The translations under genes and the position numbers were made by a program. A DNA stretch of 36,643 nucleotides, taken from positions 1 through 36,643 of IMG/VR virus record IMGVR_UViG_3300027805_000039; one strand, 5' to 3'. Below are positions 1-36,643 of this stretch, piece by piece. A model generated the notes under the pieces. It was not told where the DNA came from, searched no databases, and saw only the letters and a program-made list of their open reading frames with translations. The DNA comes from a virus. Within the stretch, counting starts at the first letter, position 1. The number at the start of each line of letters is the position of its first letter.

Positions 1-143
1 CCCCCTAGTGATGGACCCCAGCCGGTTCAACGAAACCGCCCCGTCATACTCCCAGTTCACCAAGTTCGTGACCCGTTTGGGCAAGGGCACACACACAGTC
101 GCGGCCCGCGTCCGCAATGACAAACCGTGGGAGCGCACTGACC
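1..143. repeat. Terminal redundancy, left copy (circular overlap)
   Basis: These 143 bases match the last 143 bases of the window (36501-36643) except at positions 2 (C here, A there) and 17 (C here, A there). The repeat lies inside a protein-coding gene and the reading frame continues across it. This is what the ends of an assembled circular or circularly permuted contig look like, rather than a biological direct terminal repeat. The second mismatch changes Pro (here) to Thr (right copy). Both mismatches are within 17 bases of the contig edge, where assembly errors are common. Confidence 0.9.
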
Positions 144-1168
144 TGTCCGTGTCGGCGTCCGATGACAAGGTGTCGGCGTCCAACCACGGCTTGGCGGCTG
201 GCTCCAAGGTGCGCGTGTTTGACATTTCCAAGTCGGGTACCGGCCTGACCAAAGGTAATGACTACTTCCTCGTAAACGTCACGGACAACGACTTCAAGTT
301 GTCGACCACGTCAGGCGGGTCCGCGGTCAACATCACCGCTGACGCGAAGATTGACATTCGCCTCGTGGCCGATTCCACGGCGGGTTTCCTGTTCACGGCG
401 TGGGCCATCGACGACACAAACAAACCCACCACCCTCATCCTCAGGTCACGGGCAGCGGACTGGGAAGTCACCACAACCGCGCCAAAACATTTGCCGGCCA
501 TGGTGCTGCGCACCCTCATGGAAGAGGCAGCCGCCCGCGGCGCGTACCGGTTCTCCAAGTTCACCTACGGGTTCAGCCAGTCGGCCCCCACAAGCGGGTC
601 ATGGTCAACGAAGGCTGACATTTCCCTGAAGGTCGGCACGTCACTGCTTCAGGTGATGGACACCATGGTGGACCTAGGGCACGACTTTTGGTTGGACCCT
701 GCCACGTGTGAGCTTGAGGCGTGGGAGTCCCGCGGCACAACCAAGTCCGTGACGTTGGCACTTGAAGATAACCTCATGGAGTACGCGACCCGCGCGGAAC
801 CGAAACTGAAAACACAAGCCCTGATCCGCACCAAAGAGGGGTGGACGCAAACCAGCGTCAACGCGGACACAAACGGGCGCCGCGAAACCTACTTGGAGTA
901 CGGCAACATGCGGGACGAGGACACCGCCCGCACCACCGCCCAAAAGCTGCTACGCCGCACCGGGAAAACGCAGCTGGTTGCCACGAAGGTCGCCGCCATC
1001 GTGAAGACGGGCGCGGCCCCGTATGTGGACTTTGCGGTAGGTGACGTGGTCACGGTCCCGAACGCCACGGGAACCGGAACGTTGAGTGCCCGCGTGCTCA
1101 CCATCGCCATGGTGCACGACGGCAAAAACGTGCGCTTCATGCCTGAGCTGGAGGTGCTGAGTGCCTGA
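1..1168 (+). CDS. Tail tip/baseplate protein, C-terminal part (gene continues from 35857-36643)
   Basis: This is the 3' part of a gene that starts at 35857; joined across the contig ends it is 1812 nt, 603 residues. An internal GTG at 8 is only an in-frame valine. About 50-120 residues after the junction there is a small beta-rich insert with an 'NHGLAAGSKVRV...GND-YFLVNVTDNDFKLS' pattern, which resembles the FCCH-like inserts seen in phage tail proteins. The rest, roughly residues 300-600 of the full protein, has alternating beta strands and a final 'DFAVGDVVTVPN' stretch typical of Gp37-type siphovirus tail proteins. Its stop overlaps the start of the next tail gene (GTG at 1161), so translation is probably coupled. 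Position after a Dit-like protein fits a tail hub or tip role. Family assignment is by position and general look; the junction is certain, the function moderate. Confidence 0.8.
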   Translation, partial: PLVMDPSRFNETAPSYSQFTKFVTRLGKGTHTVAARVRNDKPWERTDLSVSASDDKVSASNHGLAAGSKVRVFDISKSGTGLTKGNDYFLVNVTDNDFKLSTTSGGSAVNITADAKIDIRLVADSTAGFLFTAWAIDDTNKPTTLILRSRAADWEVTTTAPKHLPAMVLRTLMEEAAARGAYRFSKFTYGFSQSAPTSGSWSTKADISLKVGTSLLQVMDTMVDLGHDFWLDPATCELEAWESRGTTKSVTLALEDNLMEYATRAEPKLKTQALIRTKEGWTQTSVNADTNGRRETYLEYGNMRDEDTARTTAQKLLRRTGKTQLVATKVAAIVKTGAAPYVDFAVGDVVTVPNATGTGTLSARVLTIAMVHDGKNVRFMPELEVLSA

Positions 1169-2767
1169 CGGTGATTTCCGCCGCCCACCCCAGTTGTGGG
1201 AACAGCGCCTGGCGCAGCTGGTTTCCATGACCAGCGTGGGTGTGGTGTCGGGTGGGGGCACGGACCCGAACACCCCTGACCTGCCGCCTGGTGACGGGGG
1301 CCCAGGTATTGAGCCTGAGCCGGTGACGCCCGCCCCGGTCGACTTCATCGCCCCGTCAACCCCGACCCTGACCGGAACGGTGCAGGGTTTGCGGGTTTCG
1401 TGGAACGGGTTGAACTCGTCGGGCAACGCATACCCGTCTGACGTTTACGTTGAGGTTCACTACTCCACGTCGGGCGCCACGTTCACCCCGAGCAGCTTGA
1501 CGCTGGCGGGCACCCTGCTGGGGTCGGCGGGCTTTTTCACCATCATGGGCCTGTCGGCGGGCACCACGTATTACGTGCGCCTAGTCGGCGTCGACGCAAA
1601 GGGAAACCGCACGGACCCGTCCACGGCGGCGTCAAGCCAGACAGGTTTGACCACCTCAAGCGACTACGGAACCGCTACTATTACCAGCGGCGCAGTGTCT
1701 TTCAACGCCCGCCAAATCGGTGGCATAACCACCACGGTCGGCACGACTCAGCCAAGCTCCCCCGTCACTGGTGACATTTGGTTGGACTCAAGCGGCGGCG
1801 CCATCACACACAAGCGGTGGGACGGGTCGTCGTGGGTCACGCAGGCGTTTGACTCGGAGTCAATTTCGGCTGGTGCCATCACGGCCACGCAGATCGCTGC
1901 CGGTGCCATCACCGCTGGGGCTATTGCCGCTGGCGCTGTCACTGCCGCAAAGATTGACGCGGGCGCAATCACTGCTGACAAGATTGCCGCCGCCACCATC
2001 ACGGGCGACAAGATTGCCGCCAACACAATTGACGCCACAAAGATTTCAGCGGCGTTCATCACGGCTTCAGACGTGAACGGCAACGTAACTAGTATCAGCG
2101 GTAGCGCGATCACCTCGGGCACCATCACGGGCCGCACGGTGCAGTCCTCAAGTGGCACTAGCCGCATCGTGCTGAACAACGCTGACACGCTCGACTTCTA
2201 CTCAAGCAACGTGAAGCGCGGCGACCTGTATGGCGTTACCGTCAGCGGCCTCAACGGCATCGGCGTCACCGGCGCCATGGACGTGTCCAGCACTCTGTTT
2301 TGTCAGGGCCTAAGTGTCAGCAGCTCAACCGTTGACATGATCGGGGTGTACAACAACAACACCACGGGCCTAGCGCCTGTCGGCATCACCACGGATGGAC
2401 GTTTGCGCCGTAACGGCACGTCGTCACAGATGATCAAGTACGACATTGCCACTCTTTCCGGTGCCCTGTCGGAAAGCGTTGACGCGGCCCGCCAGTGTGA
2501 CGTGGTCACGTCGGACCCTGCCGCCATCCTTGACGTGGGCGTCGTCGAGTTCTCTGTCATTGACGAGGGCCTGCCCACGGAACGTCGATTGCTGGGCTTT
2601 ATCGCTGACGACGTGGCCGACAAGCTGCCCATTGCCGTGCTGCGGGATGCCGAGGGCGCACCCGCCGGCGTTATCGACCAGGCCATGGTGGCCGCCCTGC
2701 TTTCCGTAGTGCAGCAGCAACAGCAGCAAATCACTGACCTAACCGCCCGCATTGAAGCGTTGGAGGC

Positions 2768-2771
<4 letters not shown>
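1161..2771 (+). CDS. Tail fibre/baseplate protein with Fn3 domain, trimeric repeats and C-terminal S74-like chaperone
   Basis: The product is 536 residues. Residues about 65-165 form a fibronectin type III-like domain (strand pattern ending '...GTTYYVRLVGVDAKGNRT'). Residues about 236-310 hold tandem hydrophobic repeats of the type AGAITADKIAAATITGDKI, which in phage fibres form elongated trimeric stalks. The last ~100 residues (a 'RRLLGFIADDVADKLP' segment, then a helix with six consecutive Gln and an LTARIEALEA coiled-coil end) look like the intramolecular chaperone domain of peptidase S74 fibres, which trimerises the fibre and is often auto-cleaved. The usual Ser-Asp cleavage signature is not obvious, so cleavage is unproven. 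GTG start with GGAG upstream overlaps the previous stop. Role inferred: host-contact fibre or side baseplate component. Confidence 0.8.
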
Positions 2772-5175
<2,404 letters not shown>

Positions 5176-5178
5176 GCA

Positions 5179-5499
5179 ATGGCAACCACATACAAGGAGC
5201 AGGTCGCGCAGGGCACGGCCTCCACGGGCACCTACTCGACCCTTTACAGCACCGGCGCTGGGGTCACGGCGGTCTGCCAACTGATGATCTCCAATGAGTC
5301 ATCGAGCGCGGTCACCGTGCGGGTCGGCCTTGCGGACTCAGCGGGTACGCCGTCGCGGTTCCGGCTTTACGACGTGGTCGTGGCTGGCAATGACACGCTC
5401 TCGTTCGGCCCGATCAACATGGCCGCGTCACGATTCCTACGAGTGTCGTCAAGCGCGAACACTTGCACGTTCTGGGGCGACGTTGCGGAGATTTCCTAA
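5179..5499 (+). CDS. Small beta-sandwich tail-associated protein
   Basis: A 106-residue protein with a beta-strand-rich pattern ('VCQLMISNESSSAVTVRVGLAD...GNDTLSFGPINMAASRFLRVSSSANTCTFWGDVAEIS') and a conserved-looking end. Proteins of this size and pattern often follow collagen-like fibres in phage genomes and may cap or decorate the fibre. It starts three bases after the collagen gene stop and its stop overlaps the start of the next gene by one base (TAATG). No enzymatic motif is visible. The specific function is unknown; placement in the host-recognition block is the main evidence for a fibre-tip or capping role. Confidence 0.65.
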   Translation: MATTYKEQVAQGTASTGTYSTLYSTGAGVTAVCQLMISNESSSAVTVRVGLADSAGTPSRFRLYDVVVAGNDTLSFGPINMAASRFLRVSSSANTCTFWGDVAEIS

Positions 5500-6428
5500 T
5501 GCCGTTCAAGAGCGCAGCAGGCTCAGGCTTGACGGGCGGTAGGCAAAAGAGTGCAAAGTCTGCCGTTCGCAGGGGCACACCGATCGCTGTGCGATATCTA
5601 GTCATCGCGGGCGGCGGTGGAGGTGGCTCAAGTATTGGCGGCGGCGGCGGCGCTGGTGGCTACCGGTGCAGCGTTCCTGGCGAATCATCAGGTGGCGGGG
5701 CCAGCGCAGAAAGCACGTTCGCGCCAATCCTGGGTACGGCCTACACCGTCACAGTCGGGGCTGGTGGTTCAGGCGGCGTCAGCGGAACCAACACCGTCGG
5801 CACCAACGGTTCAAACTCAGCATTTGCCACTGTCACGTCAACTGGTGGCGGTTACGGCGGCAATGGTGCTGTCAATGGCGCGGCCGGTGGTAGCGGCGGT
5901 GGCACGCGCGGCACGATGACCGCGGGAACCGCCACGGCTAATCAAGGCTACGGTGGCAACAATTCGCCCAGCGTCAGCGACGCTGCTGGCGGCGGCGGCG
6001 GCGCTTCAGCTGCTGGCGGCGTTGCCTCAACTAACGCTGGCGGCGTTGGAGGTAACGGCGTCGCGTCGTCAATCACCGGCTCATCGGTCACCCGCGCTGG
6101 CGGTGGCGGTGGTGGCAACAATTACGCAAATGGGTCGTCACGTCTTGGCGGCTCTGGCGGTTCTGGCGGTGGTGGTGCAGGGTCACCGGGCGCAGATCAG
6201 AATGGCGTCGCCGGAAGCGCGAATACAGGTGGAGGCGGGGGCGGCGGCGGCAACCCCGTCACGAATGCTGGCGGGACTGGCGGCTCTGGTGTTGTCATCC
6301 TCTCGGTTCCCGACATCTACACCGCAACCTTCTCCGGTGGCGTGACTCAGACCTCGACCGCGTCAGGCGGTCGCCGGATCTACACGATCACGGCTGCCGG
6401 TGCATCTGACACCGTGACTTTCGCTTAG
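5499..6428 (+). CDS. Glycine-rich (polyglycine) tail adhesin-like protein
   Basis: A 309-residue protein. After ~30 residues, a 'YLVIAGGGGGG' strand leads into many runs of Gly (for example GGGGGAGG, GGSGGGG, GGGGGGGG) spread over ~230 residues. It ends with 'GGSGVVILSVP' and a beta-rich tail. This is the layout of a widespread phage glycine-rich family; in the T-even-like phage S16 adhesin, comparable glycine-rich motifs fold as a polyglycine-II sandwich at the fibre tip with variable loops contacting the receptor. I chose the ATG at 5499 over an upstream in-frame codon because it overlaps the preceding stop (TAATG) and gives the family's usual short leader. Likely a receptor-binding or adhesin-like virion protein. 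Confidence 0.75.
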   Translation: MPFKSAAGSGLTGGRQKSAKSAVRRGTPIAVRYLVIAGGGGGGSSIGGGGGAGGYRCSVPGESSGGGASAESTFAPILGTAYTVTVGAGGSGGVSGTNTVGTNGSNSAFATVTSTGGGYGGNGAVNGAAGGSGGGTRGTMTAGTATANQGYGGNNSPSVSDAAGGGGGASAAGGVASTNAGGVGGNGVASSITGSSVTRAGGGGGGNNYANGSSRLGGSGGSGGGGAGSPGADQNGVAGSANTGGGGGGGGNPVTNAGGTGGSGVVILSVPDIYTATFSGGVTQTSTASGGRRIYTITAAGASDTVTFA

Positions 6429-6436
6429 GAGACTCT

Positions 6437-6817
6437 GTGGCTCATTACGCATACCTTGACGCCAATGACGTCGTCACTCAGGTCATCGTCGGCAAAGATG
6501 AGGGCGAGGACGGCGTTGACTGGGAGGCTTATTACGGCGCAAAGCGCACCTCTTACAACACGCACGGCGGCGTCCACGCTAACGGCGGCACTCCGTTCCG
6601 CTACAACTATGCGGGGATCGGATTCAAGTTCAGCGACGCTCCTGAGTGGGCAGCGCAGGGCGGCGCATTTATCCCGCCGCAGCCTTACCCGTCGTGGTCG
6701 CTGAACCTTGACACGGCCCTGTGGGATGCACCGACACCAATGCCTGCCGAGGGTGGCCCGTGGGTGTGGGACGAGAACGCCCTGTCGTGGGTGAGCATGT
6801 CGGCCCCACCTGAGTGA
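6437..6817 (+). CDS. Conserved small tail-accessory protein of unknown function
   Basis: A 126-residue protein with a GTG start preceded by TAGGAG. It carries 'YNYAGIGFKFSD', 'GAFIPPQPYPSW' and a closing 'WVWDENALSWV' segment. This motif set is familiar from small proteins next to tail fibre genes in many aquatic phages, where the function is not established. It is soluble, aromatic-rich and lacks signal peptide or membrane segments. It sits directly downstream of the glycine-rich adhesin gene (8-base gap), suggesting a fibre-associated, chaperone or cap role; that is inference only. Confidence 0.65.
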   Translation: MAHYAYLDANDVVTQVIVGKDEGEDGVDWEAYYGAKRTSYNTHGGVHANGGTPFRYNYAGIGFKFSDAPEWAAQGGAFIPPQPYPSWSLNLDTALWDAPTPMPAEGGPWVWDENALSWVSMSAPPE

Positions 6818-6842
6818 CGCCTACCGCTGGGAGAATCACGGC

Positions 6843-7010
6843 ATGCCCTACGCCTACCTCGTCGCCAGTAAGAGCGACGCCTACGAGTCAGCCGTGTTCA
6901 CCCGCAAGGCCGAGGCCATCGAGTACGCCCAGATCATCGGGGCCGTAGCCGTAGATCGGGTGGAGTTGAACAGCCCTCACTCTGAGCGTGAAATCTGGTC
7001 CTCAATCTAG
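6843..7010 (+). CDS. Small hypothetical protein (55 aa)
   Basis: ATG with GGGAG about 8 bases upstream gives 55 residues beginning MPYAYLVASKSDAYESAVF and containing 'TRKAEAIEYAQIIGAVAVDRVELN'. The codon pattern has GC-rich third positions like neighbouring genes. It reads like a small two-strand, one-helix protein; no family is recognised. It is the penultimate gene of the tail-fibre operon. Confidence 0.55.
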   Translation: MPYAYLVASKSDAYESAVFTRKAEAIEYAQIIGAVAVDRVELNSPHSEREIWSSI

Positions 7011-7021
7011 GGGTTACGGAC

Positions 7022-7111
7022 ATGGACGGCTATTACGGCATGATCGGCGCCCTGGTCGGCGTCGTGCTGGGCAACGTCATCGTCGGCCTGTGGATCTCGC
7101 GCCGTCCCTAA
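7022..7111 (+). CDS. Predicted 29-residue single-pass membrane peptide
   Basis: ATG at 7022, preceded by AGGGG, encodes 29 residues: a short acidic start (MDGYYGMIGA), one continuous hydrophobic segment rich in Val, Gly and Leu, and a basic WISRRP end. This is a typical single transmembrane helix with a positive C-terminal flank. It is the last gene before a region of hairpins. It could be an accessory lysis or membrane peptide, but nothing in the sequence settles this. Small size makes it uncertain. Confidence 0.45.
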   Translation: MDGYYGMIGALVGVVLGNVIVGLWISRRP

Positions 7112-7124
7112 CGTAAGAATTGCG

Positions 7125-7170
7125 GACACTTCTCATAGGCGGGCCATGAGCTCGGGTTATGAGAAGTGTC
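7125..7170. repeat. 13-bp perfect inverted repeat with 20-base spacer
   Basis: GACACTTCTCATA at 7125-7137 is matched by its exact reverse complement TATGAGAAGTGTC at 7158-7170. The spacer is GC-rich and contains GAGCTC. There is no T-run after the right arm, so a standard intrinsic terminator is unlikely. It lies in the ~170-base gap between the tail operon and the methyltransferase gene, so it may be an RNA structure, a protein-binding site or a processing site. Confidence 0.6.
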
Positions 7171-7234
7171 GGAGACCCGTGCCACCCTTGGCGGTGGACT
7201 AGTACGCCCTCATAACTGAATAGGAACCTCGCGC

Positions 7235-7263
7235 ACGCCCTCGACCATCGTCGGGGGCGTTTC
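7235..7263 (+). terminator. Probable intrinsic terminator after the tail-fibre operon
   Basis: ACGCCCTCGA (7235-7244) pairs with TCGGGGGCGT (7251-7260), a 10-bp stem with one G-U pair and a 6-base loop, followed by TTTCCATTT. It ends just before the ribosome-binding site of the methyltransferase gene, so it probably ends or attenuates transcription from the tail genes. Confidence 0.6.
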
Positions 7264-7278
7264 CATTTGGGGAGACTG

Positions 7279-8598
7279 ATGGACGCCTGGCACCACGACG
7301 ACCGCTATACCATCTACAACGGCGACTGCCTAGAAGTTCTGCGGGCCTTGCCTGACGCCTCGGTGGATGCCGTCGTCACTGACCCGCCCTATGGGCTGGA
7401 GTTTATGGGGAAGGAGTGGGACCGCTTCGGGCGGGACACCGGCAACCACGCTCACCGCGAGGCCCCGAGGTTTACCTCCGATCACATGGGCAAGGGCTTT
7501 GACAAGATGCCCAACACCTATGAAGCGGGGCGGCCATTTCAGCGGTGGTGCGAGCTGTGGGCAGCCGAGTGCCTGCGGGTCCTCAAGCCCGGTGGGCACC
7601 TCCTCGCCTTCGGCGGCACCCGAACCTGGCACCGCCTCGCCTGCGCCATCGAGGACGCCGGATTCGAGGTCCGCGACAGTATCGCGTGGATGTACGGGTC
7701 GGGCTTCCCTAAGTCGCTGGACGTGTCCAAGGCGATCGACAAGGCGGCGGGAGCCGAGCGCCAGGTCATTGACTTCAAGCGCACCAACGTCGGGATGCAG
7801 GGCGGCAACTTCACGGCGGGATCGGAGCAGGCCGACGTGCCCGTAACCGCTCCCGCTACGGACGCGGCCCGTGAATGGTCGGGTTGGGGGACGGCACTCA
7901 AGCCCGCCCACGAGCCCATCGTCGTCGCCCGCAAGCCCCTCATGGGCACGGTCGCGGCGAACGTGCTGGAGCATGGCACGGGGGCGCTCAACATCGACGG
8001 GTGCCGGATCGGAACCGAGCCGCGCACCTTTGACAGCAAGGGCATCCGGCCCGGTCAGGGACATTACGTTGGTGACGATTGGCAGCCGGATCGCGCGTCG
8101 GTGACTGTCGCGGGCCGGTGGCCTGCGAACGTGGTGCTGGACGAGGACCAGGCCGCCGAGCTCGACCAGCAAAGCGGCTGGAGCAAGACGCCCAGCAAGG
8201 TGACTCGTGGCCCCGATAGGTCACCGTCATCCTTTGGCCTGCGGACTGAGTCCGAGGTCGCCGCCTGCTACGGCGACAGCGGCGGCGCCTCTCGCTTCTT
8301 CTACGTCGCCAAAGCCCCCGCCCGCGAACGCCCCAAGGTCGACGGCACCGCCCACCCCACCGTCAAGCCCCTGACCCTCATGCGCTGGCTGTGCCGCCTC
8401 GTCACCCCACCCGACGGCGTCATCCTTGAGCCCTTCGCGGGCAGCGGCACCACCGTTGAGGCCGCGTTGCTGGAAGGTTTCCGCGTCGTCGCCATTGAGC
8501 GGGAAGCCGACTACCTCCCGCTGATTCAAGCCCGCCTAGATCGGGTCGCCGCGACAGAGCCGACCGATGAGCAGCTCACCCTTGACGCATCGGCCTAG
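7279..8598 (+). CDS. DNA methyltransferase, beta class (N6-adenine or N4-cytosine)
   Basis: A 439-residue enzyme. The catalytic motif TDPPYG is at residues 34-39 and the SAM-binding motif FAGSGTT is at about 386-392. The order catalytic motif, long central target-recognition region, then SAM motif defines the beta class of amino-methyltransferases. DPPY favours N6-adenine but does not exclude N4-cytosine. The central ~150 residues (from 'GKEWDRF' onwards) would determine the recognised site. ATG at 7279 is chosen over the in-frame TTG at 7267 because GGGGAGA lies at 7269-7275. Likely protects phage DNA from host restriction; no cognate restriction endonuclease is adjacent. Followed by a second methyltransferase gene. 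Confidence 0.9.
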   Translation: MDAWHHDDRYTIYNGDCLEVLRALPDASVDAVVTDPPYGLEFMGKEWDRFGRDTGNHAHREAPRFTSDHMGKGFDKMPNTYEAGRPFQRWCELWAAECLRVLKPGGHLLAFGGTRTWHRLACAIEDAGFEVRDSIAWMYGSGFPKSLDVSKAIDKAAGAERQVIDFKRTNVGMQGGNFTAGSEQADVPVTAPATDAAREWSGWGTALKPAHEPIVVARKPLMGTVAANVLEHGTGALNIDGCRIGTEPRTFDSKGIRPGQGHYVGDDWQPDRASVTVAGRWPANVVLDEDQAAELDQQSGWSKTPSKVTRGPDRSPSSFGLRTESEVAACYGDSGGASRFFYVAKAPARERPKVDGTAHPTVKPLTLMRWLCRLVTPPDGVILEPFAGSGTTVEAALLEGFRVVAIEREADYLPLIQARLDRVAATEPTDEQLTLDASA

Positions 8599-8698
8599 CC
8601 TCGTCCTAGAGCTACCGCCCGACCGTTGGGTCTACTGCCTCGCGTGTCAGAAACCGTGGCCGTGCGACGACGCCTCACCCGACTCGTGGCGGCAATAA
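8567..8698 (+). CDS. Possible zinc-ribbon microprotein (43 aa)
   Basis: ATG at 8567 overlaps the last 32 bases of the methyltransferase gene in another frame and gives 43 residues with 'RWVYCLACQKPWPCDD' in the middle. A CxxC pair followed by a third Cys is typical of tiny actinobacterial zinc-binding proteins. Third codon positions are GC-rich. No separate ribosome-binding site is obvious, so translation would be coupled. Function unknown. Confidence 0.4.
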   Translation: MSSSPLTHRPSLVLELPPDRWVYCLACQKPWPCDDASPDSWRQ

Positions 8699-8836
8699 CT
8701 TGCCAATTGACGACAGGGGGTGCCCCGTGTGCGATTGCCGCAGATGCCTCGGATAATTCCGCGTCGCTAATCACTTTTCCGACACGCCCGAATGTCAGCC
8801 AAGTGTGCCACTCTCTCCATCGGGGAGGTATCACCT

Positions 8837-9913
8837 GTGCGTATCGGCTCACTCTTTAGCGGCTATGGCGGCTTGGACATGGCCGTCAGCTCAGTCCTGG
8901 GCGGCCAGGTCGCGTGGCACGTCGAGTACGACAAGGCGCCCTCCCGCATCCTTGCCCACCACTACCCCGACGTACCCAATTACGGCGACGTGACGGCGGT
9001 GGACTTCACGACCATTGAGCCCGTCGACGTGCTGACAGGGGGCTACCCATGCCAGCCCTTTAGCCACGCCGGCATGCGGAAAGGCACCAATGATGAGCGA
9101 CACCTGTGGCCCCACGTTCTACGCGCCATTAGGGAAATGGGACCGCGACTCGCAATCTTGGAAAACGTCCGAGGCCACATCTCTCTGGGCTTTGACGTTG
9201 TCCTCTCTGACCTTGCCAGCGTGGGGTGGTCTGCAAGATGGGGAGTTGTTCGAGCATCCGACGCCGGAGCACCTCACCAACGCGCCCGCCTCTTCATCGT
9301 TGCCTACCCCGACGGGGGACGACGCCAACAACGTGACCAGGGCAAGCGGCACGTTCACGTCGCTGACTCGGACGGTCAACGGCTTTCTACCGACACCGAC
9401 GACGCAGGATGCAGCGAATACGGCGGGGCCGTCGCAGATGCGGCGCAACACTCTGCCGCTCAATGCAGCTGTCGCCCTACTGCCAACGCCAGCCGTGAAC
9501 GACATGGGCGAGGGCAAGACGCTGGAATGGTGGGACGAGTGGGCACCTCGTCAGATGTCATCGGACGGCAGGCCAGCGCCCCACGGGAGGTCGTTAGCGA
9601 TAGAGGCGCTCAGGGCTTCGATTGGGGCGAGTACGACCCCGCCATCGCCCGATGGGAGCAAGTCCTCGGACGACCCGCACCCGCACCTACTGAGCCTAGA
9701 GCCGATGGCGTACACCGCCTAAGCCCTCGATTTACCGAGTGGATGATGGGCCTGCCAGACGGGCATGTCACGGACCCCGCCATAGGCATCAGTCGCACAG
9801 ACCAACTCAAGGCGCTAGGCAACGGCGTCGTGCCGCAACAGGCAGCCCTAGCCCTTGACGTACTTCTCAAGGGCACGCCGTATGACCTCAGACAAGGACT
9901 CGCCACGGTCTAG
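8837..9913 (+). CDS. C5-cytosine DNA methyltransferase
   Basis: A 358-residue enzyme with motif I 'LFSGYGGLD' (residues 6-14), catalytic PCQPFS (71-76, Cys72), ENV (109-111), QRARLF (148-153) and a C-terminal 'KALGNGVVPQQ' motif X. GTG at 8837 is chosen because GGGGAGG lies at 8822-8828 and the product then begins exactly at motif I, as usual. The region between about residues 158 and 265, where the target-recognition domain should be, looks poor in this frame (Arg, Gln, His, Asp rich, no motifs), while the +1 frame of the same DNA looks protein-like (see 9090-9722). The 3' end overlaps a leftward ribbon-helix-helix gene by 66 bases. Probable role: modification against host restriction. Confidence 0.88.
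   Translation: MRIGSLFSGYGGLDMAVSSVLGGQVAWHVEYDKAPSRILAHHYPDVPNYGDVTAVDFTTIEPVDVLTGGYPCQPFSHAGMRKGTNDERHLWPHVLRAIREMGPRLAILENVRGHISLGFDVVLSDLASVGWSARWGVVRASDAGAPHQRARLFIVAYPDGGRRQQRDQGKRHVHVADSDGQRLSTDTDDAGCSEYGGAVADAAQHSAAQCSCRPTANASRERHGRGQDAGMVGRVGTSSDVIGRQASAPREVVSDRGAQGFDWGEYDPAIARWEQVLGRPAPAPTEPRADGVHRLSPRFTEWMMGLPDGHVTDPAIGISRTDQLKALGNGVVPQQAALALDVLLKGTPYDLRQGLATV
9090..9722 (+). CDS. Overlapping 210-codon frame inside the C5 methyltransferase gene, LPTP-repeat protein
   Basis: This frame lies wholly within the C5 methyltransferase gene, shifted by one base. It starts with two ATG codons after GGAAAGG (9078-9084, 5-base spacing) and encodes 210 residues. Early residues include 'KWDRDSQSWKTSEATSLWALTL'-type sequence and 'ELFEHPTPEHLT'; later it has three repeats of the form LPTPTxxD (SSSLPTPTGDD, FLPTPTTQD, LLPTPAVND), the last followed by 'GKTLEWWDEW'. 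From memory, such LPTP repeats occur in uncharacterised phage and actinobacterial proteins linked to C5 methyltransferases. Over 9300-9480 third-position GC, counted by eye for 60 codons, is about 77% in this frame and about 62% in the methyltransferase frame. It may be a separate gene, or the target-recognition part of the enzyme reached by frameshifting. Translation is unproven. Confidence 0.5.
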   Translation: MMSDTCGPTFYAPLGKWDRDSQSWKTSEATSLWALTLSSLTLPAWGGLQDGELFEHPTPEHLTNAPASSSLPTPTGDDANNVTRASGTFTSLTRTVNGFLPTPTTQDAANTAGPSQMRRNTLPLNAAVALLPTPAVNDMGEGKTLEWWDEWAPRQMSSDGRPAPHGRSLAIEALRASIGASTTPPSPDGSKSSDDPHPHLLSLEPMAYTA

Positions 9914-9991
9914 CGCCTTGGACATGGCAGCGTGCCAGAGGTCATCTGGCACGCGCACATTCCTGCTAGGAGTCTTTGGGGCGTTAGGCAC
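9848..9991 (-). CDS. Ribbon-helix-helix transcriptional regulator (47 aa)
   Basis: Read leftward from GTG at 9991 the product is 47 residues: a short basic start, a strand 'NVRVPDDLW', a helix 'HAAMSKALDRGE' and a second helix 'SLSEVIRRALEKYV'. This is a classic ribbon-helix-helix (Arc/CopG type) fold, a dimeric DNA binder whose strand enters the major groove. It is the third gene of a leftward operon; its start overlaps the stop of the upstream gene (9984-9986) by 8 bases. Its 3' end runs 66 bases into the convergent C5 methyltransferase gene. It is a plausible repressor of its own operon, whose promoter has two palindromes of the size such proteins bind (inference). A perfect 10-bp inverted repeat at 9930-9954 lies within it. 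Confidence 0.8.
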   Translation of the reverse strand: MPNAPKTPSRNVRVPDDLWHAAMSKALDRGESLSEVIRRALEKYVKG

Positions 9992-10310
9992 GATCAGCCA
10001 CACAAGGGCAGGGCTGAGCGGGCACCGCGCCGTTGAGGAACCACCAAATGGCGTTTGACTCGTGATGGGTCACGTTGATCTCGTGGCCTTCACAACGCTC
10101 ACCGTCGTCGGAGTAGACCCAAACGTAGAAGTCGCCGTCTTCCACGAGAGTGATGTGGGCGCCTGTGTCCTCGTCAATGGTGCGCTGAAGGTTCATGCAG
10201 CCACCGCCTGAGTGGTGGAGGTACTCGCGCACGGTGGCGTTGTGCTTGACCCAAAGGGTCGGCATTTGGCGCTCAGCGGCCTCAAGCCAGCGGGTGTCGG
10301 TGATGGTCAC
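9984..10310 (-). CDS. Hypothetical protein of leftward regulatory operon (108 aa)
   Basis: A 108-residue protein, GTG at 10310, in a 4-base GTGA overlap with the upstream gene. It has an N-terminal helix ('RWLEAAERQMPTLWVKHNATVREYL') and a beta-rich centre ('TGAHITLVEDGDFYVWVYSDDG') with a His-rich 'EINVTHHESNAIWWFLNG' segment. It ends in a PCPC stretch. No family recognised, no membrane segments. Being sandwiched between a hypothetical gene and the ribbon-helix-helix gene, it belongs to one transcription unit starting near 10717. Confidence 0.65.
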   Translation of the reverse strand: MTITDTRWLEAAERQMPTLWVKHNATVREYLHHSGGGCMNLQRTIDEDTGAHITLVEDGDFYVWVYSDDGERCEGHEINVTHHESNAIWWFLNGAVPAQPCPCVADRA

Positions 10311-10681
10311 TTGGACTCACCATCCCACGTCTCCGAGAACGTGCGGGCCGCCGCGACGGCGGCAAGGATGGCATCGGGCGTCGCGGGTGTGTCGTCGGTG
10401 CCGAATGAACTCCAAGGGCGGTCACCCAAATCGTCCTCATACTCGCCGCCTGCGTACAACTGAACGCACAGGAACTCCTCTGCATCATTGTCATCTCCAA
10501 GGTCATACGGGTAACCCGCGGGGGTGATGAGTAGGAAGCAGTCGCGTGCGGCTGGCACCTCAATGGCCCACCAGTCGCCGCCGCCCGACGAGCCAAGGTC
10601 GCGCGTGGATACGGCGATGTCATTGGCCGTGAGCAGGTCCATGATCTGGTCGGAACTCATCTGCTGTGCGGTGGTGTTCAT
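10307..10681 (-). CDS. Hypothetical protein, first gene of leftward operon (124 aa)
   Basis: ATG at 10681 is chosen over a longer in-frame extension because GGGGGA lies 5-10 bases upstream on this strand and a promoter is found just before it. The 124-residue product is acidic, with 'SSDQIMDLLTANDIAVSTRDLG' (a helix resembling a small dimerisation or DNA-binding start), then a beta-rich region 'DWWAIEVPAARDCFLLITPAGYPYD' and a C-terminal helix. No known family is recognised. It heads the operon 10681-9848 and is under control of the palindrome pair at 10713-10747. Confidence 0.65.
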   Translation of the reverse strand: MNTTAQQMSSDQIMDLLTANDIAVSTRDLGSSGGGDWWAIEVPAARDCFLLITPAGYPYDLGDDNDAEEFLCVQLYAGGEYEDDLGDRPWSSFGTDDTPATPDAILAAVAAARTFSETWDGESK

Positions 10682-10712
10682 GTCGTCCCCCAATCTGTGC
10701 CGCCCCCTTGGC

Positions 10713-10752
10713 GGTGTAGGTACACCATAACCCGGTGTGGGTACACCGTCAA
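10713..10752 (-). promoter_or_regulatory. Leftward promoter with two 14-bp palindromic operators
   Basis: On the minus strand, TTGACG (10752-10747) and TATGGT (10729-10724) are separated by exactly 17 bases, a good sigma-70-type promoter, with predicted start near 10717. Two 14-bp palindromes lie on it: GGTGTAGGTACACC at 10713-10726 (6-bp arms) and GGTGTGGGTACACC at 10734-10747 (5-bp arms), centres 21 bp apart, about two helical turns. One fills the spacer beginning at the -35 edge, the other covers the end of the -10 and the start site. Bound repressor would block polymerase. Confidence 0.7.
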
Positions 10753-10838
10753 GCCCAATCGCGAGATGTCCGATTCGGGCGAGTCCCGTGTCCGTAACCG
10801 CTGCGTTGCGGTCCGATACGGAATCTCGTATCAGGCAG

Positions 10839-11021
10839 TCAGCGTTTGCCCAGGGCACGGCGCACCGTCATACGGTCCACACCAGCCACCCGCGCGGCCT
10901 CGACCTCAGTCATACCGCCCGCGACCGCCTCGCGGATCGCCTCATACAGTTCAGCCGCCAGTGCCCGTTCCTTCTCGCGGGCCGCGTTCCACCGCTTCCC
11001 CGCTGCCTCTAGGCGACTCAT
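10839..11021 (-). CDS. Small helix-turn-helix DNA-binding protein (60 aa)
   Basis: ATG at 11021 gives 60 residues: an N-terminal charged helix ('RLEAAGKRWNAAREKERAL') and a C-terminal helix-turn-helix 'MTEVEAARVAGVDRMTVRRALGK', in which the 'AARVAGV...TVRRAL' pattern is the recognition unit. A TTG at 11033 would add four residues. Neither start has a clear ribosome-binding site, so coupling to the overlapping upstream gene (which ends at 10951) is likely. The overlap with that gene is 71 bases, unusually long. Probable regulator of this phage's leftward genes; it may bind the palindromes at 11200-11236, which is inference. Confidence 0.7.
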   Translation of the reverse strand: MSRLEAAGKRWNAAREKERALAAELYEAIREAVAGGMTEVEAARVAGVDRMTVRRALGKR

Positions 11022-11199
11022 TGGGCAAGTCAATCAGATCAAAGAGCCGTAAACCCTGAGCCAGCAACTCAGCCTCGACCTGGGCATAAATGGCCGTGTG
11101 CTGAGCGCGGCTGATCCGGCCCGCCAGGATGTCGGCCCCCGCCCGATTCATAACCGCCCGCAGCTCTTGAAGGCTGCGCGGCTTCGGCTGTTCCCCCAT
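10951..11199 (-). CDS. Hypothetical protein heading leaderless leftward operon (82 aa)
   Basis: ATG at 11199 gives 82 residues. The first ~60 look like a helical protein ('SLQELRAVMNRAGADILAGRISRAQHTAIYAQVEAELLAQGLRLFDLIDL'); the last ~20 (PRGSGEAVERGPREGTGTGG) overlap the helix-turn-helix gene in another frame and look like read-through, so the functional part may be just the first 60. No Shine-Dalgarno precedes the ATG, but a promoter is placed so that transcription would begin at or next to it, making the mRNA leaderless. Function unknown; probably a regulatory partner. Confidence 0.5.
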   Translation of the reverse strand: MGEQPKPRSLQELRAVMNRAGADILAGRISRAQHTAIYAQVEAELLAQGLRLFDLIDLPNESPRGSGEAVERGPREGTGTGG

Positions 11200-11236
11200 G
11201 TAGAGCAATCTACTGAGCGTCAGTAGAGCGGTCTAC
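11200..11236 (-). promoter_or_regulatory. Leaderless leftward promoter with paired palindromes
   Basis: Two related 14-bp palindromes, GTAGAGCAATCTAC (11200-11213) and GTAGAGCGGTCTAC (11223-11236), have 5-bp arms and 4-base centres, 23 bp apart. Read on the minus strand, the second contains TAGACC (11235-11230), a fair -35, and the first contains TAGATT (11212-11207), a fair -10, with a 17-base spacer. Predicted start is about 11200, one base before the ATG at 11199. Each operator thus sits on one promoter element, implying tight repression, possibly autoregulation. Confidence 0.65.
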
Positions 11237-11311
11237 ATTTGGACCGAAACGTGACCGGGCCGTTATGGCGCCTGTCCGAAACGCCGCATAAGTGCCAGGG
11301 AGGCCGCCGCC

Positions 11312-11452
11312 GTGGAGTGCCTCGCGTGCGGGCAACTGTTTGACCCCATCGCTAGCCGTTGGCGCTGTTACGTGTGCGGCTTGAAACACGCCTGCTGCGA
11401 AGGCGAACCACTAGGGGAAATCAAAGGGGAAACCAATGAAGGAAACCATTGA
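11312..11452 (+). CDS. Zinc-ribbon microprotein (46 aa)
   Basis: GTG at 11312 preceded by GGGAGG (11298-11303) encodes 46 residues with 'MECLACGQLFDPIASRWRCYVCGLKHACCEG': two CxxC pairs about 15 residues apart, a typical zinc ribbon, plus an extra CC. Its 3' end overlaps the next gene start by 17 bases. It is the first gene of the rightward block that follows the divergent leftward promoter. A rightward promoter may be TTGGAC (11239-11244) and TTATGG (11263-11268), which is weak evidence. Function unknown; such proteins often bind nucleic acid or protein partners. Confidence 0.6.
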   Translation: MECLACGQLFDPIASRWRCYVCGLKHACCEGEPLGEIKGETNEGNH

Positions 11453-12131
11453 AATTGGGTTCATTGACGGGGGCCAGGTTGAAGGCGCCTTCGCCGCTGA
11501 CCTTGCCCACCTCACCCTGACCCGCCGTAACCGCGTTAGCGGCCTCATACGGGTTCAGGGGAACCTACTGTCACGGGCACGCAACGAACTGGTGGCCACG
11601 TTCCTTGACGGAAGCAAGTCCAACTGGCTGTTCATGGTGGACACGGACCACCGGCTGCCCCTTGAGTCGTTTGACCGGATGCTGGAAGCCGCCCACGCGG
11701 CCAAAGTTCCCGTGGTGTCGGCCCTGTGCTTCGCGGCGTATCCGGCGCCCCTGTACCCCATGCCCGTGCCCGCCATCTACAAAGACAACGGGGACGGGCG
11801 GTGGGCCTCATTCCACGACTATCCGCCTGACCAGCTCGTGGAGATTGACGCCGCCGGAGCGGGATGCCTACTCATGCACCGTTCCGCGCTAGAGGCCGTC
11901 AGGGACCAGCGCAACCCCGCCGTGGGCGCCAACTGGTGCTGGTTTGAGGACGGCCCCGCCGGTGAGAATTGGGTGTCCGAGGACTTGACGTTCATGCAGC
12001 GGCTACGCGCCGCCGGTGTCCCCATCCACTGCCACACGGGTTCCGTGCTCCCCCACATCAAACGGTACGTGCTCACGGACGAGCACCACCGGGACATGCT
12101 CGTGGCCTACGCCGCGGAACAGGGCAGGTAG
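11436..12131 (+). CDS. GT-A-type glycosyltransferase
   Basis: A 231-residue protein with 'SRARNELVATFLDGSKSNWLFMVDTDHRL': the DTD at residues 69-71 is the DxD metal and nucleotide-sugar site of GT-A glycosyltransferases. Later 'DAAGAGCLLMHRSALEAV' and 'SEDLTFMQRLRAAG' match the acceptor-side region seen in phage-encoded members. ATG follows the extended AAAGGGGAAACC element at 11423-11434. It starts a cassette of glycosyltransferase, methyltransferase, glycosyltransferase. Substrate unknown; candidates are phage virion proteins or phage DNA. No signal peptide, so it acts in the cytoplasm. Confidence 0.8.
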   Translation: MKETIEIGFIDGGQVEGAFAADLAHLTLTRRNRVSGLIRVQGNLLSRARNELVATFLDGSKSNWLFMVDTDHRLPLESFDRMLEAAHAAKVPVVSALCFAAYPAPLYPMPVPAIYKDNGDGRWASFHDYPPDQLVEIDAAGAGCLLMHRSALEAVRDQRNPAVGANWCWFEDGPAGENWVSEDLTFMQRLRAAGVPIHCHTGSVLPHIKRYVLTDEHHRDMLVAYAAEQGR

Positions 12132-12133
12132 CC

Positions 12134-12643
12134 ATGCCCACATCGTCACGCGAAAACGCCCCGTGGGCCCTTGACCGCATCATTCAGTCCGACGCCCAAA
12201 CCATCCTCGATGTCGGCGCCGGCAAAGGCACCTACGCGTCTGAGCTCAGGGCAGTCGGCTACACCGGCCACATAACCGGGTCCGAGGTGTGGCCCCCATA
12301 CGTGGAACTGTTCGGGCTACGGGACCTGTACGACACGGTGGCCGTGGAAGACATACGCCGCCGCAACGACTTCGGGTATGACCTCGTCATCTTCGGGGAC
12401 GTGCTAGAGCACATGACGAAAGACGAAGCCATCACCATTTGGGAGAAGGTGCAGCGGCAGGCCCGCCACGCCCTCATAGCCATCCCCATCGTGCACTACC
12501 CGCAGGGCCCCGAACTGGGCAACCCGTTTGAAGAGCACGTCAAGGATGACTGGACCCACGAGGAAGTCCTCGACACGTTCCCAGGGATCACCGCGCACAA
12601 GGTCGGGCAGTGGACCGGTTCCTATTGGGCGGTGTTCCCGTGA
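12134..12643 (+). CDS. Class I SAM-dependent methyltransferase (small molecule/glycan type)
   Basis: A 169-residue protein with motif I 'ILDVGAGKGTYASEL' (residues about 24-38), 'FGDVLEHMTKDEAITIWEKV' as the motif-4-type segment and 'HALIAIPIVHYPQG' after it. This Rossmann-type fold belongs to the group that methylates small molecules or sugars, unlike the two DNA methyltransferases elsewhere, because there is no PPY or PCQ motif. It lies between two glycosyltransferase genes (2-base gap before, GTGA overlap after), so it probably methylates the sugar they attach. Confidence 0.8.
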   Translation: MPTSSRENAPWALDRIIQSDAQTILDVGAGKGTYASELRAVGYTGHITGSEVWPPYVELFGLRDLYDTVAVEDIRRRNDFGYDLVIFGDVLEHMTKDEAITIWEKVQRQARHALIAIPIVHYPQGPELGNPFEEHVKDDWTHEEVLDTFPGITAHKVGQWTGSYWAVFP

Positions 12644-13695
12644 AGGTAGCCGTTTACTCCATCGCCAAAGACGAAGCCAAACACGTGGAGCGTTGGGCAG
12701 CGTCAGCCATGGACGCCGACCACGTCATCCTGATGGACACCGGCTCAACTGACGGCACCGTCGAGCTGGCCGAAGACCTGGGCGTCACCGTGCACCAGCG
12801 ACTCATCAAACCGTGGCGGTTTGACCTCGCCCGAAACACGGCCCTGGCGCTCGTCCCCGATGACGTTGAATACTGCATCGCCCTTGACCTTGACGAAGTC
12901 CTCGTGCCTGGTTGGCGCACCGCACTGGAAACAGCGCACCGCGAAGGATGGACTAGGCCGCGCTACAGGTACACGTGGAGTTGGAACGCAGACGGTTCAC
13001 CGGGTCTTGTGTATGGCGGAGACAAGATTCATACTCGACACGGATACGTGTGGCGTCATCCGGTCCACGAGGTCATCACGCCACTAGGGGAAGAGCGCCA
13101 AGGGTGGGTGTCCCTACAGATTCACCATTTCCCTGACGCCACCAAGTCGCGGTCCCAGTACCTGCCACTGTTAGCGCAATCAGTAACAGAGGACCCGAGC
13201 GACGACCGGAACGCCTACTACTACGCCAGGGAACTGCACTTCGCGGGACGCTCAGACGAGGCCGTCACGGAGTTCACCCGCTACCTCGCGTTGCCCTCGG
13301 CCACGTGGGATGCCGAACGGTCCAAGGCCATGCGCTACCTGGCGCAGCTTGAGCCCGACCAGGCCGAACGCTGGCTACTCAAGGCCACCGCTGAGGCTCC
13401 GCACCGGCGGGAACCGTGGGTCGACCTAGCGCAGCACTACCACGACCGGCAGGCGTGGGCCCTGAGCCTCGCAGCGGCCCTGCGGGCCCTTGAGGTCACG
13501 GACCAGCCACTGGAATACCTGTGCGAACCCGACGCGTGGGGCGCCAAACCGCACGACCTAGCCGCTATCGCGGCGCACTGGATGGGGAACGGGGAACTAG
13601 CACGCTTCCACGGCGGCAAAGCCGTGGAGTTTGAACCCACCAACGAACGCCTGGTGGGAAACCTGGCCCATTACACGCCCCCTAGTGGTGGCTGA
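12640..13695 (+). CDS. Family 2-type glycosyltransferase with helical C-terminal repeats
   Basis: A 351-residue protein beginning MKVAVYSIAKDEAKHVERW, with 'DTGSTDGT' (residues 33-40) and 'ALDLDEVL' (DxD at 83-85), the hallmarks of a GT2 catalytic domain. The C-terminal ~160 residues are helical repeats with alternating aromatic residues ('NAYYYARELHFAGRSDEAVTEFTRYLAL', and a later 'EPWVDLAQHYHDRQAWALSLAAALRAL'), as in the TPR-tailed bacterial and phage glycosyltransferases. GTG at 12640 is chosen because of the 4-base overlap with the previous stop. Works with the upstream glycosyltransferase and methyltransferase; acceptor unknown. Confidence 0.85.
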   Translation: MKVAVYSIAKDEAKHVERWAASAMDADHVILMDTGSTDGTVELAEDLGVTVHQRLIKPWRFDLARNTALALVPDDVEYCIALDLDEVLVPGWRTALETAHREGWTRPRYRYTWSWNADGSPGLVYGGDKIHTRHGYVWRHPVHEVITPLGEERQGWVSLQIHHFPDATKSRSQYLPLLAQSVTEDPSDDRNAYYYARELHFAGRSDEAVTEFTRYLALPSATWDAERSKAMRYLAQLEPDQAERWLLKATAEAPHRREPWVDLAQHYHDRQAWALSLAAALRALEVTDQPLEYLCEPDAWGAKPHDLAAIAAHWMGNGELARFHGGKAVEFEPTNERLVGNLAHYTPPSGG

Positions 13696-13713
13696 ACCGC
13701 ACGCGGAGAACAC

Positions 13714-13965
13714 ATGCCCGACTGGCTCAACGAAGCTAGCGAACTGCTGACGTGGCTGACCATCGCCTCGATCATCTTTGGAGCAATCGCCTTCCTGATT
13801 AGGAAGTACACCCGCTGGCTACGTGACGTGATCCGTGAAGAGATCGTCTGCCACACCCAACTGATTCAGCCGACATCGAACGGCGGCAAGAGCCTGCCCG
13901 ACATCGCTAGGCGCCTTGACCTCGTCATGGCAAAGCTCGACATAACGGAGGACGAACACAAATGA
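13714..13965 (+). CDS. Small membrane protein of lysis cassette
   Basis: An 83-residue protein with one hydrophobic helix at residues ~11-29 ('LLTWLTIASIIFGAIAFLI'), then a basic and charged cytoplasmic-type helix. It ends by overlapping the next membrane gene (ATGA). Arrangement with the following two-helix protein and the amidase gene indicates a lysis role, perhaps a holin partner or regulator. Similar single-pass proteins precede holins in many actinobacteriophages. I see no signal cleavage site. Confidence 0.65.
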   Translation: MPDWLNEASELLTWLTIASIIFGAIAFLIRKYTRWLRDVIREEIVCHTQLIQPTSNGGKSLPDIARRLDLVMAKLDITEDEHK

Positions 13966-14237
13966 GTTTCGCTGACTGGTTTGCAACCAGCCCTATCGCC
14001 TCGTGGCTTCGCACCTTCGTGGCCATCGTTATCGCCATGTTCATCGCGGACGGCGCCGACATTTTCGCGGTTGAGTTGAGTGACCTTCGCGCGTGGCTGG
14101 CTGCTGGTTTCGCCGCCACCTTGCCCGTCATCGTGCGCTGGCTCAACCCCCAGGACGCTGAGTTCGGGCGCGGCTCCATCGTGTTTGAGCCGTTTGACGT
14201 GTGGGATGAGGACGAGGACGACGAGGTGAAGGCATGA
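13962..14237 (+). CDS. Probable holin
   Basis: A 91-residue protein with two hydrophobic segments (residues about 18-32 'TFVAIVIAMFIADGA' and 44-62 'AWLAAGFAATLPVIVRWLN') and an acidic tail ending DEDEDDEVKA. Two membrane helices plus charged C-terminus directly before an amidase gene (overlap GTGAAGGCATGA at the junction) fit a class II-type holin that lets the endolysin reach the wall. No family signature beyond topology and context. Confidence 0.7.
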   Translation: MSFADWFATSPIASWLRTFVAIVIAMFIADGADIFAVELSDLRAWLAAGFAATLPVIVRWLNPQDAEFGRGSIVFEPFDVWDEDEDDEVKA

Positions 14238-14890
14238 CCGCCTACTCCCCCGCGCAACTGAAGCGGGCTCTGAAGCAGGCGGGCCTGCACGTTGAGTATC
14301 AGCCTGGTTGGGATTCCAAGGGAATCAACCCGTTCAACAGCGGCCCGTGGGCCGGAGTTTGTTTGCACCACACGGCGAATGGTGGTGCCTCGGGCGACCA
14401 TCCGTCGCTCTACTGGATGATGAACAACCAGTTTGCCCCCGTGAGGGCCGCACATTTTTTGATCGGCAGATCAGGGAAGATCATGTGCACGTCCGGTTCC
14501 GGCGCGTACCACGCCGGCGCAGGCGGCCCCCTCAAGTTGGGCAGCCACTACATCGCCCCCACACAAGGCAATGCAGCCCTTGTGGGTATTGAAATTGAGT
14601 CAAAGGGCACGGACGCCCGCACCAACGCACGCGTGGACGAGGTCGACGGCCTCACCCCCCAGCAGGTCGACGCGGCCACCAAACTCACCGTGGCCCTGCT
14701 TGACCTCATGGGCCTCGGGGTCAAGAGCGTCATTCGTCACCGCGACTGGACAGACGGCGGCTTTGACGGCAACCCCGTCCTGCCCACCAAGGGCCGCAAA
14801 AACGACGTGTTGCAGCCACTCAGTTTCTGGCGCCGCCGCATCAGGCGGGCACAACTGGCCATGCGAGCAAAGCGCCTCATAGGCCGCTAA
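14234..14890 (+). CDS. Endolysin, N-acetylmuramoyl-L-alanine amidase (Amidase_2 type)
   Basis: A 218-residue enzyme. 'VCLHHTANG' (His45/46) near the start, 'AYHAGAG' (His93), and 'IRHRDWTDG' followed by 'GRKND' (His169, Lys189, Asp191) are the zinc-ligand and catalytic motif pattern of the amidase_2/PGRP fold. It would cleave the bond between muramic acid and L-alanine. No signal peptide, so it needs the holin genes just upstream. No clear C-terminal wall-binding domain; the last ~20 residues are strongly basic ('WRRRIRRAQLAMRAKRLIGR'). Confidence 0.88.
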   Translation: MTAYSPAQLKRALKQAGLHVEYQPGWDSKGINPFNSGPWAGVCLHHTANGGASGDHPSLYWMMNNQFAPVRAAHFLIGRSGKIMCTSGSGAYHAGAGGPLKLGSHYIAPTQGNAALVGIEIESKGTDARTNARVDEVDGLTPQQVDAATKLTVALLDLMGLGVKSVIRHRDWTDGGFDGNPVLPTKGRKNDVLQPLSFWRRRIRRAQLAMRAKRLIGR

Positions 14891-14911
14891 CCAAAACGGA
14901 AGGGGAGAACC

Positions 14912-15160
14912 GTGAGCCTAGCCAAAGCATTCTCGCAGGGACCGCCACTCATCAAAGGCCCCGCATGTTCAGTGGCCGCCACCCTTGAACAGCTCAACGA
15001 CGAGGACAAGGCGGCACTTGAGACTGTCCTAGCGGACAAGCGGTGGCGGTCAACGGACATCGCCGCGCAGCTGCAAGCCGAAGGCATCAGTATCAGTGAC
15101 TCCACGTTGTCACGGCATCGGCGGGGCGCGTGCAAGTGCCGACATTTGGGAGTGACGTGA
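14912..15160 (+). CDS. Small DNA-binding-like conserved protein (82 aa)
   Basis: GTG at 14912 after GGAAGGGGAGAACC encodes 82 residues. 'GPACSVAATLEQLNDEDKAALETVLAD...RSTDIAAQLQAEGISISDSTLSRHRRGACKC' has a helix-turn-helix-like segment and ends in a CxC motif. Actinobacteriophages frequently carry such a 'GPxC...SRHRRGxCxC' protein near the terminase, the lysis cassette or the following phosphoesterase; its role is not established. It is followed by a 4-base overlap into the metallophosphoesterase gene, which suggests a partner role in DNA processing. Confidence 0.7.
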   Translation: MSLAKAFSQGPPLIKGPACSVAATLEQLNDEDKAALETVLADKRWRSTDIAAQLQAEGISISDSTLSRHRRGACKCRHLGVT

Positions 15161-16362
15161 GCCTGTCCGAACGTTTCACCAACCCCGGTGGCGCCGACCA
15201 GGCACCCGCGCACCACCTCCCCAACGGCTGGTCCCCGTCAGTCACGTACGCCGCGGACGGGTCAGCCGAGGTTGTCACCATCGGGCCCGGTGTTCCCACG
15301 GACGACCAGGCCGCTGAGGAACTAGCGGCGTTGGGGGTGACCGTGCCCCCTCACATGCGTGCCAGATTGGCCAGCGTCAGCCACGACCCCGCGGCGTGGA
15401 TCAGGCGCGGCCAGGGCCTTGACGCCGAAACCATCGAAGTGACCCGCCGCAAATGGGTCATTGAACCGGCGCCCCCCGAGCGGGCCACCGTCGACGTTGA
15501 CGAGCTCATCGCCGCCATCGGGAAGCGTCGCCCCGTCGTGCGAGAGCCACGAGAAGGTGGCGTCACCGCGGTCCTCGCCATCGCTGACCTGCAACTAGGC
15601 GAATCCGACCGTGGCGCCGGCCACGTATCGACTGACGACACACTGGCCCACCTGTTCGCCGCGTTCGATGACGCCGTGGCTCACTTGAAACGCGACGCCA
15701 AACGCGGCCACGTCACTGAGATAGCCGCCGTGTTTCTCGGGGATTGTGTGCAGGGGTTCCTGTCCCAGCACGGAACCTTGACGTGGCGAACCGACCTGAC
15801 CGTCACCGAAATGCTCAGGGTGTACCGCCGCGTAGCCCTAGAACTCATCACCCGACTCGCCAACCTGGGCCTTCCCCTTCAGGTTGTCGCAGTCGGCGGC
15901 AACCACGGTGAAGCCACCCGCAACCCCCAAACTCGCTACGACGACAACCACGACGTGGAAGCCATCATCGCCGTAGCCGACACCCTCCAAGCGGTCGGCG
16001 GATACGAGCACGTCACGTTCACGTTCCCCGCACCCGATGACGACATGGTCACCGTGGCCCTGCAAGACGGCACCGTGCTGACGTGCGTCCACGGCCACCA
16101 GTGGACCGGGCCCGCGTCAGCTGCCGCCAAATGGTGGGCCGGTCAAGCCCTCGGCAGAACCCGCCACACCGGCGACATTCTCCTATCCGGCCACCGCCAC
16201 CACCTGTACATCGAGGACATAGGCGGGCGCTGGGCCTGTACCGCTCCCGCAATGGTGGGTCTTTCCGCTTGGTGGACAAGGAAAACAGGGCAGCAGTCAC
16301 GCCGCGGCCTACTCATCCTTGAAGCCGCCCGCCACACCGTCACTGACTGGCGACTGCACTAA
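15157..16362 (+). CDS. Metallophosphoesterase (phage calcineurin-type, SbcD/exonuclease-like)
   Basis: A 401-residue protein. Calcineurin-like metal motifs appear in order: 'IADLQLGE' (residues ~142-149), 'FLGDCVQG' (~193-200), 'GGNHGE' (247-252), 'CVHGHQW' (~315) and 'LSGHRHHLY' (~347). These ligate two metal ions in phosphodiesterases and exonucleases. The first ~130 residues are an alpha/beta region without recognised motif. GTG at 15157 overlaps the previous stop (GTGA). Likely acts on phage DNA or nucleotides; which substrate cannot be read from sequence. Confidence 0.85.
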   Translation: MSLSERFTNPGGADQAPAHHLPNGWSPSVTYAADGSAEVVTIGPGVPTDDQAAEELAALGVTVPPHMRARLASVSHDPAAWIRRGQGLDAETIEVTRRKWVIEPAPPERATVDVDELIAAIGKRRPVVREPREGGVTAVLAIADLQLGESDRGAGHVSTDDTLAHLFAAFDDAVAHLKRDAKRGHVTEIAAVFLGDCVQGFLSQHGTLTWRTDLTVTEMLRVYRRVALELITRLANLGLPLQVVAVGGNHGEATRNPQTRYDDNHDVEAIIAVADTLQAVGGYEHVTFTFPAPDDDMVTVALQDGTVLTCVHGHQWTGPASAAAKWWAGQALGRTRHTGDILLSGHRHHLYIEDIGGRWACTAPAMVGLSAWWTRKTGQQSRRGLLILEAARHTVTDWRLH

Positions 16363-16383
16363 CCAACGCAAAGGGGAAACCGC

Positions 16384-16665
16384 GTGGACATTCGAAGGCA
16401 AACACTCAACACCGCCGCCGACCTCATCACCAAAGACAGGCAAGGCACCCACGGCCCCTACACAGACGAGGCCACCCGCATCGGGCGCCTATGGGGCGCC
16501 ATCCTGCGCCGCGACGACATCCCCCCGCGCACCGTCGCCGCCATGATGATCGCCCTGAAAGTGGCACGCGCCACCGCCGGCACCCCCAACGTTGACGACT
16601 GGATCGACACCGCCGGATACGCCGCCCTAGCCGCACAAATCGACCACGACCAGGCCACGCCATGA
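16384..16665 (+). CDS. DUF6378-like conserved protein
   Basis: A 93-residue protein after AAAGGGGAAACC (16370-16381) with GTG start. The 'AADLITKDRQGTHGPYTDEATRIGRLWGAIL' and 'MMIALKVARAT...NVDDWIDTAGYAALAAQI' blocks match the DUF6378 pattern known from phages; it is a helical protein thought to be nucleotide-metabolism or modification linked, but the function is unknown. Followed by a 4-base overlap to the next gene. Confidence 0.7.
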   Translation: MDIRRQTLNTAADLITKDRQGTHGPYTDEATRIGRLWGAILRRDDIPPRTVAAMMIALKVARATAGTPNVDDWIDTAGYAALAAQIDHDQATP

Positions 16666-16910
16666 AAGCCCGAATCACCGTAGGCGAAATAGACATACGC
16701 CTAGACGGCCACGACCTCACCCACCGTCAACTACGCGACCTACTCAGGCAAGCCACCGCCCACGCCCTAGCCCTCAACCTCACCGTCAAACCCGACGAAC
16801 CCGAACCCACCAGCAGCCCCCTCGGATTCACCGCCCACCTAGAGCTCGACACCGGACGCCACGAACCACCCGCACCACCCTGGTACGACGACGAAGACCA
16901 GGCCCCCTAG
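16662..16910 (+). CDS. Hypothetical protein (82 aa)
   Basis: An 82-residue protein starting by ATGA overlap with the previous gene. It has a helix 'LTHRQLRDLLRQATAHALALNL' flanked by acidic linkers rich in Pro, Asp and Glu. It ends with 'PPWYDDEDQAP'. No family recognised. It is the last gene before a strong terminator. Confidence 0.6.
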   Translation: MKARITVGEIDIRLDGHDLTHRQLRDLLRQATAHALALNLTVKPDEPEPTSSPLGFTAHLELDTGRHEPPAPPWYDDEDQAP

Positions 16911-16912
16911 AC

Positions 16913-16963
16913 CACGCCCCCCGCTCCCTGCCTCCCCTCAGGTTGAGCGGGGGGCGTGCTTTT
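16913..16963 (+). terminator. Strong intrinsic terminator between convergent operons
   Basis: CACGCCCCCCGCT (16913-16925) and its exact reverse complement AGCGGGGGGCGTG (16946-16958) form a 13-bp stem with a 20-base loop, followed by CTTTT. It closes the rightward operon 11312-16910 and stands just before the stop of the leftward gene 16969-17316. Confidence 0.85.
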
Positions 16964-16968
16964 CGCGT

Positions 16969-17316
16969 CTAGGGCTTACGCGTCAAGATCACGGCCCCTG
17001 CAATACCGAAAGCCGCTGCCACCGTGAACGCCCCCAACCCCAGCAGCGTCAAAATGCCCGCAAACTGGTTGCCCTGCTGCTCAAGCTCACCTGAACCGAC
17101 AATCCACGAGAACCCGATGTACGCGGCAATGGCAGCAACCACAAACGCCACCACCGCCGCAATGATGCGGCCCGATGACATGGGCTTTGGCCCTACAGGT
17201 GCAGCGGGCTGCGAAGTCGGCGGCTGCACTGCCAACCACTCCGCACCCGTCCACACATGCCCATTCACTACCTGCCCAGGCTGATACACCGGCGCAGGCA
17301 CTTCGTTGTCAGACAT
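16969..17316 (-). CDS. Predicted membrane protein, leftward (115 aa)
   Basis: A 115-residue protein with 'VYQPGQVVNGHVWTGAEWLAVQPP' near the start, a Pro-rich linker and two hydrophobic helices (residues ~50-68 'IIAAVVAFVVAAIAAYIGF' and ~86-110 'ILTLLGLGAFTVAAAFGIAGAVIL'). The 'NGHVWTGAEW' motif resembles the N-terminal repeats seen in actinobacterial membrane proteins. Transcribed against its rightward neighbours as the second gene of a two-gene operon. Leftward membrane proteins inside phage genomes are often expressed in lysogens (superinfection exclusion), which is a guess here. Confidence 0.65.
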   Translation of the reverse strand: MSDNEVPAPVYQPGQVVNGHVWTGAEWLAVQPPTSQPAAPVGPKPMSSGRIIAAVVAFVVAAIAAYIGFSWIVGSGELEQQGNQFAGILTLLGLGAFTVAAAFGIAGAVILTRKP

Positions 17317-17325
17317 TCATCCCCC

Positions 17326-17694
17326 CTAGGAAGCCAACGACCGGGCCAGTCTAAGTGCAGCCGTAGCCGCCGCTAGAGCTGCTTCCGCCGCTTCGAGCGC
17401 TGCCCCGTTCGTGCTCCCCGACCGAACCGGCGTCACCACCTCGGGAGTGTTGACGGGCGTGTCGTCGGGCGTGTCATCCGGCGTGTCGGGCAGGCCTTCG
17501 CGGATCACAAGGCCCTGTGACACGTACCAGTCTTGGATGCGCTTATCGACGGCGTCTTGGTTCACAGGCAAATAACCCATACGCTCTAACGTGATTTCAG
17601 CTTCCCGGTCACCAACCTTCAACCCATGGGTTGGCTTGCCGTCGCGCTGCGCCGCGTGCAGGGCCTCCCGCACGTGTGTCCGCGAATAACGCAT
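17326..17694 (-). CDS. Hypothetical protein with DTP repeats, leftward (122 aa)
   Basis: ATG at 17694 is chosen because GGGGAG lies 8 bases upstream on this strand; an in-frame ATG at 17712 has no such site. The 122-residue product opens 'MRYSRTHVREALHAAQRDGKPTHG' (possibly a winged-helix or DNA-binding start), has 'LPDTPDDTPDDTPVNTPEVVTP' in the middle and an Ala-rich C-terminal helix. No family recognised. It is separated by nine bases from the membrane protein gene downstream. Confidence 0.6.
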   Translation of the reverse strand: MRYSRTHVREALHAAQRDGKPTHGLKVGDREAEITLERMGYLPVNQDAVDKRIQDWYVSQGLVIREGLPDTPDDTPDDTPVNTPEVVTPVRSGSTNGAALEAAEAALAAATAALRLARSLAS

Positions 17695-17751
17695 TTCGCC
17701 CACTCCCCTCATGTGGAGTGCCGCCACTCTGACGACACGCCCGAAGGGTCC

Positions 17752-17779
17752 TTGACATTTGACCGGTCAGCATTAGGTT
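17752..17779 (+). promoter_or_regulatory. Candidate early rightward promoter with palindromic operator
   Basis: TTGACA at 17752-17757 is a perfect -35; with a 16-base spacer TAGGTT at 17774-17779 is a weak -10. A 10-bp perfect palindrome TGACCGGTCA (17760-17769) lies in the spacer, a natural place for a repressor. It would drive the operon starting at 18075. The match at -10 is modest, so the call is tentative. Confidence 0.4.
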
Positions 17780-17994
17780 TTGATTTGCACGTCATAACCA
17801 ACGCCACGCAGTCTTTCTGCCGACGGTTTTGTACGTTATCGGCATTAGGACCCGTGGCCACCGTAAGTCAGGGGGCCATCGTGATGGAAGCCAGGAAAGC
17901 CTTTTCTAAGGCAACCGTGACCGATTCGTCACATTTCGGACACTCCGGCTGACCACCTGACTCCGGCCCTCAACCCCCCGTGAGGACCGGCCCT

Positions 17995-18035
17995 GGGGTG
18001 GGCGCGGCGGTGCCCCCGAATCCCGCGCCCACCCC
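17995..18035 (+). terminator. Strong hairpin before the early operon (terminator or leader structure)
   Basis: GGGGTGGGCGCGG (17995-18007) pairs perfectly with CCGCGCCCACCCC (18023-18035), 13 bp with a 15-base loop, followed by CTCTTCC. The tail has few T residues, so it may be an attenuator or RNA-stabilising leader rather than a full terminator. It lies between the promoter candidate at 17752 and the gene at 18075. Confidence 0.55.
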
Positions 18036-18074
18036 CTCTTCCTAAATCCGCGCTACGGACCTGAGGGGGTTCCT

Positions 18075-18365
18075 ATGCCGAAACCAGCAAACCCGAGAAA
18101 CGTCCCCACTACGGGGAACATGACCTATGCCGCCTTGGAGCGGATCACACCCAACCAGTTGAAGATGCTGCGCTATCTCAAGCGCATTGCGGGTAATCCG
18201 CCGACGTGGGATGACTCGTGCACGCTCGTGCTGGGCCCCGACTTCGACGGGGTGTATGAGAACTTGTCGCAGGCGGCGGGGTCGTGGCTGATCCACGAGC
18301 TGCAACGCGGCCTGGGGCACGTGGCGAAGCGCCGTGAGGACCTTGAGGTGCCCAGTGGGTACTGA
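18075..18365 (+). CDS. Hypothetical early protein (96 aa)
   Basis: A 96-residue protein, ATG preceded by TGAGGGGG. It has a helical 'ALERITPNQLKMLRYLKRIAG' segment and a C-terminal helix 'NLSQAAGSWLIHELQRGLGHVAKRRED'. No family recognised, no membrane segments. First gene of the rightward early operon; the 3' end overlaps the RecT gene start by 11 bases, so it is probably co-translated. Confidence 0.6.
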   Translation: MPKPANPRNVPTTGNMTYAALERITPNQLKMLRYLKRIAGNPPTWDDSCTLVLGPDFDGVYENLSQAAGSWLIHELQRGLGHVAKRREDLEVPSGY

Positions 18366-19137
18366 CATTGTGCCTGCGGGCCCGCCTACGGCGAATGAAC
18401 TTGACGTGCTGATGCAGCAGGCCAAGATGCTGGCCCCTTCGGGGATCATCCCGCGCGAGTACCAGGGCAACCCGCCGAACATCCTTGCCGCCGCGCTCAT
18501 GGGTCGAGCGTTCGGGTGGGATGCGCTCACGGCCATGCGCATGGTGACCGTGATTCAGGGCACCGCGTCGCTCAAGCCCGAGGCCATGCTGGCCCTGATT
18601 AGGCAGCGTGGCCATCACGTGTCCATTGAGCCGCACCCAAATGGGCGCGGGGTCACGGTTACGGGGAAGCGTGCCGACAACGGTGACACGGCGTCGGCGT
18701 CATTCACCCTTGACGATGCCGAGCGGGCTGGTTTGACGAAGTCGCAGGCGTGGCGGAACTACCCCGTGGATATGTGCCAGTGGCGTGCCGTCGCCCGTCT
18801 GTCGCGGTCCCTGTTCGGGGATGTCGTATTGGGTGCGGGCTACATCCCTGAGGAAATCGGTGGGGATGCGGACGTGCCTGAGGTGGCATCGGCGCCCGTG
18901 TTCGTGTCGCCGGCGCCCGTGGATGACGACGTGGTCGACGTTGTTGACGCGGAACTCATTGAGGTGTTGCCGCCTGACACGGCCCCGCCGTTGTCGTCCA
19001 TGTGGGGTGTCCTCATTGCCGACGCTCAGACGTTGGACGAGTTGCGTGACCTGTGGCGTGAGGTTGACGCCGCGGGGCACTTGGCGGACTGGCAGCACGC
19101 GCTGAAGATGCGTGCCGAAGAGCTGGGGTCGTCGTGA
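18355..19137 (+). CDS. recT: RecT-family single-strand annealing recombinase
   Basis: A 260-residue protein. 'LAPSGIIPREYQGNPPNILAAALMGRAFGWDALTAMRMVTVIQG', 'SLKPEAMLALIRQRG' and later 'YPVDMCQWRAVARLSRSLFGDVVLGAGYIPEE' are typical of the RecT/Bet recombinase superfamily in actinobacteriophages. It anneals complementary single strands in phage recombination and end repair. GTG at 18355 is chosen for its TTGAGG site and overlap with the previous gene. An acidic linker of about residues 180-205 precedes a helical C-terminus. Partner exonuclease could be the protein at 22394 or a host enzyme. Confidence 0.85.
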   Translation: MGTDIVPAGPPTANELDVLMQQAKMLAPSGIIPREYQGNPPNILAAALMGRAFGWDALTAMRMVTVIQGTASLKPEAMLALIRQRGHHVSIEPHPNGRGVTVTGKRADNGDTASASFTLDDAERAGLTKSQAWRNYPVDMCQWRAVARLSRSLFGDVVLGAGYIPEEIGGDADVPEVASAPVFVSPAPVDDDVVDVVDAELIEVLPPDTAPPLSSMWGVLIADAQTLDELRDLWREVDAAGHLADWQHALKMRAEELGSS

Positions 19138-19226
19138 TTACCCGTTGCCCGAAGTGCGGGCACAACCGTCACCCGCGCACGTGTCACGTGTGCCAACTGT
19201 TCCTACTGCGGGGGGTTTGTCGATGA
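19134..19226 (+). CDS. Zinc-ribbon microprotein (30 aa)
   Basis: GTG at 19134 overlaps the RecT stop (GTGA) and gives 30 residues: 'MITRCPKCGHNRHPRTCHVCQLF' with two CxxC pairs eight residues apart, a minimal zinc ribbon. Its stop overlaps the next ATG (ATGA). The 4-base overlaps at both ends favour real translation despite its size. Function unknown; could bind DNA or stabilise a partner. Confidence 0.55.
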   Translation: MITRCPKCGHNRHPRTCHVCQLFLLRGVCR

Positions 19227-19492
19227 GTGCACCTGAGAAGCGTATGGCGTGGGCGCTGCTGGTTGGCGCCATTGTCACCGGGCTTATGGCTGGTGAAACG
19301 AACGCGTGGGGATACAACTGGCTGGTTGGCTTGGTGCCTGGCGTGTTCGCGTGGCTTGCCGCGTGGATTCTGCTGGAGGGCATCGCGTGGAACGTGCGCG
19401 AGAGCGATAAGCCCGCGACTCCCCCGACCAAGTCGAACGTGCGCACGCTGCCGAATCGGTACATGCGTGACGAGTCAGGCAGGCCGGAGTGA
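19223..19492 (+). CDS. Predicted two-helix membrane protein (89 aa)
   Basis: ATG at 19223, overlapping the previous stop, gives 89 residues with two hydrophobic segments (about residues 9-26 'WALLVGAIVTGLMAG' and 34-55 'WLVGLVPGVFAWLAAWILLEG') followed by a basic and Pro/Thr-rich cytoplasmic tail. Present in the early operon, so not part of the lysis cassette at 13.7-14.9 kb. Role unknown; small early membrane proteins can affect superinfection or host physiology (inference). Confidence 0.6.
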   Translation: MSAPEKRMAWALLVGAIVTGLMAGETNAWGYNWLVGLVPGVFAWLAAWILLEGIAWNVRESDKPATPPTKSNVRTLPNRYMRDESGRPE

Positions 19493-19767
19493 ACGGGTCT
19501 GAGCTGCTGTTGGCCGTGGCGCATCGTCACCGCCAAAAGTCCGTGGAACTGGTTGACCTCGGGGTGCGCATGTCGTTTGACCCTCAGCCGCTGATCGCTG
19601 AGGAGTTGCAGCGTGCCGCCTTGTATGAGGCCACTGCCGCCGACATCGCGGGATTGCCTGAGGACGAGCAGGCCGACAAGGCCCGCAGGTTCATGTTCGC
19701 CATGTGGGCGCGGGATGACCGCGACGACCCCGCATACGCCGAAGAGCCCGACGACTACCACCCGTAA
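19489..19767 (+). CDS. Hypothetical helical protein (92 aa)
   Basis: A 92-residue protein with GTG at 19489 in 4-base overlap with the previous stop. It is mainly helical ('SELLLAVAHRHRQKSVELVDLGVRMS', 'EELQRAALYEATAADIAGLPEDEQADKARRFMFAMW') and acidic at the end. No family recognised. Confidence 0.6.
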   Translation: MNGSELLLAVAHRHRQKSVELVDLGVRMSFDPQPLIAEELQRAALYEATAADIAGLPEDEQADKARRFMFAMWARDDRDDPAYAEEPDDYHP

Positions 19768-19798
19768 CCCATCACCTACAGAAAGAGGGGAACCAGTA

Positions 19799-19993
19799 AT
19801 GAATCAGACACCTACCGGTGTGAACTCGGCTGACGTTCGCGCGTGGGCCATCGCCAACGGCTGGCCTCAGCTTGAGGGCAAGAATGGGCGACTGCCGCGC
19901 CACGCCATCGAGTCTTACGCAAACGCCCACGGCATCACGACCACGGCGCCCGCCGAGGTTGACAGTCCCCCGCCGACTCAGGGGGACGCGTGA
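19799..19993 (+). CDS. Lsr2-type DNA-binding protein, C-terminal domain only
   Basis: ATG at 19799 after AGAGGGGAACC gives 64 residues. 'VRAWAIANGWPQLEGKNGRLPRHAIESYANAHG' is the DNA-binding motif of Lsr2, the actinobacterial nucleoid protein that binds AT-rich DNA; the N-terminal dimerisation domain of cellular Lsr2 is absent, and a short leader and an acidic tail ('EVDSPPPTQGDA') remain. A phage Lsr2-like protein may silence or counter silencing of phage genes. Overlaps the next gene by four bases. Confidence 0.8.
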   Translation: MNQTPTGVNSADVRAWAIANGWPQLEGKNGRLPRHAIESYANAHGITTTAPAEVDSPPPTQGDA

Positions 19994-20469
19994 TAGCGGA
20001 GGCGGCACTAGCCGCCGTCTTGGTCGCCGGTGTCGGGGTGGCCGCCGCTCCCCCGCTCGACGCGCCCGCGAAGGTGAAGCCGTGCAAAGACCGCGTGGTC
20101 AAGTGGATTCACCAGGCAGGTTTCAAGGGCGTCAATGTGCGTGTGGCGTGGGCCGTTGCGCAGCGCGAATCCAACGGCAACCCGCGCGAGGCGTCCTACC
20201 CCGACCTCGGCTTGATGCAGCTGAACGCGCCGTCCTGGCAGGGCACCAAGTATTGGCCCGCGAACGTCTTTGACCCTGTCGACAACCTCACCGCCGTGCG
20301 GAAGATGGTGCGGGACATGGGTTGGCAGCCGTGGGGCCTGCGGGTCAAGGGCGGCCAGGTCACGTACGACTTCAGCGCCTACGGCGGCTGGTCCTCGTGG
20401 CATCACCAAAACTGGATTGTGGCGCCGTTTGAGCGGTACTGGCGGCAGTTCCCGAAGGAGTGCCGCTGA
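19990..20469 (+). CDS. Secreted lysozyme-like / transglycosylase SLT protein
   Basis: A 159-residue protein starting by 4-base overlap, with a hydrophobic Ala/Val N-terminus (residues ~2-20) that looks like a signal peptide with an 'AAAPP' cleavage region. The SLT lysozyme core follows: 'VRVAWAVAQRESNGNPREASYPDLGLMQLN' with Glu60 as the likely catalytic acid and the 'GLMQLN' motif. Its enzymatic family cleaves the glycan between MurNAc and GlcNAc. It sits in the early replication operon, far from the holin-amidase cassette. It could be exported by the host or packaged in the virion. Confidence 0.75.
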   Translation: MIAEAALAAVLVAGVGVAAAPPLDAPAKVKPCKDRVVKWIHQAGFKGVNVRVAWAVAQRESNGNPREASYPDLGLMQLNAPSWQGTKYWPANVFDPVDNLTAVRKMVRDMGWQPWGLRVKGGQVTYDFSAYGGWSSWHHQNWIVAPFERYWRQFPKECR

Positions 20470-20675
20470 TGACCCTTTACAACGCGGAAATGGTGCAGCG
20501 GGCCGTCGACGACGCCGTCAAAGCCGCGGTCGAAGCCGCCACCGTCAAGGAGCGGCAACGCATCGTGAACCTCATGCACTACGAAGCAGGCCAGCACAAC
20601 GACCCCACCGCCGCCGAAGCCATCCACGAAGCCATCCGGCTCATCCTCGACCCCTGCCCCGACCTCATCCTCTAG
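20469..20675 (+). CDS. Hypothetical helical protein (68 aa)
   Basis: ATG at 20469 overlaps the previous stop (TGATG). 68 residues: a long amphipathic helix 'EMVQRAVDDAVKAAVEAATVKERQRIVNLMHYEAG' followed by 'TAAEAIHEAIRLILD'. Probably a coiled-coil dimer or DNA-binding helper. No family recognised; ends 9 bases before the recombinase gene. Confidence 0.55.
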   Translation: MTLYNAEMVQRAVDDAVKAAVEAATVKERQRIVNLMHYEAGQHNDPTAAEAIHEAIRLILDPCPDLIL

Positions 20676-20684
20676 GGAGGCGTC

Positions 20685-21488
20685 ATGCACACCAGCACTG
20701 AGCTCATTGACCTGTACCTGCAATGGTGCAAGGCCGGCAACGTCGCGGCAGGGTCCATGGCGTTGAAGCGCAACTACCTGACCCGGTTCGCCGCCGTGTA
20801 TGACCTGAACACGTGCACCACTCAGGACATCGCCGCGTGGCTTTCCGAGAACCCGACGTGGAAGCCCGCCACGAGGCGGTCAGCCCGCTCAGCCCTCACC
20901 ACGTTTTTCGGGTGGGCGCGGCGTAACGGGCACCGCGTCGATGATCCTGCCGCCGAAACCATGGCCATCCGTGTCCCGATGCCACCGCCGAAGCCGTGCC
21001 CCGAATCCACCCTGACTGACGCCCTCGCCAAAGCGGAAGGGCGCGTCAAGGTGATGTTGCTGCTGGGGGCGTTCGCGGGGCTGCGTCGCGCTGAAATCGC
21101 GGGACTGCACGCCGACCACATCGACTTGGAAACGGGGCGGCTGCGCATCACCGGCAAGGGCTCCAAAACCCGCATTGTGCCGGTGCACCCGTCACTGGTG
21201 CCGTACCTGCAAGCCATCAAGGAACGCGGCGGGTACGCGTTCCCGTCCCCGCAGGGCGGCCACGTCACCCCCACCACCGTGGGGCGCCTCGTCAAGCCGT
21301 ATCTGGGGAGCCTGTCGACGCATTCCCTGCGCCACCGGTTCGCCTCCCAGGTGCACGCCAACTCCCACGACTTGCGGGCCGTGCAGGACTTGCTGGGGCA
21401 TTCGTCGCTGGCCACCACACAGCGATACCTGCAAATCACTGACGAGCAAAAGAGTGCAGCGGTCATGTCCCTCGGGGGTGTCGCGTGA
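20685..21488 (+). CDS. Tyrosine recombinase/integrase
   Basis: A 267-residue protein with an N-terminal SAM-like core-binding domain (residues ~1-95) and a catalytic domain. The catalytic set is visible: Arg134 (GLRRAE), Lys158, His213-x-x-Arg216 (HSLRH), His239 (GHSS) and Tyr248 (TTQRYLQ). It is close in length to XerC/D-type and compact phage integrases. GGGAGG precedes the ATG. It is embedded in an operon with overlapping genes (GTGA with the following RusA), with no adjacent non-coding space in which an attP could be seen. Its reaction is site-specific recombination, lysogenic integration or dimer resolution. Confidence 0.9.
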   Translation: MHTSTELIDLYLQWCKAGNVAAGSMALKRNYLTRFAAVYDLNTCTTQDIAAWLSENPTWKPATRRSARSALTTFFGWARRNGHRVDDPAAETMAIRVPMPPPKPCPESTLTDALAKAEGRVKVMLLLGAFAGLRRAEIAGLHADHIDLETGRLRITGKGSKTRIVPVHPSLVPYLQAIKERGGYAFPSPQGGHVTPTTVGRLVKPYLGSLSTHSLRHRFASQVHANSHDLRAVQDLLGHSSLATTQRYLQITDEQKSAAVMSLGGVA

Positions 21489-21913
21489 TCCTCATTGACG
21501 TGTTGGGGCTACCCGCCCCACAGGGGTCCAAGCGGCACGTGGGCAGGGGCATCCTCGTGGAGTCGTCCACCAAGGTGGGGCCGTGGCGGGAAGCCGTCGT
21601 CGCCGCCACCGTCAACCAGGGCCACGGCAACCGCATGATGGAAGGCCCCATCAAGGTTGACGTGTCGTTCTACTTCCCCCGCCCCAAAGGGCATTACCGC
21701 GGGGACGGGTCGCTGAAGGATTCGGCCCCGTTCACCCACGCCACCAAACCTGACATTGACAAGGTGCTGCGTTCCACCCTTGACGCGCTCGTGCAGGCCG
21801 CCGTCATTTCCGATGACTCCCGCGTGCAAGAGGTCCGCGCCATGAAGCTGTACGCCACCGGTGACCGTGCCCCAGGCGCCGTCATCGTCATCGAAGACGG
21901 GGGACGCGCATGA
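21485..21913 (+). CDS. rusA: RusA-family Holliday junction resolvase
   Basis: A 142-residue protein with the RusA hallmark 'HATKPDIDKVLRSTLDALVQAAVISDDSRV': Asp90 and Asp92, and Asp110/111, with Lys121, are the metal-binding and catalytic residues of these junction resolvases. N-terminal 'ILIDVLGLPAPQGSKRHV' is typical. It cuts four-way DNA junctions formed in recombination or replication. GTGA overlap with the integrase gene and 4-base overlap with WhiB. Confidence 0.88.
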   Translation: MILIDVLGLPAPQGSKRHVGRGILVESSTKVGPWREAVVAATVNQGHGNRMMEGPIKVDVSFYFPRPKGHYRGDGSLKDSAPFTHATKPDIDKVLRSTLDALVQAAVISDDSRVQEVRAMKLYATGDRAPGAVIVIEDGGRA

Positions 21914-22224
21914 AGATGGGTCGCAGACCAGCCAGCCACGCCGTCAGGGTCGTGGACCGTCCCCTGCGCCTGGTGCGGGACGGGGAATGGCTGCTGAAGG
22001 CGGCGTGCGCCGACGAAGACACGTCCCTGTTCTATGACTCTGATGGGGAAACACCTGCCGCGAGGCAGCAGCGCGTCACCATCGCCCGCGCCATCTGCAA
22101 CAGCTGCCCCGTGCGGAAAGAGTGCCTGGAAACGGCTATCGCTAACGAAGAGCCGTATGGCATTTGGGGTGGGTACACGCCCCCCGAGCGGTACACCCTC
22201 AAGCGGATCATGGACACCGCCTGA
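21910..22224 (+). CDS. WhiB-family iron-sulfur transcription factor
   Basis: A 104-residue protein with four Cys in the WhiB arrangement: Cys33, Cys63, Cys66 and Cys72 ('AACADED', 'CNSCPVRKEC') and the 'YGIWGGYTPPE' turn (residues 83-93) that follows. WhiB proteins are specific to actinobacteria and their phages, binding a [4Fe-4S] cluster and sigma factor region 4. It may redirect host RNA polymerase or sense redox state. Confidence 0.92.
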   Translation: MKMGRRPASHAVRVVDRPLRLVRDGEWLLKAACADEDTSLFYDSDGETPAARQQRVTIARAICNSCPVRKECLETAIANEEPYGIWGGYTPPERYTLKRIMDTA

Positions 22225-22397
22225 TGGCCGCGCCGGCGCGGGAGCAAAGCCCGCTTGAGTCGGATCACGCCATGAACCAGGCCCGGTGGCGTTGCCTGCT
22301 GTGCGCCTCAGACGGCATCGGCGGCCTGAAGTCGTGGGGCGTGCACTACATGAACACGCACTACGTAGAGCCCGAGCGGGTCCTGGGGGCACGGTGA
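22224..22397 (+). CDS. Zinc-finger microprotein (57 aa)
   Basis: ATG at 22224 overlaps the WhiB stop (TGATG), giving 57 residues. 'ARWRCLLCASDGIGGLKSWGVHYMNTHYVEPERV' contains a CxxC and a His-x4-His at about 12 residues' distance, a C2H2-type zinc finger shape. Overlap with the following GTG start. Function unknown; may bind nucleic acid or be an adaptor for the nuclease-like protein next door. Confidence 0.6.
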   Translation: MAAPAREQSPLESDHAMNQARWRCLLCASDGIGGLKSWGVHYMNTHYVEPERVLGAR

Positions 22398-22864
22398 GCT
22401 ACTACCAGCGGCAGGCCACCGTCAATACAGACGGCTCCCCCGTGTTTGAAAAGCCCGTGGACGACCTCAACGAACGCCGCGTCAAAGCCCGCCTTGAGGC
22501 GGCATGGCACTGCACCCTGCACCGCTACCCGCGCCTACACGGCGTCGACTGGTACGCCGAAAGGGACCAGCGCCTCACCGGGCACATCGAGTTGAAGACC
22601 CGCGACCATTCCGCCGACGCCTTCCCCACCGTCATGCTCAACATGCGCAAATACCTGACCCTGTTCTGGGCCGAGGTGGGCAGCGGTGTCCCATCCATCT
22701 TCGTCATCGCCTACGCCTGCGGAACCGTCAAATGGTGCCGCGTGTGGGACATCCACACCCAACGCATAGCCGCCCGCATCGGCGGCACCCGAAAGCTCGT
22801 CAAGTCCACGAGCGACCGCGAACCAATCCTGTTCCTACCCGTCAGCAACTTCCACGACCTGTAA
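22394..22864 (+). CDS. Possible PD-(D/E)XK-type nuclease
   Basis: A 156-residue protein. '[35 protein letters not shown]' shows an Asp followed ~20 residues later by 'ELK' (E-x-K), the core pattern of PD-(D/E)XK nucleases, then '[42 protein letters not shown]', beta strands as in that fold. I infer nuclease, but a non-catalytic PDDEXK-like protein is possible. GTG at 22394 overlaps the previous stop (GTGA). Its operon (RecT, RusA, SSB) suits a recombination nuclease. Confidence 0.55.
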
Positions 22865-22874
22865 AGGGGAAACC

Positions 22875-23330
22875 ATGTCTGCAAGCGTCACCATCGTCGG
22901 AAACCTCACCAATGACCCTGAACTGCGTTTCGTGCCCTCAGGGGCCGCCGTGGTCAACTTCACCATTGCGTCAACGCCCCGCATCAAAGACAAGTCCGGT
23001 GAGTGGGTCGACGGGGAAACCGTGTTCCTGCGCTGCTCCCTGTGGCGTCAGGCCGCTGAGAACGCCGCCGAATCCCTCAGGAAGGGCACCAGGGTCATTG
23101 CCACCGGGCGCCTCGGCTCCCGCACGTGGGAAACCAAAGAGGGTGACAAGCGCACGGACCTGACCTTGGAGGTTGATGAGCTGGGGCCCTCGATCAAGTA
23201 CGCCACCGCCGTCATCTCAAAGACTGTGCAGGCCGGTGGTTTCCCGCAGGCCAACGGGTTTGGGCAGGCGCCCGCTGATGATCCGTGGGCCACGACCAAG
23301 GCCAGCACGTCCGACGAAATCCCGTTCTGA
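22875..23330 (+). CDS. ssb: Single-stranded DNA-binding protein
   Basis: A 151-residue OB-fold SSB: '[29 protein letters not shown]', '[61 protein letters not shown]' and an acidic tip 'TSDEIPF' that in SSBs recruits partners. It coats single strands during replication and annealing with RecT. The start is preceded by AAAGGGGAAACC at 22863-22874. Length is close to that of bacterial SSBs. Confidence 0.93.
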
Positions 23331-23360
23331 GTCGCGTCACGAGAAAAGGGGGACCTTTAC

Positions 23361-23876
23361 GTGACGTGGTTCAAAGTCGATGACGGGTTTTGGAGTCATC
23401 CAAAGACACTGGCCCTGCCGCCAGGCGCCGTCGCCCTATGGGTCAGGGCAGGTTCCTACTGCGGGAAACACCTCACAGACGGGTTTGTGTCCCGCGCCAT
23501 CCTGCCCATGCTCCAAGGCACCGAAGACGACGCCTTCGAGCTCGTCGCTAGTGGCCTGTGGAAGCCCGTGGAAGGCGGCTGGGCGTTCCACGACTGGTGC
23601 GCCTACCAGGACACCCGCGAGGCCGTCGAGCGTCGCAGGGCCGCGTGGAAAGACCGGCAACGCCGCGCCCGATCAAACGAAGACGAAGCGACACCTATTA
23701 GTTCTACCCATTCCATTCCATTCCATTCCAAGGGTACGCGTGACTCACGGCGTGACACTCAGCGTGAGTCACGCCGTGACACCCCCCGTGACACAGGCCC
23801 CACCCCCACACCACCCCCCTTCAAACAAACCATTGCCGACCTTGAAGCCCTCATCGCAAAGGAAGCCACACCATGA
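23361..23876 (+). CDS. Replication initiator-like winged-helix protein with intragenic iterons
   Basis: A 171-residue protein. Residues ~1-85 ('FKVDDGFWSHPKTLALPPGAVALWVRAGSYCGKHLTDGFVSRAILPML...AFELVASGLW...WAFHDWCAYQDTREAVERRRAAWKDRQRRAR') match the N-terminal winged-helix of phage replisome organisers. The middle is a disordered Arg/Asp/Thr region ('RDSRRDTQRESRRDTPRDTG') coded by the 12-bp repeats, and the C-terminal ~40 residues may contact the host helicase loader. GTG start after GGGGGACC. The arrangement of initiator gene with repeats inside recalls lambda O. No polymerase, helicase or primase gene is present elsewhere, so it must recruit host enzymes. Confidence 0.7.
   Translation: MTWFKVDDGFWSHPKTLALPPGAVALWVRAGSYCGKHLTDGFVSRAILPMLQGTEDDAFELVASGLWKPVEGGWAFHDWCAYQDTREAVERRRAAWKDRQRRARSNEDEATPISSTHSIPFHSKGTRDSRRDTQRESRRDTPRDTGPTPTPPPFKQTIADLEALIAKEATP
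23708..23730. repeat. Tandem CCATT repeats
   Basis: CCATT is repeated four times, then CCA, at 23708-23730, locally richer in A/T than its surroundings. It lies eight bases before the 12-bp iterons within the initiator gene, where a DNA-unwinding element would be expected. Confidence 0.7.
23739..23798. repeat. Five tandem 12-bp iterons (candidate replication origin)
   Basis: Units begin CGTGA at 23739, 23751, 23763, 23775 and 23787, exactly 12 bp apart: CGTGACTCACGG, CGTGACACTCAG, CGTGAGTCACGC, CGTGACACCCCC, CGTGACACAGGC. Units 1-2 and 3-4 are two copies of a longer GCGTGAxTCACGxCGTGACA block 24 bp apart. They encode a four-residue repeat (R-D/E-S/T-x). Position inside an initiator-like gene is as in lambda-type origins. 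Confidence 0.6.
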
Positions 23877-24532
23877 CCGCAAACGCGTGCGTGCTCCCCC
23901 ACCGCGACCCCAAAACACCCCAACCCCAAACCCTCATCTGCCACGGCCACTACCGCTGGTTTGAACACACCCTCCTAGACATACAAACCACCACCGCTTT
24001 GCTCCCCTACTTCCTAGAACCAGGCAGCGCCCCCGAAGACACCAACCAAACCCGACACCGCCGCGGCATCGACCCCGCCGCACCCGTACGCCTAGAAGTC
24101 ATCGCCCTCCTAGACAAGCGCACACAAGCCCGCACCCCCGACGACCTCACCCCCGTCCTCGCCGTCCTCACCGCCTGGGCACAGTTGATCCGCGACGAAC
24201 GGCAGTTGGACAAACCCACCAAGCCCGACACCATCACCGCCACCAGCGACCTCATCCACCGCCACCTACCCTGGCTAGCCACACAAGAGTTTGTTGCCGA
24301 CCTGGCCCACGAACTACGCCAAGTCAAAACAGCCCTGCACTCAGCCATAGGCGACCACGCCCCACGCCCCGTAGGAACCTGCCCCGTCATCCACCCCGAC
24401 ACAGGCGAATGCGGCGGCAAGCTCTACCAAGACCGCTACGGGCGCATGTCAGTCAGCTGCACCACATGCGGCGAAGTCTGGGGCGAAACCGAACTACGCC
24501 GACTCGGACTCATGCAAACCACCACCCCTTGA
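23873..24532 (+). CDS. Zinc-finger protein of replication operon (219 aa)
   Basis: A 219-residue protein, ATGA overlap with the initiator gene. A helical centre ('PVRLEVIALLDKRTQARTPDDLTPVLAVLTAWAQLI...HRHLPWLATQEFVADLAHELRQVKTALHSAIGD') precedes a C-terminal zinc ribbon: 'GTCPVIHPDTGECGGKL' and 'MSVSCTTCGEVWGETELRRLGL', with four Cys positioned to bind zinc. Comparable proteins in actinobacteriophages lie beside replication genes, but the role is unknown. Codons are markedly A- and C-rich relative to its neighbours. Confidence 0.65.
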   Translation: MTANACVLPHRDPKTPQPQTLICHGHYRWFEHTLLDIQTTTALLPYFLEPGSAPEDTNQTRHRRGIDPAAPVRLEVIALLDKRTQARTPDDLTPVLAVLTAWAQLIRDERQLDKPTKPDTITATSDLIHRHLPWLATQEFVADLAHELRQVKTALHSAIGDHAPRPVGTCPVIHPDTGECGGKLYQDRYGRMSVSCTTCGEVWGETELRRLGLMQTTTP

Positions 24533-24557
24533 CAGTGCACGACACACAACGGACAAT
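24529..24557 (+). promoter_or_regulatory. Promoter for the late (packaging and structural) genes
   Basis: TTGACA (24529-24534) is a consensus -35 and GACAAT (24552-24557) has 4/6 match to TATAAT, spacing 17. The -35 overlaps the stop of the previous gene. Predicted start about 24564; the first downstream gene begins at 24631. Confidence 0.65.
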
Positions 24558-24577
24558 GCGGGTGGGGAAGTATGCCC

Positions 24578-24609
24578 AGCCCGGTCGCAACCACACGTTG
24601 CACCGGGCT
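24578..24609 (+). other. Hairpin in 5' leader of late transcript
   Basis: AGCCCGGT (24578-24585) pairs with ACCGGGCT (24602-24609) and inner CAAC/GTTG can extend the stem. No T-run follows, so it is probably a leader structure that stabilises or regulates the late mRNA starting near 24564. Confidence 0.5.
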
Positions 24610-24630
24610 AACGCATTTGGAGGGAGCGCA

Positions 24631-24810
24631 GTGGCCGCCACCCAAACGCGGCCCCGCACCAGCGAAGAGCCGCCAATCCGCATAGACGAAATAGACGAAG
24701 CCCTGCGCTGGTCAAGCCTCACCCTCGAACGCGGCACCACCTACACCCGATGGGTCAACCACCTCCTAGACCAGCGCCTACGTTTGATGCGGACCCATGC
24801 CAGCCGCTAG
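24631..24810 (+). CDS. Hypothetical small protein (59 aa)
   Basis: GTG at 24631 after GGAGGGAG gives 59 residues: 'RIDEIDEALRWSSLTLERGTTYTRWVNHLLDQRLRLM', a strand-helix-helix pattern slightly like ribbon-helix-helix proteins. It overlaps the HNH gene by 14 bases. No family recognised; it is the first gene downstream of the late promoter. Confidence 0.5.
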   Translation: MAATQTRPRTSEEPPIRIDEIDEALRWSSLTLERGTTYTRWVNHLLDQRLRLMRTHASR

Positions 24811-25063
24811 CACAGGCCGACGCGGCAGACCATGGCGCCGCATCAGGCAACAGGTACTAGACGCCTGCAACGTGTGCTGGCTATGCGGACAACCAGGCGC
24901 CGACAGTGTTGACCACATCATCCCCCTATCCGTGCTCAAACAAACGGGGCGCATGGAACTAGCCGAGGACCCTGGCAACCTCAGGCCAGCGCACACACGG
25001 TGCAACAGCCGCCGCCAAGCCAAACCACCCACCTTCACCACGCCCCCCTCACGCCGATGGTGA
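24797..25063 (+). CDS. HNH endonuclease
   Basis: An 88-residue protein with CxxC ('CWLC', Cys27/30), 'DSVDHIIPL' (Asp39-His40), 'GNLRPAHTRCNSRR' (Asn61, His66, Cys69): a canonical zinc-bound HNH nuclease. In HK97-type phages such an enzyme sits next to the terminase genes and is needed for efficient packaging cuts. Basic N-terminus. Ends 94 bases before the terminase small subunit gene; that gap is T-rich but shows no clear hairpin or cos motif. Confidence 0.88.
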   Translation: MPAASTGRRGRPWRRIRQQVLDACNVCWLCGQPGADSVDHIIPLSVLKQTGRMELAEDPGNLRPAHTRCNSRRQAKPPTFTTPPSRRW

Positions 25064-25157
25064 ACGCAATGTCCGTTTCGTTTTTTCTAGCCACGCGCTG
25101 ATTCACTCCGCGCCCGTCTTCCTTTTTCTCTCCCCACGATTTTTGGAAGGGGCCCCC

Positions 25158-25409
25158 GTGCCGCGTAGGAAGCAGCCTGAGGGCCTGTCGGGTTTGGCTG
25201 CGACCGGTGACCGCCGCGCATCCCTTGAGGCGTTACGCGACCTGCTAGCGCGTCAGCTTGAAACGGCGGAAAGGGACGTGCCGGCTTTGGCGCGTCAGTT
25301 GCGTGAGGTCATGGCCGAGCTGGATGCCCTCCCGAACCCGAACGAAAAGAGCCCTGTTGACGAGCTCACGAGGAAGCGCGACGCGCGGCGCTCAAAGGCC
25401 GCGGGTTAG
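25158..25409 (+). CDS. Terminase small subunit
   Basis: An 83-residue protein, GTG start after GGAAGGGG. It is helical ('SLEALRDLLARQLETAERDVPALARQLREVMAELDAL'), with basic start 'MPRRKQPEGL' and basic end 'LTRKRDARRSKAAG'. No helix-turn-helix is obvious, but this length, coiled-coil pattern and place immediately before a large terminase are standard for small terminases of actinobacteriophages, which bind the packaging start on phage DNA. Confidence 0.7.
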   Translation: MPRRKQPEGLSGLAATGDRRASLEALRDLLARQLETAERDVPALARQLREVMAELDALPNPNEKSPVDELTRKRDARRSKAAG

Positions 25410-26796
25410 TTCAGTACCTGACGCGGTTTCGTCGGCGGGTGCCGAGGCAGTCGAGTTGGCGGCCACGGTGGGTTTGCATCTTGACCCGTGGCAGCAGTTC
25501 GTCCTGCATGGGGCTTTGGGTGAGCGGGCGGTGGGTAAGGGGAAACCGCCGAAGTGGTCTGCGTTTGAGGTGGGGGTGGTGACGCCTCGCCAGAACGGCA
25601 AAAACGGGATACTTGAGGCGCGGGAGTTGGCGGGCCTGTTCCTGTTTGGGGAACGCCTGATCCTGCATAGCGCCCACGAGTTCAAGACCGCTCAAGAGGC
25701 TTTCCGCCGTGTGCTGTTTCTGGTGGAAAACAACGACGACCTGCGGAAGCGGGTTGCCCGTATCCGCACCAGTCATGGTGAAGAGGGCATTGAGCTGCGC
25801 GACGGGGCGCGTTTGCGTTTCATCGCCAGGTCAACGGGGTCGGGCCGCGGTTTCAGCGCCGATTGCGTGATCCTTGACGAGTCTTACGCCCTGTCGGCTG
25901 AGGCTATGGGTGCCCTGTTGCCGACGTTGTCGGCGCTGCCTAACCCTCAGGTGTGGTATACGTCAAGCGCCGGTAAGCGTGACTCGACGCAGCTGATGAT
26001 GATTCGTGATCGTGGCCGCGCTGGTGGTGACCCTGGTTTGGCGTATTTTGAGTGGTCGGCGCCGCTTGAGTCGCAGGCTGATGATCCTGAGGCGTGGGCG
26101 GCTGCCAACCCTGCGTTGGGTATCCGCATTGAGGCGGAGTTCATTGAGCGTGAGTTCAACGCCTTGCCTATTTCGGAGTTTCGGCGTGAGCGCCTGGGCA
26201 TTTGGGATGACGAGTCCGCGGGCGCGGATTGGGTCATCCCGATTGAGGCGTGGCAGTCGTGTGCTGACGCTGGTTCGGAGATTGAAGACCCGGTGGTGTT
26301 TGCGCCTGACGTGTCCATTGACCGGTCGTGGGCGTCGATTTCGGCGGCTGGTTTGCGTGAGGACGGGCTGGCCGGTGTTGAGGTGATCGACTACAGGCGG
26401 GGCACGTCGTGGGTTGTGCCGCGGCTGGCTGAGCTGGTGGAGCGTCACGGGGCCTTGGCGGTGGGGGTTGACCCTGGCGGCCCGTGCGGGTCGCTGATTC
26501 CCGAGCTTGAGCAGCTGGGGGTGCCGCTGGTGACGATGTCGGCGCGGGACATTGCGCAGGGCTGTGGCGCGTTCTATGACGCGGTCGTGGAACAGCGGGT
26601 GCGGCACCGTGACCAGCCGGAGTTGAACGCGGCGGTGGGTGCAGCACGGAAGCGCCCGTTGGGTGATGCGTGGGCGTGGGCCCGTAAAGGTGCCTCGTCT
26701 GAAATCACGACCTTGATTAGCGCCACGGTGGCGTTGAAGACGTACACGGAGGCCACGGCTTCCCGACCTGTGGATGTGGCCTCAAGTGTTTGGTGA
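25357..26796 (+). CDS. Terminase large subunit
   Basis: About 479 residues from TTG at 25357 (490 if ATG at 25324 is used; the start is uncertain as no strong ribosome-binding site is seen). Packaging ATPase motifs are visible: Walker A-like 'TPRQNGKN' (about residue 76-83) and Walker B 'CVILDESYAL' (~170-179); a nuclease domain follows with acidic residues in 'APDVSIDRSW' and 'VGVDPGGP'. It pumps DNA into the prohead and cuts genome ends. It overlaps the small subunit gene by ~50 bases. Confidence 0.93.
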   Translation: MTSSRGSATRGAQRPRVSSVPDAVSSAGAEAVELAATVGLHLDPWQQFVLHGALGERAVGKGKPPKWSAFEVGVVTPRQNGKNGILEARELAGLFLFGERLILHSAHEFKTAQEAFRRVLFLVENNDDLRKRVARIRTSHGEEGIELRDGARLRFIARSTGSGRGFSADCVILDESYALSAEAMGALLPTLSALPNPQVWYTSSAGKRDSTQLMMIRDRGRAGGDPGLAYFEWSAPLESQADDPEAWAAANPALGIRIEAEFIEREFNALPISEFRRERLGIWDDESAGADWVIPIEAWQSCADAGSEIEDPVVFAPDVSIDRSWASISAAGLREDGLAGVEVIDYRRGTSWVVPRLAELVERHGALAVGVDPGGPCGSLIPELEQLGVPLVTMSARDIAQGCGAFYDAVVEQRVRHRDQPELNAAVGAARKRPLGDAWAWARKGASSEITTLISATVALKTYTEATASRPVDVASSVW

Positions 26797-26806
26797 AGGG
26801 AACCCC

Positions 26807-26959
26807 ATGCCTAGGACTCCGTTCCTGTTGGACGTGGCCGGCATTGTGCTGATTTCGGCGGGCGCGTTTCTGTGGTCCACGGTGGCGGGGTTCATCGTGG
26901 CGGGCCTAGGCCTCATCGGGATTTCGTGGCTTTCTGAGCGTGAGGATGACAGCGAATGA
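26807..26959 (+). CDS. Small membrane protein between terminase and portal (50 aa)
   Basis: ATG at 26807 after GAAGGGAACC encodes 50 residues, with one or two hydrophobic helices ('LLDVAGIVLISAGAFLWSTVAGFIVAGLGLIGISWL') and an acidic end. Ends overlapping the portal start (ATGA). It is a common companion of portal genes in actinobacteriophages; its function is unknown. Confidence 0.6.
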   Translation: MPRTPFLLDVAGIVLISAGAFLWSTVAGFIVAGLGLIGISWLSEREDDSE

Positions 26960-28164
26960 GCCTGATTCGACGCATTGCCACGGCGCGTGAGGTTCGTTCA
27001 GATGTGGCGTGGGGAGGGGTTCCGCCGTTCCCGGTGAACTCGCAGCAGCCTGGTTCATCCACCTACGCCGGCGTGCCCCTCACCACGGACTCTGCTTTGC
27101 GGCACGCGGCGGTGTGGGCGTGCGTGCGCCTCATTTCGGGGACCTTGGGGCAGATGCCCCTTGAGGCCGTGCGCTATGACGGCAACATTGCCAAGCCCGT
27201 TGGCCAGGTTCCTGGCCTGCTGACTTCCCCTTCCGGCCTGATCCCCCGTTCCGCGTGGGTAGAAGCAGTCCTGACTTCGCTGCTGCTGCGCGGCAACGCG
27301 TACGGGCGGGTCACTGAATACAACGCGTCAGGCACCCCCACCCGCATCGAACTCATCAACCCTGAGATTGTGCGGCCCGAGCTCGACAAGGCCACGGGCC
27401 GCGTCGTGTACTACATCACCGTAGGCGGGGAACGCACCGTGCATGAGCGGTGGCCCATGGGCGACATTTGGCACGTTCCCGGTCTACTTCTCCCCGGTGG
27501 GTTCGTGGGCCTGTCCCCCATCGAGTACGCCAAGCAGTCCATTGGGCAGGGCCTCGGAGCTGAAAAGTTTGGGGCGCAGTGGTTCGGTGAAGGTGGCGTG
27601 CCCGCGGCCATTCTGACCACGGACCAGCCGGTCACCGAAGAGCAGGCGTCCACCGTCAAGGCACGGTTCATGCAGGCCGTGAAGGGTCGCCGTGAGCCGG
27701 CGGTGCTGGGGGCGGGCGTGAAGTATGAGCAAATCCAGGTGGCACCAAACGAGTCTCAGTTCATTGACGCGCAACGATGGTCTGCCGAACAGGTGTGCCG
27801 TGTGTACGGGATTGACCCCACCATGCTGGGTGTGTCTTCCGGCTCAGGGTCCACAGTCACCTACGAAAACCGTGAATCACGAGTGAGTGACTTCCTCGCG
27901 TTTGGCATCGGGCCGTGGCAGCACCGCGTGGAAGAGGCCCTGACCACCTTGATGCCGCGACCGGTGTTCGTGAAGTTCAAGACGGGCGCCATTCTCAGGT
28001 CCGACATTCAGACGCGTTACCAAACGTATGCCGTGGCTGCGCAGATTCAGCAGGCCACGGGCCGCCCGCTCCTCACCACGGACGAAATGCGGGCTTTGGA
28101 GAACTTGCCGCCTCTTCCCGATGCGGCAACGCCTGGGGGTCCGAACGAAAGCGAAAACGAATGA
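26956..28164 (+). CDS. Portal protein (HK97 family)
   Basis: A 402-residue HK97-type portal: 'ALRHAAVWACVRLISGTLGQMPLEA', 'LLLRGNAYGRV', 'DIWHVPGLLLPGGFVGLSPIEYAKQSIGQGLGAEKFGAQWFGEGGVPAAIL', 'LGAGVKYEQIQVAPNESQFIDAQRWSAEQVCRVYGIDPTMLGV' and 'TYENRESRVSDFLAFGIGPW' all match the family. It forms the dodecameric channel for DNA entry and exit. Overlaps with the membrane gene before and the protease gene after by four bases each. Confidence 0.95.
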   Translation: MSLIRRIATAREVRSDVAWGGVPPFPVNSQQPGSSTYAGVPLTTDSALRHAAVWACVRLISGTLGQMPLEAVRYDGNIAKPVGQVPGLLTSPSGLIPRSAWVEAVLTSLLLRGNAYGRVTEYNASGTPTRIELINPEIVRPELDKATGRVVYYITVGGERTVHERWPMGDIWHVPGLLLPGGFVGLSPIEYAKQSIGQGLGAEKFGAQWFGEGGVPAAILTTDQPVTEEQASTVKARFMQAVKGRREPAVLGAGVKYEQIQVAPNESQFIDAQRWSAEQVCRVYGIDPTMLGVSSGSGSTVTYENRESRVSDFLAFGIGPWQHRVEEALTTLMPRPVFVKFKTGAILRSDIQTRYQTYAVAAQIQQATGRPLLTTDEMRALENLPPLPDAATPGGPNESENE

Positions 28165-28916
28165 CCGAGCGCACACTACAGCGGCGGGCAGTTGAGGCCG
28201 GCTGGGAGATTCGCCAGGAGCATGACGGCACCGTTGGTTTGCGCGGGTACGCGGCCATGTTTGATTCGCCTTCGCATGGTGAAGTGATCCGCTCAAGTGC
28301 GTTCACGAAGACGCTTGCTGAGCGTGCGGACGTGCGGCTGCTGGTCAACCACGATGGTGTGCCGATTGCCCGCACGAAGTCGGGCACCCTGCACTTGTCC
28401 GTGGATGAGCGTGGCCTGTACATGGAGGCCCCCAACCTTGACCTGACCAACCCGACCGTGGCTGAACTTGTCAGCGCCATGGCACGCGGCGACATTGACC
28501 AGTGTTCGTTTGCTTTCATTCCGGTTCGGGAGAACTACGACCCTGAAACGAAGCTGCGGGAAATCCTTGAGTGCAAGCTAATGGACTGTTCCGTGGTCAC
28601 CTACCCATGGTACGAATCCACTTCGGTTGAGTTGAACAGCCTTGAGGCCGCACTAGCCGAGGTGCGTTCGGGCGCTGTTACTCCCGAGGCCCGCGACACC
28701 ATCATGCGGGCCCTTAGCCTCAGCCTTCAGGTTGACATCACGGACGATGACGACCACGACGAAGACGACGAGTCTGAGGACGACGTGGTGGACGGCACGC
28801 CCGAACCGCAGGAAGAAGACGGCCTGCCCGCCTCCACCACCCCCGAAACTCCCGAGGCCACTGAGCCGCGGGCCGCACGCCGCATTGACATTGCGCGTGC
28901 CCTGTACCTGCGCTGA
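28161..28916 (+). CDS. Prohead protease (HK97 family, S78)
   Basis: A 251-residue protein. 'LRGYAAMFDSPSHGEVIRSSAFTKTL', 'VRLLVNHDGVPIARTKSGTLHLSVDERGLYMEA', 'MARGDIDQCSFAFIPV' and 'YPWYESTSVELN' are typical; His64 and Ser116 are the likely catalytic residues. The last ~60 residues are an acidic linker (DDDDHDEDDESEDD) and a Pro/Thr/Glu stretch, long for the family, perhaps part of a scaffolding role. It matures the capsid by cutting the delta domain of the major capsid protein. Confidence 0.9.
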   Translation: MTERTLQRRAVEAGWEIRQEHDGTVGLRGYAAMFDSPSHGEVIRSSAFTKTLAERADVRLLVNHDGVPIARTKSGTLHLSVDERGLYMEAPNLDLTNPTVAELVSAMARGDIDQCSFAFIPVRENYDPETKLREILECKLMDCSVVTYPWYESTSVELNSLEAALAEVRSGAVTPEARDTIMRALSLSLQVDITDDDDHDEDDESEDDVVDGTPEPQEEDGLPASTTPETPEATEPRAARRIDIARALYLR

Positions 28917-29027
28917 TCCACGCAGGCACAACGTGACGCCGGAACCCAACAGGGCTTGATCCACCCTGCCAGGGTCACCACCTCACGACCCCTTCCCTTA
29001 TCCATCCCACTCCCTTAGGAGAATGCT

Positions 29028-30335
29028 TTGTCCCTTCGTGACTCCCTTGTCGCGCAGCGTGACGCGAAGCTGGCTGAGGCCAAGGCCGTCGTTGAGGCGG
29101 CTGAGGCTGAGGCCCGTGACATCACTGACGACGAGCTGACAGTGGTGAAGGAGGCCCGTGAGGCCGCCGACGCCCTTGAGGTTCGCGTGTCGGAGATCGA
29201 CGCCCTCGCTGACGCCCAGTCCCGTTCCGTGGCCGCTGCCCCGATGACCGCATCCGTGCAGGTCACCTCGGAGCCGTCGACCTACCGCAAGAATGGCGAC
29301 ACGTCGTACTTCCGTGACCTCGCCGCCGCGCAGCTTCGTGGCGACCGTGAGGCCATGGACCGCCTTGTGCGCAATGACCGCGAGGTTCGCGCCATCAACA
29401 CCACGGACACCTCCGGTGGCGAGTTCGTGCCGCCGCTGTGGCTCGTGGACGAGTACGTGCGCCTGGCGCGTGCGTCCCGCGTTGCCGCTGACCTGCTCCC
29501 GAACCAGGCCCTTCCGGCTGGCACGGACAGCATCAGCCTGCCGAAGATCACCACGGGTACCGAGGTTGCGGCGCAGTCGTCGCAGAACAGCGGTTTCCAG
29601 AACACGGACATTGTGACCGCTTCGGCCACGTCCGCCGTTCACACCCTCGGCGGCATCCAGGTCATCAGCCTTCAGCTGCTTGAGCAGTCCCCCATTGCCG
29701 GTGGCATGGATCAGGTCATCATCAGCGACCTGGCCGCCGACTACGCCCGCGCCCTTGAGTCGTTCGTGCTCAACTCGGACGCGGCTGGCAAGCGTGGCCT
29801 GCTCAACGTCCCGTCCAAGATCGACGTGACTTACACCGACAGCACCCCCACGGTTGCTGAGATGTACCCGAAGATTGCTGACGCGATTCAGCAGATTCAC
29901 ACGCAGCGTTTCGCGGCGCCGTCTGCCATCGTGATGCACCCGCGCCGTTGGGCGTGGTTCCTCACGTCGCTCGATTCCAGCAACCGCCCGCTGATTGTTC
30001 CCGCCGCCAATGGCCGGTTCAACGGCGCTGGCACGCAGGACGGCGTTGCGGCGCAGGGCTTTGTCGGCACCATTCAGGGCATCGACGTGTACGTGTCGTC
30101 GCTCGTCCCGACAACTCTCGGCAGCGGCACCAACCAGGACCCCGTCCTGGTGTTCCGTCCCGAGGACAGCATCCTGTTCGAGGGTGCGCCTCGCGCGGAG
30201 GTCTTCCGCGAGACCTACGCGAACCAGGGCAGCGTCCTGGTCCGCATGTACAACTACGTGGCGCTTGCAACTGAGCGTTACAACAAGTCCGTGGCCGTCG
30301 TGAACGGCACCGGCTGCACCGCGCCTTCGTTCTAG
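29028..30335 (+). CDS. Major capsid protein (HK97 fold) with N-terminal delta domain
   Basis: A 435-residue protein using TTG at 29028 after TTAGGAGAA. Residues ~1-85 are a charged coiled coil ('VAQRDAKLAEAKAVVEAAEAEARDITDDELTVVKEAREAADALEVRV'), the delta domain that acts as scaffold; the capsid fold follows ('VPPLWLVDEYVRLARASRVAADLLPN', 'DISLPKI'-like strand, 'HTQRFAAPSAIVMHPRRWAWFLTSLDSSNRPLI'). Codon use is strongly biased (nearly no rare codons), as for a highly expressed protein, which also leaves a long open frame on the opposite strand. Preceded by ~110 bases without genes. Confidence 0.95.
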   Translation: MSLRDSLVAQRDAKLAEAKAVVEAAEAEARDITDDELTVVKEAREAADALEVRVSEIDALADAQSRSVAAAPMTASVQVTSEPSTYRKNGDTSYFRDLAAAQLRGDREAMDRLVRNDREVRAINTTDTSGGEFVPPLWLVDEYVRLARASRVAADLLPNQALPAGTDSISLPKITTGTEVAAQSSQNSGFQNTDIVTASATSAVHTLGGIQVISLQLLEQSPIAGGMDQVIISDLAADYARALESFVLNSDAAGKRGLLNVPSKIDVTYTDSTPTVAEMYPKIADAIQQIHTQRFAAPSAIVMHPRRWAWFLTSLDSSNRPLIVPAANGRFNGAGTQDGVAAQGFVGTIQGIDVYVSSLVPTTLGSGTNQDPVLVFRPEDSILFEGAPRAEVFRETYANQGSVLVRMYNYVALATERYNKSVAVVNGTGCTAPSF

Positions 30336-30350
30336 TAGGCGCCAGCGGAC

Positions 30351-30391
30351 TGCCCCCCGCCCGTGTACAACCCCCTCACGGGCGGGGGGCA
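30351..30391 (+). terminator. 15-bp hairpin after the capsid gene
   Basis: TGCCCCCCGCCCGTG (30351-30365) pairs exactly with CACGGGCGGGGGGCA (30377-30391), 15 bp, loop of 11. No T-run follows (CCACC), so it may act as a partial terminator, RNA end protector or stoichiometry regulator for the capsid transcript, a common place for such structure. Confidence 0.7.
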
Positions 30392-30418
30392 CCACCCCCG
30401 AACATGGGAGCACCCCAC

Positions 30419-30637
30419 GTGATTGACCAGGGATACATTGACGCGTTGAAGCGTGAGCGTGAGCACTACGTACGTACAGGCCAGACGGCCCGCGTCGCGC
30501 TGGTGGATGCTGAGCTGAAGCGTGCCGGCGCCATCACCAAGGCGACCCCTGACCCCGTCGTGGAAACCGCCACCGTGGAAGCCCCCGAAACCGCGGCGAA
30601 GCCACGCGCAACCCGTAAGGCGGCACGCGCCACATGA
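30419..30637 (+). CDS. Small head-accessory protein (72 aa)
   Basis: GTG at 30419 has GGGAG 9 bases upstream; an upstream ATG (30404) overlaps that site, so I chose the GTG. 72 residues: 'DQGYIDALKREREHYVRTGQTARVALVDAELKRAG' is a helix pair and the C-terminal end is Lys/Arg/Ala rich ('AAKPRATRKAARAT'). Genes like this follow the capsid in many actinobacteriophages. Function unknown; DNA or capsid binding is possible from the basic tail. Confidence 0.65.
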   Translation: MIDQGYIDALKREREHYVRTGQTARVALVDAELKRAGAITKATPDPVVETATVEAPETAAKPRATRKAARAT

Positions 30638-31233
30638 CCGCCACCTATGCCCTGCTTGAAGACGTGAAGGATGCCCTGCGCATCACGGACGACGTTGACG
30701 ACCTCGTCCTAGCGGGCGTGGTTGAGTCGGCCTCCCGCGCCATCGACCGGTACTGTGACCGCTACTTCGGGCAGACCGGCACCGTCGCGGCACCCGTTGA
30801 CCGCCTGTACCGGGCCCGCTCCCACCAAGTCCTCATTGACGACCTTGTCACCCTCACGGACATCGGCGTGGAGTATTCCGGCTTTGCCGAAACGTTCTCA
30901 AGCCTTGGCGCGAACAGCGTCATAAAGCAGCCCGTGAACGCCGCTACCCTCGTCCCGCCCCAGCCGTACACGGTCCTGTTGGCGAAGCCCGGTACGGTCC
31001 TGCCCCCTCCCCCTGGTTGGGTGCGCGTGTCCGGTGTGTGGGGCTGGCCCGCCATCCCCCAGCAGATTCGTGACGCGTGCGTGTTGCAGACCGTGCGCCT
31101 GTTCAAGTCCCGTGACGTGCCCCTCGGGGTCATGGGTGGCGCTGACATGATGGGCGCCATTCGCCTGCCAGGTGGACTGCACCCCGACGCCCGCCAGTTG
31201 TGTGAGCCGTTCCGGCGCATGGGGATTGCGTAG
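30634..31233 (+). CDS. Head-tail connector (gp6-like adaptor)
   Basis: A 199-residue protein with 'YALLEDVKDALRITDDVDDLVLAGVVESASRAIDRYCDRYF' at the start: the helical N-terminus of HK97 gp6/SPP1 gp15-type adaptor proteins, which bind under the portal. A beta-rich insertion and 'IPQQIRDACVLQTVRLFKSRDVPLGVMGG' follow. ATGA overlap with the previous gene. Position right after capsid supports the call. Confidence 0.85.
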   Translation: MTATYALLEDVKDALRITDDVDDLVLAGVVESASRAIDRYCDRYFGQTGTVAAPVDRLYRARSHQVLIDDLVTLTDIGVEYSGFAETFSSLGANSVIKQPVNAATLVPPQPYTVLLAKPGTVLPPPPGWVRVSGVWGWPAIPQQIRDACVLQTVRLFKSRDVPLGVMGGADMMGAIRLPGGLHPDARQLCEPFRRMGIA

Positions 31234-31235
31234 CC

Positions 31236-31643
31236 GTGGCCGACCTCGCCGCCATCATCAGCGGGCTCGCGGACAACCTCGGCACCATCGACAAGCTGCG
31301 GGTGCAGGAAGAGGTGTTGGACACGGTTCCGATTCCGTGCGCCATCATCGGCCTGCCCACGTCTGTGGAGTTTGACGAGGTCATGGCCCGCGGCGCTGAC
31401 CTTTACACGTTCACCGTTCGGGTGCTGGTTGCTCGCGCGTCTGAGCGTGCCGCGCAACGGTCCCTGTTTGAGTACACGTCAGGCACCGGGGCCAAAAGCA
31501 TCAAGACGGCTATTGAGTCGGATTCAACGTTGGGCGGTGCCGCCGACACCGTGCAAGTGACCAGCGCCGGAAACCTCGGCGTGTACGGGTATGGCGACGT
31601 GGATTATCTCGGCGCTGAGTTCACTGTGGAGGTGATCGCGTGA
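31236..31643 (+). CDS. Tail terminator/completion protein
   Basis: A 135-residue protein, GTG start. 'ADLAAIISGLADNLGTIDKL', 'CAIIGLPTSVEFDEVMARGADLYTFTVRVLVARASERAAQRSLFEYTSG' and 'SAGNLGVYGYGDVDYLGAEFTVEVIA' match the small tail-completion family of actinobacteriophages (alpha/beta sheet with an insert between strands). It caps the tail tube and joins it to the head. Followed by 4-base overlap to the tail tube. Confidence 0.75.
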   Translation: MADLAAIISGLADNLGTIDKLRVQEEVLDTVPIPCAIIGLPTSVEFDEVMARGADLYTFTVRVLVARASERAAQRSLFEYTSGTGAKSIKTAIESDSTLGGAADTVQVTSAGNLGVYGYGDVDYLGAEFTVEVIA

Positions 31644-32338
31644 CGTTCGTGCACGCAAAGGAAAGCCGTTTCGCGTTCGGGTCGAGCGCCCTGGCCGCGT
31701 ACCTGACTGGGTACACGACCAGCACCACGTCTGACACGGCGGACACCACGGCCTTGACGCAGGCTGACCGAACCTATGTGGCGGGCCTGTCAGAGTCCAA
31801 CGTCACGGCCACCGGCCTGTTTGAACCGCTGTTTGACACGCCCGTCGTGGCCACGTTCACCGCGGGTAGCGGCTACCCCGTCACCGTCGCCCCCGCAGGG
31901 TTCGCGGTCGGGTCCCCCGTCCTGGTCCTTGAAGGCCGCAACGTGTCTTACGAGCTCTCATCGTCCGTGGGTGAGGTCGTCGGCGCCAACGTCAACATTC
32001 AAGGCACAGGCCGGTTTGACTCCGGCGTCAGCCTGTATGACCTCGCGGAAGTCACCGCGGGCGGAAACGGCACGACGCACACGGACGCCGCCGGCACCAG
32101 CAACGGTGCCGTGGCCACCCTCCACGTTCCCGCGTGCACGGGAACCCTGACTGTGAAGGTTCAGCACTCCACCAACAACAGCACGTGGACTGACCTGACC
32201 ACCTTCACTGCCGCTACCGGCGCCACCTCCCAGCGGGTCGAGGTGTCGGGCGCGGTCAACCGTTACCTGCGGGCGAGCTGGACCCTGACCGGGGTTGGCG
32301 CCGCCGCATCGTTCACCACATCACTCGCCCGCCGATAA
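31640..32338 (+). CDS. Tail tube protein paralogue A with additional C-terminal domain
   Basis: A 232-residue protein 'MTFVHAKESRFAFGSSALAAYLTGYTTSTTSDTADTTALTQADRTYVAGLSESNVTATGLFEPLFDTPVV...VSYELSSSVGEVVGANVNIQGTGRFDSGV'. It shares openings, 'SSSVGEVVxANxxIQ' and general layout with the next gene product (131 residues), so the two are duplicates. The last ~85 residues ('TLTVKVQHSTNNSTWTDLTTFTAAT...RYLRASWTLTG') look like an added beta-sandwich domain, as on decorated tail tubes. One may form the tube, the other the tube end or a decorative minor tail protein. Confidence 0.8.
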   Translation: MTFVHAKESRFAFGSSALAAYLTGYTTSTTSDTADTTALTQADRTYVAGLSESNVTATGLFEPLFDTPVVATFTAGSGYPVTVAPAGFAVGSPVLVLEGRNVSYELSSSVGEVVGANVNIQGTGRFDSGVSLYDLAEVTAGGNGTTHTDAAGTSNGAVATLHVPACTGTLTVKVQHSTNNSTWTDLTTFTAATGATSQRVEVSGAVNRYLRASWTLTGVGAAASFTTSLARR

Positions 32339-32351
32339 GGAGCACACCCAA

Positions 32352-32747
32352 ATGGCATTCGTTCATGGCAAGGACACCTACTTCAAGGTTGCCAGCACCG
32401 ACCTGTCCACCTACATCAACAGCGTGAGCGTTTCCCGCACCGCTGACACCGCCGAAACCAGCGCGTTCGGCTCGTCCACCAAGTCGTTTGTGGCGGGCCT
32501 CAAGGATGCCACGATCACGGTTTCCGGCATGTTTGACGCCACCGTGTACGCCACCGTTGCCGGTTGGCTGGGCACGTCGCAGACGTGGGAGTACGGCCCC
32601 GCCGGCTCAACCGCTGGCCGCGTCAAGGTGTCCGGTTCCGGCATCATCACGAGCGTCGAGCTTTCGTCGTCCGTGGGTGAGGTTGTCGCCGCGAACATCA
32701 GCATTCAGGTTTCCGGCGCCGTCACGGACGGCACGTTCAGTTCCTAA
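32352..32747 (+). CDS. Tail tube protein paralogue B (major tail protein)
   Basis: A 131-residue protein: 'MAFVHGKDTYFKVASTDLSTYINSVSVSRTADTAETSAFGSSTKSFVAGLKDATITVSGMFDATVYATVAGW', then 'VELSSSVGEVVAANISIQVSGAV'. It is homologous to paralogue A upstream but lacks the C-terminal extension; its compact length and normal AAGGAG start suggest the main tube protein. The N-terminal beta strands plus helix follow the phage tail-tube fold. Confidence 0.85.
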   Translation: MAFVHGKDTYFKVASTDLSTYINSVSVSRTADTAETSAFGSSTKSFVAGLKDATITVSGMFDATVYATVAGWLGTSQTWEYGPAGSTAGRVKVSGSGIITSVELSSSVGEVVAANISIQVSGAVTDGTFSS

Positions 32748-32766
32748 GCCCTAGGAGGGGGTTGCA

Positions 32767-33045
32767 ATGCAGATTCAGTTCACGTTCACTGACGGTCGCA
32801 CGGTCGCGGCCAAGGTTCTACCCATTGACCGCATCATGTTTGAACGGAAGTTCTCCACGAGCGTGATGCAGGCCGCGACCGTGGACCAGCGCGAGGAATA
32901 TTTCATCTGGCTGGGGTGGCACGCACTGCACCGTCAGGGCCAGGCGTCCGAGGACTTTGACACGTGGCTGGCCACCATCTCCGACTACGAGTCGGGTGGT
33001 GAACCCGAGGTCCCTTCGGACCCGGTAGCGAACACTGGTTCATAG
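32767..33045 (+). CDS. Tail assembly chaperone, upstream frame
   Basis: A 92-residue protein 'MQIQFTFTDGRTVAAKVLPIDRIMFERKFSTSVMQAATVDQREEYFIWLGWHALHRQGQ', AGGAGG upstream. It is the G-like part of the G/GT chaperone pair: a beta strand, then helices with 'FIWLGWHAL' (common in these proteins), placed between the tail tube and tape measure genes. A probable -1 frameshift near its end makes a longer product (33003-33149). It binds the tape measure protein during tail assembly. Confidence 0.85.
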   Translation: MQIQFTFTDGRTVAAKVLPIDRIMFERKFSTSVMQAATVDQREEYFIWLGWHALHRQGQASEDFDTWLATISDYESGGEPEVPSDPVANTGS

Positions 33046-33149
33046 CTGAACTAGCGATTGCTACCGGGATTAGCCCGAACGAACTGGCTCACACTGATCC
33101 GCAAATCCTTGACGCCATGCGCCGCGTCATCCAGAAACGTAAGGGGTGA
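33003..33149 (+). CDS. Tail assembly chaperone, downstream -1 frame extension
   Basis: In the -1 frame relative to the chaperone gene, codons are open from 33003 to the stop at 33147 and read '...GSEHWFIAELAIATGISPNELAHTDPQILDAMRRVIQKRKG'. There is no suitable start codon, the GISPNEL and helical pattern match second-frame products of siphovirus chaperones, and the overlap with the first frame is 33003-33045. Slippage probably occurs near CCCTTC or GACCCG (33012-33024); no perfect XXXYYYZ heptamer is present, so the exact site is uncertain. Confidence 0.7.
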   Translation, partial: TRGPFGPGSEHWFIAELAIATGISPNELAHTDPQILDAMRRVIQKRKG

Positions 33150-33152
33150 CGC

Positions 33153-33605
33153 GTGGCTCGCACAGCACAAATCCAAATCTTCGGGTTGGACTCACTGTTA
33201 CGGGACCTGAGGAAGCTGCCGAAAGAGGCGCAGGACGAGTTGCGCGAGGCGTCAAAGGATATTGCTTCGCGGCTTATGGTTCCGGCGTACCAAGCGGCAG
33301 CCATGCAGGCGGGTCCGTGGGGTGGCGCCATTGCGGCAACAGTGCGCGCGAAGCGGGACCGGGTCCCGTCCGTAAGCATTGGCAGTAACCGCCGCACCTT
33401 CAGCGGCGGGGCGTCCCCCACCATGGTGCGCTACCCCTCCCAGTCTGGTTACCAAGGTCGAGCGGGCGCAGCCGGAACCATGCCTGCAGTGTTCGGCGCT
33501 GGATACGGCTGGATGGGGAAAATGGGCCGCTACAAGGGCGACGCGCTCAAAGAGTGGCTGCAGGCAGTTGACAGGGTCAAATACAAGTTTGAGGCGGGCA
33601 GGTAA
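33153..33605 (+). CDS. HK97 gp10-like tail component
   Basis: A 150-residue protein, GTG start. 'QIQIFGLDSLLRDLRKLPKEAQDELREASKDIASRLMVPAYQAAAM' then 'VRAKRDRVPSVSIGSNRRTF' and 'WMGKMGRYKGDALKEWLQAVDRVKYKFEAG' match the HK97_gp10-like family that occurs in head-tail joining. It is unusual that it lies after the chaperone and before the tape measure; in many phages it is next to the connector. It may therefore act at the tail end here. It overlaps the tape measure by one base (TAATG). Confidence 0.7.
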   Translation: MARTAQIQIFGLDSLLRDLRKLPKEAQDELREASKDIASRLMVPAYQAAAMQAGPWGGAIAATVRAKRDRVPSVSIGSNRRTFSGGASPTMVRYPSQSGYQGRAGAAGTMPAVFGAGYGWMGKMGRYKGDALKEWLQAVDRVKYKFEAGR

Positions 33606-35440
33606 TGGCAGCTGGTCGTACTCTCACAGTCAACCTCGTAGCCAATACCAAGTCGTTTGGCCGCGGCATGGCGTCCGCCGTGCGGGACGCTCAGGGTTTC
33701 CAGGGCAAGATGACTGCGGTGGGTGCCAGCCTTCGCGGCATGGTCGGGCCCGCCATGCTGGGGGCCGCCGCCGCCGCTGGCGCATTGGCAACCAAACTGG
33801 CCGTGGATGGCGTCAAGGCCGCCATGGAAGAGCAGCGTGCACTGGCGCAGCTCACTACCGCACTTGAGAACGTAGGCCAGGGTTTCCGCGGCGCTCAGGT
33901 TGACCAGTTCATTGACGACCTGCAATACACGACGGCAGTCGCGGACAGTGAGTTGCGTCCGGCCTTTGTCAGGTTAGTGACCGCCACCAAGGATGTGGCG
34001 CAGGCACAGGACCTGATGAACCTGGCCATGGATGTTTCCGCCGGCACGGGGCGCAGCCTTGAGTCTGTGACCATGGCACTGGCTAAGGCCGCAACGGGTC
34101 AGACGACTGCCCTGCGCCGCCTTGGTGTCCCGCTCGATGCGGCCACGTTGAAGTCCGGTGACCTCAACGCCATTACGGACGAACTTGCTAAGACGTTCGG
34201 CGGGCAGGCCGCCGCCGCCGCTAACACCATGAGCGGGCGCCTTGAAATCCTGCGCATCGGCGCCGAAGAGCTCCAAGAGGCATTCGGCACCGGCGTCATC
34301 ACGTCATTCTCGGGAACTAGCGACAGTGCTGAGGGATTGACGCAAAGCCTGCGTGACCTGCAGGACGAGGCCGAAGACCTCGGGCGCCAGGTCGGCGATG
34401 CCATCGGAATCTTCCTTGACATCGCTGAAGGCGTCGGAACAGCCAAAGACACCATTGACGGGATCGTTGACAGCCTCGGAACCTTCGGTGACGTTGCGGC
34501 TGGCGCGTTCTACAAGTTTTCCAACCCTGTTGGCGCCCTCATTGACCAAGTGAAGATTCTGTCCGCGGGCCTGACCAACAACCCTGACGCGTTGGCGTCG
34601 GCTGTGGGGGTTGTGCAGGGGGCAACGGACGGTGCCACCACGAGCGTGGCGGCCTTTGGTACGCAGGCCAGCGAAACCGCCGACGACGTTGAAGACCTGA
34701 CTGAAGCGGTTTCCGAGCTGGAAACGTACGTGTCCCGAACAAACGCCATCTTGAACTATGAGAAGGCGTGGGATGAGCTGCGCAAAAGCATCAGGGAAAA
34801 TGGTGACGCTTTTGACTACAGCAGCAAGCAAGGTCAGGCCAACAATGCGGCACTGATTGACTTTGCTGAGTCAACTGCGGATGCAGCCGCCGCACAGGAC
34901 ACGATGTTCGGCAAGGTCGCTTACACGCAGGACGCGCTATCAAACTTGTCTAAGGTTTTTGACAAGACGAAGATGTCTCCGGCCACGCGTGCCGCAATGC
35001 TTGAACCGTTCCAGGCACTCCTCAATGACCTTGACTTGAACTCAACTGATTTGGCCACCCTTCAAACACAGTTGAACAATCTCAAGAGCAAGACCGTTGA
35101 CGTGACTGTCAACTACGACTACAACGGCACCCCACCACCCGGTATCCCTGGGCGCGCAATGGGTGGCTACATCCGTGGGTACTCCATGGGATCGCACCTT
35201 TCGGATTCCATCCCTGCCATGTTGTCCCGCGGGGAGTACGTCGTCCGCGCGTCAAGCGTGGCAAAGCTGGGCCTAGGGTTTATGGATGCCGTGAACATGG
35301 GCCGCGTGCCCTCAGGCGCCGGCGGGTCCGGCGTCACCATCGGCACCTTGAACGTGACATCAGCGCCAGGGGAACGGGCCGAAGAGTCCGTGCCCAGGTC
35401 GCTTCGACGCCTCGCATTTGTGGCAGGTCTGAATGTCTGA
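33605..35440 (+). CDS. Tape measure protein (short)
   Basis: A 611-residue protein. Near the start is a hydrophobic stretch ('MVGPAMLGAAAAAGALATKLAVDG'); then long helices, Ala-rich ('ALAQLTTALENVGQGFRG', 'LMNLAMDVSAGTGRSLESVTMALAKAATGQ'); the C-terminal 'GGYIRGYSMGSHLSDSIPAMLSRGEYVVRASSVAKLGLGFMDAVNMG' is typical of actinobacteriophage tape measures. Size sets tail length, about 1.5 angstrom per residue, so about 90 nm, a short siphovirus tail. No peptidase or lysozyme motif is seen in it. Confidence 0.92.
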   Translation: MAAGRTLTVNLVANTKSFGRGMASAVRDAQGFQGKMTAVGASLRGMVGPAMLGAAAAAGALATKLAVDGVKAAMEEQRALAQLTTALENVGQGFRGAQVDQFIDDLQYTTAVADSELRPAFVRLVTATKDVAQAQDLMNLAMDVSAGTGRSLESVTMALAKAATGQTTALRRLGVPLDAATLKSGDLNAITDELAKTFGGQAAAAANTMSGRLEILRIGAEELQEAFGTGVITSFSGTSDSAEGLTQSLRDLQDEAEDLGRQVGDAIGIFLDIAEGVGTAKDTIDGIVDSLGTFGDVAAGAFYKFSNPVGALIDQVKILSAGLTNNPDALASAVGVVQGATDGATTSVAAFGTQASETADDVEDLTEAVSELETYVSRTNAILNYEKAWDELRKSIRENGDAFDYSSKQGQANNAALIDFAESTADAAAAQDTMFGKVAYTQDALSNLSKVFDKTKMSPATRAAMLEPFQALLNDLDLNSTDLATLQTQLNNLKSKTVDVTVNYDYNGTPPPGIPGRAMGGYIRGYSMGSHLSDSIPAMLSRGEYVVRASSVAKLGLGFMDAVNMGRVPSGAGGSGVTIGTLNVTSAPGERAEESVPRSLRRLAFVAGLNV

Positions 35441-35867
35441 AACGTATTCAATCGGCTCCACGGATATCACTTCCCTGGTCACGTCGCTGCAGACGCTTGA
35501 CCCTGTGGTGATCCCGACCCCGGTGCAGGACGACTACGTCGTGCCAGGGCGTGACGGGGTCGTGGCCGCCAACGCCTGGTTTGGGGCGCAGACGTGGAGC
35601 ATTGGCGCGGTCATCGTCGGCACGGGTGCCACGGACGCGTTGCGCCGGTCGGACGCCATCACGAAGCTGCAGGCCCTGGCCACGGCGGCGTTTGGGTCGG
35701 GGTCCACGGTGACCATCACCCGCGTCATCGCCACGACCACGTCAACCGCCACGGCCCGTTACCTCGGCTGGAACGTGAACTGGGAAGCCCCCCACATCGC
35801 CCGTGTCGCCATTGACTTCCGGTTGATAGACGGCGGTTTCAAGTCGGGCGGGTCGTATGTCCTCTGA
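35433..35867 (+). CDS. Distal tail (Dit)-like protein
   Basis: A 144-residue protein in ATG overlap with the tape measure stop. 'VVIPTPVQDDYVVPGRDGVVAANAWFGAQTWSIGAVIVGTGATDALRRSDAITKLQALATAAFG...TARYLGWNVNWEAPHIARVAIDFRLIDG' follows the two-part beta layout of small Dit proteins. It forms the hexameric hub at the tail end, where the next gene's product attaches. Confidence 0.8.
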   Translation: MSETYSIGSTDITSLVTSLQTLDPVVIPTPVQDDYVVPGRDGVVAANAWFGAQTWSIGAVIVGTGATDALRRSDAITKLQALATAAFGSGSTVTITRVIATTTSTATARYLGWNVNWEAPHIARVAIDFRLIDGGFKSGGSYVL

Positions 35868-36643
35868 CGGGCTCACGCTTGACGTGTATGACCCGACCAA
35901 CACGACAAAGTTGGGCACCCTGTCTCAAGTCCTGTCGGCTGAGTTCTCAGACGAGTTCAACAGCACGGGCTATGGGCAGGTTGAGGTGCCCATGTCGTCA
36001 AGCGCGGACGTGGCCCTGCTGACCAAAGACGCCGTGGTGCGAGTCATCTACCAGGGCGCGGCCCGGTTCGCGTGGTTTGTGGAAATCCTTGAACGGGACC
36101 TAGCGAACTCAAACGGTCAGCAGGTGTTGCAGGCCGCGGGCCGTGGCCTGTTGGCGTGGCTTGACGACGCGGTCGTGTTCCCGCAGGGCGGCCTAGCCGA
36201 CTTCAGCTCAGACGAACGCCCCTTCAACTTTGCCGCCGCTGACGGCGCGTGGAAGTCGGACTACACGTGGACGACCCCGCAAACCACCGTGTGGAGAAAC
36301 GACACCACCGCTAGGAACAACCTGCCCGTGAAATGGCGCAGCATTGACCCCGCCGCCGCATGGATTTGGTCAACCAACCCCAGCTCGACTGTTGAGCGCG
36401 GAACCAACAACTGGTTCAGGGCCACGTTCACCCTGTCGGCGGCGACGCGCCTAGCCATGTGGGCGTCGTTTGACAACTTCGGCCAGGTGTACGTGGACGG
36501 CACCCTAGTGATGGACACCAGCCGGTTCAACGAAACCGCCCCGTCATACTCCCAGTTCACCAAGTTCGTGACCCGTTTGGGCAAGGGCACACACACAGTC
36601 GCGGCCCGCGTCCGCAATGACAAACCGTGGGAGCGCACTGACC
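35857..36643 (+). CDS. Tail tip/baseplate protein, N-terminal part (gene continues at 144-1168)
   Basis: ATG at 35857 overlaps the Dit stop. The first 262 codons are in the window here; joined with 144-1168 the protein is 603 residues. It starts 'MSSDGLTLDVYDPTNTTKLGTLSQVLSAEFSDEFNSTGYGQVEVPMSSSADVALLTKDAVVRVIY', like the Gp37-type siphovirus tail protein family (beta strands of a hub domain). At ~residues 150-245 a carbohydrate-binding-like domain is inserted ('TTPQTTVWRNDTTARNNLPVKW...AMWASFDNFGQVYVDGTLVMDTSRF'), like a galactose-binding/PA14 type fold. It connects the tail hub with the fibres encoded next. Confidence 0.85.
   Translation, partial: MSSDGLTLDVYDPTNTTKLGTLSQVLSAEFSDEFNSTGYGQVEVPMSSSADVALLTKDAVVRVIYQGAARFAWFVEILERDLANSNGQQVLQAAGRGLLAWLDDAVVFPQGGLADFSSDERPFNFAAADGAWKSDYTWTTPQTTVWRNDTTARNNLPVKWRSIDPAAAWIWSTNPSSTVERGTNNWFRATFTLSAATRLAMWASFDNFGQVYVDGTLVMDTSRFNETAPSYSQFTKFVTRLGKGTHTVAARVRNDKPWERTD
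36501..36643. repeat. Terminal redundancy, right copy (circular overlap)
   Basis: Same sequence as bases 1-143 with two differences (positions 36502 and 36517). The frame of the tail gene is identical in both copies, so the ends join seamlessly. This copy is inside the contig's normal sequence and reads Thr where the left copy reads Pro, so the right copy is the more credible version. Confidence 0.9.

Follow-up and report, generated by a model that had tools for sequence, protein, structure and literature searches.

The phage genome analyzed here (36,643 nucleotides, called the window below) carries a C5 cytosine methyltransferase gene, alpha, inside which a second ORF, beta, lies in the +1 frame. 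Comparison with related sequences gives good support for beta being a real gene nested in alpha, and the two genes quite probably encode a two-subunit C5 methyltransferase translated from one mRNA, in which the nested beta protein would supply target recognition in trans.

The window is a tailed-phage genome, with tail fibre, terminase, portal, and tape measure genes, and its close matches are actinobacteriophages. An N4/N6 DNA methyltransferase gene (PF01555, 7267-8598) is located directly upstream of the C5 methyltransferase gene. Elsewhere in the window, two long ORFs overlap on opposite strands (28998-30413 on the minus strand and 29028-30335 on the plus strand), and no PHROG match was obtained with the minus-strand ORF. 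Alpha matches PF00145 (6.6e-38) and phrog_363 (9e-74), resembles M.HhaI by sequence over residues 14-173, including motifs I-VIII, and carries the PCQ, ENV, QxRxR, IX, and X motifs, which places it among the C5 cytosine methyltransferases. The ORF list gives ATG 8792 as its start, but the real start is probably GTG 8837, judging from the GGGGAGG (8822-8828) present 8 bases upstream. The features of the locus are as follows (types of relatives are defined below):

8837-9913, plus strand: alpha, C5 cytosine methyltransferase ORF (PF00145, phrog_363, and M.HhaI-like match)
9047-9055, plus strand: alpha motif IV PCQ with the catalytic cysteine (read from the translation)
9078-9084, plus strand: Shine-Dalgarno-like GGAAAGG upstream of beta (read directly)
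9090-9722, plus strand: beta, nested ORF of 210 amino acids, +1 relative to alpha (ORF translation, phrog_1008, selection)
9093-9299, plus strand: beta block L1 (SDTCGPT...SWKTSE...LTLPAWGGLQDGELFE; +1-frame HMM score against synonymous shuffles)
9161-9169, plus strand: alpha motif VI ENV (read directly)
9278-9295, plus strand: alpha motif VIII QRARLF (read directly)
9300-9476, plus strand: beta LPTP repeats (LPTPTGDD at 9300 and LPTPTTQD at 9387; read directly)
9305-9619, plus strand: alpha linker, i.e., the alpha reading of the LPTP/L2 region (stop counts, identity test)
9477-9608, plus strand: beta block L2 (LLPTPAVNDMGEGKTLEWWDEWAPRQMSSDGRPAPHGRSLAIEA), putative core of the recognition domain (conservation, substitution pattern, AF2 model of a relative)
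9620-9685, plus strand: conserved alpha segment DWGEYDPAIARWEQVLGRPAPA preceding motif IX (conserved in type C single-chain relatives)
9716-9763, plus strand: alpha motif IX RLSPRFTEWMMGLPDG (IX profile match in the alpha frame)
9809-9841, plus strand: alpha motif X KALGNGVVPQQ (X profile match in the alpha frame)

Both ORFs were found where a first-pass annotation of this DNA had placed them (8792-9913 for alpha and 9090-9722, in the +1 frame, for beta), and a check of the sequence located ENV and QRARLF in alpha and the LPTP blocks in beta, as it had described. Beta begins with two adjacent ATGs (9090 and 9093), and the GGAAAGG reported as a possible ribosome-binding site indeed lies 5 bases ahead of the former and 8 ahead of the latter; the same bases double as codons for a conserved R-K-G of alpha, and the context is identical in related loci. 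The TAA stop of beta (9720-9722) is supplied by the CTA-AGC of alpha motif IX, and block L1 overlaps alpha motifs VI-VIII. The contrast in GC content at third codon positions over 9300-9640 was also reproduced (0.76 in beta vs. 0.63 in alpha).

Homologs of beta occur in dozens of phage loci: the search for homologs of this frame, which the first-pass annotation had proposed as a check, gave matches in 34 phage records and 38 viral contigs. Beta belongs to no family in Pfam or NCBIfam, and the plasmid search performed with the beta of the window gave no match. Residues 2-142 match phrog_1008, which is annotated as a DNA methyltransferase (9e-15), and this match was obtained with all 44 of the betas aligned. 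The C-terminus of alpha matches the next part of the same profile, which was the first sign that the LPTP region and motifs IX-X are in frame with each other in some relatives.

The related loci were gathered using beta, a beta profile, and the catalytic domain, and the frames of the parts were expressed relative to the catalytic domain (N), based on profiles of N, L1, L2 (the LPTPAVND block), motif IX, and motif X. Four arrangements account for most of the 159 loci. Type A is that of the window, with L1 and L2 in the +1 frame and IX and X in frame 0. Type B consists of N alone, followed by an overlapping +1 ORF carrying L1, L2, IX, and X, as in vB_ArtM-ArV1 (067a/067b), Kristoff (77/76), and Dylan (7/6). 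In type C, one chain carries N, L2, IX, and X, and a short +1 ORF carries L1. In type D, a nested +1 ORF carries L1 and IX, while X is in alpha; it extends to genomes with a lower GC content, among them those of Paenibacillus phage Shelly, in which gp56 is annotated as 'g55 internal gene', and of a Leptospira plasmid. Four loci (L070, L090, L096, and L142) show other combinations of frames, with IX-X or L2 in the +2 frame, and are possibly further rearrangements or damaged genes. The L2 block is conserved across types A, B, and C; since it is common to a nested ORF, a separate ORF, and the catalytic chain itself, it can be taken to be part of the enzyme. The link between LPTP proteins and C5 methyltransferases, which had been put forward in the first-pass annotation, is correct; in both type B and type C, L2 is carried by a methyltransferase chain.

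In most of the type C loci examined at the junction (L026, L027, L031, L034, L043, L074, L092, L094, and L176), the short +1 ORF ends at a TGA located 2 bases before the LLPTPAVND of the alpha frame, and the position of this TGA is strikingly constant. It may allow re-initiation or a frameshift, or may merely reflect the codons used for L/V-T.

A tree of the catalytic domain (153 sequences) requires at least 23 changes among the four arrangements, the exact number being uncertain because loci having no L2 match but IX-X in alpha were scored as type A, some of which (e.g., WillSterrel) are perhaps type C. The well supported branches alone impose at least six changes for type A, seven for type B, and six for type C. 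The arrangement has likely changed repeatedly.

The substitution patterns show selection acting on both frames, with different stretches dominated by one or the other. In the L2 core, the differences among four sequences, those of the window and of the three relatives closest to it, number 8/7/78 on beta codon positions 1/2/3, which means that nearly all of them alter an alpha residue and spare the beta residue. Upstream of beta, in the catalytic part, the differences between the same four sequences number 47/29/149 on alpha positions 1/2/3, and the pattern is alpha-dominated again in segment 9620-9685. The dominant frame of selection along the gene is alpha, then beta, then alpha. When all the type A loci are taken together, the L2 core retains the beta-frame position pattern (0.33, 0.32, 0.50). 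Purifying selection confined to the alpha frame, which had been named as evidence against a nested gene, is not what the relatives show, since the beta frame dominates L2.

In the closest relatives, the differences in the L1 overlap are alpha-dominated. The constraint on the +1 frame in this part was assessed by keeping the alpha protein fixed, permuting synonymous codons, and scoring the +1 reading of motifs VI-VIII on the L1 profile. The window scored 108.7 bits, compared with 50.0 +- 9.5 after shuffling, and the score was far above the shuffles in most of the relatives of types A, B, and C as well. The median z of the excess was about 5 for type A as well as type B, and 4.7 for type C; in the case of type A, near relatives are included in the profile and shared descent could explain part of the excess, whereas types B and C are more distant, and the loci used here and in the stop counts below are related rather than independent. 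L1 is still constrained in type C although L2 has moved there into alpha, and it may therefore have a role other than that of carrying the recognition domain.

The start of beta is also favored by selection. At the two N/D positions able to create the nested ATG, 52 of 82 codons end in T, while the expectation based on the same genes is 23.4 (p 6e-11); this set includes loci without any L2 match, some of which are perhaps type C. The excess is absent in type B. When the amino acids of alpha were kept fixed, 2% of the synonymous permutations yielded a +1 ORF as long as that of the window.

The alpha frame across the LPTP region was then compared between types. In the 36 type A loci, it contains no stops vs. 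69.3 expected, while the same frame contains 102 stops vs. 106.6 expected in type B and 21 vs. 22.3 in type C, where alpha does not need it to reach IX-X; these expectations were obtained by keeping the beta protein fixed and permuting its codons, one region being used for all types. Since stops are absent in type A and as frequent as expected in types B and C, selection has kept the alpha frame open in type A. The residues it encodes there are another matter: the pairwise identity of the alpha linker is 0.358 vs. 0.338 after permutation, and this excess is no larger than that seen in type C, which served as a non-coding control (0.496 vs. 0.465). The linker residues are thus not detectably selected, and in alpha a linker takes the place of the recognition domain of a normal enzyme. 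The description of the alpha frame as motif-poor from motif VIII to WGEYDPAIARWE (9620) holds in that no amino-acid constraint was detected, but it overlooked the fact that the frame is kept free of stops.

In C5 methyltransferases, the target-recognition domain is located between motifs VIII and IX, and this is the position occupied by L2 in the single chain of type C. The AF2 model of one such chain (L092) shows an M.HhaI-like catalytic part, a disordered stretch that matches the alpha linker, and L2 as the ordered element of the variable region. When beta was modelled alone with AF2, the result was poor (pTM 0.32), and no relatives of beta were found among solved structures, either by sequence profile or by the fold of this low-confidence model, so the recognition role of beta rests on position and homology. 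A poor model of beta on its own might be what is expected of a partner-dependent subunit, and it lends no positive support to that role.

Based on these data, ribosomes starting at about 8837 would produce alpha, consisting of motifs I-VIII, an unconstrained linker, IX, and X, while other ribosomes starting at ATG 9090 or 9093, behind GGAAAGG, would produce beta, consisting of L1, the LPTP repeats, and L2. Beta would bind alpha and provide the part that single-chain relatives have between VIII and IX, the only purpose of the alpha linker then being to let alpha reach IX and X. We infer the independent initiation of translation, the formation of the complex, its methylation activity, and the recognition role from these comparisons; that beta binds alpha and is required is suggested by the gene structure and by analogy with M.EcoHK31I.

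It is also conceivable, though unlikely, that beta is a real nested gene encoding a regulator, a chaperone, or an inhibitor, and that alpha recognizes its target via its own in-frame region. The conservation of L1 in type C, where alpha already has L2, would fit this explanation, as would the lack of any known recognition-domain fold in the prediction for beta alone; however, the amino-acid constraint on the alpha reading of this region does not exceed that of the non-coding control, and in types B and C, L2 belongs to the methyltransferase chain. The first-pass annotation had proposed either a true overlapping gene or an enzyme read through two frameshifts, i.e., a single chain in frames 2, 0, and 2, with the ribosome shifting by +1 past motif VIII and by -1 ahead of motif IX. 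The former is well supported by the start codon and N-terminus of beta, the open alpha frame, and the purifying selection on the LPTP frame. The latter is improbable: it does predict that the frame dominating selection should alternate along the gene, a pattern that fits either model, but a conserved beta start codon, a constrained +1 reading of L1 over motifs VI-VIII, upstream of the first shift, and a stop-free alpha frame between the shifts would all be superfluous, and types B and D have this region in overlapping ORFs that are separate.

GC-rich genes commonly have long +1 ORFs, and the longest +1 run in the permuted alpha genes averages 124 codons. A chance ORF, or indel errors mimicking two frames, is nevertheless very improbable here, given the protein-level selection in the beta frame and the presence of the layout (N in frame 0, LPTP in +1, IX-X in frame 0) in 36 distinct loci, which led us to reject sequencing error. 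The nested layout is also present in genomes with a lower GC content, where long ORFs are less expected, namely those of Shelly and a Leptospira plasmid. In the latter (Leptospira interrogans plasmid p2, positions 822-1637 of locus L200, 49% GC), an unannotated +1 ORF of 262 codons containing LPTP and motif-IX-like sequences covers nearly all of a methyltransferase gene encoding 271 amino acids.

Returning to the two-subunit enzyme with a nested recognition subunit, we lean slightly towards the idea that it represents a large and mostly unannotated class of C5 methyltransferases, in which the recognition subunit is overprinted, small changes of frame have time and again shifted the recognition block and IX-X between chains, and some alpha stretches are merely kept open. 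Gene callers usually retain one frame, and many public records show alpha only. In Rhodococcus phage ReT1v-2 (L005, 2001-2675), the beta frame is annotated as a hypothetical protein, the main part of alpha was missed, and only its C-terminus is labelled. In the prophage of E. coli ECCTRSRTH03 (L201, 480-1649), the annotation splits a relative of the type D gene of a Klebsiella phage into two incomplete pieces of a cytosine methyltransferase. If beta is required, alpha cloned alone would be inactive, and it would be wrong to credit alpha with the specificity. The family also constitutes a natural experiment in overlapping genes, where one block of DNA encodes either a recognition domain or a meaningless linker, depending on the frame, and where the relatives show different resolutions of the alpha/beta overlap.

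Among the known systems, the small subunit of M.EcoHK31I is reportedly encoded in another frame inside the gene of the large subunit. M.EcoHK31I (YGGCCR) is described as a two-polypeptide C5 methyltransferase known biochemically, in which motifs I-VIII and X are on the large subunit and motif IX is on the small one; the large subunit is credited with the recognition domain, and the small subunit is reported with motif IX only (PMC3404938, citing Lee et al., 1995). The window resembles M.EcoHK31I in that alpha has I-VIII and X and in that a second coding frame is present within the large subunit gene, but it differs in that motif IX is in alpha and the candidate recognition region (LPTP/L2) is in beta; the type D relatives have the M.EcoHK31I arrangement. 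Nested two-polypeptide C5 methyltransferases were already known in the form of M.EcoHK31I, which the first-pass annotation had not recognized.

M.AquI is described as a split C5 methyltransferase, with I-VIII on one polypeptide and the distal part of the variable region and IX-X on the other (PMC3404938). As far as this description goes, the window is similar in having the catalytic half and the recognition part on separate polypeptides, but IX-X is in alpha, with beta ending at 9722, where IX starts. The type B relatives, for example vB_ArtM-ArV1 067a/067b, are M.AquI-like, but with a long overlap. The gp55/gp56 pair of Shelly resembles the window in having a nested +1 methyltransferase gene within a C5 methyltransferase gene, although its motif IX profile match is in the nested ORF and its GC content is lower; no functional study of this pair was found in the literature. 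ShiLan gp65, an out-of-frame HNH nuclease present in a phage methylase gene as a homing insertion (PMC11855218), is likewise an out-of-frame protein hidden in such a gene, but beta is not an insertion and overlaps catalytic motifs. A homing insert was rejected as an explanation of beta, since no HNH domain was detected in it in Pfam, NCBIfam, or PHROG, and its block is the normal VIII-IX region in type C.

The literature searched, the coverage of which was limited, describes no phage C5 methyltransferase with a nested recognition subunit beyond M.EcoHK31I, and the breadth of the family and the shuffling of its parts between frames appear to be undescribed there as well. The enzyme of the window is of a known kind, that of M.EcoHK31I, from which it differs in having motif IX in alpha and the recognition candidate in the nested chain.
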